From positions 1,240,001 to 1,304,000 of the forward strand of contig NZ_JABBYJ010000001.1 in the NCBI RefSeq assembly GCF_012932565.1: DNA of 64,000 nt, read 5' to 3'. The translations under genes were made by a program, and so were the position numbers. Below the pieces are notes generated by a model, which was given only the letters and a program-made list of their open reading frames with translations, made no database searches and was not told the origin of the DNA. This document shows, one piece after another, positions 1 through 64,000 of the stretch. Positions within the stretch are counted from its first letter, which is position 1, and every line of letters starts with the position of its first letter. The DNA is from Sneathiella limimaris (lineage in GTDB: Bacteria > Pseudomonadota > Alphaproteobacteria > Sneathiellales > Sneathiellaceae).

Positions 1-2
1 AG

Positions 3-1127
3 GCGGAAGATATCAAGTTGGGCGTAATCTTCGGATATACGGGACCCATTGAATCTCTGACCCCAGACATGGCTGCTGGCGCAGAGCTGGCAATTGAAGA
101 AGTTAATGCAAGCGGCGCCTTGTTGGGTGGATCGAAGGTTTCATCCGTTCGTGCAGATACGACTTGTACAGATGCTGCTGCTGCGACAGCTGCGACAGAG
201 CGTCTTGTCACATCCGATAAAATCAATGCAATTGTTGGCGGTGACTGTTCCGGCGTGACCACAGCAATGCTGCAGAATGTTGCGTTGCCAAATGGCGTCG
301 TGATGATTTCACCTTCTGCAACATCTCCAGCCCTCACGAGTGTTGAAGATAACGGACTATTCTTCCGTACAGCGCCATCTGATGCCCGTCAGGGTCAGGT
401 TCTGGCTGAAATCCTGAAGGATCGTGGTGTGAACTCTGCGGCGCTGACCTATACCAATAATGACTATGGTAAGGGCCTGGCAGAAAGCATCAAATCCAAC
501 TTTGAAAAAATGGGTGGTAAAGTCACAATCACTGCTGCGCACGAAGATGGCAAAGCTGACTACACTGCTGAAGTTGGTGCACTTGCATCAGCGGGCGGTG
601 ATGTTTTGATCGTTGCTGGTTACTTGGACCAAGGCGGTAAAGGTATTATTCAGGCAGCGCTGGATACAGGTGCGTTTGATACATTCGTTCTGCCAGACGG
701 CATGATCGGTGACAGCCTTCCATTGGCAATCGGCTCAGACCTGGACGGCTCTTTCGGTACCGTTCCTGGAACAGATAGCCCAGGTGCTGGTAAATTCTCT
801 GAAATGGCAAAAGCTGCTGGCTTCAAGGCAGGTCCATTTGCTTCAGAATCCTATGACGCAGCAGCACTTATTCTGTTGTCCATGCAGGCTGCAAAATCAA
901 GTGACAGCAACGTTTTCAAAGACAAAGTCATGTCAGTTGCAAACGCGCCTGGTGAAAAAATCTATCCAGGTGAACTGGCGAAAGCACTTAAAATTATCGC
1001 TGAAGGCGGCGATGTTGACTATGTTGGTGCCTCTGCGGTTGAGCTGATTGGCCCAGGTGAAAGTGCCGGTAACTATCGTGAAATCGAAGTTGCAAATGGC
1101 AAGAACACAACGGCCAAATTCCGCTAA
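3..1127 (+). CDS. Branched-chain amino-acid type ABC transporter substrate-binding protein (5' partial)
   Basis: This is a periplasmic receptor that would bind an amino acid or a similar small solute and deliver it to the LivHMGF membrane complex encoded downstream. The frame is open from the window edge, so the start codon and signal peptide lie outside. The visible 374 residues begin at about the mature N terminus (AEDIKLGVIFGYTGPIE), the usual first strand of the type I periplasmic-binding fold (Peripla_BP_6/LivK group). Further family marks are TNNDYGKGLAES in the middle of the protein and a conserved SESYDAA stretch near the C terminus. A hairpin with a T-run follows at 1158-1195, which suggests the receptor is made in excess over the rest of the operon. 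The true ligand cannot be read from the sequence; amides, urea or aromatic amino acids are also possible. Confidence 0.9.
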   Translation, partial: AEDIKLGVIFGYTGPIESLTPDMAAGAELAIEEVNASGALLGGSKVSSVRADTTCTDAAAATAATERLVTSDKINAIVGGDCSGVTTAMLQNVALPNGVVMISPSATSPALTSVEDNGLFFRTAPSDARQGQVLAEILKDRGVNSAALTYTNNDYGKGLAESIKSNFEKMGGKVTITAAHEDGKADYTAEVGALASAGGDVLIVAGYLDQGGKGIIQAALDTGAFDTFVLPDGMIGDSLPLAIGSDLDGSFGTVPGTDSPGAGKFSEMAKAAGFKAGPFASESYDAAALILLSMQAAKSSDSNVFKDKVMSVANAPGEKIYPGELAKALKIIAEGGDVDYVGASAVELIGPGESAGNYREIEVANGKNTTAKFR

Positions 1128-1157
1128 TTTCATATAGCAGAATGACTTGAAGATATT

Positions 1158-1195
1158 GGGAAGTGATCACGGATTCCGAGGTCACTTCCCTTTTT
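1158..1195 (+). terminator. Hairpin with T-run between the binding-protein gene and livG
   Basis: GGGAAGTGA (1158-1166) pairs perfectly with TCACTTCCC (1182-1190) and is followed by TTTTT. It lies between the receptor gene and the ATPase gene of the same operon, so it is probably a partial terminator or a 3' mRNA stabiliser that sets a high receptor-to-transporter ratio. Confidence 0.75.
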
Positions 1196-1211
1196 GTTAA
1201 AGTAGTTGTTG

Positions 1212-1994
1212 ATGATTAGAATTGAAAATCTCCATATGCAATTTGGCGGCATTCATGCCGTTGACGGTGTCTCCTTGAGCATCGAGGAGGGCAGCATAAC
1301 GGGGCTGATTGGTCCCAATGGTGCTGGCAAAACCACGTTATTTAATTGCATTGCAGGAGCCTATACCCCTACCAGTGGCAAAATCTTTCTGGACGGGGAA
1401 GAAATTACTGGTCTCAAGCCACACGAGCTGTTTGCAAAAGGCCTGCTAAGGACATTTCAGATTGCCCAGGAATTTTCCACGCTGACGGTGCGGGAAAACC
1501 TGATGATGGTGCCGGGAGACCAAAGCGGTGAGAGCCTCATCGACACCTGGCTTCGCCCGGGCAAAGTCCGTGAAGAAGAAGAGCAGATCCGGGAAAAAGC
1601 CGACAGTGTTATTGAGTTTCTAGAAATTTCCCATGTCGCGGACGAACTGGCCGGGAACCTGTCCGGGGGCCAAAAAAAGCTGCTGGAGCTTGGGCGAACT
1701 ATGATGGTTGATGCCAAAATCGTCTTTTTGGATGAGGTTGGCGCCGGCGTAAATCGGACGCTGCTGAACACCCTTGGCGATGCGATCCAGCGACTGAATA
1801 AGGAGCATGGATATACCTTCTGCATGATCGAGCACGATATGGACTTCGTCGGTCGCCTGTGTGATCCGGTGATCGTGATGGCCGAGGGTCAGTTGTTGGC
1901 AGAGGGCACGATCGAAGAGATAAAATCCAATGAGCAAGTTATCGAGGCCTATCTTGGAACAGGGCTCAAGAACAAGCCGGAGGCCCAGTCATGA
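1212..1994 (+). CDS. livG: ABC transporter ATP-binding protein, LivG type
   Basis: One of two cytoplasmic ATPases that power the branched-chain amino-acid type importer. Walker A is GPNGAGKT at about residues 34-41. The signature is LSGGQKKLLELGR and Walker B is IVFLDE. I chose ATG 1212 (260 aa); in-frame TTG codons at 1206 and 1209 are possible but less likely. After Walker B the sequence reads DEVGAGVN, where LivG proteins usually have DEPxAGLN, so the conserved proline is lost, although the catalytic Glu is kept. The stop overlaps the next start as ATGA, which implies translational coupling to livF. The LivG-type C-terminal extension (VIEAYLG) is present. Confidence 0.93.
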   Translation: MIRIENLHMQFGGIHAVDGVSLSIEEGSITGLIGPNGAGKTTLFNCIAGAYTPTSGKIFLDGEEITGLKPHELFAKGLLRTFQIAQEFSTLTVRENLMMVPGDQSGESLIDTWLRPGKVREEEEQIREKADSVIEFLEISHVADELAGNLSGGQKKLLELGRTMMVDAKIVFLDEVGAGVNRTLLNTLGDAIQRLNKEHGYTFCMIEHDMDFVGRLCDPVIVMAEGQLLAEGTIEEIKSNEQVIEAYLGTGLKNKPEAQS

Positions 1995-2695
1995 GTTATC
2001 TTACAGGTAATCATATGACCGGCGGTTATGGCAGCGCAGATATTCTGCATGACTGCACCATATCGGTTGATCTTGAGGAAATTGCAGTCATTGTTGGACC
2101 TAATGGCGCTGGAAAATCAACAGCGATGAAGGCCATTTTTGGCATGCTGGACCTGAGGGAAGGCTCAGTGATGCTGGATGGTGAAGATATCACCAAGCTT
2201 AGCCCGCAAGACCGTGTGGCCAAAGGGATGAGCTTTGTGCCGCAAACCAACAATGTGTTTACCTCCATGACGGTGGAGGAAAATCTGGAGATGGGCGCTT
2301 TTATCCGGGAGGATGATTTTTCGGATACTATGGAGCAGGTCTATGAGCTGTTTCCGATCCTAAAGGAAAAGCGGCATCAGCCGGCCGGAGAATTGTCAGG
2401 CGGGCAGCGGCAACAGGTCGCCGTTGGGCGCGCCTTGATGACCCAGCCCAAGTTGCTGATGCTGGATGAGCCGACGGCGGGTGTCTCCCCCATTGTGATG
2501 GATGAATTATTTGACCGGATTATTGAAGTGGCCAAAGCCGGTATTGCGATCCTGATGGTTGAGCAAAATGCGCGGCAAGCCCTTAATATTGCCGATAAAG
2601 GATATGTGCTGGTTCAGGGGCGGAATGCCTATACTGATACCGGAGAGGCGCTGCTGGCGGATCCAGAAGTCCGTAGAGCGTTTCTGGGAGGATAG
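1991..2695 (+). CDS. livF: ABC transporter ATP-binding protein, LivF type
   Basis: Second ATPase of the importer; it pairs with LivG beneath the LivHM membrane dimer. At 234 aa it has the normal LivF length. Walker A is GPNGAGKST near residue 35, the signature is LSGGQRQQVAVGR, Walker B is LLMLDEPTAGVSP, and the switch region is ILMVEQNA. Its start overlaps the livG stop by 4 nt, and its stop lies 4 nt before the GTG of livH. All key residues are canonical, unlike the slightly deviant LivG. Confidence 0.94.
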   Translation: MSYLTGNHMTGGYGSADILHDCTISVDLEEIAVIVGPNGAGKSTAMKAIFGMLDLREGSVMLDGEDITKLSPQDRVAKGMSFVPQTNNVFTSMTVEENLEMGAFIREDDFSDTMEQVYELFPILKEKRHQPAGELSGGQRQQVAVGRALMTQPKLLMLDEPTAGVSPIVMDELFDRIIEVAKAGIAILMVEQNARQALNIADKGYVLVQGRNAYTDTGEALLADPEVRRAFLGG

Positions 2696-2699
2696 GTGC

Positions 2700-3713
2700 G
2701 TGGTTGATCTATTGAACGCTTTTGCGTTGCTTTCCAATTTTGTGATCGTTCCCGCCTTGGCGTATGGCAGCCAGCTTGCACTTGGTGCGCTTGGCGTTAC
2801 GCTGATTTATGGGATTTTGCGATTTTCCAACTTCGCCCATGGCGATACCATGGCTTTTGGAACGATGGTCACGATCTTTGTGACCTGGGGCCTGCAGGCG
2901 GTCGGTGTTTCCATTTCCCCATTGCCAACGGCCTTGCTGGCGCTTCCGGTTGGGATCGTTGCGACCATACTGATGTGTCTGTTCTTCGATAGAACCGTAT
3001 ACAAGTTTTACCGCAAAAGCCGGGCGGTCCCGGTGGTTTTCCTGATCGCATCCGTTGGCGTGATGTTTGTGCTAAACGGTGTTGTCCGGTTTATCATCGG
3101 TCCGGGTGATCAACGGTTTGCGGATGGGGAGCGCTTTATTATCAAGGCTCGGGCATTCAAGGAAATGACGGGTCTGAGCGAAGGCATTGCCTTCAAGACT
3201 AGTCAGGGGCTGACTATCGTCACTGCGGTTATCGTCGTTGCGGCTCTCTTCTGGTTTTTGAATAAAACCCGCGCCGGAAAATCCATGCGGGCCTATTCAG
3301 ACAACGAGGATCTGGCTCGTTTGTCCGGGATCAACCCGGAACGGGTGGTGATGATTACCTGGGCAGTTGCGGCAACACTCGCGACCATCGCCGGCGTATT
3401 GTACGGGTTGGACAAAAGCTTCAAACCGTTTACCTATTTCCAGCTCTTGCTGCCTATTTTTGCCTCCGCCATTGTGGGGGGGCTTGGCAGTCCAGTTGGT
3501 GCCATCGCAGGCGGATTTGTCATCGCGTTTTCCGAGGTCGTCGTGGCCTATGCCTATAAGCGGTTCCTGACCTATCTGGTGCCCGATGAATGGGCGCCTG
3601 ATGGCCTGGTCCAACTCCTGTCCACCGACTATAAATTTGCCGTGTCATTCGTAATCTTGGTGTTGGTATTGCTGATCCGACCGACGGGTATCTTTAAAGG
3701 AAAAGGCGCATGA
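2700..3713 (+). CDS. livH: Branched-chain amino-acid ABC transporter permease, LivH type
   Basis: Inner-membrane subunit of the importer. I set the start at GTG 2700 (337 aa) because GGGAGG at 2686-2692 sits at a suitable distance and the protein then begins MVDLLNAFALLSNF, leading into the first membrane segment. The open frame extends further upstream, but only inside livF. Family marks are LGVTLIYGILRFSNFAHGD near the N terminus and ASAIVGGLGSPVGAIAGG near the C terminus. Several hydrophobic segments are visible. The stop overlaps the livM start as ATGA. Confidence 0.92.
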   Translation: MVDLLNAFALLSNFVIVPALAYGSQLALGALGVTLIYGILRFSNFAHGDTMAFGTMVTIFVTWGLQAVGVSISPLPTALLALPVGIVATILMCLFFDRTVYKFYRKSRAVPVVFLIASVGVMFVLNGVVRFIIGPGDQRFADGERFIIKARAFKEMTGLSEGIAFKTSQGLTIVTAVIVVAALFWFLNKTRAGKSMRAYSDNEDLARLSGINPERVVMITWAVAATLATIAGVLYGLDKSFKPFTYFQLLLPIFASAIVGGLGSPVGAIAGGFVIAFSEVVVAYAYKRFLTYLVPDEWAPDGLVQLLSTDYKFAVSFVILVLVLLIRPTGIFKGKGA

Positions 3714-5014
3714 CCAGTAGCACACGAAACATAGGACTTTTTGCAGCAATGGCGGCTGCTCTGGTCGCCGTGGGTGTATTCCAGAGCTGGCCACTGGCAT
3801 TGACAATCCTGAACCTTTGCCTGATTTCAGCCATCATGTCGCTGGGTGTGAATATCCAGTGGGGTTATGCCGGACTGTTTAATGTGGGTGTTATGGGCTT
3901 TACCGCGCTTGGTGGTCTGGCAGGGGTGTTAATTTCCATGCCTCCGGTAACGGCGGCTATTGAGGCCGGCGGAGCGGGGATCCTTCTCTCGCTTCTTTTG
4001 ATGCTGGTCACTGTTGTGGCCGCGGTTTTTGTCTATCGGCGAATGCCGAAAGGTAAGCCGCGCACCTTTGCCTTGATCGCAATTATTGGCGGGGGCTATT
4101 TCCTGACTCGGTATTTCTTTTATCCAGCCGTTGAAGCGATCGAGGGAGTTGATTCAGCCCGGACCGGGTATCTTGGCGGGCTCGGATTGCCGATCCTGTT
4201 TTCCTGGATCATTGGGGGCTTGTTTGCGGCTGCAGCCGCTTGGCTTGTTGGGAAAATCTCTTTAGGTCTTCGCTCGGATTATCTTGCGATTGCGACCCTG
4301 GGCATTTCCGAGATCATTATTGCTATTCTGAAAAATGAGGATTGGCTGACCCGCGGCGTCAAGAATGTGACCGGCCTTCCGCGCCCGGTTCCCTACGAAA
4401 TTGATCTGCAGCAGGCCCAGTGGTTTCTGGACTGGGCCAACACATTGAACCTGACACCGGAGGATTTCTCGTCCATCTTTGTGAAGCTCTGCTATGCGGG
4501 ACTGTTTGTCGTCGTCTTGCTGATCTTGCTGTGGTTGTCGGAGCGGGCGCTCAACTCCCCGTGGGGCCGGATGATGCGCGCTATTCGGGATAATGAACTG
4601 TCTGCCGCAGCGATGGGAAAGAATATCACCGGACGCCATTTGCAGGTCTTCGTGCTCGGCTCTGCTGTGATCGGGATCGCCGGTGCCATGTTGACAACCC
4701 TGGATGGGCAATTCACCCCAGCCTCCTACCAGCCGCTGCGCTTTACCTTCATCATCTGGGTGATGGTGATCGTTGGTGGATCTGGAAATAACTTTGGGGC
4801 GATTTTGGGTGGGTTCCTCATTTGGTTTGTCTGGGTTGAGGCAGAACCTTTTGGGCATTGGTTGATGGATCTATTGACCTCAGGTATGGCCGAGGACAAT
4901 GGACTTCGCCTTCACCTTCTGGAAAGTGCAGCGCACATGCGACTGATGACCATGGGGGTCATTCTGCTGATCGTGCTCCGCTTCAGCCCGCGCGGTCTTA
5001 TTCCAGAGAAATGA
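3710..5014 (+). CDS. livM: Branched-chain amino-acid ABC transporter permease, LivM type, with an inserted segment
   Basis: Second inner-membrane subunit. The LivM core is clear: GVNIQWGYAGLFNVGVMGF near the N terminus, RSDYLAIATLGISEII in the middle, and GAMLTTLDGQFTP with VGGSGNNFGAILGG in the C-terminal half. At 434 aa it is longer than I expect for LivM. About 80-90 extra residues, with two additional hydrophobic stretches (around ILLSLLLMLVTVVAAVFV and TFALIAIIGGGYFL), lie between the first core motif and the RSDYLAIATLG motif. The gene closes the operon and is followed by a strong terminator. Confidence 0.92.
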   Translation: MTSSTRNIGLFAAMAAALVAVGVFQSWPLALTILNLCLISAIMSLGVNIQWGYAGLFNVGVMGFTALGGLAGVLISMPPVTAAIEAGGAGILLSLLLMLVTVVAAVFVYRRMPKGKPRTFALIAIIGGGYFLTRYFFYPAVEAIEGVDSARTGYLGGLGLPILFSWIIGGLFAAAAAWLVGKISLGLRSDYLAIATLGISEIIIAILKNEDWLTRGVKNVTGLPRPVPYEIDLQQAQWFLDWANTLNLTPEDFSSIFVKLCYAGLFVVVLLILLWLSERALNSPWGRMMRAIRDNELSAAAMGKNITGRHLQVFVLGSAVIGIAGAMLTTLDGQFTPASYQPLRFTFIIWVMVIVGGSGNNFGAILGGFLIWFVWVEAEPFGHWLMDLLTSGMAEDNGLRLHLLESAAHMRLMTMGVILLIVLRFSPRGLIPEK

Positions 5015-5043
5015 ACCTAGCGGAAGCTGAAATCTAAAATCAG

Positions 5044-5072
5044 ACGGCCCGGTATTTCCGGGCCGTTTTTTT
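5044..5072 (+). terminator. Rho-independent terminator of the liv operon
   Basis: ACGGCCCGG (5044-5052) and CCGGGCCGT (5058-5066) form a perfect 9-bp GC-rich stem with a 5-nt loop, followed by a run of seven T. It lies about 30 nt after the livM stop. Confidence 0.92.
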
Positions 5073-5255
5073 GTATGGGCGTTCATGGATAGGTTAAGTT
5101 TTCAAAAGCCCGTTGAAATGTCGCGCATTATTACTTTGTGATAATTGTAACGTTTGACTAAGAAATAAAATGATGCAGGGTGTGGTTCAGGCTATTTTGA
5201 AACAACGAACCAAAACACTGAGGTGATCCCTGCCTCAATACCCGGGAGAAAATAA

Positions 5256-6368
5256 ATGACAACAACTGGTAAACAGCTTTTCACGACCCTTGAGGCGGAC
5301 GGTACCCTCACCGTTGCTATTGAGGATGTAACCTTTCCAGATCCTGTTGGGAACCAAGTGCTGGTGAAGATGGAGGCTGCGCCCATAAATCCGTCGGACC
5401 TCGCCATTTTAACCGGGGCAGCTGACCTCGATAATGCCGAATATTCCCCAGGTAAATTTGTTGCCAAGATGCCTGAACCCTTTAACACGGGCTCAAAAGC
5501 TCGCCATGGCATGAAATTGCCTGCCGGGAACGAAGGCGCGGGGACTGTTGTCGCTGCCGGTGATAGTGACATGGCAAAAGCATTGGTGGGTCAGCGGGTT
5601 GCCTGCGTTCCCGGGAATGCCTATAGCCAATATTGTCTTGCTGATGCGGCTATGTGTCTGCCGCTCGGCGACCATTCGGCTAAAGACGGGGCAAGTGCTT
5701 TTGTCAATCCGATGACCGCCCTTGGGTTCGCGGAAAACGCAAAGATGGATAAACAGGACGCGATCTTGCACACTGTTGGCGCCTCTAACCTTGGCCAGAT
5801 GTTGACCCGTATCTGCAAGGAAGACGGTCTTGGGCTGGTCAATATTGTTCGCAAAGACAGTCAGGCCGAATTGCTGAAAAATCTGGGATCCACCCATGTG
5901 GTCAATTCTTCGGATGACAACTTTATGGCTCAGCTAGTCTCAGCTATTGACGATACCGAAGCCTTCTATGGGTTTGATCCGATCAGCGGCGGAAACCTGG
6001 TTGATACTGTTTTCAAGGCGATGGAGCAGGTCGCCGTCTCAAAGATGACAGAATATTCCCGTTATGGCTCCAACCAGAAAAAGCAGATGTTCATCTATGG
6101 GCGGTTGGATCTTGGTCAAACAGTCTTGTCACCAAGTTACGGGTTCGGTTGGGTGTTATCAGGCTGGCTGCTAACGCCTTTCTTGCAACAGGCAGGTATG
6201 GAAACTGTGGGCCGGATGCGCCAGCGTGTTCTGAATAACCTGACGACCACTTTCGCCAGCCACTATAAAACAAGCGTCAGTCTCGAGGAGATGCTGACAA
6301 AAGAAGCGGTAACCGATTATCGGTTGATGAAAACGGGTGAAAAATATCTCGTTGAGCCGTGGAAGTAA
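5256..6368 (+). CDS. MDR-family NAD(P)H-dependent oxidoreductase (zinc-less, quinone-reductase-like)
   Basis: A medium-chain dehydrogenase/reductase of 370 aa that probably reduces a quinone or an enone, or oxidises an alcohol, with NAD(P)H. The N-terminal GroES-like half has VLVKMEAAPINPSDLAIL, typical of the zinc-free quinone-oxidoreductase and enoyl-reductase branches, and PAGNEGAGTVVAAG. The nucleotide-binding half starts around NPMTALGF, followed by a glycine-poor HTVGASNLGQML in place of the usual GxGxxG-type loop. A Cys/His structural zinc lobe is not evident. GGGAG precedes ATG 5256. The gene stands alone between the liv terminator and the glycosylase gene; its substrate is unknown. 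Confidence 0.83.
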   Translation: MTTTGKQLFTTLEADGTLTVAIEDVTFPDPVGNQVLVKMEAAPINPSDLAILTGAADLDNAEYSPGKFVAKMPEPFNTGSKARHGMKLPAGNEGAGTVVAAGDSDMAKALVGQRVACVPGNAYSQYCLADAAMCLPLGDHSAKDGASAFVNPMTALGFAENAKMDKQDAILHTVGASNLGQMLTRICKEDGLGLVNIVRKDSQAELLKNLGSTHVVNSSDDNFMAQLVSAIDDTEAFYGFDPISGGNLVDTVFKAMEQVAVSKMTEYSRYGSNQKKQMFIYGRLDLGQTVLSPSYGFGWVLSGWLLTPFLQQAGMETVGRMRQRVLNNLTTTFASHYKTSVSLEEMLTKEAVTDYRLMKTGEKYLVEPWK

Positions 6369-6603
6369 TCACTCATTAGGGCTCTGGCCGCACGATTGAC
6401 TGCCTAAGTTTACCGTGCGGCAAGACCCTGAAAGTCCCTCTGCAAATAGTCACTTAAACTCGTGCCGTAAGGGGGATAGCACCTTGCCAACGGCATTGGT
6501 GAGTTGTTTGGGAGCGTGTTTAGCGCGAAGTAGTTTTCGCCAATCAGATGATAGAATGACATCTGTCAAGAATGCGCCACCTCCTGGATAGACTGAGAAT
6601 TTT

Positions 6604-7770
6604 GTGAAACCGATATCCATTTCAAATAAAGAAGCCCGCCAGCTTTGGCTTTCATCGCAAGGGTTAGGCGATGCTCCTACCGGCCCGTTAGATGTACTGG
6701 GGATGATAAAGAAACTCGGTTTCGTACAGCTTGATACGATACAAGTCGTTTCGCGCGCGCATCATCATATTCTTTGGAGTCGCAATCAACACTATCGTGA
6801 ACCCATGCTTGATCAATTGCTTGGACAAGACCGGTCTATTTTTGAGCACTTCACCCATGATGCATCCGTTATTCCGATGGACTATCTTCCGATGTGGCAG
6901 CGTCAGTTTCGACGGAAAAAGGAGCAGATGGATCGCCCAGGATGGTTTAAAAATCCACCTGATAAAGCTATACGCAAGGCCGTATTGGAGCGCATTCGCA
7001 ATGAGGGACCATTGTCGACCCACGCCTTTGATACGAAAGTTGTCGGCGAGAAGAAGATGTGGTCACGTCCACCGCATAAACTTGCACTGGACTACATGTG
7101 GTACAGCGGTGAACTTGCGACTTGCCACAGAGTGAATTTCACCAAATTCTATGATCTGGCGGAACGTGTTTTCCCTGAGGAATTGCGCAATACCAAAATG
7201 AGTGATGAAGAGCAGATTGACTGGTTATGTCGCGCTGCCTTGGATCGAATGGGCTTTGGGACTGTTGGTGAAATTCAAAGATATTGGGATGCGTTAACCG
7301 CCAAAGAAGTGCGCGATTGGATCGCTTCTTCGACTTCAACCCTCCAAACTGTTGAAATTGAAACGGCGCAAAGAAGCAGGGTTACTGTGTTTGCACTTGC
7401 AGGAATAGAAGAAAGACTAGCTGGTTTAAAGCCCGCCACTAGTCGGCTTCGTATTCTCAATCCTTTTGATCCAGTTATTCGTGATCGGGATCGCTTATCT
7501 CGTTTGTTTGGTTTTGAGTATCGGGTGGAAATGTTTGTGCCAGCGGCTAAACGCATTTGGGGATACTATGTGTATCCAATCCTGGAAGGCCACCGGTTTG
7601 TTGGTCGCATAGAAATTAAGGCGGATCGCAAAAATTCCTTACTAAACGTGATCAGCTTTTGGCCTGAAAAAGGATGCCAATGGCCCGTCAGCCGTTACCA
7701 AAAACTGACAGCGGAGTTGGAACGTATGAAGAAATTTGTCGGAGTTAATGACGTTGTCTGGGATGTGTGA
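6604..7770 (+). CDS. AlkX/YcaQ-family DNA glycosylase (winged-helix, HTH_42)
   Basis: 388 aa, matching the family (PF06224) that unhooks or excises bulky alkyl and crosslinked bases from DNA. The diagnostic stretch is QLDTIQVVSRAHHHILWSR starting near residue 42. Gln42-Leu43-Asp44 is the Q-hydrophobic-D triad that separates AlkX/YcaQ from the Q-hydrophobic-Q AlkZ enzymes. FEHFTHDASVIP and, later, LRILNPFDPVIRDRDR are further conserved blocks. The start is GTG 6604. No co-transcribed neighbour is obvious. The role in crosslink repair is family knowledge, not shown by context here. Confidence 0.85.
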   Translation: MKPISISNKEARQLWLSSQGLGDAPTGPLDVLGMIKKLGFVQLDTIQVVSRAHHHILWSRNQHYREPMLDQLLGQDRSIFEHFTHDASVIPMDYLPMWQRQFRRKKEQMDRPGWFKNPPDKAIRKAVLERIRNEGPLSTHAFDTKVVGEKKMWSRPPHKLALDYMWYSGELATCHRVNFTKFYDLAERVFPEELRNTKMSDEEQIDWLCRAALDRMGFGTVGEIQRYWDALTAKEVRDWIASSTSTLQTVEIETAQRSRVTVFALAGIEERLAGLKPATSRLRILNPFDPVIRDRDRLSRLFGFEYRVEMFVPAAKRIWGYYVYPILEGHRFVGRIEIKADRKNSLLNVISFWPEKGCQWPVSRYQKLTAELERMKKFVGVNDVVWDV

Positions 7771-8019
7771 GCGCAAGACATAAAGGTAAGCAACTCGCTA
7801 GTATAAACAAATGGAGGGCTTGGAAGATGCTCAAGTAGACAAGACCCATAATTTCAAACAAATCAAGACTCACACAATGTCTTAAAATAGACAACGTATA
7901 TACATCTTACATATTCAGGTTGTTAAACCGCTCTGAATTCAACTGCATGAGTGGATAAAGCGCGAGTGCGTAAAAGCTCACCACAGCGACTGGAAACATT
8001 CAGTTTTTCTGGAAAAAAG

Positions 8020-8095
<76 letters not shown>

Positions 8096-8170
8096 ATCCG
8101 GGGCGCCTGAGCGCCTGAAGGAAGCTGGGTTATAGAAGAAAATTTCAGGACTGTCCATCCCCCTTGATGC

Positions 8171-8224
8171 AAAAAAGTCAAAAAACTGCGGCGCCCTGAT
8201 TTTGCTTGGTTTTTTGCGACTTTT
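8171..8224 (-). terminator. Probable terminator downstream of yacG
   Basis: AAAAGTC plus A-run and C (ending at 8186) pairs with GTTTTTT-gc-GACTTTT (8209-8224), giving a stem of about 14 bp with a 2-nt bulge. On the minus strand the right arm of the hairpin is itself T-rich. The position after the yacG stop suits a terminator of the murA-to-yacG strand, but the stem is AT-rich. Confidence 0.45.
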
Positions 8225-8283
8225 CTATCGCTTGCAAGAGGCCTTATGCCCCTAATTCACGATACATTCGGCAAGAGAGTTGG

Positions 8284-8463
8284 TTAATATCCTTCATCTT
8301 CGTCATTGCTTGGCAGTGCTTCTTCTGCCGGGATGCGATAGCTTTCATTGAACCATTTCCCAAGATCCAGCTGCTGACACCGTTCTGAACAGAAGGGACG
8401 GTACTTTTCTGTTGCGGGCTTCTGGCATTGGGGGCATTTGCTGGCGCGGATGCGCGTCGTCAT
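8284..8463 (-). CDS. yacG: DNA gyrase inhibitor YacG (small zinc protein)
   Basis: A 59-aa zinc-ribbon protein. The four ligands are C10, C13, C25 and C29 in [20 protein letters not shown], followed by the family signature [12 protein letters not shown]. The tail is acidic (NDEDEGY). E. coli YacG binds GyrB and inhibits gyrase. I took ATG 8463; the frame continues upstream, but that would overlap the ribonuclease gene. The rng-yacG order is conserved in alphaproteobacteria. Confidence 0.9.
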
Positions 8464-8482
8464 GGAACTTCCTTTATCTGAT

Positions 8483-9868
8483 TTATGCAGGGCTGATGTC
8501 ATAGTCCCAGGGGCCTGTCTCTTTTGCGGCAACCCCAGTTATATGACACCCAAGATGAGAGGATATCTCACTTGACGTTATTTTCCAAAATCGTTGCCAG
8601 GCCGGGCCGTAAGTAAATGTGAGACGGGCTCCTTGTCCAGCGTCCAGCTGCTGGCGGAAATCCGTCACTAACTTACTGGCGCGGCGAAGGCTGACCTCTG
8701 GTGCGCCCGGCACAGCCGGTAGCGAGAGGAGGTGGGCAAGAGACGGGCGGGTCCGCTGGCGGGTCATTTCGAAGAGGCCAAGGGAGGTAAATCCAATTAA
8801 GCGAACCGTCGCCGGATCATCGACGATATAGCGGCTAAGGGCATCGTTAAGGGCCTGACGGGCTTCTTTTTCCTGCAGGCGGAGAAAATCAATAATTAGA
8901 ATTCCCGACAGATTGCGAAGACGGATTTGGCGGGCAATTTCCTTTGCGGCCACAAGATTGAGGGAAAGCGGCCCTTCCGTTGCGCCGCCGCCCATATCAG
9001 ACGTTCCTGAGTTGACATCGATGGCGACGAGCGCCTCGGTCTGTTCAACAGTGATGTTTCCCCCGCCCGTCAACGCTATCTGTTTTTCCGTCAGGCTGGT
9101 GAGTGTATCCTCCAGTCCGTGATGCGCAAGAAGGCTTTCCCGCCGCGCCCAAATCTCGGAGGGAGTGTCTTCGCCGTATAGAGATTTTGCTGCAGCAATC
9201 AGTTTAGGATCATTGCTGAGGACTTCCAACTCCTCTCCTGGTGGCAGATGCTGCGCCAAGCTAGCTGCCTGAGGCGGAGGTGTGTAAAGCGTGACGGTTT
9301 TCTTTGCTGTCCCTTCGCGTGATTTAATGTCCTGCCACTGGTCGTGCAGCGCTTTTGCTGCGGCGAACGTCACCTCCAGTGGTTCTGCCTCGGCCCTGCT
9401 TCGGGGCCTGAACTCACCCGGCAGATCCGAAACCCGTTTGGTCAGCGCCGCTTTTTTATCTGCATCCTTCCATTTGCCCGGAAAGATGATGCCGCTGCCC
9501 AGAGGGCGATAGATCAGGGTTGGGGTTTGCAGTTCCAGAAATGTGGTCAATTCCGCAGGTTTGCCGTCAACCGGGTCCTTCTGGATCTGGACCAATAGGC
9601 GCTGACCTTCTGTGAAGAAATCGCGAAGGGAACTGGATTTATCGCCCCTTATGGCTTTGCGGGGAAGCAAGCCTGACTGGTTTTGACCAAGATCCACAAA
9701 GGCAGCATTGAGCGCATCATCCAGCTTCAGAATGCGCCCCTTGATGATCTGACCTTTGCGGCTTTGGTGATGGGCGGGTTCCAGTAAGTAGTCAATAAGC
9801 GTGTCGCCCTGCAGGAGGCAGGCACGGGTTTGAAAGAGATCTCGCTCGATCAGTAGGGAATAGGTCAT
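8483..9868 (-). CDS. rng: Ribonuclease E/G family protein (short, Rng-like)
   Basis: A single-strand endoribonuclease of the RNase E/G family, 461 aa from ATG 9868. An S1 RNA-binding domain lies near residues 37-80 ([23 protein letters not shown]). The two Mg-binding aspartates are visible in VAIDVNSG and IIDFLRL. After EMTRQR, where RNase E/G proteins carry the zinc-link CPxC, this protein reads [13 protein letters not shown] without cysteines, so zinc-linked tetramerisation is not expected. The long unstructured C-terminal scaffold of RNase E is absent. Its ATG overlaps the maf stop as ATGA. Final residues are WDYDISPA. Confidence 0.88.
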
Positions 9869-10491
9869 TCTTGGACTGTAGAGGGCTGAAGTGCCCGTTG
9901 CCAAAGAGGAAAGCCGTTCCCGCTGAGGAGTGCCCCGGTTTCCTGCAGGGGCAGTCCAACTACGTTGCTGTAGGAGCCTTGGATCTGACGAATGAAAAGG
10001 CTGCCAAGTCCTTGAATGGCGTATGCGCCTGCTTTGCCCTGCCATTCCCCACTTTTCAGGTAACAGTCGATTTCAAACGAGTCCAGAGGCTTGAATTTAA
10101 CGGCTGAGGTTACAGACTTGGTAATCTGCTGACCATCGGGTGTGATGAGGGAAAGCCCTGTATGAACCTTGTGAGCCCGGCCAGATAGCAGGGAAAGGAA
10201 GCCTTTTGCTTCTGCCTCGTTAGCCGCTTTACCCAGAATGCGACGGCCAACCGCAACCACTGTATCAGCGGCGAGCAGATAGGCCCCTTTGTGGCGTTCC
10301 ATGACCGCAGCCGCTTTTTCGCGGGCTAACCGCTCCGCATAAGGGCGTGGCTGTTCGTCCCCGCCTGGCGTTTCATCAATATCGGCGGGGTCAATCTGGT
10401 CGGGAGTGATCCCGATCTGAAGAAGAAGTTCCTTGCGGCGCGGTGAAGCGGAGGCAAGGATCAATAAGGGGGAGCGGTTAGTGTCTGTCAT
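9865..10491 (-). CDS. maf: Maf-like nucleotide pyrophosphatase
   Basis: A 208-aa Maf/HAM1-like nucleoside triphosphate pyrophosphatase, which cleaves non-canonical or modified dNTP/NTPs to monophosphates. The N terminus reads ILASASPRRKELL, the phosphate-binding signature. AADTVVAVGRRILGK and KAGAYAIQGLG are the other conserved blocks. It is coupled to the downstream rng gene by a 4-nt overlap. The infA-maf-rng-yacG order is conserved. Confidence 0.92.
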   Translation of the reverse strand: MTDTNRSPLLILASASPRRKELLLQIGITPDQIDPADIDETPGGDEQPRPYAERLAREKAAAVMERHKGAYLLAADTVVAVGRRILGKAANEAEAKGFLSLLSGRAHKVHTGLSLITPDGQQITKSVTSAVKFKPLDSFEIDCYLKSGEWQGKAGAYAIQGLGSLFIRQIQGSYSNVVGLPLQETGALLSGNGFPLWQRALQPSTVQE

Positions 10492-10564
10492 CAGGTCCGG
10501 TTTTTGGCGCGACAGGACGGCCCGAGGGAGCAGAGCTCAAGTAAGGCCGACCACTCCACACAAC

Positions 10565-10783
10565 TTACTTGAAGCGGAAAGTGATACGGCCTTTAGTCAG
10601 GTCGTAAGGTGTCATTTCAACGGTGACGCGATCACCCTGCAATACGCGAATACGGTGTTTGCGCATTTTACCGGCTGTGTGTGCCAGCACTTCGTGGTCG
10701 TTTTCCAGTTTGACGCGGAACATTGCGTTCGGAAGAAGTTCCGTAACAGTTCCCTCAAATTCAAGCAGTTCTTCTTTAGCCAT
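10565..10783 (-). CDS. infA: Translation initiation factor IF-1
   Basis: 72 aa, the full length of IF-1, one OB-fold (S1-like) domain that occupies the ribosomal A site during initiation. The sequence [19 protein letters not shown], then [19 protein letters not shown] and ending [10 protein letters not shown], is near-canonical. It lies 73 nt upstream of maf on the same strand. Confidence 0.98.
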
Positions 10784-10951
10784 AGATTACCTTGTTAAGC
10801 TGTTCAAAAAGTGAATGCAAAATGCGATTGCCTGCGGGAAATTGCAAGCCCTAGTTTGTGAATTCTCACAATTTAGCCCCTAAAACAGGCATTTAGGTCG
10901 CAGTTATCACACCTATTATACCATAAATAGCGGTTTTTTTAAATTTTTGGC

Positions 10952-11401
10952 CTAAACGTTCGGATGTGGCAGGGTTGAGAAGCGGCTGCGGATCCGTTGA
11001 TAGAGATCATCACGGACTTGCCGGTAGGCGTTTAAGCGCATTTCCCGGCTGCCTTCCACCTCTGATGGGTCCGGTGTGATCCAGTATTCCACATCACAGG
11101 CCATGGTGCGGGTCATTTCCTCTGCTGCAGCCTGGGCAGGTTTAGACAGGCAGATAATGAGATCGAAGGAGTTGTCTTCCAGCTCATCAAAATTTTTCGC
11201 CAAGTGGTTTTCCACATCAAGGCCGATTTCATCCATAACCTCGATAGCAAAACCATCGATCTCCCGAGCCCTGACACCCGCACTGTCCACATAGATCCGA
11301 TTGCCATAAAGGCTGCGCATGATTTCCTCAGCCATGGGGGAGCGGATACTGTTATGAGTGCAGGCGAATAGCACACTGGTTGGCGCAAAAGTCGATTCCA
11401 T
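10952..11401 (-). CDS. Low-molecular-weight protein tyrosine phosphatase / ArsC-like phosphatase
   Basis: 149 aa. The P-loop C14-THNSI-R20-S is the C-x5-R active site, and the general-acid loop carries ITPDPSEVEGS (Asp-Pro). This is the LMW-PTP fold shared with thioredoxin-type arsenate reductases. The arsenate-reductase triple-cysteine pattern is not apparent, so a phosphatase is more likely. It sits between infA and the UPF0262 gene, a position conserved in alphaproteobacteria. The physiological substrate is unknown. Confidence 0.82.
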   Translation of the reverse strand: MESTFAPTSVLFACTHNSIRSPMAEEIMRSLYGNRIYVDSAGVRAREIDGFAIEVMDEIGLDVENHLAKNFDELEDNSFDLIICLSKPAQAAAEEMTRTMACDVEYWITPDPSEVEGSREMRLNAYRQVRDDLYQRIRSRFSTLPHPNV

Positions 11402-11459
11402 CGATCACTCGCCCCTGTGTATGAGTGATCTGCTGCGGTTGCTGCAGTTTGTCACGATC

Positions 11460-11942
11460 TCAGCCCCGGATATGCAACACACAAATCAGGGTGAAAAGTC
11501 TTCGGGCGGTATCGAAGTCGGTATCGACTTTCTCTTTGAGGCGCTCGAGAAGCAGCTCTGTGCCTTCATTGTGCAAACCCCTGCGCCCCATATCAATCGC
11601 TTCAATCTTTGCAGGAGAGGCACTTTTAATGGCTGAGAAATAGCTTTCGCAAATCTGGAAATAGTCCTTGATAATTCGGCGAAAGGAGATGACCGGCAAG
11701 GGTAGGCGCATAAGTTCTGTGCTGTCATCGTCGGCCCGGATGTCAAAGATCAGGCGGTTATCCTCGATCGCCAGGTGAAGCGAGAAGGGGCCCGCATTTT
11801 CCTGACCGACAAGAGCAAAATGGTTCTGGTCAAGGAGGTCATAAATGGCAACTTTGCGCTCATGCTCAATATCTGGGTTCCGCCGGACGACTGATTTTTC
11901 ATCCAGGGTGATATTGACAATTTGCTGATGATCGGCTGCCAT
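11460..11942 (-). CDS. UPF0262 family protein
   Basis: 160 aa, recognised as the alphaproteobacterial UPF0262 family from DIEHERKVAIYDLL, RLPLPVISFRRIIKDYFQICESY and DMGRRGLHNEGTELL. There is no signal peptide or membrane segment. The function is unknown; it travels with hisD and the phosphatase gene in this lineage. It begins 15 nt after the hisD stop. Confidence 0.88.
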   Translation of the reverse strand: MAADHQQIVNITLDEKSVVRRNPDIEHERKVAIYDLLDQNHFALVGQENAGPFSLHLAIEDNRLIFDIRADDDSTELMRLPLPVISFRRIIKDYFQICESYFSAIKSASPAKIEAIDMGRRGLHNEGTELLLERLKEKVDTDFDTARRLFTLICVLHIRG

Positions 11943-11957
11943 TCTTGCCTCCTGAGG

Positions 11958-13268
11958 TTAGGTTTGATCCGGCATATTCAGACGGATAGCGATGGAAAGC
12001 GCATGAGCCCCCAGCCCTTCTGACTGGGCGAGGCGCACGGCTGGCGGCCCGATTAAACCAAGACCGTCTGCATCCAGCTGAATAAGAGATGAGCGCTTCA
12101 TGAAGTCCAGGGTCGACAGGCCAGAAGAGAACCGGGCCGTGCGCGCCGTTGGCAGCACATGGTTCGGACCCGCAATATAGTCACCAATGGCCTCAGGGGT
12201 GTAGCGCCCCATAAAGATCGCGCCAGCATGACGGATCTTTTCGGACAGGGCTTTCGGATCATCGACGCAAAGTTCCAGATGTTCAGGTGCCAGACGATCG
12301 ACAAGCGCCGGGGCGTCCCTGGAAATATCATCAACAACAATTACCGCGCCATAATCTTTCCAGCTGGCAGCGGCGATTTCGGTCCGTGGTAGGTTTTTAA
12401 GGTGACTTTGAACGGCCTCTTCCACTGAAACAGCAAACGCGGCATCATCCGTGATCAGGATACTCTGGGCGACTGGATCATGCTCAGCTTGGGACAGAAG
12501 GTCGGCTGCAATCCAGGCGGGATCATTCTTGTTGTCCGCAACCACCAGAATTTCAGACGGACCCGCAATCATATCAATGCCAACGGTTCCGAAGACCTGT
12601 TTCTTGGCGGTGGCGACGAAAGCGTTGCCCGGGCCGACAATTTTATCCACCTTGGCAATGGTTTCCGTTCCATAGGCAAGTGCGGCCACAGCCTGTGCCC
12701 CGCCTATGCGATAAACTTCATCCACGCCGCAAAGATCGGCAGCTGCCAAGACCAATGGATTAATCGCACCATCGGGTGTTGGTACCACCATGACAAGACG
12801 GGATGCACCCGCAACTTTCGCCGGAATGGCGTTCATCAGCACTGAGGATGGATAAGTCGCAAGGCCACCCGGTACATACAGGCCGACATTTTCAATAGCT
12901 GTCCAGCGGTAGCCAAGTTCAATTCCATCAGCATCTGTGTAGGAAAGATCCTCAGGCTTTTGTTTTTCGTGATAGGACGCGATCCGATCCGCTGCAATTT
13001 TGAGCGCATCGAGTGTTGCGTCATCACAGTCCGCAATAGCAGCCTTAATTTCCTCCGCGCTGACCAGAAGGTCTTTGCCGGTTTGCAAGTTCAACCGATC
13101 AAAGCGGTTTGTATAGTCAATAACGGCTGCATCCCCTCGCGCGCGCACATCGCTGAGGATATCAGCAACAGTGGCGTTTACATCAGCATCGGTTTCCCGC
13201 TTTTGGCCCAGCAGGGTTTCGAAAGCAGCATCAAAGCCTGCATCGGTTTGGTTCAGTTTATTCGCCAT
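11958..13268 (-). CDS. hisD: Histidinol dehydrogenase
   Basis: 436 aa. It catalyses the last two steps of histidine synthesis, the NAD-dependent oxidation of L-histidinol to L-histidine. It is zinc dependent. Conserved blocks include the catalytic Glu-His in [29 protein letters not shown], and [19 protein letters not shown]. The start lies inside the end of hisG (11-nt overlap), so the two are translationally coupled. Confidence 0.97.
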
Positions 13269-13920
13269 CGATCAAAGCCCTGAATTTCTGGATCCAGTCA
13301 TTAAGCTCTTCAGAGCGGGTTTTTAATGCGGCGCGATTGACCACGAGGCGGGAGGTAATGTCGAGGATCTTTTCAACTTCCACCAGTCCATTGGCCTTCA
13401 ATGTTGCGCCGGAAGAAACCAGGTCCACAATCCGGCGACAAAGGCCAAGTCCCGGGGCCAATTCCATGGCGCCCGAGAGTTTGATGCATTCAGCCTGAAT
13501 ACCCTGTTCTGCAAAATACTGTTTCGTCAGGTTTGGATATTTGGTGGCGATACGGACGTGGCTCCAGCGGGATGGGTCCCTGTCTTCTTCCATATCAGCA
13601 GGCTGGGCAACCGCCAGATAACAATGACCAATATCCAGGTCCACCGGCGCATAGATTTCCGGATAGTTATGCTCCAGCAGCACATCATTTCCGGCAACGC
13701 CAAGCTGGGCTGCGCCAAAGGCAACAAAGGTAGCCACATCGAATGAGCGCACCCGGATGATAGAAATATGAGGATGGTTGGTCCTGAAATGCAGCAGGCG
13801 GCTGTCCGGATCGTCGAAAGCGGCTTCCGGTTCAATTCCGGCAGCCCGAACCAGAGGCATGACCTCTTTCAGAATACGCCCTTTAGGCAGGGCGATGACC
13901 AACTCTTCGTTCGCGGGCAC
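13258..13920 (-). CDS. hisG: ATP phosphoribosyltransferase, short form
   Basis: First enzyme of histidine synthesis (ATP + PRPP). At 220 aa it is the short HisG form, which lacks the C-terminal regulatory ACT-like domain and needs a HisZ partner. Recognisable parts are [11 protein letters not shown] at the N terminus (here [12 protein letters not shown]) and the region [14 protein letters not shown]. No hisZ lies in the window. It overlaps hisD by 11 nt. Confidence 0.96.
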
Positions 13921-13992
13921 TTTATTGCTCCATAGCGGTTACGGTTACTTATATATATTGGGGGTTGTTCTAACGTGAAAGCCTTAAAAAAT

Positions 13993-14439
13993 CTAATCTT
14001 CCAGTGGATGAGACGGAATTTTGTCCGTATTCCAGGCTTCCCCGACATCAGTGAGGGCCGCGTGAATACATTCGACCTGCATTTCGAGGGTTCTTTCGTC
14101 CGCAAAATTCAGGCGGATAAGGACTGTTTCGTCAGCCTCTTCGCTGGTTTCGATGGAGAGCAGCTCCATGACCATGGTTCTGTCCGTTTGCGGGATGTTT
14201 TTTGCCCGGATTTTCATAACATCGGTGAACAGGATACCGCACCGGACGCGGCTGGCTTTCTGCTCGCTTCTGCTGCGATCTTCCCATCTGAGACGGGATG
14301 CTGTCAGGGTAAACTGCCGCTGCTTAGAGGAAAAGCTCATCTCCCCAGGGCTGGTAATTGCCCCCTCCAACGCTGCTGAGAGAATGGAAATATCCTCTGC
14401 ATCCATGGCATAGAGTTTCAATTCGTCGCTCACTGTCAT
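13993..14439 (-). CDS. DUF2948 family protein
   Basis: 148 aa of the alphaproteobacterial DUF2948 family: LKLYAMDAEDISILSAALEG at the start, then MSFSSKQRQFTLTASRLRWED and RVRCGILFTDV. I chose ATG 14439 because AGGGGG lies 5 nt upstream; the frame also offers a TTG at 14460 that would overlap the murA stop by 4 nt. Its role is unknown. It always seems to sit between murA and hisG in related genomes, so it is probably co-transcribed with them. Confidence 0.87.
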   Translation of the reverse strand: MTVSDELKLYAMDAEDISILSAALEGAITSPGEMSFSSKQRQFTLTASRLRWEDRSRSEQKASRVRCGILFTDVMKIRAKNIPQTDRTMVMELLSIETSEEADETVLIRLNFADERTLEMQVECIHAALTDVGEAWNTDKIPSHPLED

Positions 14440-14456
14440 GCCCCCTAAGACCTTAC

Positions 14457-15743
14457 TCAAGCACTTTCTTGTATTCGCTCAATATCTGCACCGCAAGCGG
14501 CAAGTTTCTCTTCCAACCGCTCATAGCCCCGGTCCAAATGATAAACCCGGTTGATAACAGTCTCTCCCTTGGCGGCAAGACCGGCTAGAACGAGGGAGAC
14601 TGAAGCGCGCAAATCTGTCGCCATTACCGGGGCACCAACTAGTTCTGGAACCCCCCGGACCATAGCCGAGCGGCCATGCACGTTGATATTGGCGCCGAGG
14701 CGTGAGAGTTCTGGCACATGCATGAAACGGTTTTCGAAAATATTTTCCGTAATCATGGCGGCGCCATCGGCAACACTCATCAAGGCCATGATTTGAGCCT
14801 GCATATCTGTCGGGTAACCCGGATAGGGTTGGGTCAGAATATCTACGCCATGGATCGGTGTCGCAGGGTCCCGTTCCACAATCAGCCCATCATCGGTACG
14901 TTCAATGCTTACACCAGCCTCTTCCAATACTTCCAGAACAGCATTGATCAATTCCGCATCGGTATTATGAAGCTCGATCCGGCCGCCTGCAATCGCCGCC
15001 GCAATGGCATAAGTGCCGGTTTCGATCCGGTCGGGCATAACCCGATGCTCTGCCCCGTGCAGGGATTTCTTGCCGGTCACCACTAATCGATCTGTGCCAT
15101 CACCTTCAATCTCAGCACCCATGGCGCGGAGCAAATGAACAAGATCTGTGATTTCCGGCTCCCGCGCGGCATTTTCAAGCACGGTAACCCCATCAGCAAG
15201 TGTTGCCGCCATCAGCAGATCTTCGGTAGCGCCGACAGAGACAGTATCAAAACGGATCTCTGCGCCTTTCAATCCGTTCGGGGCTTCTGCCACCATATAG
15301 CCACCTTCAATGTGGATTTCTGCTCCCATCGCTTCCAGACCATCCACATGCAGGTTCATAGGGCGTGTGCCAATTGCACAGCCACCGGGCAATGATACTT
15401 TTGCTTTGCCAACCCGCGCCAAAAGGGGCCCCAAAACAAGCGCGCCGGCCCGCATTTTTCGAACAATATCATAAGGAGCTTCGGTGCTGGTGATATCCGT
15501 TGCGGCCAGTGCGACTGATCGGCCGCTGGAGCAGCCATTGCCGTTGAGGTGCGCCTTGACGCCATGTTGGCAGAGCAGATTAATCAGGGTGGAAATATCA
15601 GCCACGTGGGGAAGGTTGCTGAGGGTGACGGTTTCCTCAGTCAGCAGGCAGGCCACCATGAGGGGAAGGGCCGCATTCTTTGCGCCACTGATCTCTATCT
15701 TTCCGTAAAGCGGCTTGCCACCGCGAATTCGAATACTATCCAT
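14457..15743 (-). CDS. murA: UDP-N-acetylglucosamine 1-carboxyvinyltransferase
   Basis: First committed step of peptidoglycan synthesis, transferring enolpyruvate from PEP to UDP-GlcNAc in the cytoplasm. 428 aa. K22-N23 of SGAKNAALP and the PEP-adduct cysteine C122 in [10 protein letters not shown] are present, so the enzyme should be fosfomycin sensitive. [15 protein letters not shown] marks the C-terminal part. It heads the conserved murA-DUF2948-hisG-hisD cluster. An 8-bp hairpin lies just upstream of its start (15761-15785). Confidence 0.97.
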
Positions 15744-15760
15744 CTGAACCTGTTATCGAT

Positions 15761-15785
15761 CCTGCTGGTGTGTCTTGCCAGCAGG
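15761..15785 (-). repeat. Inverted repeat in the murA leader
   Basis: CCTGCTGG (15761-15768) and CCAGCAGG (15778-15785) form a perfect 8-bp stem with a 9-nt loop, 17 nt upstream of the murA ATG. No T-run follows on the minus strand, so it is not a classic terminator of dcd; it may be a leader hairpin or a protein-binding site. Confidence 0.5.
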
Positions 15786-15875
15786 GTATTTTAAAGACGA
15801 AAGGAGGGGCTTGTTCAAAGCCACCTCCGTAAAGAAACTCTGGTGCGGTCCGTTAAAGACCAGTTTTGCGGCAAC

Positions 15876-16436
15876 TTAAAGGCGCGGCAGGGTGACCCCT
15901 TCCTGTCCCATATATTTACCGGATCTGTCCTTGTAGGACACCTCGCAAGGCTCATTCCCTTTCAGGAACAGGAACTGGCAGGCGCCTTCATTGGCATAAA
16001 TCTTCGCGGGCAACGGTGTGGTATTGGAAAATTCCAGGGTCACATGCCCTTCCCACTCCGGCTCCAGCGGGGTTACGTTCACGATAATACCGCACCGTGC
16101 ATAGGTGGATTTCCCAAGGCAGATGACAAGGACATCGCGGGGAATGCGGAAATATTCAACCGTCCGCGCCAGCACAAAAGAATTGGGTGGGATCACACAG
16201 ACATCTGTTTTCCGGTCGACGAAACTATCGCTGGAGAAAGCTTTTGGATCCACAGTTGCCGAATCGACATTGGTGAAGATCTTGAACTCATCCGAAACCC
16301 GGGCGTCATATCCGTATGATGACAGTCCATAAGAAATCATGTTCTCCCGTTTCTGGCTTTCCACAAACGGTTCAATCATTCTTTGGTTTGGATCAAGGGC
16401 GGCTGACCGGATCCACTTATCGGACAGGATGGACAT
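15876..16436 (-). CDS. dcd: dCTP deaminase
   Basis: 186 aa from ATG 16436 ([14 protein letters not shown]). It deaminates dCTP to dUTP for thymidylate synthesis. The family core [29 protein letters not shown] and GACQFLFL are present, with the catalytic Glu in [12 protein letters not shown] lies 9 nt upstream of this start; the ATG at 16445 abuts that GGAG and is a poorer choice. It lies upstream of murA on the same strand. Confidence 0.95.
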
Positions 16437-16568
16437 AAACGGCATCTCCACTAAAAAAGCGCACGAAAATTTGCGGTATCTTATAGACAGTTTCGGTCGG
16501 GGCCAAGGGGGAAGCGCGGAAAAACCGATTGCGCACAAAAACCAGCCCTGACAAGACTTGACTGCAGG

Positions 16569-16742
16569 CTAATCGGTCAGACGGTTCTTGTTCTTAATCG
16601 CATCCGGGGCTGCTTCACCACGGCCGCGCTGCAAGCCCTTCCGGCGTTTTAGATTTTCCCGCAAGGCTTTTTCCAGCCGGGCCTTTTTTTCGGCCGCTGC
16701 CTGCTCTTTCGGGCTTAAGGGTTTTTTGTCGCTCTCTGTCAT
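16569..16742 (-). CDS. Small charged protein of unknown function
   Basis: 57 aa from ATG 16742 (MTESDKKPLSPKEQAAAEKKARL), rich in Lys, Arg, Glu and Ala and predicted helical. It ends with a basic stretch (RRKGLQRGRGEAAPDAIKNKNR). There is no membrane segment and no named domain. The frame extends upstream, but the residues there look non-coding. Similar short proteins occur near tRNA-Thr in alphaproteobacteria as far as I recall; nothing here shows a function. Confidence 0.6.
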   Translation of the reverse strand: MTESDKKPLSPKEQAAAEKKARLEKALRENLKRRKGLQRGRGEAAPDAIKNKNRLTD

Positions 16743-16822
16743 GCTCTCATCTGCGTTGAGGAGGATGGATCTGTCTCTATCAGGAATGGGAAAAGAGATG
16801 AACAAAAAACTGAATTTTAGGA

Positions 16823-16849
16823 TTGCAGAAAGACTTTTGGTCTTATATA
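16823..16849 (+). promoter_or_regulatory. Possible promoter of tRNA-Thr
   Basis: TTGCAG (16823-16828) and TATATA (16844-16849) are separated by 15 nt (16 if the upstream box is ATTGCA). The pair lies about 40 nt upstream of the tRNA. The spacing is short and this is only a visual call. Confidence 0.35.
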
Positions 16850-16890
16850 CACCTTGCGCAATCGCGACGCGTCTATCCAAGGCGCTCCCA

Positions 16891-16965
<75 letters not shown>

Positions 16966-16999
16966 TTTCCTCAAAAAATAGATGCCCTTTGACGGTAGC

Positions 17000-18283
17000 C
17001 TAAAATTCTAGCGCGGTCGTCAGTGCCAGATCTGCATCAAATCCCGTTGTCATCAGGCCCAGAACTGTATTGGTTTTCGGATCCATGAGCGGGGTCGTGA
17101 TCTGGATTTGGAACTTCTGGGTGGAGGCGTCGAAATCAATTTCTGAAATGTGGAGCCTGTAGCCTTTTTCGATAATGGATTGATAGGGCGCCTCATCTCC
17201 TTGCCAATAATCGCTGGTTACCTGGTTCATGCCAATCAGATACCCATCTATATCCATGATGAATAATTCACTGATCTTGCCATTGGTTAGGCCCGTTAGC
17301 CGACGTAGGAACTCTGAAAGGGGGGTGTTTTCAATTTCGTCCATCAACCGGGTACGATTGCCTTTGATCTGAGCTTCTTTCCACCGGTTGTCTTCATCTT
17401 CTGTGCTAACAATCTTTGGGGGAGACTCAAGAGCTTCTTTTGTCAGCTTTAACAGAGTTCTGAAATTGCCATCACTTAGCAGGAGTTCCTGCTGAATATT
17501 CATGAGAAGTCTTGCTTCCTCGATCTTTGGTTTGAGGCGATCCTGAACGCAGTAGTCGATATTATTGTTGAAGGTATCCAGAAAAGTTGGATTTCTCTCA
17601 ATAAAACCGTTGGAAAAGTACATAACCAGCGGGGCGTATCGCACGAAATACGCTGAGAATTCTCTCGCGGGTGTTTCGGTCAGAAAGACATTTCGCCAGA
17701 ACCGTGTTTGATCGGCAAGTGCATAAGAAATCCTTTCCCGATGCAGCATCTTGACGATGGAGCTCAGACTTGGTGCGGTTACAATGTGATCGAAATTCCG
17801 TTGCTTGAGCCAGCGATGTTCGTTTGAACCAAGAACAGCCCCAACAGATTGCCCTCCTGCGCTGCTTGAAAGTCCCTCTTTTCGCTGAAACATATACCAG
17901 CGTTCGATGGCAACGGGCTGTGAAGCCAGGGCGATGTCCTCCGACACTAATTTGGGGGAGTGCAGAAAGAAACCGTCTATTTCATTTTTGCGGGTGAGAA
18001 TTCTGTTTCGCATGACAGGAGACGAGACAATTTCATACCGCCAGTTGATGCGATCCAGAATGCACTGAACTGTCTCCATGTGGCGGGAATTTGTGGCATC
18101 CAAGCTTTCACTGAACTCAGTATCCAAATCTGTGCGTAACTTGAGGGTTCGCTCTTTGTCATGTTCAGTGGCTTCCGCACTAGGTGCAGAGATGAGTATT
18201 CCAGCACTCAGGATGAGTATGGCTGAAAGGCAACAAATTCTTGTCAGAAGCCCCACGTCGATGAACCTTTTAACAAAATACAC
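17000..18283 (-). CDS. Secreted two-part protein: periplasmic binding-like domain plus Cache/PAS-like C-terminal domain
   Basis: 427 aa from GTG 18283 (AAGG 7 nt upstream). A signal peptide or membrane anchor covers about residues 13-38 (ILILSAGILISAPSAEA). Residues about 60-250 resemble the amino-acid-binding SBP_bac_3 fold: a partial CILDRINWRYEI start, a VGAVLGSNEHRWL hinge-like stretch, and YALADQTRFW. After a helical linker, residues about 310-427 look like a single Cache- or PAS-type sensor domain: LSEFLRRLTG, then LFIMDIDGYLIGMNQVTSDYWQGDE and VLGLMTTGFDADLAL. No HAMP, kinase, cyclase or receiver domain follows, so any signalling would need a partner. It stands alone, divergent from the next gene. 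The domain calls are inference. Confidence 0.65.
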   Translation of the reverse strand: MYFVKRFIDVGLLTRICCLSAILILSAGILISAPSAEATEHDKERTLKLRTDLDTEFSESLDATNSRHMETVQCILDRINWRYEIVSSPVMRNRILTRKNEIDGFFLHSPKLVSEDIALASQPVAIERWYMFQRKEGLSSSAGGQSVGAVLGSNEHRWLKQRNFDHIVTAPSLSSIVKMLHRERISYALADQTRFWRNVFLTETPAREFSAYFVRYAPLVMYFSNGFIERNPTFLDTFNNNIDYCVQDRLKPKIEEARLLMNIQQELLLSDGNFRTLLKLTKEALESPPKIVSTEDEDNRWKEAQIKGNRTRLMDEIENTPLSEFLRRLTGLTNGKISELFIMDIDGYLIGMNQVTSDYWQGDEAPYQSIIEKGYRLHISEIDFDASTQKFQIQITTPLMDPKTNTVLGLMTTGFDADLALTTALEF

Positions 18284-18428
18284 ACACAGACCTTTTTTAA
18301 AGACTTATGCTAAGACAGCATAACTAAAAATGCAGCAGTTGCAGCCCGTAATTTCCGTTTTCAAAAGCCAATCCATTCAATATGGTGCAGTTGGCTGGGA
18401 AATCATCCAATATGATGAGGGGTAGGAA

Positions 18429-18983
18429 ATGAAAAAGGCGTTAATTTTGGTATTGTTCGTGGTCTCGGCCGGTCTTTTTGGGTGGGAGATGAACCGCTAT
18501 GCAACCAGTGGTACGGAAATCACGTCAATCCCGCTATCCGCCAACACCGGAACAATCGACAACCTGATATTGACGCCTGAAATGTCGAAGACCCGGCTGA
18601 TCCTGTCGATCTCTTACGAGGTCAACCTGCAGGAAGGATTGAACCGGCTCTACACCTACCAAGTTGCCTTGAGGGATCAAGGCGGGCAGTTGGTTGCAGA
18701 GGAAGATCGCACTCATGAAAAATCTCTCGGTGATCAAGGGAGTGCTTATGAGGCCAATAGTCAAAACCACATCATAAGTAGTTTTGATGTACCGGTGACA
18801 GGATCCTACCAGGTGAGTTGGGATTTAAATCCCAAGAAAGCCAGCATAAAAGAAGCCACCCTGAAGGTGCGCCGCAATGTGTCCGATCTGAATATCCCGA
18901 TCCTGGTTATTTCAGGGATCCTTTTCGCTTTAGGGTGGGTGCTGATTTTCATCTCCCGTAGATCAAACATCAAAGAAGTCTGA
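18429..18983 (+). CDS. Small bitopic membrane protein, unknown
   Basis: 184 aa with hydrophobic segments at about residues 3-19 (ALILVLFVVSAGLFGW) and 155-176 (IPILVISGILFALGWVLIFI), joined by a beta-rich loop of about 130 residues that probably faces the periplasm. A basic tail (SRRSNIKEV) would lie in the cytoplasm. GGGGTAGGAA precedes the ATG. I recognise no domain. It is divergent from the binding-protein fusion on its left and may share regulation with it. Confidence 0.7.
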   Translation: MKKALILVLFVVSAGLFGWEMNRYATSGTEITSIPLSANTGTIDNLILTPEMSKTRLILSISYEVNLQEGLNRLYTYQVALRDQGGQLVAEEDRTHEKSLGDQGSAYEANSQNHIISSFDVPVTGSYQVSWDLNPKKASIKEATLKVRRNVSDLNIPILVISGILFALGWVLIFISRRSNIKEV

Positions 18984-19034
18984 CGTAATTGGCCAAGGCA
19001 GCTCTGGCCAGACGATACACAAAAAGGAAAATTT

Positions 19035-19679
19035 ATGCATTTATTGCTCGGAAACAGGCGGTATTCATCCTGGTCACTGAGGGGATATCTGGCGGTCAAA
19101 TTTGCTGGTCTTGAAGTTGAGGAGACAGTTATTCCCCTCTTTCAGGAAGACACGGCCGCTAAAATTAAAGCAATAGCGCCTGATGCACCGGCTCGGGTTC
19201 CTGTCCTGGTTACAGATCAAGGAGACGCTGTTTGGGACACCTTGTCCATTTTTGAATATGCCGCAGAGAAATCCCGGAAGGGGCCGCTCTGGCCGAAGGA
19301 TGAGGCAGCCCGCGCCCGTGCCCGTTCGATTACGGCGGAAATGCATTCTTCTTTCGTGCCGCTTCGAAGCGTGGTGCCCATGAACCTTGCCCGAGTAGAT
19401 GAATTTGAGCCGCTTCCGGATGACGTTCAGGCTGATGTGGATCGAATCGTTCAAATCTGGACGGATTGCCGGGCAAAATATGGATCGGAGGGGCCTTTTC
19501 TGTTTGGCAAGTTATCGCTTGCAGATGCCGCCTTTGCGCCCGTTGCAGTGCGATTTAAAAGCCGCTCTCTTCCGCTTCCAGAAGTTGCCTCAGCCTATAT
19601 TGACGCGCTTTGGGCGTTGCCCGATTTTGTCACTTGGCGTGAACTGGCTGAAGCTGAGCCCTGGATCATAGATCAATAA
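19035..19679 (+). CDS. Glutathione S-transferase family protein
   Basis: 214 aa. The N-terminal thioredoxin-like domain contains NRRYSSWSLRGYLAV (a candidate Ser/Tyr glutathione contact) and the cis-Pro region ARVPVLV, then DTLSIFEYAAE for the glutathione gamma-Glu. The C-terminal helical domain ends WRELAEAEPW. AAGGA lies 6 nt before the ATG. The substrate is unknown. Confidence 0.88.
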   Translation: MHLLLGNRRYSSWSLRGYLAVKFAGLEVEETVIPLFQEDTAAKIKAIAPDAPARVPVLVTDQGDAVWDTLSIFEYAAEKSRKGPLWPKDEAARARARSITAEMHSSFVPLRSVVPMNLARVDEFEPLPDDVQADVDRIVQIWTDCRAKYGSEGPFLFGKLSLADAAFAPVAVRFKSRSLPLPEVASAYIDALWALPDFVTWRELAEAEPWIIDQ

Positions 19680-19911
19680 AAAAACGCCTGTTTTTTGAGC
19701 AACCTGCTCGTGAAACGGACACATAAACTTCGATTTTCTTCTTCTATCAGGGAATCGGAACTTAAGCATTTGTGCGGGTTTAGGCTTGTGAGCCGCCAAA
19801 AACCGCATTTTCTTGATCAGTTGGTCAGGTTTTTCTGCTATGGTAAATAAAAAATTAAGGCCCTGCCAAACTGGCACGGAACTTGATAAAAGAAACGGAC
19901 AGTTAAAAAAC

Positions 19912-19928
19912 GCCGGGATAGTCCCGGC
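19912..19928. repeat. Hairpin just upstream of the BMP-type binding-protein gene
   Basis: GCCGGGA (19912-19918) and TCCCGGC (19922-19928) form a 7-bp GC-rich stem with loop TAG. A run of A precedes it, so on the minus strand it reads as hairpin plus T-run. On the plus strand it sits directly before the Shine-Dalgarno (TAGGAGAG) of the downstream gene. Confidence 0.6.
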
Positions 19929-19948
19929 ATGACTTAGGAGAGCGAAAA

Positions 19949-20941
19949 ATGGGGATGAGAAAAATCCTGTCAGCCGTCGTTGTCGGCGCGACCCTGCTCG
20001 CAGGGATGGCAGCAGCCCAGGCTGAAAAACTGAAGGTTGCCGGTATTTACACCGTGCCAGTTCAGCAAAAATGGGCTGGTACACTGCATCGGGCGCTTGT
20101 GAAGGCTGAAGAAGAAGGCAAAATTGATTATGTTTTCTCCGAAAAGACAGCCAATACAGACTATGTCCGGGTAATGCGCGAATATGCTGAAAGCGGCGTC
20201 AAACTGATCGTTGGGGAAGCCTTTGGTATTAGCCGTGAAGCGCGTAAAGTGGCGGATGATTATCCTGAAGTGGCGTTCCTTATGGGGGATCCAGGGGACA
20301 AATACGGCTCCAACTTCTCCGTTTTTGATAACTACATTCACGAGCCATGCTACCTGATGGGTGTCATTGCCGGTACAATGACCAAAACCAACAAGATCGG
20401 CATGATCGGTGGGTACCCAATTGGTGAAGTGAACCGCCTGTTCCATGCTTTCATGGCTGGCGCAAAATCTGTCAATCCAGACGTGGAGTTCAAAGTTTCC
20501 TTCATTGGGTCCTGGTATGATCCGCCCAAAGCCAAGGAATTTGCTTTTGCGCAAGTCGAATCCGGTGTCGATATCCTGTATGCGGAGCGGGCTGGTGTTG
20601 TAGACGCCGCTCGGGAAAAAGGCATTCTTGCCTTTGGTAACGTGAACGACATGAACAAGGAAGAAAACGGCACGGATGTGGTTGTCGCATCTGCTCTTTG
20701 GCATATGGAAAATGCGATTAATTACGCGATTGATCTCGTAAAAGCCGGTAACTTCAAGGCTGAAAACTACAAGGAATGGACCATGATGCAAAAAGGTGGT
20801 GCTTCCCTGTCTCCTTACTATGAGTTTGACTCCAAAATTCCAGCTGAGACTAAAGCGAAAGTCGAAGAACTGGCTGCCAAAATCAAGGCAGGTGAGTTCG
20901 AAGTCGAAATCATCGACGATGAACCAAAATCAACATTCTGA
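19949..20941 (+). CDS. BMP/PnrA-family ABC transporter substrate-binding protein
   Basis: 330 aa periplasmic receptor. A signal peptide is clear, with a probable cleavage after AQA (AAAQA|EKLKVAGIYT). The family pattern is seen in KVAGIYTVPVQQKWAG, LIVGEAFG, MIGGYPIGEVNRLFHAF and VDILYAERAGVVDAA. BMP/PnrA receptors typically bind nucleosides or related purine ligands. The downstream deaminase-like enzyme fits a nucleobase or a nucleoside-like ligand. A UUCG hairpin separates this gene from the ATPase gene. Confidence 0.92.
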   Translation: MGMRKILSAVVVGATLLAGMAAAQAEKLKVAGIYTVPVQQKWAGTLHRALVKAEEEGKIDYVFSEKTANTDYVRVMREYAESGVKLIVGEAFGISREARKVADDYPEVAFLMGDPGDKYGSNFSVFDNYIHEPCYLMGVIAGTMTKTNKIGMIGGYPIGEVNRLFHAFMAGAKSVNPDVEFKVSFIGSWYDPPKAKEFAFAQVESGVDILYAERAGVVDAAREKGILAFGNVNDMNKEENGTDVVVASALWHMENAINYAIDLVKAGNFKAENYKEWTMMQKGGASLSPYYEFDSKIPAETKAKVEELAAKIKAGEFEVEIIDDEPKSTF

Positions 20942-20979
20942 TCAACGGATCCATTTTTTTGATTTGAGTGATTAAGTGT

Positions 20980-21007
20980 GAAGAGGTGGTTCGCCACCTC
21001 TTCTTTT
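20980..21007 (+). terminator. UUCG-loop hairpin after the binding-protein gene
   Basis: GAAGAGGTGG (20980-20989), loop TTCG, then CCACCTCTTC (20994-21003): a perfect 10-bp stem with the extra-stable UUCG tetraloop, followed by TTTTC. It lies inside the transporter operon, so it is most likely a partial terminator or an mRNA stabiliser favouring receptor expression. Confidence 0.85.
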
Positions 21008-21029
21008 CAGTGTTTTGGGGGATATTCCG

Positions 21030-22577
21030 TTGGCCGCTTCGCAACCTGTCTTAAGCGTCAATAACATCACAAAAAAATTTGGTGATCTTGTGGCCAATGA
21101 CGCCATCAGCTTTACCCTTCACAAGGGCAAAGTTCTCTCACTGTTGGGAGAGAACGGGGCTGGCAAGACCACATTGATGAATATCATCTTTGGTCATTAC
21201 GCTGCAGATGAGGGCAGCGTTGAGATATTTGGAAAGACGCTGACGGCGGCCAATCCGGCAGAGGCTCTCGCCCTTGGTGTTGGCATGGTGCATCAGCATT
21301 TTACCCTGGCCGATAACCTGACCGTTCTGGAAAATATTATTTTAGGAACCGAGCCATTATGGCAGCTTCGCCAGGATAAGCAGAAAGGACGAAACCGGCT
21401 GGTTGAACTTTCGCAGGAGTTTGGCTTGCATGTGGATCCCGATCGGTTGATCCGCGACCTGACCGTTGGGGAAAAACAACGGGTTGAAATTCTAAAAGCC
21501 CTGTATCGGGGGGCGAAAATCCTGATCCTGGATGAGCCGACAGCCGTGCTCACGCCGCAGGAGACCGATCAGTTATTCAAGATCCTGAAAGATATGCTGG
21601 CGCTTGGCCTCTCGGTGATTTTCATTTCCCATAAACTGGGCGAAGTCATGGAAATTGCTGATGATATTGTAGTGTTGCGTCATGGCAAACTGGTGGCAGA
21701 GTTTCCAAAGAGCGAGGCTTCCCGCGAGATTATTGCGGAAAAAATGGTGGGTGAGGTCATTCCCAAGCCCAAGCGCAAACCCATGCCTGCGGGTGCGACC
21801 TTACTGAAAATGTCAGATATTGAGGTTAAGGGAGAAGAGGGGCAACCGCTGCTTCGGGGCTTGAGTTTCGAGTTGAAGCGCAACCAGGTAATTGGCATCG
21901 CGGGTGTTTCCGGTAATGGGCAAAAGCCCTTTTCTGATTTGATTTCCGGGATTATCAGTCCAACAGACGGATTGTTTGATTTGCATGGCGAAAAAGTAGA
22001 GCGATTTGATCCCCGCTTCATGCTGTCAAAGGGGATCGGTAGGATCCCAGAGGATCGCCATCATCAAGGAGTTGTCGGGGATTTTTCCATCGAGGAAAAC
22101 ATGATCCTTGAGACATATGAAGCCGACCGGTTTTCTGCGTTCGGCTGGATGAAACAACTGAATATTACAGAGCATGCCAAAGCCCTGATTAAGGGTTTCG
22201 ATATCCGGGGGGCGAACCCCAAAACCGTGATCCGGGGGCTATCTGGCGGCAATATGCAAAAGGTGATTTTGTCTCGGGTTTTGGAAAACCAGCCTGAGGT
22301 TATTTTAGCCAATCAGCCGACCCGTGGTTTGGATGTTGGCGCGGCCACCTTTGTGCATGAACAGCTTTTCAAGGCGAGAGAGGCGGGCGCAGGGATTATT
22401 CTGATATCTGAAGATCTGGAGGAGTTGCTGGCAGTCTCCGATCAGGTGGCTGTTATGTATCACGGCCAGTTAAGTCCGCCCCAGCCGGTGGAGCAGGTGA
22501 CATTGCAGGAGCTTGGGTTATTGATGAGTGGAGAGGGTTTCGTGCCTGCTGGTAAAGGAGCTGCCCATGCAGCTTGA
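21030..22577 (+). CDS. ABC transporter ATP-binding protein, duplicated (nucleoside/sugar type)
   Basis: 515 aa with two ABC cassettes in tandem. The first has a proper Walker A (LGENGAGKTT near residue 42), LTVGEKQRVEILKAL and ILDEPTAVLTP. The second has the degenerate P-loop AGVSGNGQ that is usual for this class, LSGGNMQKVILSR, and ANQPTRGLDVGA. The start is TTG 21030 with GGGGGA 7 nt upstream; an upstream TTG at 21015 is inside that RBS. The stop overlaps the permease gene by 11 nt. Confidence 0.92.
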   Translation: MAASQPVLSVNNITKKFGDLVANDAISFTLHKGKVLSLLGENGAGKTTLMNIIFGHYAADEGSVEIFGKTLTAANPAEALALGVGMVHQHFTLADNLTVLENIILGTEPLWQLRQDKQKGRNRLVELSQEFGLHVDPDRLIRDLTVGEKQRVEILKALYRGAKILILDEPTAVLTPQETDQLFKILKDMLALGLSVIFISHKLGEVMEIADDIVVLRHGKLVAEFPKSEASREIIAEKMVGEVIPKPKRKPMPAGATLLKMSDIEVKGEEGQPLLRGLSFELKRNQVIGIAGVSGNGQKPFSDLISGIISPTDGLFDLHGEKVERFDPRFMLSKGIGRIPEDRHHQGVVGDFSIEENMILETYEADRFSAFGWMKQLNITEHAKALIKGFDIRGANPKTVIRGLSGGNMQKVILSRVLENQPEVILANQPTRGLDVGAATFVHEQLFKAREAGAGIILISEDLEELLAVSDQVAVMYHGQLSPPQPVEQVTLQELGLLMSGEGFVPAGKGAAHAA

Positions 22578-23619
22578 ACCTAGATTAAATACACCCATTT
22601 GGATGTCTATTGCCGCGCCCATCTTGGCGGTGATTGCTGCACTTATTTTATGTGCAGGGCTAATTATCTGGGCTGATGTGCCCGTGATACCTTCCTATAT
22701 CGCTTTGATAAAAGGTGCTTTTGGATCCAAGTTTGCCATCGCAGAAACTTTGGTTCGAGCGACACCGCTGATGTTGACCGGGTTGGCTGCGGCTGTTGCC
22801 TTTCGCGCCAAGCTTTGGAACATCGGGGGGGAGGGACAGCTATATGTGGGCGCCCTTGCTGCCACATATTTTGGAACCGGTTTGATCACTTTACCAAGCG
22901 GATTGATGATCCCTTTTCTCTTCGTTGTAGGGGCGATCGCAGGGGGACTTCTATTGTTGGTCCCGGCTCTTTTGAAAACGCGCCTGAAGGTGGATGAAGT
23001 CGTCACCACGCTACTTTTGAACTTCATTATTCTTTTGCTGACAAATTATCTGCTCTTCGGCCCATGGAAGGATCCAATGGCGATGGGCTGGCCGCAAGGC
23101 GCGCCGATTATTGACGAAGGGATCCTGCCCAAGTTAATTGCCAAGACCCGCCTGCATGGGGGACTGATTTTCTCCCTGATCGCTGCGATCAGTGTCTGGA
23201 TTGTCATGACCAAAACAAAATGGGGGTTGGAGATCCGTGCCGTTGGTATCAATCAGGATGCTGCGCGATTTGCCGGAATTCCCATCAATAAAACCATCAT
23301 CCGGACCGCGTTGATTTCCGGCGGCTTGGCTGCATGTGCCGGTGTGACGGAGGTTGCTGGAACGAAGGAATATCTCACGCTCGATATCTCGCCGGGCTTT
23401 GGTTACACCGGAATTGCTGTGGCTATGTTGGCAGGTCTAAATCCGCTCGGTGTTGTTGTGGCAGCGCTTTTCATCGCGGGAATTTACAACGGCGCCGACA
23501 GCATGAGCAGGGCTATGGATGTTTCTAATTATATTGCGGATGTAATCACTGCGACCTCGCTGTTGTTGGTGATGCTGGCGGTCATGCTGACGCGGATGAA
23601 AATCCGCTTTGCCAAATAG
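22567..23619 (+). CDS. ABC transporter permease (nucleoside/BMP type), first subunit
   Basis: 350 aa from ATG 22567, with AGGAG 6 nt upstream; upstream in-frame starts lie inside the ATPase gene. It is an inner-membrane BPD_transp_2 permease, with many hydrophobic segments and the conserved FRAKLWNIGGEGQLYVGAL and GGLAACAGVTEVAG blocks. It pairs with the next gene as a heterodimer. Confidence 0.92.
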   Translation: MQLEPRLNTPIWMSIAAPILAVIAALILCAGLIIWADVPVIPSYIALIKGAFGSKFAIAETLVRATPLMLTGLAAAVAFRAKLWNIGGEGQLYVGALAATYFGTGLITLPSGLMIPFLFVVGAIAGGLLLLVPALLKTRLKVDEVVTTLLLNFIILLLTNYLLFGPWKDPMAMGWPQGAPIIDEGILPKLIAKTRLHGGLIFSLIAAISVWIVMTKTKWGLEIRAVGINQDAARFAGIPINKTIIRTALISGGLAACAGVTEVAGTKEYLTLDISPGFGYTGIAVAMLAGLNPLGVVVAALFIAGIYNGADSMSRAMDVSNYIADVITATSLLLVMLAVMLTRMKIRFAK

Positions 23620-23631
23620 GGGGACGGGACG

Positions 23632-24573
23632 ATGGATTTCTTTGAAATGTTCCTCAATATCGGGTTCTGGGCTGCGACCATTCGGATGGCAACTCCGCTG
23701 ATTTTTGGCACGCTTGGTGAATTGATTTGCGAGCGGGCTGGTGTCCTTAATCTAGGGATCGAGGGGATTATGACCACCGGCGCCATGGTGGCCTGGATGT
23801 GGGTTTATCAAGGTGGTGACTTGTGGTCGGCAGTATTTGTCGCTGCGGCCTTTGGAATGCTGTTTGGATATTTACACAGTATTTTCTCAGTCTATATGGG
23901 GTTGTCACAGCATGTGACTGGAATTGGGATTACGCTTCTTTCCACATCACTGAGTTATTATTCCTTCCGATTATTGTTGCCGGGTGTGACCACCCCGCCA
24001 AAGATCGTTCCTTTTGAGCTTCTGCCAATTCCGTTTCTCTCAGAAATCCCTGTTATCGGACCTGCTTTTTTCAATCAGTCACCCCTGACCTATCTGGCGT
24101 TTATTATGGTCGGTGTTGTGGCTTACGTGCTCTATCGGACACCGGTTGGCCTTGCCGTTCGGATGGTGGGCGAGAACCCCATGGCTGTAGAAGTGCAGGG
24201 GATTGATGTTTATCGGGTGAGGACTGGGGCCGTGATGGTTGGAAGTGCCTTTATGGCCGTTGGCGGGGCGTTCCTGACTATATCAGTCTTCGATGCGTTT
24301 TATTTCGACATGATCAATGGTCGCGGCTGGATCTGTGTTGCGCTGGTGATCTTTGCCTCATGGCGGCCGGGAAAAGCCTTGCTGGGCGCCGTGCTCTTTG
24401 CGGCGTTCGATGCCATTCAGATCCGCGTGCAGCAATCCAGTATCAGCTTTATTCCCTACCAGTTCTTCCTGATGATGCCCTATATCTTCAGTATTCTGGC
24501 GCTGGTGATCATGTCCCGTAAAGCAGCATATCCAAAAGCATTGCTGGTCCCGTTTAGGCGGGGGCAGAGATAA
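23632..24573 (+). CDS. ABC transporter permease (nucleoside/BMP type), second subunit
   Basis: 313 aa, the second BPD_transp_2 membrane subunit. The family motif LGELICERAGVLNLGIEGIM is near the N terminus, and GRGWICVALVIFASWRPGKALLGA is in the C-terminal half. It begins 12 nt after the first permease with GGGGGACGGGA as RBS, and is followed after 18 nt by the amidohydrolase gene. Confidence 0.93.
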   Translation: MDFFEMFLNIGFWAATIRMATPLIFGTLGELICERAGVLNLGIEGIMTTGAMVAWMWVYQGGDLWSAVFVAAAFGMLFGYLHSIFSVYMGLSQHVTGIGITLLSTSLSYYSFRLLLPGVTTPPKIVPFELLPIPFLSEIPVIGPAFFNQSPLTYLAFIMVGVVAYVLYRTPVGLAVRMVGENPMAVEVQGIDVYRVRTGAVMVGSAFMAVGGAFLTISVFDAFYFDMINGRGWICVALVIFASWRPGKALLGAVLFAAFDAIQIRVQQSSISFIPYQFFLMMPYIFSILALVIMSRKAAYPKALLVPFRRGQR

Positions 24574-24591
24574 AGTTCAGAAAGGGTTTTC

Positions 24592-25866
24592 ATGTTTGAT
24601 CTGATTGTTCGAAATGCCCGATGCGCCGGGATCAGCAATATCGCGATGGATATTGCTGTCAAGGACGGCAAGATCATGGCCATTGAGCCGTCGGTGGACG
24701 CCAAGGCGGCAGAGGAATTTGATGCTGAAGGCTTTCTTGTGTCTTCTCCCTTCGTGGATAGCCATTTTCATATGGACGCCACCCTGACCTATGGTCGCCC
24801 GCGGGTGAATGAAAGTGGGACCTTGCTTGAGGGGATTGCCCTTTGGGGGGAGTTGAAACCTCTTCTGGATAAGGCTGAAATTAAATCGCGTGCCCATCGC
24901 CTGTGTCGGCTGGCGATTGCACGGGGGAACCTTGCCATTCGCTCCCATGTGGATATCTGTGACCCGGATCTGGTGGCGGTTGAGGCCTTGTTAGAAGTGG
25001 TTGATGAGATTGCCCCTTATCTGGATTTGCAGTTGGTGGCCTTCCCGCAGGATGGTTTCTTAAGAGACCCAAACGCGAAAGAGCAGTTGATCCGTGCGCT
25101 GGATATGGGTGTTCATGTGGTTGGGGGCATCCCTCATTTTGAACGCAGTATGCAGGATGGCAGCCAGTCGATTGTAGAACTTTGCCGTCTGGCCGCTGAT
25201 CGCGGTTTGATGGTCGATATGCATTGCGATGAAAGTGACGATCCACTGTCGCGTCATATTGAAATGCTATCCCAGCAAACAGTTCATTTCGGGCTGGAGG
25301 GACGTGTTACCGGCTCGCATCTCACGTCCATGCATTCCATGGACAATTATTATGTGTCTAAGCTGATCCCGTTGATGAAAGAAGCAGACATTCAGGTTGT
25401 GGCCAATCCGCTCATCAATATTACATTGCAGGGAAGACATGACACCTACCCTAAGCGGCGCGGCATGACGCGGGTTAAAGAACTGGTCGCGGCTGGGCTG
25501 AATGTTGCTTTTGGTCATGATTGCGTGATGGATCCCTGGTACTCCCTCGGCTCACATGACATGCTGGAAGTGGCCTCTATGGGCTTGCATGTGGGGCAGA
25601 TGACCGGTCAGGCCGAGATGCGGGAAATGTTTAACGCAGTCACCATCAACGGTGCGAAAGCATTGGGACTTGATCATTTTGGACTGGAGATAGGGAAATC
25701 TGCGGATTTTGTTGTCTTGCAGGCTCGCGATGAGATTGAGGCTCTTAGGCTCTCTCCAACCCGTATTGCCGTGTTTAGACGGGGCAGCAAAATTGCGTCT
25801 CAACCAAAGCAGATTTCGACGGTTACCCTGGGCGATGAGGTCAGCGAAGTTGATTATCTGATTTAG
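24592..25866 (+). CDS. Cytosine-deaminase-like amidohydrolase
   Basis: 424 aa metal-dependent hydrolase of the amidohydrolase superfamily, closest in look to CodA. The first metal site is H58-F-H60-MD. HCDE (MVDMHCDESDD), the SHLTSMHS histidine and the GHDCVMDPW aspartate complete the usual metal and catalytic set. The N-terminal beta domain (LIVRNARCAG..IAMDIAVKDGKI) is typical. Directly downstream of a BMP-type importer, it probably deaminates or hydrolyses the imported compound. Cytosine, a creatinine-like or an N-heterocyclic amine are all possible. Confidence 0.87.
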   Translation: MFDLIVRNARCAGISNIAMDIAVKDGKIMAIEPSVDAKAAEEFDAEGFLVSSPFVDSHFHMDATLTYGRPRVNESGTLLEGIALWGELKPLLDKAEIKSRAHRLCRLAIARGNLAIRSHVDICDPDLVAVEALLEVVDEIAPYLDLQLVAFPQDGFLRDPNAKEQLIRALDMGVHVVGGIPHFERSMQDGSQSIVELCRLAADRGLMVDMHCDESDDPLSRHIEMLSQQTVHFGLEGRVTGSHLTSMHSMDNYYVSKLIPLMKEADIQVVANPLINITLQGRHDTYPKRRGMTRVKELVAAGLNVAFGHDCVMDPWYSLGSHDMLEVASMGLHVGQMTGQAEMREMFNAVTINGAKALGLDHFGLEIGKSADFVVLQARDEIEALRLSPTRIAVFRRGSKIASQPKQISTVTLGDEVSEVDYLI

Positions 25867-25961
25867 AAATATCCGTCACATTCAGACAACAGAAGAATTT
25901 ACATTTCTGCCAACTGCTCTCATTATGAATTCGGGAGAAAACTAGCAGTCGGGTCGGGGGA

Positions 25962-27572
25962 ATGACTGAACAGATGGATGCCATTGTTGTCGGCGGTGGG
26001 ATTGCCGGCATCATCACGGCACTGGAACTTGCAGAGAGCAGCTTGAACGTTCTGATCCTGGATCGGGATAAGGCGGATAAGTTTGGCGGTTTAGCCAAGG
26101 AAAGCTTTGGGGGCATGTTCTTTGTTGATAGCCCCGAACAGCGCAAAGCTAAGATTGAGGACAGTCCTGAACTTGCGCTTTCAGACTGGAACTCTTTTGC
26201 TGAGTTTGGACCTGAGGATCATTGGCCACGAGCTTGGGCAAAAGCCTATGTTGAGCGTAATATTCCCGATATTTATGAGGCTGTAACCGCCCGTGGGATT
26301 TCTTATTTTCCGGTCGTAAACTGGGTGGAGCGAGGCATGTACAGGCCTGGTAACTCCATCCCCCGTTTTCATCTTGTCTGGGGTACCGGGTATGAGTTGG
26401 CACGGGTCTATATTGACCACCTCAAAAAGCACATCGACGCCGATCGGGTTAAGGTTCTGTTTGGCCACCGGGTCGAAAAGCTGGAGCGTGCTGCGGGTCG
26501 AATTAGCGGCGTTTCCGGTCAACGTGAAGTAAGCGGGGAGCCATTTTCATATTCTGCAAATGTGGTCGTGGTTGCCGCTGGCGGGATTAACGGCAGTGAT
26601 GCGAAAATTCGTCAACACTGGCAAAGTGAGTGGACAGCAGCTCCAGACGTGATCCTGAACGGCTCCCACCAATATGCGGATGGCCGGTTGCATGAGGCAG
26701 TTCAAGCGCAGGGCGGTACAGTCACTCATTTAGACAAAATGTGGGATTATGCAGCAGGTGTTCACCATCCCAGACCAAGAAAACCGCGGCATGGGCTTAG
26801 TTTGGTTCCGCCCAAGACAGCGCTTTGGCTTGATGCTGGCGGACGACGGTTTGGACCGGAGCCACTTGTTTCAGGTTATGATACATGGGAGCTGGTTCGG
26901 CGGGTTTGCGCGCAGGAGCATAAATACTCCTGGGCGATTTTGAACCGAAAAATAGCATTGAAAGAGTTGGCAATTTCAGGCGCAGAATCTAACCCTGCTG
27001 TCAGGGATAAGAAGAAAATAAAATTCCTGAATACAATCCTGTTTGGCAATCATGAGCTGGTCAATGACATGGTGGATAACTGTATTGATTTTGTCTCCGC
27101 AGGGTCCGTTGACGAATTGGCCACCAAGATGAATGCTCTCGAAAATCCGGTAAAAATAGACCCCGACGTTTTGAGGTCGGAGATAGAGGCCTATGACGCG
27201 CAAATCCGGTTGCCAGAGAAGTATCAAAACGATGATCAACTTCGCCGCATCAGCCACCTTCGTCAGTATCGAGGAGACCGGGTGCGGATTTGTAAGAAGC
27301 AACCGATTATGGATGAAAAAGCCATGCCGCTGATAGCGATCCGGCAATTTATCATCAGCCGGAAAAGCCTTGGCGGGATCCAGACAAATCTGGAGGGACA
27401 GGTCTTGGATAGTGAAGGGTTCCCTATTGAGGGTCTTTATGCGGTTGGAGAGGCGACCGGTTTTGGTGGTGGTGGCATGCATGGCAAACGGGCATTGGAA
27501 GGAACGTTTTTGGGAGGATGCGTGCTGACGGCAAGATATGCCGCAGCAGCCATCGCAGGAGAGTTGAGATGA
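25962..27572 (+). CDS. FAD-binding dehydrogenase (FAD_binding_2 / fumarate reductase-ketosteroid dehydrogenase fold)
   Basis: 536 aa flavoprotein. The Rossmann GGGIAG is at residues 11-16 and the second FAD block is GLYAVGEATGFGGGGMHG, followed by LGGCVLTARYAA. The large middle domain is the mobile substrate cap. The family oxidises or reduces C-C bonds next to carbonyls (fumarate, ketosteroids, urocanate). ATG 25962 lies very close to GGGGG; ATG 25974 is an alternative start. The stop overlaps the next start as ATGA. The substrate is not known; linkage suggests a breakdown product of the imported compound. Confidence 0.82.
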   Translation: MTEQMDAIVVGGGIAGIITALELAESSLNVLILDRDKADKFGGLAKESFGGMFFVDSPEQRKAKIEDSPELALSDWNSFAEFGPEDHWPRAWAKAYVERNIPDIYEAVTARGISYFPVVNWVERGMYRPGNSIPRFHLVWGTGYELARVYIDHLKKHIDADRVKVLFGHRVEKLERAAGRISGVSGQREVSGEPFSYSANVVVVAAGGINGSDAKIRQHWQSEWTAAPDVILNGSHQYADGRLHEAVQAQGGTVTHLDKMWDYAAGVHHPRPRKPRHGLSLVPPKTALWLDAGGRRFGPEPLVSGYDTWELVRRVCAQEHKYSWAILNRKIALKELAISGAESNPAVRDKKKIKFLNTILFGNHELVNDMVDNCIDFVSAGSVDELATKMNALENPVKIDPDVLRSEIEAYDAQIRLPEKYQNDDQLRRISHLRQYRGDRVRICKKQPIMDEKAMPLIAIRQFIISRKSLGGIQTNLEGQVLDSEGFPIEGLYAVGEATGFGGGGMHGKRALEGTFLGGCVLTARYAAAAIAGELR

Positions 27573-29311
27573 AGAAAACCGGCGCAGAACTGGCTCGCTT
27601 TGCCCTGGAACAGGTGGGCGTAACCCACACATTCGGCATTCCAGGCGTCCATAATACGGAACTTTACGATCAACTAAATCTGTCGAGACAAATCACACCG
27701 ATCCAGGTGACGCATGAGGCGGGTGCCGCCTTTATGGCGGATGCGGTAAGTCGAGTTAGTGATAGTATTGGAACGATTGTTGTTGTGCCAGCCGCTGGAT
27801 TAACTCACGCCGCCAGTGGGATTGGTGAGGCGTTTCTGGATGGAATTCCCATGCTGGTGATCTGCGGCGGAACCCGAAATGATCTGGAGTTTGAGTTTCA
27901 GCTTCATCAGATGGACCAACATCAATTTATGAAAGGTCTGACCAAGGAAACCTTTTTGGTCAAGAGCCATCAAGATGTGATCCCAATGCTGTATGAGGCT
28001 TACGGGATTGCAACTTCAGGGGAGCCCGGTCCCGTTTTCGTGGAAATTCCGGTCAACATCCAATTGATGGCAGGGGAAGTCTCTGACATGCCTGCCTATC
28101 ATCCGCTTGAAAAAGGGAATGTGAAGGCGGATCTTTCAGATGCCTTGAATGAGGCGGCTGAGCTTATCCGAAGCGCAAAGCGGCCTTGTATTTTTGCCGG
28201 GTGGGGAAGCCGGGATGCAGCACCCGAACTAACGACTTTGGCCGAAAGGCTGACTGCGCCAGTTGCAACGACGTTGCAAGGGCTGTCTGTCTTTCCCGCA
28301 GATCATCCGCTCCATGTGGGGATGGGCATTGGGCCGTCTACTGTTCCCGCAGCCCAGAAAGCATTTGAAGACTGCGATTGCCTGATTGCGATCGGAACCC
28401 GGTTCAGTGAAATTCCAACGGGCAGCTTTGGGGCCAAGGTTCCCGAAAATCTGATCCATATTGATATCAATCCAGATGCTTTAGGGGCCAATTATCCGGC
28501 AAAGGTTGGCATTGCGGGGGACGCGCAAGCTGTTTTGCAAGGATTGCTTGAAACTCTCGGCAATGATACCGGAACGCGGGATCGGGCAAAGGCAGCTCTG
28601 GAAGAGCTTATCTCTACTTCAAAATCGGCTTATCGAGAAGAATGGTATGGCCATGATAGTAAGGGTCGAGTTAATCCGGCCCGGTTTTTTGACGGGCTGG
28701 ATCGGTCGCTTGGATCCGATGCAATTATTGTCGTGGACGATGGAAATCATACCTTTTTGGCGGCGGAATTATTACCTGTTCATCGGGTAAAAGGCTTTAT
28801 CTGTCCGTCTGATTTTAACTGCATGGGGTATGCGGCTCCAGCAGCTATCGGTGCTAAGTTGGCCTCCCCAAGTTCTGATGTGGTTGCCGTCATCGGGGAC
28901 GGGGCGTTTACCATGACCTGTATGGAGATTCTAACCGCAAGCCGGAATAAACTTGGGATTGTCTATTATGTCTTCAATGATGGGGAATTATCGCAAATCG
29001 CCCAAGCGCAGGATCTTCCCTATAACCAGAAAACATGCACTGTGATGGGAGAGCTGAACGTAGCGGCAATCGCCGCCGCCACAGGGGCGGAGTATCTTGA
29101 AATTCTTTCCAACAAAAATGCGGAAGGTGTCGCGAAGGATGCGCTTTCGGTTGCAAGGGGCGGAAAGCCTGTAATCGTAAATGTACTTATTGATTATTCC
29201 AAGAAAACCGCATTTACAAAGGGAACCGTTCAAACCAACTTTAAACGGTTCCCCGTTGGCACAAAGGTCAGGATCTTGGGCCGGTCTCTATACCGGCGAC
29301 TTGTTCCTTAA
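27569..29311 (+). CDS. Thiamine-diphosphate-dependent enzyme, acetolactate-synthase-like
   Basis: 580 aa with the three ThDP domains in order. The N-terminal PYR domain has the catalytic Glu in THEAGAAFMADA; the central domain runs around residues 190-330; the PP domain has GDGAF with a downstream ND pair (VFNDGELS) in place of the classical NN. The start is ATG 27569, overlapping the FAD gene by 4 nt. No small regulatory subunit is adjacent, so a catabolic decarboxylase/lyase role (benzoylformate-, oxalyl-CoA- or ALS-like) is more likely than branched-chain synthesis. Its stop overlaps the convergent PEBP gene stop through TTAA. Confidence 0.83.
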   Translation: MKKTGAELARFALEQVGVTHTFGIPGVHNTELYDQLNLSRQITPIQVTHEAGAAFMADAVSRVSDSIGTIVVVPAAGLTHAASGIGEAFLDGIPMLVICGGTRNDLEFEFQLHQMDQHQFMKGLTKETFLVKSHQDVIPMLYEAYGIATSGEPGPVFVEIPVNIQLMAGEVSDMPAYHPLEKGNVKADLSDALNEAAELIRSAKRPCIFAGWGSRDAAPELTTLAERLTAPVATTLQGLSVFPADHPLHVGMGIGPSTVPAAQKAFEDCDCLIAIGTRFSEIPTGSFGAKVPENLIHIDINPDALGANYPAKVGIAGDAQAVLQGLLETLGNDTGTRDRAKAALEELISTSKSAYREEWYGHDSKGRVNPARFFDGLDRSLGSDAIIVVDDGNHTFLAAELLPVHRVKGFICPSDFNCMGYAAPAAIGAKLASPSSDVVAVIGDGAFTMTCMEILTASRNKLGIVYYVFNDGELSQIAQAQDLPYNQKTCTVMGELNVAAIAAATGAEYLEILSNKNAEGVAKDALSVARGGKPVIVNVLIDYSKKTAFTKGTVQTNFKRFPVGTKVRILGRSLYRRLVP

Positions 29312-29946
29312 GCTTTGACAGCAGGGTTCAGGCTGTAAGTGCCAACAAAGCTGTCCTTGGCAAGGACATGCCCCTCCATAGCCGCAAGAGCCTCAGGTCC
29401 ACCAAAATTTCCGGAAAGACCAAGCGTTTCCACGTCCAGGGCGTAAACCGTAAAATGATAATGGTGGACGATGCTGTCATTCCAGGGTGGGCAAGGGCCG
29501 TCATATCCGCCGTAGGTGCCGCCCATGTCTGCATCTCCTGCAAACCAGTCTGTGTAGTTATTAACCCCTGTAATCCCATAGGCTTGAGGGCCGGGCGTTT
29601 TTCCTTTTGCAACGATTTCAGAGCTATCGTCACCTTCCTCGATGGCAGAGATTGAGGGGTCAATATCAACAACAACCCAGTGATAGAAGTCCACCCGTGG
29701 TAAATCGGCAGGAACCGTTTTGCCTTCCTGATTTACGTCATCACCGACTGAAGGTACATCTGGATCATGGCAAATGAGGGCAAGGGATTTTGTTCCTTCA
29801 GGGGCGCCAGACCATGATATTTTTGGATTAATGTTGGTACTTAATGCGACGTGACCTTCGGCCGCTTGAACACCAAATGCGAAGCGGCCTGGAATTTCCT
29901 CTCCATCGTTCCATCCGTCGATTGTGACATTAAGTTGTGCTGTCAT
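29308..29946 (-). CDS. YbhB/YbcL (PEBP, Raf-kinase-inhibitor-like) family protein
   Basis: 212 aa of the phosphatidylethanolamine-binding protein fold. Marks are NINPKISWSGAPEGTKSLALICHDPDVPS, YHWVVVDIDPS and YDGPCPPWNDSIVHHYHFTVYALD, with the DPD and histidines lining the ligand pocket. No signal peptide is seen. The molecular role in bacteria is unsettled. It lies 24 nt downstream of the carboxyltransferase gene, probably in one unit, and shares its stop region with the convergent ThDP gene. Confidence 0.87.
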   Translation of the reverse strand: MTAQLNVTIDGWNDGEEIPGRFAFGVQAAEGHVALSTNINPKISWSGAPEGTKSLALICHDPDVPSVGDDVNQEGKTVPADLPRVDFYHWVVVDIDPSISAIEEGDDSSEIVAKGKTPGPQAYGITGVNNYTDWFAGDADMGGTYGGYDGPCPPWNDSIVHHYHFTVYALDVETLGLSGNFGGPEALAAMEGHVLAKDSFVGTYSLNPAVKA

Positions 29947-29970
29947 GATTAACTCCTCTTATTTCTCTTC

Positions 29971-31521
29971 TTAGGGACGGTAGCCAAAAGTGACCGGACC
30001 TTTTAGGTCTTCGAGTGTTGGGCTGATCCAACTGATCCACTGACAGAGGTGGGGTCTTGTCTCACGGGGATCAATAACCTCATGGACACTAAAGCTTTCT
30101 CCCCTGGGCATGGGGGATTGTTTGGCAGCAAGCTCAGCCTCTAATTGCTGACGGTAGGCTTCAGGATCAGCAGCGGCCTCGATCTGCTTTCGAAAAGCAA
30201 CGGCAACACCGCCTTCTACTGGCAAAGCACCCATTTCCGCACTCGGCCAGGCGAGGACATAGCTGTTGTCACTGAAGTGAGCCGCCGCAGCGACGCCAAA
30301 GGCCTTTTTCACAATAACAGTTGCCCAAGGGACGACGGAGCATACTGCTGCAGCGACGGCAGATGTGCCAAAGCGGATAGTTCCGGCCTTTTCGGAATCT
30401 GGCCCTATCATGAAGCCCGGCTCATCAACAAAATTCACTATGGGCATGTGAAAGAGATCGCAAAGTTCAATAAAGCGTTTGGTCTTGATTGCGGCATCAG
30501 CCCCCATGGCACCTGCATAATAGCGACAGTCGTTGCCGATGATACCGACCGGTTGCCCGTTCAGACGTGCAAAGCCCGTGATTAAGCTTGGGCCATATGA
30601 TTTATTCATTTCAAAGAAATCGCGGCGATCGACCACAAGCTGGATCAATTTCCGCATATCGAAAGGCTGTCGGCGGTTTTTGGGAACAATGGACAGAAGC
30701 TTGTCTTCACACCGATCCACGTTGTCTCCCGGACTGACAACGGGTGGAAGGTCCCACACATTTGTCGGTAGGAAACTGAGGAACGTTTTGACCTGATCAA
30801 GGGCGTCTTCTTCGTCTTTGGCAATGTTGGTGGCGACACCATTTTTGCTATGAATTTTGAAGTTTCCAAGGTCTTCCTTGGTGAGGTCTTTGTTCAACGC
30901 ACGCGAGACAACCGCCGGTCCAGCGATCAAGATTTGAGCCGTTTCCTTGGTCATGACTGAAAAATGTGATGCCGTAAAACGGGCTGCGGGAAAGCCAGCT
31001 ACAGGTCCAAGGGCCGCGGAAGCAACCGGAGCGACACCTAAAAGTTTTGCGATGGGTTGAAAGCGAGGTCGTTCATAAACAGGATTTCCCACCGGCCCGT
31101 TGGATTTACCTCCGGCAACACTACCGCCGCCACCTTCCAATAAGCGAATGAGGGGGCGTTTGTACTGAAGCGCTAGTTCTTCTGCATAAACACTTTTACG
31201 AAGGCCTGCTGCGTTGGGTGAGCCGCCTTTGACCGTAAAATCCTCGCCGCCAACAGCAACTGGACGACCTTCGATTGTGCCAAGGCCGGTTACATAGTTG
31301 GCAGGTGTGAAATCGAGCAAGGAGCCATCTTCACTCCGCTCTGAGCCACCAGCGATTTTTCCATGCTCGTTGAAGCTGTCTTCATCAAGGAGAAGATCTA
31401 TTCGTTCACGAACTGTGAGGCGCCCTTTGGCATGCTGAGAAGAAATTGCCTCGTCACCACCCATTTCGAGTGCTTTCTTCTTGAGGGCATTCAGTTCATC
31501 AACTTCTTTTTCCCAACTCAT
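29971..31521 (-). CDS. Acyl-CoA carboxylase carboxyltransferase subunit (propionyl-/methylcrotonyl-CoA type)
   Basis: 516 aa biotin-dependent carboxyltransferase with the two crotonase-like halves (AccD5/PccB/MmdA family). Blocks are KGRLTVRERIDLLLDEDSF, GGEDFTVKGGS, LLEGGGGSVAG and VDEPGFMIGP. I chose ATG 31521 with GGAG 5 nt upstream. No biotin carboxylase or biotin carrier gene lies nearby, so the partner is encoded elsewhere. Methylmalonyl-CoA mutase at 61908 would use the product if the substrate is propionyl-CoA, but the pair is not linked in one operon. Confidence 0.87.
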   Translation of the reverse strand: MSWEKEVDELNALKKKALEMGGDEAISSQHAKGRLTVRERIDLLLDEDSFNEHGKIAGGSERSEDGSLLDFTPANYVTGLGTIEGRPVAVGGEDFTVKGGSPNAAGLRKSVYAEELALQYKRPLIRLLEGGGGSVAGGKSNGPVGNPVYERPRFQPIAKLLGVAPVASAALGPVAGFPAARFTASHFSVMTKETAQILIAGPAVVSRALNKDLTKEDLGNFKIHSKNGVATNIAKDEEDALDQVKTFLSFLPTNVWDLPPVVSPGDNVDRCEDKLLSIVPKNRRQPFDMRKLIQLVVDRRDFFEMNKSYGPSLITGFARLNGQPVGIIGNDCRYYAGAMGADAAIKTKRFIELCDLFHMPIVNFVDEPGFMIGPDSEKAGTIRFGTSAVAAAVCSVVPWATVIVKKAFGVAAAAHFSDNSYVLAWPSAEMGALPVEGGVAVAFRKQIEAAADPEAYRQQLEAELAAKQSPMPRGESFSVHEVIDPRETRPHLCQWISWISPTLEDLKGPVTFGYRP

Positions 31522-31603
31522 GATTTCTCCATAGATCATTTCAGATGGTTTACGGGAGAATCAGATTAAAGGGGATTGGGGGAAGTTTCAAAAAGTTATT
31601 GAA

Positions 31604-31629
31604 AAGGCAAAACCCCGCAAGCGGGGTTT
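31604..31629 (-). terminator. Terminator after flaF copy 1
   Basis: AAACCCC (31610-31616) pairs with GGGGTTT (31623-31629) around loop GCAAGC. On the minus strand the stem is followed by TTTTGCC. It lies 30-50 nt after the flaF stop. Confidence 0.75.
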
Positions 31630-31657
31630 GATTGCAGTTCTGATTTGGTTTCAGAAT

Positions 31658-32038
31658 TTATGTGGCGGGTTGCTCTGACATTTCCCCTGAAGGTTTATTC
31701 TGTGGTTTTAAACCTTCCATAATCTGCTTATTTACAGAGATTAAAGGAGCCAGTTCGGCTTCGCCTTTCATGGCTGGAATACTGTACTTATTCACCCAGA
31801 TCGCTAGGGAAATAAGCTGAGCCCTGAGTTCCAGGGGGAGTTTGTTCTCCTCGGAAGCGAGGTCCACTTGCAATGTGAGCCAGAGTTGCCGGTTGTCGGC
31901 GACGGCTTTTACGACTGCAACTGGACCTTCCGCCTCAGCTTTTTCCAAAGCTCGAGTGAAGATTGCGAATGCCCGATATTCCGTCTGTTTCGGGCTTTCG
32001 GTGCTCTGATTTGCCTTTTGATATGCTGCTACAGACAT
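31658..32038 (-). CDS. flaF: Flagellar biosynthesis regulator FlaF, copy 1
   Basis: 126 aa. FlaF is the alphaproteobacterial factor needed for flagellin secretion and synthesis and counteracts FlbT. The FlaF pattern is AYQKANQSTESPKQTEYRAF, then NRQLWLTLQVDLASEENKLP and LISLAIWVNKYS. It follows flagellin 1 by 68 nt. A second FlaF, at 37590-38000, aligns along its whole length. Confidence 0.93.
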   Translation of the reverse strand: MSVAAYQKANQSTESPKQTEYRAFAIFTRALEKAEAEGPVAVVKAVADNRQLWLTLQVDLASEENKLPLELRAQLISLAIWVNKYSIPAMKGEAELAPLISVNKQIMEGLKPQNKPSGEMSEQPAT

Positions 32039-32106
32039 TCTTTAGACTCTTACTATCCCTGACATCGTACTTAATTTTCACCGAAAATCGTTACGATTGT
32101 CTTACC

Positions 32107-33240
32107 TTACTGGAATAGAGAGAGGATTGACTGTGGACGCGCGTTGGCAATTGACAGAGACTGAATACCAAGTTGTTCCTTGGTCTGCAGTGCCTGCAGT
32201 TCAGCGCTGGCTTCGGCAAGGTTCGCATCGACCAGGATACCCAGGCCTTCCTGAAGCTTATCAACCAGCAACTGGGTGAATTCACTTTGCGTATCCAGAC
32301 GGTTGGCGGCTGTACCCAAGGTAGTCATAATTTGGCCAACCAGAGTTTCCGCGTTATCCAGAACCGAAATCGGATCACCGGCGATCACACCGGCAGTTGC
32401 GCCTGTCAAAGTTGTGGCGACTGTGACAGTTTCACCATGGGCAATTTCAACGACACCATCTTCTTCGATAGTGACGGCAAAGCCTTCCTGGCGCATGACA
32501 TTGGCCATGATGCCAACCATCTGGTTGTTTGACTGTGTCGCGGTGTCAACTGTCACTGCATGGACATAAATTCCGTTAGCTTCATCGACAGATGATGTAA
32601 GAGGGTTACCGTCTTCTGTAATTTCGAAGATGTGAACATCACCACTGGCGAGTGTCAGAGTGATCGTGTCGTCTTCTGAAACAGAGAAGGTGTTGTCCAG
32701 TGTTAGGGTAGCGGCCTGACCGGACAGATCGAAGTTTGACAGACCAAGGGATGCAACAGTTGCATCCTGAGCGGCTACTGTTTGTGTAACGCCGCCAAGC
32801 GCTGACAAAACTTCAAGGTCGGTGCCAGAACCATCGATCAGGTTAACACCGTTAAAAATTGATGTATTTACGATAGATGTAATTTGCTCAACAAGCGCAT
32901 CGGCTTCTTCCTGCAAGATCGTAACATCAAGGCCATCATTAAATGCCTGGGTTACTTTTTTATTCAGGTCGATGAGTACTTCAGAAATCTGAAGGGCGCC
33001 TGCGTTGGCCATGTTCACTGTTGCCTGACCGAAAGAGAGACCTTCCTGGATCGCTTTCAAAGAACCAACATCGCCGCGCATGCCTTGAGCAATTGTGAAC
33101 GTGGATGGGTCATCTTTCGCTTCTGCAACTTTAAGTCCGGTTTCAATTTGCCGCTGAACAGTATTCAACGAGTTCTGTGTTAATGACAATGTGCGCAGTG
33201 CAGCCATTGCCGTAACGTTAGTATTTACTGAAAAAGCCAT
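32107..33240 (-). CDS. Flagellin, copy 1
   Basis: 377 aa filament protein exported by the flagellar type III system. The conserved N-terminal helical region is MAFSVNTNVTAMAALRTL, with DDPSTFTIAQGMRGDV, and the C-terminal one ends SIANARPQSILSLFQ. The middle 140-300 region is a beta-rich variable domain, longer than in minimal alphaproteobacterial flagellins. Only one tyrosine is visible (NGIYVHAV). AGGAG precedes the ATG, and a sigma-54 site lies at 33306-33321. It forms a unit with flaF copy 1. Confidence 0.96.
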   Translation of the reverse strand: MAFSVNTNVTAMAALRTLSLTQNSLNTVQRQIETGLKVAEAKDDPSTFTIAQGMRGDVGSLKAIQEGLSFGQATVNMANAGALQISEVLIDLNKKVTQAFNDGLDVTILQEEADALVEQITSIVNTSIFNGVNLIDGSGTDLEVLSALGGVTQTVAAQDATVASLGLSNFDLSGQAATLTLDNTFSVSEDDTITLTLASGDVHIFEITEDGNPLTSSVDEANGIYVHAVTVDTATQSNNQMVGIMANVMRQEGFAVTIEEDGVVEIAHGETVTVATTLTGATAGVIAGDPISVLDNAETLVGQIMTTLGTAANRLDTQSEFTQLLVDKLQEGLGILVDANLAEASAELQALQTKEQLGIQSLSIANARPQSILSLFQ

Positions 33241-33576
33241 TTTCTTTCTCCTGTAGCAATTTCAAATAGCAATCATTTGATCGCAAACTCACTCGGGCCT
33301 TGATTTGCAACAGGTGTGCCAGTTTTATAAATAATTGATTTTGTTGATATATTAGAGATTTGATAAAAAATTTGCGGAGAATTTGCTAAGGAAAAACGGA
33401 ACTTAACTAGGAAAAAACTGCTTAGCTCGGAATCAATTGCCTGCAGGGCGAGTATCTGATGCGCATATGACTCTAATGAGTTGAGTTCTGGAAAAATGAT
33501 TATTGATTGAGGATCTGTTAACCATAAAGTTGGATACTGAGACTAGATACAGTTGAGACATCCAAGAGGCGCGGAC
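33241..33576. other. Divergent intergenic region between flagellin 1 and sulfotransferase 1
   Basis: 336 nt without a gene. It holds the sigma-54 site (33306-33321) reading towards flagellin 1, and a weak leader hairpin TCAAAT/ATTTGA (33262-33280). The right half is AT-rich; I see no clear promoter for the sulfotransferase gene. Confidence 0.6.
33306..33321 (-). promoter_or_regulatory. Sigma-54 (RpoN) promoter of flagellin 1
   Basis: On the minus strand the sequence is TGGCAC-ACCTG-TTGCA: the -24 GG and -12 GC doublets are intact with the right spacing (TGGCAC-N5-TTGCW). It ends 66 nt upstream of the flagellin ATG. Late flagellar genes of alphaproteobacteria are commonly RpoN dependent. Confidence 0.88.
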
Positions 33577-35148
33577 GTGAGTAGAGCATTAAAGAGAAAA
33601 CAGGCCCTAAAACAAAAGAAAGAGGCAAAGAAACTTGTGCTGTCTCCAGCCTCCACAGGTTTGTCAAACGAGCAGCTTATTCAGTTGAAGAAGATCATGA
33701 CGCTCGCTGATACCGCGTTTGCAGAGGGGCGTTATCCAGAAGCGGAGAAATGTTGTAAGCTGGCATTAGGGATGTATCCTAAATATGCAGATCCTTATCA
33801 CTTGCTTGGTGGTATTGCATTGCAGATGGATAAATATGCAGAAGCCGTCGCTTTGTTTGAGCAGGCACTCAAGATTGCTCCTAATGCACCTATTTCCCTG
33901 AACAACTACGGAATTGCCCTCAAATTTTTAAATCGGCATGAAGAAGCTTTGGTTGCATTGAATAAGAGCCTGAAGCTGAAACCGAATTATCATGAAGCCC
34001 TAAATAATAAAGGCAGTGTTCTGAGTGTCTTGGGTCAGATGGATAAGTCAATGCCGTTTTTTGAAAAATCGGCCAAGGTCAATCCTCTTTTTGGAAAGGC
34101 CTACTATAACATTGCGACGGGGCATAAATTCAAAGAAGGGGATCATTTTTCCCAAATACTCCAGGCCGGCGAATCCAATCTGGAGAAGATGACTGAAACA
34201 GATCAAATGAACATGCATTTTGCCTTGGGTAAATATTATGAAGATCTGAAAGATTATAAGAAAGGGTTTTCGCATTATTTGAATGCCAACAGTTTGAAAC
34301 GGAAAACGCTGGATTATTCTGTGGAAACGGCTGAAAATATGATGCTGAAAATGGAGCAGGTGTTTTCAGAGGAAAGCGATTGGCCTCAAAGGACAGATGT
34401 TGGATCTCAGTCCGATGTTCCAATTTTTGTGCTTGGGATGCCACGTTCCGGGACAACCTTGACAGAACAAATTCTAGCAAGTCATCCGGAAGTATTCGGT
34501 GCCGGTGAGTTGAAATTGTTGAATGTCGCTGCGAATGGATTGGCAGTAAATAACGAGGGCTTCTTTCCGACAGCAGAAGGCGTATTGGAGAAATTTGAGA
34601 AAGACATTCGCCGGAGAGGTGATTTATTTGTCTCTGAATTGAGAAAATATGATCCTAAGGCTGCTCACATTACGGATAAAATGCCGCAGAATTTTCGCTA
34701 CCTGGGTCTAATTCATGTTCTGATGCCCAAGGCAAAGATTATCCATTGTCGCCGGAATCCAGTCGATACGTGCCTGTCCAACTTCAGGATCCTTTTTGGC
34801 GAAAAAATGGAATACACCTATGACCTGAGAGATATTGGACGGTACTATCTGGCGTACGATCGGCTAATGAAACATTGGGAAAAAGTGCTTCCAGGCAGGT
34901 TTTTGACGGTTCAGTACGAAGATGTCGTCGCTGATTTAGAAGGGCAAGCCAGAAAAATCATTGATTATTGCGGATTGGATTGGGATGACGCCTGTTTATC
35001 ATTCCACAAGACGAAGCGAAGTGTTCACACAGCGAGTACAACACAGGTGCGCCAACCAATCTACAACAGTTCGGTTGGTCGCTATGAGCGGTATGGAGAT
35101 TTGCTGAAACCGCTCCTGGACACATTGGCGCCGGTGTTGGAGGCTTAA
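33577..35148 (+). CDS. TPR-repeat sulfotransferase, paralogue 1
   Basis: 523 aa from GTG 33577 (GAGG 7 nt upstream). The N-terminal ~230 residues are tetratricopeptide repeats (YPEAEKCCKLALGMYPKYAD, YAEAVALFEQALKIAPNAP and so on). The C-terminal half is a PAPS-dependent Sulfotransfer_3 domain: phosphosulfate loop GMPRSGTTL near residue 286 and 3'-phosphate motif HCRRNPVDTCLSNF near residue 389. The ending ASTTQVRQPIYNSS resembles the tyrosylprotein-sulfotransferase S-x-x-QV-x-x-P motif. No signal peptide, so it acts in the cytoplasm. The acceptor is unknown; placement among flagellin genes suggests the filament or its glycan. Confidence 0.88.
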   Translation: MSRALKRKQALKQKKEAKKLVLSPASTGLSNEQLIQLKKIMTLADTAFAEGRYPEAEKCCKLALGMYPKYADPYHLLGGIALQMDKYAEAVALFEQALKIAPNAPISLNNYGIALKFLNRHEEALVALNKSLKLKPNYHEALNNKGSVLSVLGQMDKSMPFFEKSAKVNPLFGKAYYNIATGHKFKEGDHFSQILQAGESNLEKMTETDQMNMHFALGKYYEDLKDYKKGFSHYLNANSLKRKTLDYSVETAENMMLKMEQVFSEESDWPQRTDVGSQSDVPIFVLGMPRSGTTLTEQILASHPEVFGAGELKLLNVAANGLAVNNEGFFPTAEGVLEKFEKDIRRRGDLFVSELRKYDPKAAHITDKMPQNFRYLGLIHVLMPKAKIIHCRRNPVDTCLSNFRILFGEKMEYTYDLRDIGRYYLAYDRLMKHWEKVLPGRFLTVQYEDVVADLEGQARKIIDYCGLDWDDACLSFHKTKRSVHTASTTQVRQPIYNSSVGRYERYGDLLKPLLDTLAPVLEA

Positions 35149-35155
35149 GACATAA

Positions 35156-36727
35156 TCATCTGGATTGATTGAGAATAGCAGTTAGAGGCTGTAATTCTTC
35201 TTCATAAGTTCGCCATGCTTCTACAGAAGATTTATAGATCGGTTGACGAACCTGGTCAGTGCTGGCTGTCCTGACAGCTCGTTTTGTCTTGTAAAACTGT
35301 AGGCAATTGTCGTCCCAATCTAACTCGCAATAATCAAGGAGTTTTCGGGTCTCACTCTCTTGGTCGGCAATCATCTCTTCATATGTGACCTCATAAAGGT
35401 CATCCCCCAAGAGAGATTTCCAGTACTCCATATGATTGAGGTACAGATTGTAAAACCTGCCAAGCTCTTCCAAATCATAGGCAAATTTCTGGTCCCCGAC
35501 GAAGAATTTCTTGTATATGGAAAGACAAGTGTCTTCCGGGGTTCTTTTGCAATGAATAATCTTCGCGTTGGGAAGTATTAATTTAATAAGGCCGGTGTAG
35601 ATGAAGTTTCTGGGCATCTTGTCGATTATAAAAGATGCCTTACTCCCCAACTTATTTAATTGTTGGATATAGTCTGAACCCAGCTCCTTGAGGAATTCCT
35701 CTGATGCGTTCGCAAATGCTTCTGAGAAACTTCGCTCTCCCTTCTGTCGGATGAGGTAGAAGTACGTCTTTTCAAGATTGTAAAGCTCTCCGGCACCGTA
35801 AACGGCACGGTGTGATGCCAGAATTTGTTCGACAAGGGACGTCCCGGACCTTGGCATCCCGAGTACAAAAATGGGGCGGTTATCTTGAACCCCTGAGTTT
35901 TTGTGTGCCTTGAAAAAATCTGGTGAAATTGTATTCCGGATCTCTTCGAATTCTGCTGCGGTTTCCTCGATGTCATAGGAATAGGTTGCTCTATGCGCCT
36001 GATTTGCTTGCAGATAGACGCTGAAGGACTTTTTGTTTTGTTTAAGGTCCTCCAAGGCTTTTGCGTAAGCAAATAACACGTTTGCCTTGTCTTCACCGGT
36101 GAAGCTTTCTGTTTCTGCCAATGTCTTTAGAAGTAAAAAGTCTTCATCTTCCTCTACAAATTTTTTTGCTTCTGCCATGTTTCTGGCGGACTTGGTGTAG
36201 CCAGGCTGCTGCTTGAGAACTTCCCGATAAAACTGGATCGCTGTTTCATTCTCACCTTTTTCGTAGAACGCGTTTCCAAGGTTATGCCGGGCAGGGTAGA
36301 AAGTTGGATCTGTTTTAAGTGCTTTTTTGAGAACCGATATTGAAGAGGGGATATTTCCCATCGCCAGCAAGATTCCGCCTAAGTTATTCATGGCCGACGC
36401 ATATTTGGGTTCTATTTTGATGGCCTTGCGAAATGCCTTTTCGGCCTGTTTTGCCTCTCCAATTTCACGCAAAGCACTTCCAAGGTTATTGTAAAACATG
36501 GCCTTTTTCGGCCCTATTTCCAACGCCTTCTGAATGAGCTCAATCGCAATCCGGTGTTTCCCACGTTGATGATAAAGCGTTCCGAGGAGGTTATAGGGAT
36601 CAGGGTTTTTGGGAAACTGGGTAATCAGTTGGCGGTAAATAGCCTCAGCTTGGTCCCATTGACCCTGCTGGTGCAATTGCACAGCCTGCTTTAGAGCATT
36701 ATTAATTATGGATTGTTGAGCAATCAC
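35156..36727 (-). CDS. TPR-repeat sulfotransferase, paralogue 2
   Basis: 523 aa from GTG 36727 (GGGGA 7 nt upstream). It has the same architecture and exactly the same length as paralogue 1, which converges on it with a 7-nt gap. TPR units (AIYRQLITQFPKNPDPYNLLG, AIELIQKALEIGPKKAMFY) are followed by GMPRSGTSLVEQILASH, HCKRTPEDTCLSIYKKF and the end motif ASTDQVRQPIYKSS. The two proteins differ widely in sequence, so the duplication is old. It lies upstream (in its own direction) of flagellin 1 and downstream of DUF1217, on the same strand as the flagellar genes. Confidence 0.88.
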   Translation of the reverse strand: MIAQQSIINNALKQAVQLHQQGQWDQAEAIYRQLITQFPKNPDPYNLLGTLYHQRGKHRIAIELIQKALEIGPKKAMFYNNLGSALREIGEAKQAEKAFRKAIKIEPKYASAMNNLGGILLAMGNIPSSISVLKKALKTDPTFYPARHNLGNAFYEKGENETAIQFYREVLKQQPGYTKSARNMAEAKKFVEEDEDFLLLKTLAETESFTGEDKANVLFAYAKALEDLKQNKKSFSVYLQANQAHRATYSYDIEETAAEFEEIRNTISPDFFKAHKNSGVQDNRPIFVLGMPRSGTSLVEQILASHRAVYGAGELYNLEKTYFYLIRQKGERSFSEAFANASEEFLKELGSDYIQQLNKLGSKASFIIDKMPRNFIYTGLIKLILPNAKIIHCKRTPEDTCLSIYKKFFVGDQKFAYDLEELGRFYNLYLNHMEYWKSLLGDDLYEVTYEEMIADQESETRKLLDYCELDWDDNCLQFYKTKRAVRTASTDQVRQPIYKSSVEAWRTYEEELQPLTAILNQSR

Positions 36728-36800
36728 CGATCATCCCCAGAAAGACACAAGAAGAAACTACCCAATCCTTGCAATTTAGGGATAATTTTTGGTTAAAATT

Positions 36801-37580
36801 TTATACGAATATGTTAACGCCCTGTGGCATAGGGCCAACCCCGCCGTTCGATACAGGCTGGAATAGCGATAACATCGGATTAGCCGTGGCGTCTGTATTG
36901 TTAATTTCCGTCATGATCAGGAAACGTTCGACCATCTTGTCAATCTTTGCAGGATCCTTGAAATCATCCATATCAAGTTCCTTTGCCAGACGCGCTTTCT
37001 GCTGCTCATATTCCAGCGATTGAAAGCTTTCAGGCAGGCCCAAACCAACCCTGACGACATGCATCAGTGTTTTGTCAGCCAGAACCTGAGAAACCTCTTC
37101 AACACCCCCAGCCACGCGGTCAAAATACATGGCTTCCCGGATGCCAGGCGCGTTGGTGCCTTCAAACTTTTCAAACTCGTTGGTCTTATAACCTTCCAGA
37201 ATGAGGTTTACATTTGCTTCATTCTGGAAAAAGTTTGGATCAAGGTTGAGACCATACATTGCTTTAGAAAGCTTAGTCCATCTTGGCTCAACCAGTTTGT
37301 TGACGAGGCTGTTCTTATCTTCCGGATCCTCTGAAAGCATTTTTTCGACCATCGCATATTTGTCGATTTCGCTTTCGAGCTGGAACGCGGAGAGTGTAAC
37401 TTTGAGGAGAGTTCGATTTTTCATTAAATCGTCAACGGATTTTACGTTGACGATTTCTTCTTTGAAGGTTTCGATATCGCGCGCAGTTGTTGGCTGAGCC
37501 TCAAAGAGTTTCATATGAGACTCTTTTTGATCATTGGCCAATTTGTACCAAAGAAGAGAACTTGTGGACGACAACTGCAT
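36801..37580 (-). CDS. DUF1217 family flagellar-associated protein
   Basis: 259 aa. The DUF1217 pattern is seen as TTARDIETFKEEIVNVKSVDDLM and LLKVTLSAFQLESEIDKYAMVEKML. The C terminus (NPMLSLFQPVSNGG) echoes flagellin tails. DUF1217 proteins occur in alphaproteobacterial flagellar loci; their exact role is unknown, perhaps a filament or hook accessory protein. It begins 10 nt after the flaF copy 2 stop, so it is probably co-transcribed with flagellin 2 and flaF 2. Confidence 0.85.
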   Translation of the reverse strand: MQLSSTSSLLWYKLANDQKESHMKLFEAQPTTARDIETFKEEIVNVKSVDDLMKNRTLLKVTLSAFQLESEIDKYAMVEKMLSEDPEDKNSLVNKLVEPRWTKLSKAMYGLNLDPNFFQNEANVNLILEGYKTNEFEKFEGTNAPGIREAMYFDRVAGGVEEVSQVLADKTLMHVVRVGLGLPESFQSLEYEQQKARLAKELDMDDFKDPAKIDKMVERFLIMTEINNTDATANPMLSLFQPVSNGGVGPMPQGVNIFV

Positions 37581-37589
37581 GGTATCTAC

Positions 37590-38000
37590 CTATATCGCAA
37601 TTTCACTAAACGCTTGCTCACTTGTTTCCTGAACAGGTTGCGTTTTCTGCTTTGCAGCGTCGCGAAGGCCAGCCATGATATCTTTGTTGACAGCAATTAG
37701 GGGTTCTAGGTCAGTTTTAGTTCTCATAACCTGAGAAGTAAACCGGTTGACCCAAAGTGCCAACGAAATCAGTCCAGCCTTGGTTTCCTTGTTCAATCCG
37801 TTGTCTTCTGACATCAGATCTGCGTGCAATGTCAACCATAGCTGAGAATTTCTAAAAATTGCGTTAATTTTTTCTGAAGGTGAGGCTTCGGGCTTATTGG
37901 CCGCAACAAGCTCTCCAGTAATTTCTGCGAACAAACGATATTCGGTCTGTGCCGGATGCTCTGCAGAAAGATTGGCTTTTTTATAAGCTTCAAAGAACAT
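37590..38000 (-). CDS. flaF: Flagellar biosynthesis regulator FlaF, copy 2
   Basis: 136 aa. FFEAYKKANLSAEHPAQTEYRLFAEIT, NSQLWLTLHADLMSEDNGLN and LISLALWVNRFTS match FlaF copy 1. AGGAG precedes the ATG. It lies between flagellin 2 and DUF1217. Two flaF genes, each next to its own flagellin, point to duplication of the whole module. Confidence 0.93.
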   Translation of the reverse strand: MFFEAYKKANLSAEHPAQTEYRLFAEITGELVAANKPEASPSEKINAIFRNSQLWLTLHADLMSEDNGLNKETKAGLISLALWVNRFTSQVMRTKTDLEPLIAVNKDIMAGLRDAAKQKTQPVQETSEQAFSEIAI

Positions 38001-38047
38001 CGTACTACTCCTGTAATCAAATCACTCAAAAAGAGAGGGGTATAAAG

Positions 38048-38073
38048 GAGACGGCTCCAAGAAGAGCCGTCTC
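38048..38073 (-). terminator. Strong hairpin after flagellin 2
   Basis: GAGACGGCTC (38048-38057) and GAGCCGTCTC (38064-38073) form a perfect 10-bp stem with a 6-nt loop, 15-40 nt after the flagellin stop. On the minus strand only CTTTATA follows, so it may be a partial terminator or a 3' stabiliser that sets flagellin above FlaF. Confidence 0.7.
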
Positions 38074-38087
38074 GATTATTTGACTGA

Positions 38088-39236
38088 TTAACGGAACAGT
38101 CCCAGGATAGACTGAGAAGCCGCGTTCGCAATTGACAGAGACTGGATACCCAGCTGCTCTTTAGTCTGTTCAGACTGCAGTTTCGCAGAAACTTCAGCCA
38201 GGTTGGCATCAACAAGGATACCCAGACCTTCTTCAATCTTGTCTGTCAGAACCTGAGTAAATTCAGCCTGACTTTCAAGACGGTTTGCAGCCGTACCAAG
38301 TGTTGTCAAGATAGAACCAATGGCAGTTTTTGCTCCATCCACCGCAGCGATACCACCACCGCCAACACCGTCTGCAGCGGTTACACCGCCGGAAACACCG
38401 TTAGTTGTTGTAATGGTCTGACCTGAAGCGACGACATCAATAACACCATCTTCACCAATGTTGACAGTAAGACCAGCCTCTGTGCGCATTGCTGAGGCAA
38501 GGTTACCAATCATTTCCTGGAAAGATTCTGTTGCTGTGTCGATTTGAACACCATGAACGAACGTGCCGTTAGCTTCGTCTGGAGATGAAGCCAGTGCAGT
38601 TGCACCTTCATAGAATTCAAAGACGTGAGTTTCACCACCGAAAGCAAATGTCAGAGTGTCACCAGAAGCAATTGACAAGGAGTTATCCAATGTCAAAGTG
38701 GTTTTCTCGGAAGACAGGTCCAGACCGTTAATGCCAAGACCGGTTGTTGTTGCATTCTGTTCAGCAATAGACAGAGTTGCGCCGCCAAGACCAGTCAGAA
38801 CTGTCATGCCAGAAGTTGTACCACCGTTATCGAGGAGGTTAATGCCGTTAAATTCGGCTGAGCTCACGATCGTTGTAATCTGGTTTACCATTTCATCTGC
38901 TTCTGCTTGCAGGATAGTAACATCCAGACCGTCGTTTTGAGCCTGAGTGATTTTAGCCTGCATGTCAGTCAACTGATCAGAAACCTGAGTAGCTGCGGCA
39001 AGCGCCATGTTCAATGTAGCTGTACCAAAGTTCAGACCTTCCTGAACAGCTTTAAGAGCACCAACGTCACCGCGCATGCCCTGTGCGATCACGAAAGTAG
39101 ATGGATCGTCAGTGGCACCACCAATTTTCAAGCCAGACTGAATCTGAGCCTGAATACTAGTCAGGTTATTCTGCGTGCTAGAAAGTGACCGCAGAGCAGC
39201 CATTGCGTTTGCGTTGGTATTAACTGAAAAAGCCAT
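38088..39236 (-). CDS. Flagellin, copy 2
   Basis: 382 aa. The N terminus MAFSVNTNANAMAALRSL and the C terminus SIANAASQSILGLFR are nearly those of copy 1. The variable centre is related but diverged, including a Gly-rich stretch (VTAADGVGGGGIAAVDG). It also has a single visible tyrosine (FEFYEGAT), at a different aligned position from that in copy 1. GAGG lies about 10 nt before the ATG. No sigma-54 site is seen upstream; instead three hairpins occupy the leader. Confidence 0.96.
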   Translation of the reverse strand: MAFSVNTNANAMAALRSLSSTQNNLTSIQAQIQSGLKIGGATDDPSTFVIAQGMRGDVGALKAVQEGLNFGTATLNMALAAATQVSDQLTDMQAKITQAQNDGLDVTILQAEADEMVNQITTIVSSAEFNGINLLDNGGTTSGMTVLTGLGGATLSIAEQNATTTGLGINGLDLSSEKTTLTLDNSLSIASGDTLTFAFGGETHVFEFYEGATALASSPDEANGTFVHGVQIDTATESFQEMIGNLASAMRTEAGLTVNIGEDGVIDVVASGQTITTTNGVSGGVTAADGVGGGGIAAVDGAKTAIGSILTTLGTAANRLESQAEFTQVLTDKIEEGLGILVDANLAEVSAKLQSEQTKEQLGIQSLSIANAASQSILGLFR

Positions 39237-39570
39237 AATGTATATTCCTCATATTAGAGTAAGTCGCTGTTGCGACGAAAGCGGCTCTTTTGAGCCCCGG
39301 TTTGCTTTGAAACCGTGATAGCAATATGCGAGGAATTTCCTAATAACGAGTTAATGAATGGATCAGATTTTAGCTATTAGGAGGTGTTAACCATATAATC
39401 CGTTTATTTCTGCGGTCTAATGGCTGAGATCGAATATTATGTGTTTTCTAATTTTGAAAACAATTAAGGACGTTAGGCGGCGTTTGCCGCTCAAAAAAAG
39501 AGCATCTTAAGGGATGAAATGGGGGCAAATCGAGGGTGATTCCGGCAAGATTCTTAGAGGGGGCTTCAGC
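39237..39570. other. Leader/intergenic region upstream of flagellin 2
   Basis: 334 nt between flagellin 2 and flbT, both on the minus strand. The flagellin-proximal part holds three hairpins (39263-39315). Beyond that I see a short palindrome AGGAATTTCCT around 39330-39345 but no convincing promoter boxes. Confidence 0.6.
39263..39315 (-). promoter_or_regulatory. Cluster of three hairpins in the flagellin 2 leader
   Basis: GTCGC/GCGAC (39263-39276), GGCTC/GAGCC (39283-39296) and CGGTTT/AAACCG (39298-39315) are back-to-back inverted repeats within 80 nt of the flagellin ATG. In Caulobacter FlbT acts on the flagellin mRNA leader, so this could be the target of the FlbT encoded at 39571. The stems are short; folding needs testing. 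Confidence 0.55.
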
Positions 39571-39942
39571 TTAGTCCTCAAGATGTTTTTGCAGAACTTT
39601 TAACGCGCCGTAGAAATTTTTCTCACCCACCATGCCGACAACTTCAAAAATCATTTCCCGCTGGGGGATGTCGTCTGTAGAGAGGAATGCAAACTGCGCC
39701 GCCTCTTGGAACGCTTTATAATGTGTCGCGTGATTTTCCGGCTCAATATACATCATCTGAACCTGCATATAGACGTTATGCAGTGGGGTCTTGACCTGAT
39801 CTGGAAGCATGATATCCCGCTCACGCATAATAGAGGCATCATTTTCCAGAGAGAAATGCATTGCCTTGGTACCCGTGTTGGTAATCACGGCACCGTTCAC
39901 AATAATTTTTTCTCCTGCGGGTATACGGAATTTCAAAGACAT
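39571..39942 (-). CDS. flbT: Flagellar biosynthesis repressor FlbT
   Basis: 123 aa from ATG 39942 (MSLKFRIPAGEKIIVNGAVI), with AGGGGG 9 nt upstream; an upstream start at 39972 is less likely. FlbT is a post-transcriptional regulator of flagellin mRNA in alphaproteobacteria. Further marks are NDASIMRERDIMLPDQVKTP and ENHATHYKAFQEAAQF. It is the first gene of the flagellin 2-flaF-DUF1217 strand. Confidence 0.94.
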   Translation of the reverse strand: MSLKFRIPAGEKIIVNGAVITNTGTKAMHFSLENDASIMRERDIMLPDQVKTPLHNVYMQVQMMYIEPENHATHYKAFQEAAQFAFLSTDDIPQREMIFEVVGMVGEKNFYGALKVLQKHLED

Positions 39943-40290
39943 GCGTTTAAGCCCCCTGCTGTACGCTAGCAATTTTGCCAGTTAGTAATTGAATAAGCCC
40001 TTATTGACGATCTCATCAAGTCTTAAATGCATGTGAACTTAGGGTCATTCTTGTGGATACTTTATATATTACTGCAGAATTTGCAAATTTCGTATCCCCA
40101 ATAAGGGCGATAAAACAATCCAAATAATTTCCATAAAATTCTAAAAAAACTCTATCTGTCACTCATTTGAGGTATGACAGCGCTTGTGCTGCAAAGTAAA
40201 GTTTCCAACAATTGAAGGAATATCTTCGCGCGAAATTACTAGAGTTGCGGACTGCCCTCAGTTAGGGCAGGGATTGAATAGGATTAGATT
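39943..40290. other. Divergent intergenic region between flbT and the RTX gene
   Basis: 348 nt, AT-rich in the middle. The only clear structure is the hairpin at 40252-40270 just before the RTX start. No sigma-54 site with correct spacing is visible towards either gene. Confidence 0.6.
40252..40270 (+). promoter_or_regulatory. Hairpin in the RTX-gene leader
   Basis: CTGCCCT (40252-40258), loop CAGTT, AGGGCAG (40264-40270): a perfect 7-bp stem 20 nt upstream of the ATG. Its right arm carries a purine-rich stretch that could act as a ribosome-binding site, so folding could limit translation. Confidence 0.5.
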
Positions 40291-43200
40291 ATGGCTAAGA
40301 CAGAAAACGGCATTATCAGTGCAAGCGCCAACGGTACCGTTGTTGAAGTTGAAGGCGGACAGAATATTTTACTGGATGTCGTTAATCCCGACCTTGTGGT
40401 CTTTTCACAAGATGGCAGTGATCTGGTTATCACAAACATCGCTGATGGCGCCAAAATCGTCTTAGATGGTTTCTTTTCCCAGGCCACTACAGCTTTGCCA
40501 CCGCAACTCACATTGGCAGATGGAACTGTAATTACAGCCCAAGAAGTTACTGGCCTTGTCGAAAACTTTGATCCGGATGCTGTTGCTCCTGCTGCGGGTG
40601 GTTTGCCTGGTGCTGGCGGTGGTGCTGGTTTTGGAGCCTATTTCGATGATGGTATTGGCGATGGCATTGGCATTGATGGATTGCTCGATCCAACAGAGCT
40701 TGGGTTTGGTGACGATGATATTGAAGAGTTCATTGGTGAAAATCTGGTGTTCGCTGAAGAATTGGCCGATCAGCCCGAGTTTGCGCTTAACGAAATTGGC
40801 CTAGGTTCTTTTATTTTTGATCGTGATTTCACACCGAGTGACGATTCAACCGATGGGCCTGCTTTTGCGGCGGCCTTGGAAGGGGAAAGCCTCTTTGACA
40901 AGTTGGTTGCTCTGAACAATGCCGATGTGGATAGCTTCTTGGAACTTGCAGGTGAAGGTGCTGTTGATTTCATCGAGCTTGCAAACAATACCGATGAAGA
41001 GCAATCAACAGGCGGCAATGGTGGTGATGTTGAGGGAACAACGACAATTTCTGTGATTGGTCCTGAAGGTTCACCAGTCTCCTTTGATTTGCCATCACTG
41101 ACAGTTGCTGCAGGTGGTAAAGTAGTTGTCTTGCAGGCAGAAGTCGGTGGCGGGGTTGAAACCCTCTATCTGGTTTTTGATGCGGATGGCAACATCACGG
41201 ATGCAGGCAACTTGGCTGACGTTGGCGATTGGCCAATGGGCAGCAACACAAGCCAGCCACTAGGCGTTCTTGTGACTTGGTCTATCGATGGCGAAGTCGG
41301 CCAACTTGATACTTTCCTCGCAAATGGTGCTCAGTTTGAGCCTGCTTCCTTGAACGAGAATTGGCAGGGTATTCCTGCAGTTGCCGCTGCTTTGGACATT
41401 TTTGGTGATAGCGATACTTTCGATGGCCAGATTTCCAAGCAGGAAGATGTGAGTGAAAAACTCTTTGATGAGTATGCGCCTGTTAGCCTGCAGCAGATGG
41501 TGGATGAAGGACCTCTTGGTGCTGACTTCTTCCACAATATCGATATCAATAATATTTTCGCACGTGTAGATAACTTCGATTCAGACGGCGCCGCTGACTG
41601 GACAACTGGTCAATCGCACACAATCGGGCTCGCAAATAGTGGTTCAGATATGAACCCACAGGATCCTTACAATGATGATATGGATCCAGGCCAACCAGCC
41701 GGACCAGGTGCGGCTGCCGGTGAAGACGCTGACAGTAACGGTCAGAACGTTATTTTGCTGGGCGATGGTGAAGACGACTCAGCCTTTATCAATGATGAGG
41801 GTGTTGTTGAAGGCGGTCGTGGGCAAGATTTCATCATTGGTGATGAAAACGACAATGAACTCGACGGCGGTGCCCATAATGACTTCCTCGACGGTGGTGC
41901 CGGTAATGATATTCTTGATGGTAGCACTGGTGGCGACGTCCTGATTGATGATCAGGGTAACGATATCTTGGTCGGTGGAACAGGAACAGATGTTCTCTTT
42001 GGTCGCCGCGGTGCTTTTGAAGACACCATGTATGGCGGTGGAGGCAATGAGTTCTTTGTTTCTGCAAAGATTGATAGCCAGTCAGAGAGCGATGAAATTG
42101 GTGATGAGGACGGTGCAACCGACTATAGCGGTGGTGACGTTCTGGTTGGTGATGAACTTTTCTTTGGCGCTTCCGGTAATGACTTCATGTATGGGGGCGG
42201 CCAGAATGACTTCCCTCAAGTGAGATTGGCGGCAATCAGCGATAGCATGTATGGCAGTGAACTTGAGTCCGAAGAAGATTTCATGCGGGACATCATCGTT
42301 GCTGGAGATGGCCACGATGTGATCTTTGGTGATAATGCTAATCTTCCTGATTACGGCCCAGGTGTGACTTACGAGTATTGGTATTATCTTTTCGAGCCAA
42401 TGTATTACGTAGGTCCACAAGAATTCCCTTACTTCCTCGAAAGAATGGTTGAGCTTAACTATGGCGGTGCTGACCTCATTTATGGTGGTTGGGGCAACGA
42501 TATTATTCTCGGTCAGGGCGGCGACGATCTGATTTTGGCAGGTCATGGCAATGATATTGCGCTAGGTGGTTCCGGCGATGACGTTATTCGCGGTAACCTA
42601 GGTTACGATAGCCTTTACGGTGGTACTGGTGACGACACCATGTATGGCGGTGGCGACAGCGACTACATGATGGGCATGGAAGATGACGACCTCATGTATG
42701 GCGGTTCCGGTTACGATTCCATGTATGGCGGCTCTGGCGCTGATGTCATGTATGGTGAGGGTGACAGCGACTTCATGTACGGGAACTCCGGCAATGACAT
42801 TATGTCAGGCGGTGAAGGCGCTGACTTCATGTACGGGAACTCTGGCAACGATATCATGTATGGAGATGGCGGAAACGACGCTATGTATGGCGGATCCGGC
42901 AATGACCTGATGATCGGCGGTGCCGACAACGATACCATGCTCGGTGAAAACGGTGATGATACGCTCTATGGTGGCATTGGCGCAGACTCCATGCGTGGCG
43001 GTAGCGAAAACGACGCTATGTATGGCGGCGCCGACAATGACTTTATGATGGGCGAAAGCGGCGACGACACCATGCATGGTGGGTCTGGAAATGACTCCAT
43101 GGTGGGCGGTTCTGGCGAAGATCTCATGTATGGCGGTGCCGATAATGACATCATGTACGGTGGTACAGAAGATGACGTTATGTATGGTGGCTCAGGTGCC

Positions 43201-45846
43201 GATTTCATGGTCGGCGAGTCCGGTGATGATCAGATGTTTGGGGGCGCTAATAACGATCTCATGGTAGGTGGGTCTGGTAACGACTCCTTATTTGGTGGAG
43301 CTGGCTCCGATCAAATGTTCGGTAACGACGGCGATGACGTCATGTACGGCCAATCCGGTATGGATTTCATGTACGGCAACTCCGGCAATGATAGCATGTT
43401 CGGCGGCGCTGATGGCGACTTGATGTACGGTCAGTCCGGTGATGACGTTATGTACGGAAATTCCGGTGCCGATTTCATGTATGGCGGTTCTGGTAACGAT
43501 AGCATGTTCGGCGGTGCCGATGACGACTTGATGTATGGTCAGTCTGGCGATGACGTTATGTACGGAAATTCCGGTGCCGATTTCATGTATGGCGGTTCTG
43601 GCAACGATAGCATGTTCGGCGGCGCTGATGGCGACTTGATGTATGGTCAGTCTGACGATGATGTCATGCACGGTAACTCTGGTGAAGATACCATGTATGG
43701 CGGTGATGAAAACGACACCATGTTCGGTGGTGGCGATAATGACCTTATGTTCGGTGAAGACGGCTCTGATGAAATGTCAGGCGGAGCTGGCAACGACTCC
43801 ATGTTTGGTGGTGGTAGCCGCGACACCATGTCTGGCAATTCCGGTGATGATTACATTGATGGCGGACGCGGCGCAGATCTGATTTACGGCAACAGCGGTA
43901 ATGACGAATTGTTCGGCGGGCGTGGTCGGGATACCATGTATGGAGGAGCTGACGACGACACTATGTCAGGTGATCGCGGTTCTGATGAAATGTACGGTGG
44001 CGCTGGTCTTGATATCATGACAGGTGGTCGTGGATCAGACACCATGCTTGGTGGTTCTGGTAACGACTCTATGTCCGGTGATCAGCATAATGACGACATG
44101 TCAGGTGGATCCGGTGACGATACTCTGGATGGTAACTCCGGTAGTGATGATGTTGCGGGTAATTCTGGCGATGACATCCTGCGCTGGACAATGTCGGAAA
44201 ATGCTGGTGCAACTGACAACTACAATGGTGGATCTGATACCGATACGCTTGAGCTTTACTTTACGGCGGCTGAGTTCGCTGCCCATGAAGCTGCAATTGC
44301 TAAATTCTCAAACGATGTTGAAGATTTTGGTTCCGGCACATTGACGGTCGACGGCCGCATACTGAATGCAAGCAACATTGAATATGTTGCTGTGCATGTG
44401 GATGGCGAGGAAGTTCCTGTTCTGATTGATGATGAATTCACAACAGATGAAGATACGGATCTGAACGAGCAATTGACTGCAGATCCAAACGAGCAGGACT
44501 TTATTCCAAACGCTCAGATTACCAATTTCCATACACCTGGTGCGGTAGCCTTTACCTTGCCGTTGACAGCGGTTGTTGTGAATTATGACGCTTCTGACTG
44601 GGTACAGGTTGGCGATGTCTGGACACTTGATCTTGTTGACGGTGGTGACGACTATGGTGACTTGATTGTCAATGCGACAAATCCAGAGGCGGTTACTGTC
44701 ACCCTGGATATCCCACAAGGGGACAACACCATCTGGGATCCAATGGATACTGGTGATACTGCCAAGATTGTCTTCAAGTATTCTGCAGATGTAGAAGGAA
44801 CTGAGGACGCTACGGTCACCATCAATGTGAACGGCGTCAATGACGGTCCGGTAGCGGCTGATGATATTGTGATTACCAATAGTCTTGATCCAATTTATGT
44901 TCCGAAATCAGGTCTTCTGGCAAATGATACGGACATGGAAGGTGATGACCTGAGTGTCAGCGCCGTAACGGATCCGGCGAGTGATTACGATCCAAACTTT
45001 GCTGTTCTTGATGGTGCAAACCGGATTGATAGTCTGGATCCAGCAAGCCTGACTGCTGGCGGCTCAATTTCTGAAAATATTCCAACGGAAGCTGGTGAAG
45101 AGCTGACCCTGACCTTTACATTTGATCCGATGGTATTTGGAACATCAGACTCTATTGAAGTTTGGTGGAATGGAGAGTTGCTTGATACAGTCTCTGGTAT
45201 TTTCCCAGGCGAGACACAGCTGCAGTATGATGTCGTCGGTGCCGACGGGGAAACCGACACATTGTTGGAATTCCGGGGTATCTCTAATGACGGAACGCTG
45301 GACCCAGAAATTTCAGGCGTTCATATTAGCAACCGGGACTTTGACTATACTGCTGACGATGGCGATGCAACTGACGATGCTCATGTTGATGTCTTCTATC
45401 AGACAGGTCATGAGCTTCAAGGTGGTGATGCCAATGAAATTATCGTTGGCGGTGAAGAAGCCGATACAATTCGCGGCGGTGCTGGTGATGATACGATCCT
45501 CGGCGGTGAAGGGGATGATGTCCTTATCGGCGGCGAAGGTTCTGATGTCTACATGTTCGGCTATCCGGAAAATGAAGACGATGGTCATGATGAAATCCGT
45601 GGTTTTGATGAAGAGGAAGATGCCATTGATCTGGATGCTATTTTCGATGAGCTTGGCGTTGCCAATATCGAGGACCGGGCAGATCTGATCAATATGGAGC
45701 ATGTTGACGGGGATACAGTTATCACCATCGACGGTAAAGCTGACTTCTCCATCACAGTTGATGCGGTGGAACTTGGCGAAACAGACGGCGCTTTCAGTTC
45801 AGCTGAGTTGCTTGCCAGAGGAATTATTGTGAGCGATGAAAGCTGA
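40291..45846 (+). CDS. Giant RTX calcium-binding surface protein / adhesin with possible LapG-type cleavage motif
   Basis: 1851 aa, very acidic. Residues 1-95 are a small beta-rich domain (DLVVFSQDGSDLVITNIADGA) resembling the BapA/LapA prefix or retention module. P100-AAGG-104 followed by a Gly-rich linker resembles the LapG protease site. Residues ~110-500 lack a recognised fold. RTX nonapeptides begin near 510, are interrupted near 580-720, then run unbroken to about 1297. A VCBS/cadherin-like part (TINVNGVNDGPVAADD) follows, then a final RTX block and the C-terminal type I secretion signal region. No T1SS, lapD or lapG gene is in the window. Calcium would fold the repeats outside the cell. 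Cell-surface adhesion is inferred. Confidence 0.92.
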   Translation: MAKTENGIISASANGTVVEVEGGQNILLDVVNPDLVVFSQDGSDLVITNIADGAKIVLDGFFSQATTALPPQLTLADGTVITAQEVTGLVENFDPDAVAPAAGGLPGAGGGAGFGAYFDDGIGDGIGIDGLLDPTELGFGDDDIEEFIGENLVFAEELADQPEFALNEIGLGSFIFDRDFTPSDDSTDGPAFAAALEGESLFDKLVALNNADVDSFLELAGEGAVDFIELANNTDEEQSTGGNGGDVEGTTTISVIGPEGSPVSFDLPSLTVAAGGKVVVLQAEVGGGVETLYLVFDADGNITDAGNLADVGDWPMGSNTSQPLGVLVTWSIDGEVGQLDTFLANGAQFEPASLNENWQGIPAVAAALDIFGDSDTFDGQISKQEDVSEKLFDEYAPVSLQQMVDEGPLGADFFHNIDINNIFARVDNFDSDGAADWTTGQSHTIGLANSGSDMNPQDPYNDDMDPGQPAGPGAAAGEDADSNGQNVILLGDGEDDSAFINDEGVVEGGRGQDFIIGDENDNELDGGAHNDFLDGGAGNDILDGSTGGDVLIDDQGNDILVGGTGTDVLFGRRGAFEDTMYGGGGNEFFVSAKIDSQSESDEIGDEDGATDYSGGDVLVGDELFFGASGNDFMYGGGQNDFPQVRLAAISDSMYGSELESEEDFMRDIIVAGDGHDVIFGDNANLPDYGPGVTYEYWYYLFEPMYYVGPQEFPYFLERMVELNYGGADLIYGGWGNDIILGQGGDDLILAGHGNDIALGGSGDDVIRGNLGYDSLYGGTGDDTMYGGGDSDYMMGMEDDDLMYGGSGYDSMYGGSGADVMYGEGDSDFMYGNSGNDIMSGGEGADFMYGNSGNDIMYGDGGNDAMYGGSGNDLMIGGADNDTMLGENGDDTLYGGIGADSMRGGSENDAMYGGADNDFMMGESGDDTMHGGSGNDSMVGGSGEDLMYGGADNDIMYGGTEDDVMYGGSGADFMVGESGDDQMFGGANNDLMVGGSGNDSLFGGAGSDQMFGNDGDDVMYGQSGMDFMYGNSGNDSMFGGADGDLMYGQSGDDVMYGNSGADFMYGGSGNDSMFGGADDDLMYGQSGDDVMYGNSGADFMYGGSGNDSMFGGADGDLMYGQSDDDVMHGNSGEDTMYGGDENDTMFGGGDNDLMFGEDGSDEMSGGAGNDSMFGGGSRDTMSGNSGDDYIDGGRGADLIYGNSGNDELFGGRGRDTMYGGADDDTMSGDRGSDEMYGGAGLDIMTGGRGSDTMLGGSGNDSMSGDQHNDDMSGGSGDDTLDGNSGSDDVAGNSGDDILRWTMSENAGATDNYNGGSDTDTLELYFTAAEFAAHEAAIAKFSNDVEDFGSGTLTVDGRILNASNIEYVAVHVDGEEVPVLIDDEFTTDEDTDLNEQLTADPNEQDFIPNAQITNFHTPGAVAFTLPLTAVVVNYDASDWVQVGDVWTLDLVDGGDDYGDLIVNATNPEAVTVTLDIPQGDNTIWDPMDTGDTAKIVFKYSADVEGTEDATVTINVNGVNDGPVAADDIVITNSLDPIYVPKSGLLANDTDMEGDDLSVSAVTDPASDYDPNFAVLDGANRIDSLDPASLTAGGSISENIPTEAGEELTLTFTFDPMVFGTSDSIEVWWNGELLDTVSGIFPGETQLQYDVVGADGETDTLLEFRGISNDGTLDPEISGVHISNRDFDYTADDGDATDDAHVDVFYQTGHELQGGDANEIIVGGEEADTIRGGAGDDTILGGEGDDVLIGGEGSDVYMFGYPENEDDGHDEIRGFDEEEDAIDLDAIFDELGVANIEDRADLINMEHVDGDTVITIDGKADFSITVDAVELGETDGAFSSAELLARGIIVSDES
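42475..44175 (+). repeat. About 63 consecutive 27-bp RTX repeat units
   Basis: An in-frame 9-codon periodicity runs through this stretch. The usual unit is G-G-S-G-N-D-S-M-Y/F, with Met in the hydrophobic position of most units and Tyr, Phe or Val after it. Aspartates for calcium binding are kept. Inside it a 108-bp (four-unit) block is repeated three times. Confidence 0.9.
43333..43656 (+). repeat. Three tandem 108-bp higher-order repeats inside the RTX gene
   Basis: Copies at 43333-43440, 43441-43548 and 43549-43656 each start GATGACGT and encode 36 residues (four nonapeptides) around GNSGADFMYGGSGNDSMFGG. The second and third copies differ by only a few bases, which suggests recent duplication or gene conversion. 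Confidence 0.88.
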
Positions 45847-45874
45847 TCAGCGCTGATAATTCACTAGTTAAAAG

Positions 45875-45905
45875 AAAAGCCCGGTAGTCTCTATCGGGCT
45901 TTTTT
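45875..45905 (+). terminator. Terminator of the RTX gene
   Basis: AAAAGCCCGGTAG (45875-45887) pairs with CTATCGGGCTTTT (45891-45903) with one G-T pair and a 3-nt loop, followed by more T. It starts 29 nt after the stop. Confidence 0.9.
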
Positions 45906-45985
45906 CTGTTTTGACTGGCAACTGTCAAAAACAGGTCTTATGATCGGTTGCTTATCGTTGAGCGGGATGTGGAGCAGGCAAGCAT

Positions 45986-46273
45986 ATGCCAAACAATATC
46001 GGATCTTTAATTGTTAAACTACTGATTGGGTCATTTCTGGTTGGCTGGGTTTTAACCTGGCTGGAAATTACACCGCTTGAGTTGTTTGAAGATCTGACAG
46101 GAACGATAGGTGCAATTTATCGGTGGGCACTTTCGACAGTTAGATGGGCGGCTGAATATATTCTGTTAGGGGCTGTTATTGTCTTGCCAATCTGGGGAAT
46201 TGTCGCTTTTTTGAATTACTTACAAGCGAAAACCAAGAGGCAGAAGCGGGCCGCTCGGAAAATGGACGAGTAA
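45986..46273 (+). CDS. Small two-segment membrane protein (DUF6460-like?)
   Basis: 95 aa with hydrophobic segments at about residues 8-26 (IVKLLIGSFLVGWVLTWL) and 58-78 (ILLGAVIVLPIWGIVAFL), and a strongly basic end (KTKRQKRAARKMDE). The N-terminal pattern, with LEITPLELFEDL after the first segment, reminds me of DUF6460 proteins of alphaproteobacteria, but I am not certain. It is convergent with the DksA-like gene, 3 nt apart. Confidence 0.6.
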   Translation: MPNNIGSLIVKLLIGSFLVGWVLTWLEITPLELFEDLTGTIGAIYRWALSTVRWAAEYILLGAVIVLPIWGIVAFLNYLQAKTKRQKRAARKMDE

Positions 46274-46276
46274 GCC

Positions 46277-46603
46277 CTATTTAGATGCGCAGTCGATACA
46301 GGTTGGAGTGCTGGGATCAAGCTCCAGCCTCTTGTCCGCGATTTTTTCTTCACAGGTAACGCAGTATCCATAATCTCCGGATGCAATACGTTCTAATGCG
46401 GCCTCAATGCGCTTAAGTTCCACTTCTCTGCGCCTGCGCGTTTCTTGAGCCATTGCTTGCCCTTGCAGCGCGTCCATACGGGACAGGCGCCCCATACGCG
46501 TCTGATCGAGTTCGACTGGATCGTCATCAGTGTCACTACTCTCCATGATGGCAAGTAGCCTTGCTTTTTGTTCCAGCAATTTGACTTTCGGATCATTGGT
46601 CAA
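46277..46603 (-). CDS. TraR/DksA-family C4 zinc-finger protein
   Basis: 108 aa. A helical N-terminal part (AQETRRRREVELKRIEAALERI) is followed by the zinc finger C81, C84, C102, C105 in GDYGYCVTCEEKIADKRLELDP, the DksA family signature. It is shorter than true DksA and lacks the usual coiled-coil tip, so a role at the RNA polymerase secondary channel is only a family inference. The start is TTG 46603 with GGAGGGAG 7 nt upstream; the nearby ATG is out of frame. Confidence 0.85.
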   Translation of the reverse strand: MTNDPKVKLLEQKARLLAIMESSDTDDDPVELDQTRMGRLSRMDALQGQAMAQETRRRREVELKRIEAALERIASGDYGYCVTCEEKIADKRLELDPSTPTCIDCASK

Positions 46604-46649
46604 CTGACATCTCCCTCCATCGGGAGCATATCAGCTTTTACACCAAAAC

Positions 46650-46679
46650 AAAAAAGCCGATGCGTAGAGCATCGGCTTT
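46650..46679 (-). terminator. Terminator of the korAB operon
   Basis: AAAGCCGATGC (46653-46663) and GCATCGGCTTT (46669-46679) form a perfect 11-bp stem with loop GTAGA. On the minus strand a T-run follows (A-run 46650-46655 on the plus strand). It lies just after the korB stop. Confidence 0.93.
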
Positions 46680-46706
46680 GGAAATTTTGATCGTAACTAC
46701 AGAACC

Positions 46707-47726
46707 TTAGACTTCCCAAGTGTGCCCTTGACGAAGAAGAGCATCCAGAGAGGGTTCTGGGTCATACGCTTTAGCTTGTTCAACTTGTTTAGTCATGTTC
46801 TCATCATACGTTGCAGCTGGATTGCAATAGATAACGCCAAACGCTGTCGGGAAGTCATCCCCCCCCATTTCAGCAATCAAACTTGCAAGAGACTTATTGG
46901 TTTCATCGTGAACCAACAGGTCGGATTCAGTGATGCCATCCTGACCGAGCGTGACAACCTCAAGGCTGAAGGTCAACGGATTAAAGCGAATGCCTTTGTC
47001 ACTATCTTTGCCAAAGATCATTGGCTCTCCGTGGACCAGATGCAATTGGCGGTCAGAGGCCACGTCACGTGCCAGAACATTGTCAAAAACGGCATCATTA
47101 TAAACGATACAGTTTTGCAGAATTTCAACCAATGAAGTTCCTTTATGGGCATGGGCCCGTTTCAGGATTTCTGGCAATGTCTTTTGAGTGTCATAACCGC
47201 GGGCAATGAAATGTCCACCGGAACCAAGAGCAAACACACATGGTTTCAATGGGCTTTCCACTGAACCGGTCGGAGAAGAAGGCGTTTTTAACCCGGTCTC
47301 GGATGTTGGGGAATATTGTCCCTTTGTCAGACCATAAATCTCGTTATTGCAAAGCAAGATTTGCATGTCTGCATTCCGGCGAAGCGCGTGGAGCATATGG
47401 TTCCCACCAATACTAAATCCGTCGCCATCACCTGTGACCATCCAGACATCCAATTCAGGGTTTGCAAGCTTGATGCCTGTTGCAAAAGCTGGCGCCCGAC
47501 CATGGATTGTATGAAAGCCGTAAGTTGACATGTAATACGGGAAGCGGGAGGAGCAACCAATACCAGAAACAAAAACATAGTTTTCTTTCGGTGTGTCCAG
47601 ATCCGGTAAAGTCCGTTGTACGGCTTTCAGGATCGCATAGTCACCGCAACCAGGACACCAGCGGACTTCCTGGTCAGAGGCAAAATCCGCAGGTTTCATT
47701 TTATCTTTGGGTGCAATCACATTCAT
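46707..47726 (-). CDS. korB: 2-oxoacid:acceptor oxidoreductase, beta subunit (2-oxoglutarate:ferredoxin type)
   Basis: 339 aa ThDP-binding subunit that decarboxylates a 2-oxoacid and passes electrons to ferredoxin while forming acyl-CoA. WCPGCGDYAILKA supplies iron-sulfur/ThDP contacts near the N terminus; the ThDP motif is VTGDGDGFSIGG with LLCNNEIYGLTKGQYSP. That last block is typical of the KorB branch. The start lies 1 nt after the korA stop, with GGAGAG as RBS. Its presence suggests a ferredoxin-linked TCA step beside or instead of the dehydrogenase complex. Confidence 0.93.
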   Translation of the reverse strand: MNVIAPKDKMKPADFASDQEVRWCPGCGDYAILKAVQRTLPDLDTPKENYVFVSGIGCSSRFPYYMSTYGFHTIHGRAPAFATGIKLANPELDVWMVTGDGDGFSIGGNHMLHALRRNADMQILLCNNEIYGLTKGQYSPTSETGLKTPSSPTGSVESPLKPCVFALGSGGHFIARGYDTQKTLPEILKRAHAHKGTSLVEILQNCIVYNDAVFDNVLARDVASDRQLHLVHGEPMIFGKDSDKGIRFNPLTFSLEVVTLGQDGITESDLLVHDETNKSLASLIAEMGGDDFPTAFGVIYCNPAATYDENMTKQVEQAKAYDPEPSLDALLRQGHTWEV

Positions 47727-47727
47727 C

Positions 47728-49599
47728 TCAACTCTCCAATGCAGCGTCGATCGCAGCTTCGATTTCGCTGATTTTGAACGGTTGTCCGGTTACCTTTGTC
47801 ACCGGTATGGCGTCCAGCAGATATTGATCCCGAAGGACAGTTTTGAGTTGGCCATCATTCATTTCAGGAACAATGACTTTCTTGTAACCCTTGAGCAGTT
47901 CTTCCAGGTTAGCTGGGAATGGCCACAGGTGACGTATATGAATATGGGCAACTGACTTGTTTTCACTGAGCTTGTTCGCAACAGCGCGACTGATGGGTCC
48001 AAAGGTTGATCCCCATCCAACTACAGCAAGATCACCGGTCTCAGGTCCCTGTTCAGGTTTTGCCTTCGGTATGTCGTTGGCAATATTCAGGATCTTGTCA
48101 CGACGAAGATCTGTCATCCGCTGATGGTTAGCAGGGTCATAAGAAATATGACCTGCACCGTCTTCTTTCTCAATACCGCCAATCCGGTGCTCCAGTCCGG
48201 GCGTTCCAGGAATAGCCCATTTACGAGCCAGTGTTTTTTCATCCCGATCAAATGGATGGAAGTCTTCCGGGTTCGTTTCGTGAGTAACTTTGAACGGTTC
48301 ACGATCTTTCATGGAAGGGATTAACCAAGGCTCTGCCGCATTGCCGATATATCCGTCGGTCAGCAGCATAACAGGTGTCATATATTTCGTGGCAATCCGG
48401 CAGGCTTCAATCGCAGCCTCAAAACAGTCGCCCGGACCATGGGCAGCGACAACTGCCAGTGGTGCGTCTCCGTTTCGCCCATAAACTGCCTGATAGAGAT
48501 CAGATTGTTCAGTTTTTGTTGGCATGCCTGTGGATGGACCTGCACGCTGGGAGTTCACAATGACCAACGGCAATTCTGTAGAAATTGCAAGGCCGATTGC
48601 TTCACCTTTCAAGGCGATACCAGGACCAGAAGATGAGGTGATTCCCAATGCACCTGCATAAGAGGCTCCAATCGCGGAGCAAATAGCGGCGATTTCGTCC
48701 TCAGCCTGGAATGTCTGAACCCCAAACTGTTTCAGTTTAGCGAGTGAGTGCAGGATGGGTGAGGCGGGTGTAATTGGGTATGAGCCAAAGAAAATATCAA
48801 GCCCAGCTAATTCCGATCCAGCAACAAGTCCCCAAGCCAGTGCTTCTGCACCTGTTACGGTCCGATAGAGGCCCTTCTTCATTTCCGCAGGAGCAACTGA
48901 GAAAAGACCTATACTATCTGATAGTTCGGCGGCTTCACCATAAACATGGCCGGCATTCAGGGCGGCTATATTGGCCTCAGCGATTTCAGGGCGCTTGGCA
49001 AATTTGGCTTTCAACCAATTAACAGTGTCAGTCCTGTCTCGGCCGTAAATCCAATAGACAAGGCCCAGAACCCAAAAGTTTTTGCATCTCAGGCCTTCTT
49101 TTTGGCTAAGGCCAAAGTCTTTTACAGATTCCAAAACATGCCTGGAAATATCGACTTCCAAAATGTTGTAATCAGAAAGGGATCCATCCTCGAGTGGATT
49201 CTCATCATAGCCCGCTTTTTTCAGGTTTCTGGAATTGAAAGAACCTGTGTCGACAATGATGCTACCGCCTTTTTTCAAGCGGTTGATATTCACTTTGAGC
49301 GCTGCGGGATTAAGCGCGACGAGAACATTCGGATCATCGCCGTGAGTTTCGATATGTCGTGCGCCAAAATTGATTTGGAAAGCGGAGACACCAAAGGTTG
49401 TTCCGACAGGTGCCCGGATCTCGGCCGGAAAGTCTGGAAACGTTGCCAGATCATTCCCTGCCAATGCAGTTGTGTCCGTAAAACGGCTACCTGTGATCTG
49501 GATTCCATCCCCTGAGTCGCCAGCAAATCTGATGACAACTGATGGGAGGGCAGTACGGCTTTCAGGGCCGGCTGCCAATTCTGCTTTTAATTCACTCAA
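47728..49599 (-). CDS. korA: 2-oxoacid:acceptor oxidoreductase, fused gamma-alpha subunit
   Basis: 623 aa. Residues about 20-195 are the gamma domain (VIRFAGDSGDGIQITGSRFT, then GTTFGVSAFQINFG), fused to the alpha pyrimidine-binding domain that begins near EALAWGLVAGSELAGLD, with GSYPITPASPILHSLAKL and SSSGPGIALKGEAIG. Catalytic Glu is in FQAEDEIAAICSAIGASYAG. This fused layout is that of KorA from aerobic bacteria. It forms an operon with korB. A palindrome (49731-49740) lies upstream. Confidence 0.94.
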   Translation of the reverse strand: MSELKAELAAGPESRTALPSVVIRFAGDSGDGIQITGSRFTDTTALAGNDLATFPDFPAEIRAPVGTTFGVSAFQINFGARHIETHGDDPNVLVALNPAALKVNINRLKKGGSIIVDTGSFNSRNLKKAGYDENPLEDGSLSDYNILEVDISRHVLESVKDFGLSQKEGLRCKNFWVLGLVYWIYGRDRTDTVNWLKAKFAKRPEIAEANIAALNAGHVYGEAAELSDSIGLFSVAPAEMKKGLYRTVTGAEALAWGLVAGSELAGLDIFFGSYPITPASPILHSLAKLKQFGVQTFQAEDEIAAICSAIGASYAGALGITSSSGPGIALKGEAIGLAISTELPLVIVNSQRAGPSTGMPTKTEQSDLYQAVYGRNGDAPLAVVAAHGPGDCFEAAIEACRIATKYMTPVMLLTDGYIGNAAEPWLIPSMKDREPFKVTHETNPEDFHPFDRDEKTLARKWAIPGTPGLEHRIGGIEKEDGAGHISYDPANHQRMTDLRRDKILNIANDIPKAKPEQGPETGDLAVVGWGSTFGPISRAVANKLSENKSVAHIHIRHLWPFPANLEELLKGYKKVIVPEMNDGQLKTVLRDQYLLDAIPVTKVTGQPFKISEIEAAIDAALES

Positions 49600-49725
49600 C
49601 TTTGCTACTCGCTTCTAATTGGTGCAGCATCTTGAGGATGCGATGAAGCATCCTTTTCCTAGCTCAAGCGGTTATTAATCCATAAATGGCTTTCCGCCAG
49701 TTTGTTCCCGATCAATAACCTTCAT

Positions 49726-49740
49726 ATTTACGCATATGCG
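49726..49740. promoter_or_regulatory. Candidate operator upstream of korA
   Basis: The perfect 10-bp palindrome CGCATATGCG (49731-49740) overlaps the sequence ATTTACGCAT (49726-49735), which recurs at 50506-50515 upstream of the tetR gene. Shared upstream words suggest one regulator, probably the TetR protein. Confidence 0.35.
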
Positions 49741-49883
49741 CTTGCCGTCAACCGGCTTTAGCCAATTTCATATGCCAATATTGTACGCACTCATATGATA
49801 ATCAACACATCAAGTCCAATATATTTTATAAATTAAGTATGTAAATAAAAAAATATAACACAAAAAATATGTATAAATAACTT

Positions 49884-50471
49884 TTAGTCTTTTAATCCAT
49901 CACGCAATAGTCGAACGAAGAAAGACCCAATTTGTTCAGGTGTCTGACCACCTGGCCGGTACCAACTCGAAGACCAGTTAAGCGATCCTAATAAGCTCAA
50001 TCGAAGTAAGGTTGGATCTACATCTGAGGGCAGGGGGAGGCTGTCAATTAGGTTGCTAAAGAGCTTGTCATAGCTGTCCCGAATTTCAATCAGTCGAATA
50101 CGAAGTGCTGGTGAAGTCCGAGAGATGTCTGCGCAAAGGAGGATTGAGAAATTATTTCCGCCAAAAAGGGTATTCATATGGGCGATTGCAGCCTTATCAA
50201 GGCGCTCCCACGGATCCTCAATAGCCTCAATCGCTTCTAGAACCGCTTCAGTAATCAGACGCGTTCCTTCCTCGTAGGTCGCGATGATGAGATCATCTTT
50301 TGAAGGGAAGTGATAATACATTGAGCCAGCCAACATTCCGGCTTCCCGAGCGATATCCCGCATAGAAGTCGCGTCATATCCCCGTTGATTGAATAAATGG
50401 GCCGCCGCCGCCATCAATTCCTGGCGCCTGTTATCACTGCGATAAGGACTATCGCTTGATGTTTCAGTCAC
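49884..50471 (-). CDS. TetR-family transcriptional regulator
   Basis: 195 aa from GTG 50471 (GGGGAG 4 nt upstream). The N-terminal helix-turn-helix is clear: RRQELMAAAAHLFNQRGYD, TSMRDIAREAGMLAGSMYYHF and SKDDLIIATYE. The C-terminal ligand domain is of the acyl-CoA-responsive looking type but not specific. It lies upstream of korA on the same strand, and both upstream regions carry ATTTACGCAT, so it may control korAB and itself. Confidence 0.9.
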   Translation of the reverse strand: MTETSSDSPYRSDNRRQELMAAAAHLFNQRGYDATSMRDIAREAGMLAGSMYYHFPSKDDLIIATYEEGTRLITEAVLEAIEAIEDPWERLDKAAIAHMNTLFGGNNFSILLCADISRTSPALRIRLIEIRDSYDKLFSNLIDSLPLPSDVDPTLLRLSLLGSLNWSSSWYRPGGQTPEQIGSFFVRLLRDGLKD

Positions 50472-50610
50472 TACACTCCCCCAAACACACGCTTTTGTTT
50501 TTTAAATTTACGCATGGGATCGCCAAAACGGCAATACAAATGTCATTAAATGGGGCTTTCGTTGGATGTTTTGCCTAGCTTTGTTCTCCATACTTATAGC
50601 ATGAAGTTCC

Positions 50611-51339
50611 TTATTTGATCAGATCCTTAAAGAGCTTTATTGCATTCTGAGTCTCATCAAGGGCGCCGTTCATGATGTTGCGGGCCTGTTCATCTAGAGG
50701 CAAGTCAGTCTCAAGTGCGGCAATTGTGCTGGCCCGCAAAATCTGGATAGTCAGAAGTTCGGCAAGTTGAGCGGTTGTCACCCCACCTTGATCAACACCA
50801 ACGCCTGACAGGCTGATCGTTTCAAGTGTTGCTGTTTTCTTTGCGCCTTGGAGGCTATCTGAAACGACAACTAAAACACCATTTTTGAGCTGTAGGGACT
50901 CAATAATCAGCTTCTTGCTATCCGCGCCAACCCCTGTAGTTATTGAGCGTTCGATCTGCTTTTTTAAGGTACGAAGATTATCCGTATTGTCAGCGATTTC
51001 ATAAAAGACCTCAAAGGAGGGGACGACGAGGGATTTGATGTGAAGAGCTTTGCTATTTAAAGTTTCCAGATCGATCCAAAGTTCAGTTCGGTCGAAGTTG
51101 AACGCGAGCTCAGAATTAAATCCCGCAGGGTTTGCCACTTGTAATCCGTCAATTGCAGCGAGGCCGGAAGTCGTTGAAAAGTCAGCCTCCCCCACAGTAA
51201 CACTGGTTTGCGTAATATCACTTCCCTGTTTCGCAAGTGTTTCGGAGATAACGGAGCCAATGGACGCGTATATAAAAGCCACCCCGCCAATAAAGACTAG
51301 CAGGATGAGGGAAATCGCGATCAACACACCTTTTTTCAT
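50611..51339 (-). CDS. AsmA-like membrane-anchored periplasmic protein
   Basis: 242 aa with one N-terminal membrane anchor (IAISLILLVFIGGVAFIYAS) and a beta-rich periplasmic part. The stretch GEADFSTTSGLAAIDGLQVANPAGF followed by LWIDLETLNSKALHIKSLVV is typical of the short AsmA/DUF748-like proteins. Its function is unknown, presumably in the envelope. It lies 78 nt downstream of the TAXI protein gene. Confidence 0.7.
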   Translation of the reverse strand: MKKGVLIAISLILLVFIGGVAFIYASIGSVISETLAKQGSDITQTSVTVGEADFSTTSGLAAIDGLQVANPAGFNSELAFNFDRTELWIDLETLNSKALHIKSLVVPSFEVFYEIADNTDNLRTLKKQIERSITTGVGADSKKLIIESLQLKNGVLVVVSDSLQGAKKTATLETISLSGVGVDQGGVTTAQLAELLTIQILRASTIAALETDLPLDEQARNIMNGALDETQNAIKLFKDLIK

Positions 51340-51417
51340 GAGGCAACCCGTTTTAAGTTTCGATATCGTGAGCCACGCAATAGCACAAGATCGAACGGGG
51401 GAAAAGTCTGGGTAAGT

Positions 51418-52533
51418 CTATTCAATTGGTTTGGAAAGTGCATCCGCCCGATAAACTTGCCATTCGTATGCGAAATTCTTAGGTGACGGTGTCTGTTTCG
51501 AGAAGTCGTCAAAGCTTTTGACGAGGCGTTTTTGTCGGCTTACTAAGAATTCCTGATGGATTTGCGCTTGCGGGGTCCAAATACCCAGCTCCTTGAAATA
51601 GTCAACGGCCCCTTCATGGTATGGCAAAATCCATGAAAAGTTTTGCCAGGTTGGGTGCCAGTTTTCCCCACCAGCAACGCGTTCTGATAAGTCGTTCAAG
51701 TTTTCAGAGATTAGCTTGGTGAGTTGGTAGACCTTCTCTCTGTCCTCTGATGCAGATGTAACGAGAAGCGGATAAGGACTGGTCAGGCCGATACCCGGAA
51801 ATATATTTGAGCTTTCTATATAGGGCGCTGCCGATTTCAATCGTGACCACGCGGCCTTCTGATTCGGATCGATTTTTGCCATTTGGTACGGACGGCGTGG
51901 GGCTGTTTGTTGTTGATCCGCACTTGATCCCAAGGGAACGATGATTGCCGACAATTGACCTTTTTCATACCCGATCCTAGCTTGCTCAAAGTTAGGGTAA
52001 GTCATTTGCTGAACGTCTTGCCAAGTCAGTCCGCCATAGGCAAGAAATGCAGTCATATAAGCGTTTAATTGAGGTGACTTTCTGATCCACGGAACAGGTT
52101 GGTTTCGAAGGTCTGAAACTGCTTTAGATCCAATGTCTGTTGATAGTCCAAGACCAACTGCAAAATTTGTTTTCGAGGCTAAAACCAGCCTGATTTCAGA
52201 GGGACCACTATTTTCGGTGTCATAGCCAAGTAAGCCTTCCTGCGCATAGTACACATCAACATCACAGATGCAGAAATCTGCGGATCCCTCCATGAATGAT
52301 TTTGTTCGGGTAATAGGATCACTAACTGGTCGGATCTCGATATTAGCGTTGCCTGTTGCTAGCAGGCTGTCCTTGATCGCCAAGCCCTGCACAAACCCTC
52401 CGGAAAGGACGCTATCACTCAAAATTGTTGCCGCAAAAGGTTTTGAGCTTTCATCTGCTTTTATTGTTCCAGCGAATAGAAGCAGGCTTATGATGGAAAC
52501 TAAATGGAAAACAAATGAGAGGCTTCGGGTCAA
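51418..52533 (-). CDS. TAXI-family TRAP transporter solute-binding protein
   Basis: 371 aa from TTG 52533, which gives a proper signal peptide (VFHLVSIISLLLFAGTIKADE). The TAXI pattern (TRAP-associated extracytoplasmic immunogenic) is seen in KSFMEGSADFCICDVDVYYA and further in LVLASKTNFAVGLGLSTDIGS. The C-terminal part (HEGAVDYFKELGIWTPQAQ) is canonical. No TRAP membrane subunit (DctQM/fused) lies nearby, so it must use one encoded elsewhere or act in sensing. Ligands of TAXI proteins include glutamate and 2-oxoglutarate-like acids. Confidence 0.8.
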   Translation of the reverse strand: MTRSLSFVFHLVSIISLLLFAGTIKADESSKPFAATILSDSVLSGGFVQGLAIKDSLLATGNANIEIRPVSDPITRTKSFMEGSADFCICDVDVYYAQEGLLGYDTENSGPSEIRLVLASKTNFAVGLGLSTDIGSKAVSDLRNQPVPWIRKSPQLNAYMTAFLAYGGLTWQDVQQMTYPNFEQARIGYEKGQLSAIIVPLGSSADQQQTAPRRPYQMAKIDPNQKAAWSRLKSAAPYIESSNIFPGIGLTSPYPLLVTSASEDREKVYQLTKLISENLNDLSERVAGGENWHPTWQNFSWILPYHEGAVDYFKELGIWTPQAQIHQEFLVSRQKRLVKSFDDFSKQTPSPKNFAYEWQVYRADALSKPIE

Positions 52534-52778
52534 TGGCTTACCTGTCTGGTTTCGATGAAACGTGCTAGGTCTTGGATAGTAGAACAGGACAATGCGTGTC
52601 GAGGGTTAATTTTTAAACGGTCACTTTTGTCCTTTTGAAAATATCGGAGAGACATCTTTTCATTTGCTCACTTTAAAAATACAATAGAGCGTCGAAAAAA
52701 ACGAACGGAAGTCAGCCGTCCCCCTATAGGCTGGTTTCGAAAGGCTCAAAACAACGAATAATAATAAAAGGAAATGGA

Positions 52779-53933
52779 ATGGCACTTGACCAGGATACAT
52801 TCAATCAAGTGAAAGACGCAGTTAGCCGGTTTGTCCGCGAACGGTTGATCCCTGCGGAAGACATTGTTGAAGAAACAAATGATGTCCCAGAGGATATAAT
52901 TCAAGATATGCGGGAGCTAGGCCTGTTTGGCCTTTCCATCCCCGAAGAATATGGCGGGCTTGGCCTGAGTATGTTGCAAGAGTGTGAAGTTATTCACGAG
53001 CTTTGCAAGGCTTCACTCTCTTTCCGTTCCGTTATCGGGACGACTGTTGGGATTGGAAGCCAGGGCCTTGTCATGACCGGAACGGAAGAGCAGAAGAAAC
53101 AGTATCTGCCAAGATTGGCGACTGGTGAAATTAGCTCATCCTTCTGTTTGACGGAGCCCGATGCCGGGTCTGATGCGGCATCCCTTCGCACAACGGCCGA
53201 CCGTGATGGTGACTATTATGTTTTGAATGGCACCAAGCGCTATATCACGAATGCTTTGCGGGCTGGGATGCTGACCGTGATGGCACGGACTGACCGTAAT
53301 AATAAAGGAGCTGGCGGCGTATCCGCTTTCCTTGTCGATCCGGCCACAGAAGGTGTCCATATCGCGAAGGCTGATGAAAAAATGGGTCAGCGGGGCACGA
53401 AAACCAGTGACGTCATTTTTGAAAATGCGCGTGTTCCAGCATCAGCCCTACTAGGGGGTGAGGAAGGTCAAGGTTTTTACACCGCCATGAAAGTCCTGGA
53501 CCGTGGCCGTTTGCACTTGAGCTCCGTCGCGACAGGCATCTCCGAGAGAATTTTGGAAGAAGCTCTCAACTATGCGGCTGAACGAAAGCAGTTTGGCAAG
53601 GTTATCGGTGAGTTTCAGCTGGTTCAGGCGATGCTGGCAGATAGCAAGGCCGAGCTTTATGCTGGCGTTTCCATGACGCGTGATGCGGCTAAGAAATTCG
53701 ATTCTGGTGATGATATTTCCATGCTGGCAGCATGTTGTAAGATGTTTACAACTGAAGCTGCAGGCCGAATTGCTGACCGTGCTGTTCAAATTCATGGCGG
53801 TGCGGGCTATATGGCAGAATATAAGGTGGAACGGTTCTATCGCGATGTGCGCCTGCTACGTCTTTATGAAGGGACGACGCAGATCCAGCAAATGGTGATC
53901 GGACGGAACATGCTTAAATCTGTTCAAGGGTAA
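52779..53933 (+). CDS. Acyl-CoA dehydrogenase
   Basis: 384 aa FAD enzyme forming a trans-2-enoyl-CoA and passing electrons to ETF. Visible marks: SFCLTEPDAGSDAASLRTTA, LNGTKRYITNA, ERKQFGKVIGEFQLVQAMLADSK (FAD/ETF contacts) and the C-terminal IHGGAGYMAEYKVERFYRDVRLLRLYEGTTQIQ with the catalytic-base region. It begins an operon with the class II aldolase and cyclase genes. Substrate chain type cannot be deduced; the context suggests a short or branched/aromatic-derived acyl-CoA. Confidence 0.95.
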   Translation: MALDQDTFNQVKDAVSRFVRERLIPAEDIVEETNDVPEDIIQDMRELGLFGLSIPEEYGGLGLSMLQECEVIHELCKASLSFRSVIGTTVGIGSQGLVMTGTEEQKKQYLPRLATGEISSSFCLTEPDAGSDAASLRTTADRDGDYYVLNGTKRYITNALRAGMLTVMARTDRNNKGAGGVSAFLVDPATEGVHIAKADEKMGQRGTKTSDVIFENARVPASALLGGEEGQGFYTAMKVLDRGRLHLSSVATGISERILEEALNYAAERKQFGKVIGEFQLVQAMLADSKAELYAGVSMTRDAAKKFDSGDDISMLAACCKMFTTEAAGRIADRAVQIHGGAGYMAEYKVERFYRDVRLLRLYEGTTQIQQMVIGRNMLKSVQG

Positions 53934-53966
53934 CAGATCAAAAAAACAAAAAGAGAGGAAAGAGCT

Positions 53967-54740
53967 ATGGGTGTAGATTTAATCGAAGATATGGTCCCAA
54001 GCCTTAAGGGCAAAGTGTCTGAAGAGGAATGGCAAACACGGGTGGACTTGGCAGCTTGCTATCAACTTGTTGCCCACTATGACATGTCAGATCTTATTTT
54101 CACCCATATCTCGGCTCGGATCCCGGGAACAGAAGATCAGTTTCTGATCAATCCGTATGGTCTCTTTTTTGATGAGATTACGGCCTCCAGTCTTGTGAAA
54201 GTTGATATCGACGGCAATGTGCTGGATGAAACTAAATTTCACATCAATCCAGCTGGTTACACAATTCATAGTGCGGTTCATGGTGCTCGTCATGACGTTG
54301 ATTGTGTATTGCACACCCACACGCGAGCTGGAATGGCTGTGTCAGCTCAGAAACAAGGGCTTTTGCCCATTTCGCAGCATTCCATGATGTTCTATAACCG
54401 TCTCGCCTATCATGGATATGAGGGCATTGCCCTTAATCTGGATGAGCGTGAACGTCTGGTCAGGGACCTGGGTGACAATATCGCAATGATCCTTCGGAAT
54501 CACGGATTGCTGACTGTGGGCTCTACAGTTGCCGAAGCGTTCCGGCGGATTTTCTATCTCGAAAAGTCATGTCAGGCTCAAATTGATGCGTTGGCAGGCG
54601 GATCTGAAATTATTATCCCCCCTGTTGAAGTGTGTGAAACTGCACTTGGCCAGTTTGCGGCGAATGATGGAAAATTTGCTCTTGAGTGGCCTGGGCTTTT
54701 ACGAATCCTAGATCGTAAAGGAAGCAACTTTAGATACTGA
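53967..54740 (+). CDS. Class II aldolase/adducin family protein
   Basis: 257 aa. Zinc ligands of the fold are visible as HTHTRAG and in NHGLLTVGST, with FTHISARIPGTEDQFLINPYG near the N terminus. Family members are sugar-phosphate aldolases or decarboxylases of hydroxy-acids; this longer adducin-like branch is often of unknown activity. It starts 33 nt after the acyl-CoA dehydrogenase with AGAGAGGAA as RBS. Confidence 0.9.
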   Translation: MGVDLIEDMVPSLKGKVSEEEWQTRVDLAACYQLVAHYDMSDLIFTHISARIPGTEDQFLINPYGLFFDEITASSLVKVDIDGNVLDETKFHINPAGYTIHSAVHGARHDVDCVLHTHTRAGMAVSAQKQGLLPISQHSMMFYNRLAYHGYEGIALNLDERERLVRDLGDNIAMILRNHGLLTVGSTVAEAFRRIFYLEKSCQAQIDALAGGSEIIIPPVEVCETALGQFAANDGKFALEWPGLLRILDRKGSNFRY

Positions 54741-54798
54741 CATCTGCTTCCCAATCCATCTGTTAAATACAATAAAAACCAAAAATAGGGAGGGGAAG

Positions 54799-55809
54799 AT
54801 GAAGCGATGGAAACAGAGGCCAGACGGCTCTAACTGGGGAGACTTTGGGGAAGACGATCAAATTGGCCGTCTGAACCTCATTACAGCAGAAAAAATAAAA
54901 ACCGCCGCCCGTGAGATCATCACGGGTGAGCGTTTCTGCCTCAGTCTGCCCCTGAACCTGCCAGGGGGGAATGCGCTAAACGCTGGGCGGCATCCGCCAC
55001 ACCTGCAAGCTACGCTTAGAGGCGATAAACCCAATAGCAATTACCGATTATCAGCAGATTTCCCAAATTTCAAAGACGTAATCAGTGATGATGCGGTGCT
55101 ATTGCACACACAATATTCCTCCCAATGGGATGGGTTATCCCATGTAGGGCAGGAGTTTGATGCCAACGGTGATGGCGTTGCTGAGGCCGTTTATTATAAT
55201 GGTTTTTCCGCGGCTGAGCACATCGGAACCGAAGCCCATGATGGCCAAATGTATGCTGGTGCACTCGGCATTGAGAGAATGGCCGAAACGGGTGTGCAGG
55301 GACGCGGGGTAATGGTCGACCTGGCATCAGAATATGGCCGCGAGCATGTATCGGTTGGATATGACGATCTGATGCGCGTCATGGATAAAACGGGCGCTGA
55401 GATTGAAGAGGGTGACATGCTTTGCCTGCATACAGGTTTTGCCCAGATGCTGGTTGAAATGGCAGGAAAACCAGACAAGGACAAGCTCCATTCCTCTTGC
55501 TCAGCTCTGAACGGTCGGGATGGCAAATTGCTGAACTGGGTCACAGATAGCAAACTAGCAGTCATTATTGCGGACAACTATGCGGTGGAATCCTATCCAG
55601 CTGAAAAAGGGGAAGGATGTTGTGCGGCATTACCTCTACATGAACATTGTCTGTTTAAACTTGGTATCCATTTGGGAGAGCTTTGGTATCTGACAGAGTT
55701 AAATGATTGGCTAAAGACAGCCGGTCGAACGCGGTTTTTCCTGACGGCCCCTCCACTTCGTTTGCCCGGAGCTGTCGGCTCCCCAGCAAATCCTGTGGCT
55801 ACAGTTTGA
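54799..55809 (+). CDS. Cyclase family protein (kynurenine-formamidase-like metal hydrolase)
   Basis: 336 aa of PF04199, longer than typical KynB (~210). TQYSSQWDGLSHVG and AEHIGTEAHDG carry the residues expected for the metal site of the larger cyclase branch. IEEGDMLCLHTGFAQML is also typical. It is the third gene of the putative operon (58-nt gap, GGGAGGGG RBS). It may open or close a ring or hydrolyse an amide or lactone in the pathway. Confidence 0.85.
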   Translation: MKRWKQRPDGSNWGDFGEDDQIGRLNLITAEKIKTAAREIITGERFCLSLPLNLPGGNALNAGRHPPHLQATLRGDKPNSNYRLSADFPNFKDVISDDAVLLHTQYSSQWDGLSHVGQEFDANGDGVAEAVYYNGFSAAEHIGTEAHDGQMYAGALGIERMAETGVQGRGVMVDLASEYGREHVSVGYDDLMRVMDKTGAEIEEGDMLCLHTGFAQMLVEMAGKPDKDKLHSSCSALNGRDGKLLNWVTDSKLAVIIADNYAVESYPAEKGEGCCAALPLHEHCLFKLGIHLGELWYLTELNDWLKTAGRTRFFLTAPPLRLPGAVGSPANPVATV

Positions 55810-55929
55810 TTGTTTAAACAGCCTTGCATCGGCAGGCAAAGGGTTTATCTAATGGATAGAGCTTGTTTGCGATCCAAATTTTTGATAGCAGACATGGTTG
55901 ATGGAACCTTGTGAGTTGGAGTTACGTTC

Positions 55930-56820
55930 ATGTTCATACAGACTTTGCCTTTATCCGACGAAGATAAAATGCAATTTCTGCCTGGTCGGCAGGTGCTGCC
56001 AAGTGGCAGTGTGAGCTTTGCCGATGCAGACCTTGCGCGTGAGCAATCTCCTTTGGCTAGCCGGCTTTTTGATATTCCAAGTGTAAAGGCTGTGGAACTT
56101 GCCGAGGACAGCATAACAATTACCAAGCTTTCCAAAGATGAGAAGGGTGCTATGTGGATCCAGCTGAAACCCATGGTTTTGGCCGCGATAATGGATCATT
56201 ACATGACCGGAATGCCCGTTTTGAACGGGCCTGTTGCAGACGCTGAAGATCAGACGTCTTATTCCGCAGAAGATCAGAAGATGGTCGATAGCATCAAAGA
56301 ATTGGTTGAAGAGCGTATTCGTCCGCAACTTTTGGACGATGGCGGTGATGTTGCCTTCAAAACATACGATCCATCTGAAAAAACAGTGACACTGGCTATG
56401 GACAGTAGTGGTCTATCAACACCTGCTTTCGGTACTCAGATCAAAATTGAAAATACGCTAAAACATTTTTTGCCAGAGATTTTCCGAGTGCGGTTTGATC
56501 GCATGGAAAAAGAAAGCGATCATGACGGTGAGGATCGTCCGGGTCTTCGGACGCCTGAAGCTGAATCTATTCGTATCCTTTTGGAAACCCGGATCAATCC
56601 AGCGATTGCGGCCCACGGGGGTTATATCTCTCTAATCGATATCCAAGAAGAAACAGCCTATGTTGAAATGGCCGGTGGCTGTCAGGGTTGTGGTATGGCG
56701 GATGCGACCTTGAAGCAGGGAGTTGAAGTCGAGATTAAGCGCGCTGTCCCAAGTATTGAGCGGGTTCTAGACGTAACCGATCATGCTGAGGGCACGAACC
56801 CTTACTACGCAGGATATTAA
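55930..56820 (+). CDS. Nfu-type iron-sulfur carrier with a duplicated, degenerate NifU domain
   Basis: 296 aa. Residues ~1-100 are the Nfu N-terminal domain (MFIQTLPLSDEDKMQFLPGRQVLPSG). Residues ~118-189 form a first NifU-like domain (RPQLLDDGGDVAF) whose CxxC is replaced by S160-G-L-S163 in an otherwise alignable frame. Residues ~215-285 form a second NifU domain with C251-QG-C254, which should bind and transfer a 4Fe-4S cluster. Standard Nfu has a single NifU domain. GGAG lies 8 nt before the start. Its stop overlaps that of the convergent gene at 56817. Confidence 0.85.
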   Translation: MFIQTLPLSDEDKMQFLPGRQVLPSGSVSFADADLAREQSPLASRLFDIPSVKAVELAEDSITITKLSKDEKGAMWIQLKPMVLAAIMDHYMTGMPVLNGPVADAEDQTSYSAEDQKMVDSIKELVEERIRPQLLDDGGDVAFKTYDPSEKTVTLAMDSSGLSTPAFGTQIKIENTLKHFLPEIFRVRFDRMEKESDHDGEDRPGLRTPEAESIRILLETRINPAIAAHGGYISLIDIQEETAYVEMAGGCQGCGMADATLKQGVEVEIKRAVPSIERVLDVTDHAEGTNPYYAGY

Positions 56821-57041
56821 TCCAGATCCATCTCTTCAATGGCTTTGATGACAAAGCCATGCTCGGCTCGCCATTTACGATTAGCCATGCTCCAAGCTTC
56901 CTGTAGAGTATTTGCCTTTAGCTCAAAATAGTGGGTATCTGCCCAATCATCGGACAGATCTTTGTGCCGTTCACCATTTTGCAGGGCGTTAAGGACGTCC
57001 TCATTAAATACGGCGGCTTCATATTTTCTGAGCATTGGCAT
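56817..57041 (-). CDS. Small conserved-looking protein, unknown
   Basis: 74 aa from ATG 57041 (starts at GTG 57050 or ATG 57035 are equally possible; no strong RBS decides). Sequence features: MLRKYEAAVFNEDVLNALQNG and SDDWADTHYFELKANTLQEAW. No signal or membrane segment. It converges on the nfu gene with a 4-nt stop overlap. I do not recognise a family. Confidence 0.6.
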   Translation of the reverse strand: MPMLRKYEAAVFNEDVLNALQNGERHKDLSDDWADTHYFELKANTLQEAWSMANRKWRAEHGFVIKAIEEMDLD

Positions 57042-57247
57042 TATGATCACAACTTTCTACAGACTTCCGCGCCAGTTTACTCGTCAACGGTTAACAGAAG
57101 CTTAGTCTTTCTGACATCGGGTTGGACGGTTCCAGTAACTCTCAAATCCCTGTGAAGGAACAGTAAATAACCTTTTCGAATCTCGTATTTATGGGCAGAA
57201 TGGACATTCTTTAAATACTGCAGCTGACCAGGAAAATATCGCTTTAT

Positions 57248-57853
57248 ATGTTTGACGCATCCTTGAGACGAGTAATTGATCCTCCATTGAATAGATTGGG
57301 GAAGGTGGTTGCAAAAACAGGGGCCTCTGCAAACTCAATTACCATTTTTGGATTTTGTATTGGAATGGCGGCCATTCCAGCAATTATTTGGGAGCAGTAT
57401 TTACTGGCGCTGACGCTGGTTCTCATTAACCGATTGTTTGATGGGTTGGATGGAGCTGTCGCACGTCAGACATTGCTATCTGACTTTGGCGGATATCTGG
57501 ATATCGTTTGTGACTTTATATTCTATTCCGGGGTCGTTTTTGCATTTGCAGTTGCCCGCCCAGAGAATGCTGTTCCCGCAGCCTTTCTGATTTTCAGCTT
57601 TATGGGAACGGCAGCAACGTTTCTTACCTATGCGGTAATGGCGGAAAAATACAAAATCTCAACTGATATTCGCGGACAGAAATCGCTGTATTATCTAGGT
57701 GGATTGGCAGAAGGAGCTGAAACCATTTTGGTATTTATTCTCTTCTGCCTGCTGCCAGATTACTTCGGTTTCATAGCACTTATATTTGCGGGTATGTGTT
57801 GGGTTACTACACTTACCCGGATATATGCGGCCTACCTGGCCTTTCGAAACTGA
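57248..57853 (+). CDS. CDP-alcohol phosphatidyltransferase family protein
   Basis: 201 aa, several membrane segments. The catalytic CDP-OH motif reads DGAVAR, seven residues, G, GYL, D, IVC, D (in LFDGLDGAVARQTLLSDFGG and YLDIVCD). The spacing between AR and G is seven rather than the more usual eight residues. It makes a phosphodiester lipid from a CDP-activated donor; the acceptor alcohol is unknown. Its sequence looks like the YnjF branch. Confidence 0.85.
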   Translation: MFDASLRRVIDPPLNRLGKVVAKTGASANSITIFGFCIGMAAIPAIIWEQYLLALTLVLINRLFDGLDGAVARQTLLSDFGGYLDIVCDFIFYSGVVFAFAVARPENAVPAAFLIFSFMGTAATFLTYAVMAEKYKISTDIRGQKSLYYLGGLAEGAETILVFILFCLLPDYFGFIALIFAGMCWVTTLTRIYAAYLAFRN

Positions 57854-57860
57854 GCAGATG

Positions 57861-58346
57861 TTATTTTGCGCGGCTGGTCCAGCTTTTTAGGTCATGGGTC
57901 AGGACTTTTAAAACATCTGGCTTGAGTGTACCGAGCCACTCAGCAAAGCCTCTATCTAGGTCTTTAGCGGTGAGCTCTTCATCATAGGCGCTGAATAGTA
58001 TCTCCTTGAACTCATCGATAGAATCACATTCAAACTCATTATCATTAGGGTCGAATTCTTGAATCTGTTTTTTAGCTTCGGGTAGAGTGATAGCTGCGTA
58101 GTAAGGAATTTCTTCTTCAAGGTGGAAGCCACCCCATTCAAGCCACCAAGCTTCGCTTTCAGTTTCCCCAAGGTCCCAGGCGTAAGATACTTCAGCCTCG
58201 ATTTCCTTTGCGGCTTCGCGAGCAGCCTGTTCAAGGTCTTTGGCATTTGTCGTAACACTTAGTTTGATCGGCGCAATTTTAAAATAACCGATTTCGCCTT
58301 CATCCCAGGATTTGAAATATTTCTTAAGATCTTTTGTGTTTGTCAT
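57861..58346 (-). CDS. Acidic soluble protein of unknown function
   Basis: 161 aa, rich in Glu, Asp and Trp (SYAWDLGETESEAWWLEWGGFH, FDPNDNEFECDSIDEF). No signal, membrane segment or familiar motif. It lies just downstream of the Hsp15-like gene, 28 nt apart, on the same strand, possibly in one unit with the helicase and the S4 protein. Confidence 0.65.
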   Translation of the reverse strand: MTNTKDLKKYFKSWDEGEIGYFKIAPIKLSVTTNAKDLEQAAREAAKEIEAEVSYAWDLGETESEAWWLEWGGFHLEEEIPYYAAITLPEAKKQIQEFDPNDNEFECDSIDEFKEILFSAYDEELTAKDLDRGFAEWLGTLKPDVLKVLTHDLKSWTSRAK

Positions 58347-58374
58347 GACTGGTCTCTTGCAAAGCTAGATTGCA

Positions 58375-58788
58375 TTATTCTTCGGTCAGTTTCTTTAATT
58401 TGTCTAGTGCCCGTCGATCCGCTTTCGTCGGGCGGCCGCTTCCAGGTTCCCGGATAAAGGTTTTGGATGCCGCCTTTTTCTTTTCATCAGTTTTTTTCTG
58501 ATCGACAGGTGCCAGATCTTCATAAAGCGTCTGAGCTTCAGGTGCTGGTCCTCGGCGCTCCCCAATTTTCAAAATCTTCACGACCCGAATTTCTTTGGCC
58601 TGCTGAAAGGTGAGCACGTCATCAACTTTTACCGTGACGCTGGGTTTGCTGACGACAACGCTGTTGATGCGAACTTTTTTAGATTGCACCATTTTAGCGG
58701 CCAGGCTTCGGCTTTTGAAAAAACGCGCAAACCACAGCCAGCGATCAACGCGGATTGTGGCTTGCGGATTTTGGTCAGCTTCCGCCAT
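58375..58788 (-). CDS. S4-domain RNA-binding protein (Hsp15-like)
   Basis: 137 aa. The S4 domain is at residues ~10-75: RVDRWLWFARFFKSRSLAAKMV, then VRINSVVVSKPSVTVKVDDVL. The C terminus is basic and rich in Lys. Hsp15 rescues stalled 50S subunits carrying nascent chains in E. coli. Its ATG directly abuts the stop of the helicase gene (TAAATG), so the two are coupled. Confidence 0.9.
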   Translation of the reverse strand: MAEADQNPQATIRVDRWLWFARFFKSRSLAAKMVQSKKVRINSVVVSKPSVTVKVDDVLTFQQAKEIRVVKILKIGERRGPAPEAQTLYEDLAPVDQKKTDEKKKAASKTFIREPGSGRPTKADRRALDKLKKLTEE

Positions 58789-61590
58789 TTATTTGGTTTT
58801 TAGACCCTTTAGGACTGCAAAAGGAGAGTTGGGATCGAATCCTTTGTCTTTTGCTTTGCTAAATTTGTTAGGGGTCTTTGGCCCTTTGCCAGGCTTACTG
58901 CCTTTTTTGTTCTGAGGCTTGGCGCCATCGCCTTTGGGGCCTTTAAACTTCCGTTTTTTGAAGCCGACTTTCTTGTAAGTGACATCGTCACCTTCGCCTG
59001 AGGCTTCATATCCAAGATGTTCAAGGATCAGCGTAAACTGTTCCTTTGTTGTGCCAACGAGAGACAGCATCTCATGGGTTGGTTTAAAGGGCAGATTGCG
59101 AGGCAGGTTCTTTTTGTCCTGCTCTTTCGCCTTGGCTTCAGTTGATGTTGGTTTTTCTTCCGCTACGGGTGTCTCGGGTGAGGCTTCCGCAGGCGCTTCC
59201 ACTGTTTCAGCTGAAGTTTCCGCTTTGGTTCCTTCTGCGTTTGTTTCTTCAGCGGTTGCCTCGCTGGTTTCAGTCAATGCTGCAGCTGGTTTTTCCTCTG
59301 TTTCCAGAAGACCGCGAGACGCTTTTCTAAGAAGACCCGCCAAACGGTCGAGCATATCCAGACGGACTGCCAAATTTTTGATCAGGGCATAACCAGCGGT
59401 CAGGTAATATTCCCTAGGAAGTTTTTCCGTAACTTCATAGGAAACCCGGCCTGCAGGTGGCGGCGGTGGTATTTGACCGCGCTCTTCATGGATAGCCCAA
59501 AGAAGAATACGAAGCTGTGTTGGATCTGGTTTTAACAGAAGCGGCATAAAGACATGCTCGTAGCCTACACGCAGTCCGCCAAATTTAAGGCGACCGAAAT
59601 CTTTTTTATCCAAAGTGCGGATTTGATCATTCAGCTTGAAGCGGGGCATGGCACCGAGGGCTTCACTCACTTGATAGGCAATACCGCGAGTTGTGCCAGT
59701 CAGTGGCAGGTCGGCAAGTTTTACCAATGCCGCCAAACGCGTATTGATCTGATCAGTTACAAACGTATTCAGTCTTTTGGTGACAGCTTCCAATGGAGCA
59801 CCGTTGAGCTGTTCACTTGCCAGAAGATTAACTTTAGGGCGAAGGACAGAATCTCCCTTGGAGAGCTTGCCAACAGGCATTTCATTCCAAAGGATTTCAC
59901 CAGTTTCACTGAGAGAGAAAGCGTCATCCTCAGCCTGCGAAAGGGCTTGAGCCCGCGCATTGAGCTCTTTAACGACGGCTTTGTTTCCAATATTTTTCAG
60001 CGTTCTGGCATCGGTGTGACTTACAGACATGTCCGATGTAAAACGTAAACCCTTCAAAGTTCCGATGAAATGTCCTTCGACGTGGACATCTCCCATTTCG
60101 TTAATTTCGGCTTCCAATTGACTTCTGTCTTTCAGTTTTCGCACCAGTACTGCGGTGCGTTTATCTACAAATCTTTGAGTCAGACGCTCATGCAGGGCAT
60201 CTGACAGGTTATCTTCTATTCCACGTGCAACGTCTTGCCAATATTTATAATCATTGACCCAATCCGGTACATGGGAAATATATGTCCATGTTCGCGTATG
60301 GGCAATCCGTGTTGCAAGAGTATCAATGTCTCCATCAGTTCTCTTCAGTTTTTCAAGGTGCCCGGCGATCCAATCCGTTGGCAACTTACCCGACGGACCT
60401 TGCAAATTCATGAAGATCTGTTTGAGCAGTTTCACATGCACATCATGCATGGTTTTTCGAAAATCTGGAACCTGACAGACTTGCCATAACCGACGTACCG
60501 CAGCGCTGCCATGGGAAATCTTTTGGATATCTGGATCTTTGGCAAGTGACATGAGTGTCTTGTAGTCGTCTGGTTCCCGCGGAGAAATTAGTCCGCTATG
60601 CTTTGAGGGAACCTCAAGACTTCTTTGCAAATCCCGAACTGTATTGAAAGCCAAATTCCGATTTCGCCAGCGGATTTGTTTGACTGCTTCAAATTGGTGG
60701 TTCTCAATTTGCTCGATCAGGTCTTCGTCCATTGGGGGCACATTCGCTGTGGTACCAAAGCTACCGTTATTCATATGCCGACCGGCTCGGCCCGCGATTT
60801 GCGCCATTTCGGTTGCGGTGAGGCTTCGATTGATTTGCCCATCAAACTTGTAAGTGCTGGCAAAGGCGACGTGGTCGATATCCATATTGAGGCCCATGCC
60901 GATGGCGTCAGTCGCCACCAGATAATCCACATCGCCAGACTGATAAAGCTCTACTTGTGCATTTCGGGTTCGCGGTGACAGACTACCCATTACAACGGCA
61001 GCGCCGCCCCGTTGGCGACGAACCAGTTCAGCGATCGCATACACATCATTGGTGGAAAAGGTCACAATCGCTGTTCGGCTTGGAAGCCTTGATAGCTTTT
61101 TGGCGCCCTTGTAGGTCAGTTCTGAAAACCGCTTCCGTTGGATGAACTTGGCTCTTGGGATCAGTTTTTGGATCCAGCCTTTTATGATGCTAGAGCCCAA
61201 AAACATCGTTTCATGGGTTCCACGCGCATGCAAAAGACGATCTGTAAAGACATGCCCCCGTTCAGGGTCGGCCGCGAGTTGAACTTCGTCCACCGCCAGG
61301 AATTGAAAGTCGCGGGTGAGTGGCATCGCCTCAACTGTGCAGATGAAATAAGAGGCCTGAGGGGGCGTGATTTTTTCTTCGCCTGTTACAAGAGCAACGT
61401 TGGCAGCTCCTTTGATCGCGACGACCCTGTCATATATTTCCCGAGCCAAAAGTCGAAGCGGCAAGCCGATAATGCCATCTGTATGAGCCATCATCCGCTC
61501 GACTGCCAAATGGGTTTTCCCAGTATTGGTTGGGCCCAATACGGCGGTAACTGGGCTAAACTCTTTTGTTTTTGGGGAGGATGCTGCCAC
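58789..61590 (-). CDS. SUV3-like DExH RNA helicase
   Basis: 933 aa. Walker A is GPTNTGKT at 19-26, Walker B-like motif II is VDEVQ near residue 98, and the C-terminal RecA half has MGSLSPRTRNAQVELY and QIAGRAGRH. This is the SUV3 family, which in mitochondria partners PNPase in RNA decay. After the helicase core comes a unique region, then a low-complexity Ala/Glu/Thr-rich segment (ETSEATAEETNAEGTKAETS) and a Lys/Gly-rich basic tail. Start ATG 61590. The S4 protein gene follows with no gap. Confidence 0.88.
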   Translation of the reverse strand: MAASSPKTKEFSPVTAVLGPTNTGKTHLAVERMMAHTDGIIGLPLRLLAREIYDRVVAIKGAANVALVTGEEKITPPQASYFICTVEAMPLTRDFQFLAVDEVQLAADPERGHVFTDRLLHARGTHETMFLGSSIIKGWIQKLIPRAKFIQRKRFSELTYKGAKKLSRLPSRTAIVTFSTNDVYAIAELVRRQRGGAAVVMGSLSPRTRNAQVELYQSGDVDYLVATDAIGMGLNMDIDHVAFASTYKFDGQINRSLTATEMAQIAGRAGRHMNNGSFGTTANVPPMDEDLIEQIENHQFEAVKQIRWRNRNLAFNTVRDLQRSLEVPSKHSGLISPREPDDYKTLMSLAKDPDIQKISHGSAAVRRLWQVCQVPDFRKTMHDVHVKLLKQIFMNLQGPSGKLPTDWIAGHLEKLKRTDGDIDTLATRIAHTRTWTYISHVPDWVNDYKYWQDVARGIEDNLSDALHERLTQRFVDKRTAVLVRKLKDRSQLEAEINEMGDVHVEGHFIGTLKGLRFTSDMSVSHTDARTLKNIGNKAVVKELNARAQALSQAEDDAFSLSETGEILWNEMPVGKLSKGDSVLRPKVNLLASEQLNGAPLEAVTKRLNTFVTDQINTRLAALVKLADLPLTGTTRGIAYQVSEALGAMPRFKLNDQIRTLDKKDFGRLKFGGLRVGYEHVFMPLLLKPDPTQLRILLWAIHEERGQIPPPPPAGRVSYEVTEKLPREYYLTAGYALIKNLAVRLDMLDRLAGLLRKASRGLLETEEKPAAALTETSEATAEETNAEGTKAETSAETVEAPAEASPETPVAEEKPTSTEAKAKEQDKKNLPRNLPFKPTHEMLSLVGTTKEQFTLILEHLGYEASGEGDDVTYKKVGFKKRKFKGPKGDGAKPQNKKGSKPGKGPKTPNKFSKAKDKGFDPNSPFAVLKGLKTK

Positions 61591-61907
61591 AGGATCAACT
61601 TAAGTCATACAATCGGGTATATCGTTCAAGATATAAGCGGAAGCTCTCTGATAGCAACATTTGGCGCTGAAGGCAAAGGCAGAGAAGGTTGGAAGCTCGA
61701 CTTCTTGTTTCATACGTTGGGCCGTTTTGGGTCTTCCTATTCTTCTAAACCAAACAAGTGTTTGCTTTGTTATTGAAAATCGCATGCGATCTAGCTTAAA
61801 AAGGCATGAAACATATATAATAAGCAAAAAGGGCATTTCGTTCTGTCAAATTGACAAGCGTTACTGTTGCGGTGCAATATTGCGCCAAAAAATGAGGGAT
61901 TGAGAAG
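61591..61907. other. Divergent intergenic region between helicase and methylmalonyl-CoA mutase
   Basis: 317 nt without a supported gene. AT-rich patches are present, but I see no convincing promoter, hairpin or operator. Confidence 0.5.
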
Positions 61908-64000
61908 ATGAGCGAGTTTCCGAAAGCAAGCCTGAATGCATGGAAAGAGGTGGCCGAAAAGGAGCTTCGCGGTCGGTCATTAGATGAGCTGAACTGGGAA
62001 ACACCTGAAGGGATTACGGTTAAACCGCTCTACACTGCGGATGACGTCAAGTCTTTGGCTCTGGAAGAAGAACTTCCCGGATTTGCCCCCTTTAAACGGG
62101 GCGTTCGCGCCAGTATGTATGCCAACAGGCCTTGGACTATCCGCCAATATGCAGGTTTTTCAACCGCAGAAGAATCAAACGCGTTCTACAAACGTAACCT
62201 TGCAGCCGGTCAAAAAGGCCTCTCCGTTGCATTCGATCTAGCAACGCATCGTGGATATGATAGCGATCATCCGCGCGTCGTTGGTGATGTCGGTAAAGCA
62301 GGCGTGGCAATCGATTCTGTGGAGGATATGAAAATCCTCTTCGATGAGATTCCGCTCGATGAGATGTCTGTATCCATGACCATGAACGGTGCGGTGCTTC
62401 CGATTCTCGCAAACTATATTGTCGCGGCTGAAGAGCAAGGGGTAACACCGGACAAACTGGCCGGCACAATTCAGAATGATATTCTGAAGGAGTTCATGGT
62501 TCGCAATACCTACATTTATCCACCAGAACCGAGCATGCGGATTATTGGGGATATTATTGGCTACACGTCAAAAAATATGCCGCGGTTTAATTCCATCTCA
62601 ATTTCTGGTTATCACATGCAGGAAGCCGGTGCGACCCAGGTTCAGGAGCTGGCGTTCACAATTGCAGATGGCCTTGAATATGCCCGCGCGGCTATGGCGT
62701 CAGGTCTAAAAATTGATGAGTTCGCGCCTCGGCTCAGTTTCTTCTTTGCTATTGGTATGAACTTCTTCATGGAGGTCGCCAAACTTCGGGCTGCTCGTGT
62801 TCTTTGGGCCAGAGTGATGAAACAGTTTGATCCTCAGAAAGAACAGTCCTTGATGCTTAGGACACATTGCCAGACATCCGGAGTAAGCCTGACAGAGCAA
62901 GATCCTTATAACAACGTGATCCGCACTGCCTATGAAGCCATGGCGGCTGTATTGGGTGGAACCCAAAGTCTTCATACAAATGCATTGGATGAAGCGATCG
63001 CGCTACCAACCGATTTCTCTGCCCGGATTGCCCGGAATACTCAGCTTATCCTCGCTGAAGAGACAGGTGTTCCTAACGTGGTCGATCCGCTGGGTGGCAG
63101 TTACTACGTAGAAAGCCTGACCAACTCCCTGATTGAAGATGCCTGGAAGCTGATTCAAGAGGTTGAGGAACTGGGTGGTATGACCAAAGCTGTCGAAAGC
63201 GGTATGCCGAAACTGCAGATCGAGGAATCTGCAGCGCGAAAACAGGCCCGCATTGACCGGGGTGAAGAAACCATCGTCGGCGTTAATAAATACGCGCTGA
63301 AGGAAGACGACAGTAATATTGAAATCTTGGACGTTGATAATACCGAGGTTCTGCGTCAGCAGGTTGCCCGTCTTGAAAAGATCCGCGCTAACAGAAACGA
63401 GACGGCTTGTCAGGCAGCGTTGGATGCGCTGACTGAAGGGGCAAAAGGTAACGCTAACCTCCTTGAGCTCTGTGTAAATGCTGCACGCGAGCGTGCGACT
63501 GTTGGGGAGATTTCAGACGCTATGGAAAAAGTCTTTACCCGCCACCGGGCTGAAATTAAGTCCATTTCAGGTGTATATGGCTCGGCATACGAAGGTGATG
63601 CTGGGTTTGAGCAAATTCAGAAAGATATTGAAGGGTTCGCCGCTGAACAGGGTCGTCGTCCACGTATGCTAGTTGTGAAACTAGGCCAGGACGGACATGA
63701 CCGCGGCGCTAAAGTCATTGCGACAGCCTTTGCCGATATTGGGTTCGATGTCGATGTTGGACCTTTGTTCCAGACACCAGCAGAGGCCGCCAAAGATGCC
63801 ATTGAAAGCGATGTTCATGTGATCGGCATCTCCTCTCAAGCGGCTGGACATAAAACTCTGGTGCCACAGATTATTGAGGAACTAAAAGCCCAAGGTGCTG
63901 ATGATATCCTTGTGGTTTGCGGCGGTGTGATCCCTCAACAGGATTATGATGCCCTTTACAGTGCAGGTGTTTCAGCAATTTATGGCCCTGGAACAAATAT
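61908..64000 (+). CDS. scpA: Methylmalonyl-CoA mutase (3' partial)
   Basis: Coenzyme B12 enzyme interconverting methylmalonyl-CoA and succinyl-CoA. The frame is open from ATG 61908 ([20 protein letters not shown]) to the window edge, 697 codons, so only about the last 20 residues are missing. The catalytic TIM-barrel half is complete ([36 protein letters not shown]). The B12 domain starts near [21 protein letters not shown] with the Co-ligand DxHxx[11 protein letters not shown] and [12 protein letters not shown] follow. Gln stands where many relatives have Leu (SSLAAG). No metallochaperone or epimerase gene is visible yet. Confidence 0.95.

Follow-up and report, generated by a model that had tools for sequence, protein, structure and literature searches.

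Why do two genes for TPR-fused sulfotransferases lie between the two flagellin genes of Sneathiella limimaris? The window, the 64,000-nucleotide stretch of DNA that was analyzed, belongs to a genome of 3.66 Mb in three contigs, and this genome (G000) has only fla1 and fla2 as true flagellins; a third, sub-threshold Flagellin_N match lies ~300 kb from the island. On the reverse strand are flaF1 (31658–32038; Pfam FlaF, E 1e-31) and fla1 (32107–33240; Flagellin_N and Flagellin_C by Pfam), a 377-aa long-type flagellin whose outer domain carries an additional insert of ~110 aa, recognized by alignment against short-type orthologues. The sulfotransferase genes follow, each encoding TPR and Sulfotransfer_3 domains: ST1 on the forward strand (33553–35148; Pfam E 5e-51) and ST2 on the reverse strand (35156–36727; E 2e-40). 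The remaining genes are all on the reverse strand and encode a DUF1217 protein (36801–37580; Pfam and synteny), FlaF2 (37590–38000; FlaF, E 4e-27), the long-type flagellin Fla2 of 382 aa (38088–39236; Pfam) and FlbT (39571–39972, with an ATG start at 39942; E 2e-26). Pfam thereby confirms what a sequence-only reading had placed here, namely two same-strand flagellin–flaF units, DUF1217, flbT and two TPR-sulfotransferases.

Fla2, flaF2, DUF1217 and ST2 form a one-strand run, with fla2 first, ST2 last and intergenic distances of 87, 9 and 73 bp. The stops of ST1 and ST2, which face each other, are 7 bp apart, and ST1 is divergent from fla1 across 312 bp. A sigma-54-type promoter-like site, TGGCACACCTGTTGC, was found by pattern scan ~67 bp upstream of fla1 (33307–33321, reverse strand). 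Because the window contains 6 such matches against 3.8 expected, the site is rated as suggestive only, a weak indication of a promoter. A search of the window for flgE, flgI, flgK, flgL, fliD and fliW found none of them. Further sulfotransferase genes exist elsewhere in the genome, and the single one examined lacks a TPR. ST1 and ST2 are 48% identical within the sulfotransferase (ST) domain.

ST1 is composed of an N-terminal TPR region (~37–252) and a TPST-like sulfotransferase domain (~285–531). Its AlphaFold model has a mean pLDDT of 91.7 and a pTM of 0.87. Structural comparison of this model indicates that residues 285–531 match human TPST1 with Z 23.7 and rmsd 3.1 over 244 residues (TPST1 and TPST2 together, Z 23–24, rmsd ~3, 236–244 residues), and that the TPR region resembles that of O-GlcNAc transferase (Z ~20–21). 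Sequence profiles also return protein-tyrosine sulfotransferases as the best solved relatives of the ST domain (E 4e-20). The catalytic residues of TPST2 are R78, E99, K158 and S285 (PMC5562738). These align with ST1 R298, E319, K376 and S495, which are invariant across 30 diverse sequences. The TPST fold with a PAPS-binding motif is present, and Pfam places a TPR followed by Sulfotransfer_3 above the curated cut-off, the architecture of the TPR-sulfotransferase (TPR-ST) family. For PAPS supply, a 647-residue open frame of the genome contains an APS kinase domain. Because dN relative to G009 is 0.16 for ST1 and 0.28 for ST2 with saturated dS (in the Yang–Nielsen estimates, synonymous sites were saturated for most pairs), both genes appear to be under purifying constraint, consistent with working enzymes.

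To place the island in its genus, we looked for the ST domain and for flagellins in 25 genomes, G000 and 24 congeners, and the flagellin loci of most congeners were fetched and annotated. Close TPR-STs are found at the flagellin locus in 7 of the 25, beside or between the flagellins, and an eighth genome, G011 (C16), has one extra, non-flagellar copy. The flagellin–TPR-ST arrangement thus recurs in six congeners and is not due to chance. The loci share a conserved frame, ACC–flaF1–fla1–slot–DUF1217–(flaF2)–fla2–flbT, in which the DUF1217 gene lies between both flagellins wherever the locus is intact. In short-flagellin species (~270–300 aa) the slot is empty at every intact locus. In long-flagellin species (~380–430 aa in open frame) the extra outer domain of ~110 aa is present in both paralogues together, and the slot is occupied, by an ST and/or a TPR-methyltransferase, in 11/11 genomes examined; G007, with its locus split by contig ends, is included through ST fragments only. 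TPR-sulfotransferases alone fill the slot in G000 and G009, a TPR-methyltransferase of ~750 aa fills it in G005, G011, G012 and G024 (Pfam on two of these and on others), and both enzymes are present in G015, G017, G019 and also G004, whose methyltransferase gene shares a contig with a second flagellin.

Position and strand are also conserved. ST1-type genes are divergent from fla1 across the genus loci, and ST2-type genes are on the fla2 strand, after the methyltransferase or DUF1217; in G017 and G019 the gene before ST2 is the TPR-methyltransferase, and in G019 the two overlap by 4 bp. Three ST1-type copies occur in each of G004 and G019; G009 has an additional copy that is broken. Together these suggest a fast-changing target. 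In a tree of concatenated neighboring genes with midpoint rooting, the long-flagellin species come out as sister to the short-flagellin ones, so that the split is one event and the association of insert with enzyme counts once. Inside the long group, ST occurrence is patchy and ST position is constant. Four long-flagellin species have no ST at the locus; sulfation is therefore not required for a long flagellin. The site flanked by DUF1217 and fla1 reads as an exchangeable slot for flagellin modification, which in relatives holds a TPR-methyltransferase, a TPR-ST, both or nothing.

The slot has been filled more than once. In a tree of ~250 ST domains, the ST1 and ST2 sequences of the genus fall into two clades far from one another, both nested in non-flagellar relatives from other taxa, indicating two acquisitions into the same slot. 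Outside the genus, G313 (L211) has flbT, flagellin, TPR-ST and a PKMT-type methyltransferase; Ferruginivarius sediminum (L155) has fliD, flagellin, TPR-ST, a methyltransferase with MethyTransf_Reg, fliW, flgL and flgK; and a Xanthobacteraceae MAG (L138) has flagellin, TPR-ST, flgL and flgK. A TPR-ST adjoins flagellin in G142, by coordinates only, and lies close to hook-type genes in L096. With at least four other lineages having a TPR-ST beside flagellin, and ST1 and ST2 on separate branches, recruitment has been repeated. Among ~190 loci outside the genus, 4 are adjacent to flagellin (gap up to 2 kb) against 0.5 expected (Poisson P 0.002), a P value that, like the one for 10 kb below, uses an approximate density (0.39 flagellin genes per Mb in 36 genomes) and four cases. 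The enrichment within 10 kb across alphaproteobacteria to which the sequence-only reading had looked is strong within the genus and weak outside it (4 of ~190 against ~1.5 expected, P 0.06). TPR-methyltransferase relatives, their surroundings outside the genus judged from coordinates only, adjoin flagellins in G087 and in G400, where the relative, 52% identical, has flagellins on both sides. Enzymes for methylation and for sulfation thus turn up together repeatedly at flagellin genes. At L078 (G029), a 613-aa TPR protein beside flbT is a possible FlmG, for which Pfam yields TPR only. A generally flagellar TPR-ST family was rejected, with flagellar surroundings outside the genus at only L096, L138, L155 and L211 of ~180 loci.

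Most TPR-STs of other bacteria are not flagellar, yet their neighbors are non-random, with surface proteins frequent among them. When the longest ORF within 600 bp was typed in 100 deduplicated TPR-ST loci, autotransporters accounted for 13, TonB receptors for 10, Porin_4 for 5, RTX for 3, Porin_2 for 2 and DcaP for 2. Control ORFs, the longest at 4–7.5 kb in the same loci, gave 2 for TonB and at most 1 for each of the others, counted from the first 25 families listed, where control counts of 1 are possible. A separate scan found 19 autotransporter ORFs within 1 kb of a TPR-ST versus 6 at 1–10 kb, and 27 TonB receptors versus 5. Public annotation shows the autotransporter pairing on Thalassospira, Enterobacter, Kluyvera and Pacificitalea plasmids. 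The flagellin-linked enzymes are thus best viewed as the flagellar members of a set of enzymes matched to neighboring surface proteins, in the way that RaxST lies beside RaxX. We extend this tentatively, at rather short of even odds, to a proposal that TPR-STs are a widespread, undescribed kind of bacterial enzyme that sulfates proteins. Each would be matched to the surface protein of the adjacent gene, be it an autotransporter, TonB receptor, porin, RTX protein or flagellin, and would act before export, in the cytoplasm, through a TPST-like site and an OGT-like recognition arm; the flagellin island would be their flagellar branch. TonB-linked TPR-STs might instead serve small molecules or peptides. 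In the literature outside subscription papers, we found no description of flagellin sulfotransferases, TPR-sulfotransferases or autotransporter sulfation.

For the island itself, we propose, with a probability of roughly 0.58, that ST1 and ST2 work in the cytoplasm as PAPS-dependent sulfotransferases devoted to the neighboring flagellins. The TPR arm would hold the flagellin monomer there, a role that the TPR has in Caulobacter FlmG, and the TPST-like domain would move sulfate from PAPS onto it before export. The sulfate would probably be placed on Ser/Thr hydroxyls of the outer domain, or on a small group attached there, and the sulfated flagellin would then leave by FlaF-assisted export. Filament sulfation, as a prediction, is the most economical and best available reading of the locus, and is better grounded than sequence alone could have shown. 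Counted against it are the scarcity of TPR-STs near flagellins outside the genus, the lack of a conserved Tyr acceptor, the single event behind the long/short association, the long-flagellin species with no ST at the locus, a nearby RTX gene as alternative substrate, and the copy-number changes.

The sulfate could also go on a glycan carried by, or made for, the flagellin and not on the polypeptide. Flagellins are commonly glycosylated, and some TPR-STs have glycosyltransferase neighbors: G011, of the same genus, has a run autotransporter–TPR-ST–TPR-GT9, and on the Enterobacter sp. 638 and Kluyvera plasmids the genes after the TPR-ST encode a GT8 enzyme and an autotransporter. In Halobacterium, the N-linked tetrasaccharide of glycoproteins is sulfated and also decorates archaellins (PMC11980604, PMC6591318). 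However, the S. limimaris island contains no glycosyltransferase, NeuB was absent when searched for in the genome, and a genome search for TPR-GT9 found none, only two GT9 genes of ~313–323 aa, whose length leaves no room for a fused TPR. A glycan of the pseudaminic or legionaminic type is therefore unlikely, GT9 being the GT family surveyed, and a nonulosonate acceptor was rejected. The catalytic domain, moreover, is closest to protein sulfotransferases, and we regard a glycan target as unlikely. The sequence-only reading had proposed that the enzymes could sulfate flagellin or its glycan, with a sugar or lipid acceptor as likelier. The link to flagellin holds, as the enzymes belong to the flagellin locus. 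The preference for a sugar or lipid is not supported, given that the nearest solved enzymes are protein-tyrosine sulfotransferases, the family adjoins surface-protein genes, and the genome lacks NeuB and TPR-GT9.

Another candidate target is the RTX surface protein encoded at 40291–45846, 3.6 kb from ST2, or some other surface protein, with the flagellin island giving co-regulation only. The RTX gene occurs at this locus in long-flagellin species only, and TPR-STs elsewhere adjoin surface-protein genes, RTX among them. Nevertheless, it is also present in species with no ST at the locus (G005, G011, G012 and G024), flbT and fla2 intervene between it and the STs, and the flagellin-linked loci L155 and L138 gave no RTX match. 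We consider this target improbable, and an RTX link was rejected as a general explanation, with few matches. Direct tyrosine O-sulfation of flagellin, TPST- or RaxST-like, agrees with the TPST fold and catalytic residues and is nonetheless very improbable, since Tyr is not conserved in an alignment of flagellins from ST-positive species, FlaA contains no Tyr in ST-positive G017 and G019, the latter with four intact TPR-STs, and flagellin Tyr is more numerous in methyltransferase-only than in ST species. These results bear out earlier doubts about a tyrosine acceptor, as does the single Tyr of each S. limimaris flagellin at non-aligned positions (Y225 and Y209), and TPST-like Tyr sulfation was rejected as the general reaction. 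Ser/Thr hydroxyls, or a small substituent or glycan on the flagellin, remain as the probable acceptor.

Sulfation of flagellins by ST1 and ST2 would give flagella a negatively charged decoration, which could alter filament bundling, adhesion, phage adsorption or host recognition. More broadly, the repeated adjacency of TPR-STs and surface genes suggests an undescribed route of surface-protein sulfation before export. If TPR-STs do sulfate the protein of the adjacent gene, sulfation would be a common bacterial surface modification, with enzyme–substrate pairs ready-listed. The locus offers a simple genetic test in cultivable alphaproteobacteria.

To our knowledge, there are very few cases of bacterial protein sulfation, RaxST being the clear one. 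RaxST of Xanthomonas is a protein sulfotransferase, modelled on TPST2, that is encoded beside its secreted substrate RaxX (PMC6637879). Compared by description, it parallels what is proposed for the TPR-STs, a bacterial protein sulfotransferase whose gene adjoins that of its substrate. It differs in that it modifies a Tyr in the RaxX peptide and has a secretion system of its own, and no rax-like neighbors were seen in the island. Autotransporter glycosyltransferases of the BAHT/AAH type are likewise cytoplasmic and encoded beside the surface protein that they modify, although they transfer heptosyl groups and sulfation is predicted here. TPST1 and TPST2 share the whole-domain fold and the R/E/K/S catalytic set (PMC5562738); unlike them, the TPR-STs have a TPR arm, no transmembrane or Golgi context and no conserved Tyr in their flagellins. 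In Enterobacteriaceae FliB and flagellin modification islands, modifying enzymes are inserted beside flagellin, with methylation as one option, whereas the main text of the survey names neither a sulfotransferase nor a TPR fusion (PMC4875605, PMC7181671).

The closest parallel in design is Caulobacter FlmG, a TPR and GT-B flagellin glycosyltransferase whose TPR domain binds flagellins (PMC7591256). In both systems an N-terminal TPR is fused to a transferase and the gene is in a flaF–flbT neighborhood. FlmG acts on cytoplasmic flagellin before export, and we infer that ST1 and ST2 do likewise. FlmG-type enzymes need a nonulosonic acid donor pathway, whereas here NeuB is absent and there is no pseudaminic-acid pathway, and the island has two TPR-STs on opposite strands. 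Because the FlmG C-terminus is GT-B, while that of ST1 and ST2 is a PAPS sulfotransferase (Sulfotransfer_3, TPST fold) with no GT-B, the island enzymes resemble FlmG in design and are not members of its type.

Across the family as a whole (loci L082-L260), autotransporter, TonB receptor and porin genes directly adjoin TPR-sulfotransferases far more often than they adjoin control genes from the same loci. Such pairing with a surface-protein gene is exemplified at L126:5940-8471, L144:1028-8275 and L051:7987-14047, and a literature search found no description of it. By the flagellin island itself lies a gene (window 40291-45846) for an RTX surface protein of 1851 aa, with cadherin-like domains and many Tyr-containing MYGG-type repeats; within the genus, it was found at the flagellin locus only in long-flagellin species.

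In relatives, the slot between DUF1217 and the first flagellin gene is filled by a TPR-methyltransferase of ~750 aa bearing the motif QYEENPYPRW (L061:7029-9290, L054:3846-6089, L055:2016-4310 and L057:11793-14042), kin of which adjoin the flagellin genes of genomes G400 and G087. The source genome carries a TPR-methyltransferase-like paralogue, 45% identical to this flagellin-linked kind, ~34 kb ahead of the window start (C1:1205576-1206313), and the short-flagellin congeners G001, G003 and G022 give similar matches. In two unrelated lineages, a MethyTransf_Reg methyltransferase directly adjoins a flagellin-linked TPR-sulfotransferase (L211:11085-12740, also with a PKMT C-terminal domain, and L155:10778-12409 in Ferruginivarius sediminum). 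TPR-sulfotransferase and TPR-methyltransferase genes also occur together away from flagellins, at L083:315-20728 and L177:5862-11159.

The flagellin island of the congener G009 holds a broken third TPR-sulfotransferase (L049:6678-7996). In another alphaproteobacterium, a 613-aa protein whose sole Pfam match is TPR is encoded beside flbT and flagellin (L078:2365-4203), and could be an FlmG-type enzyme.
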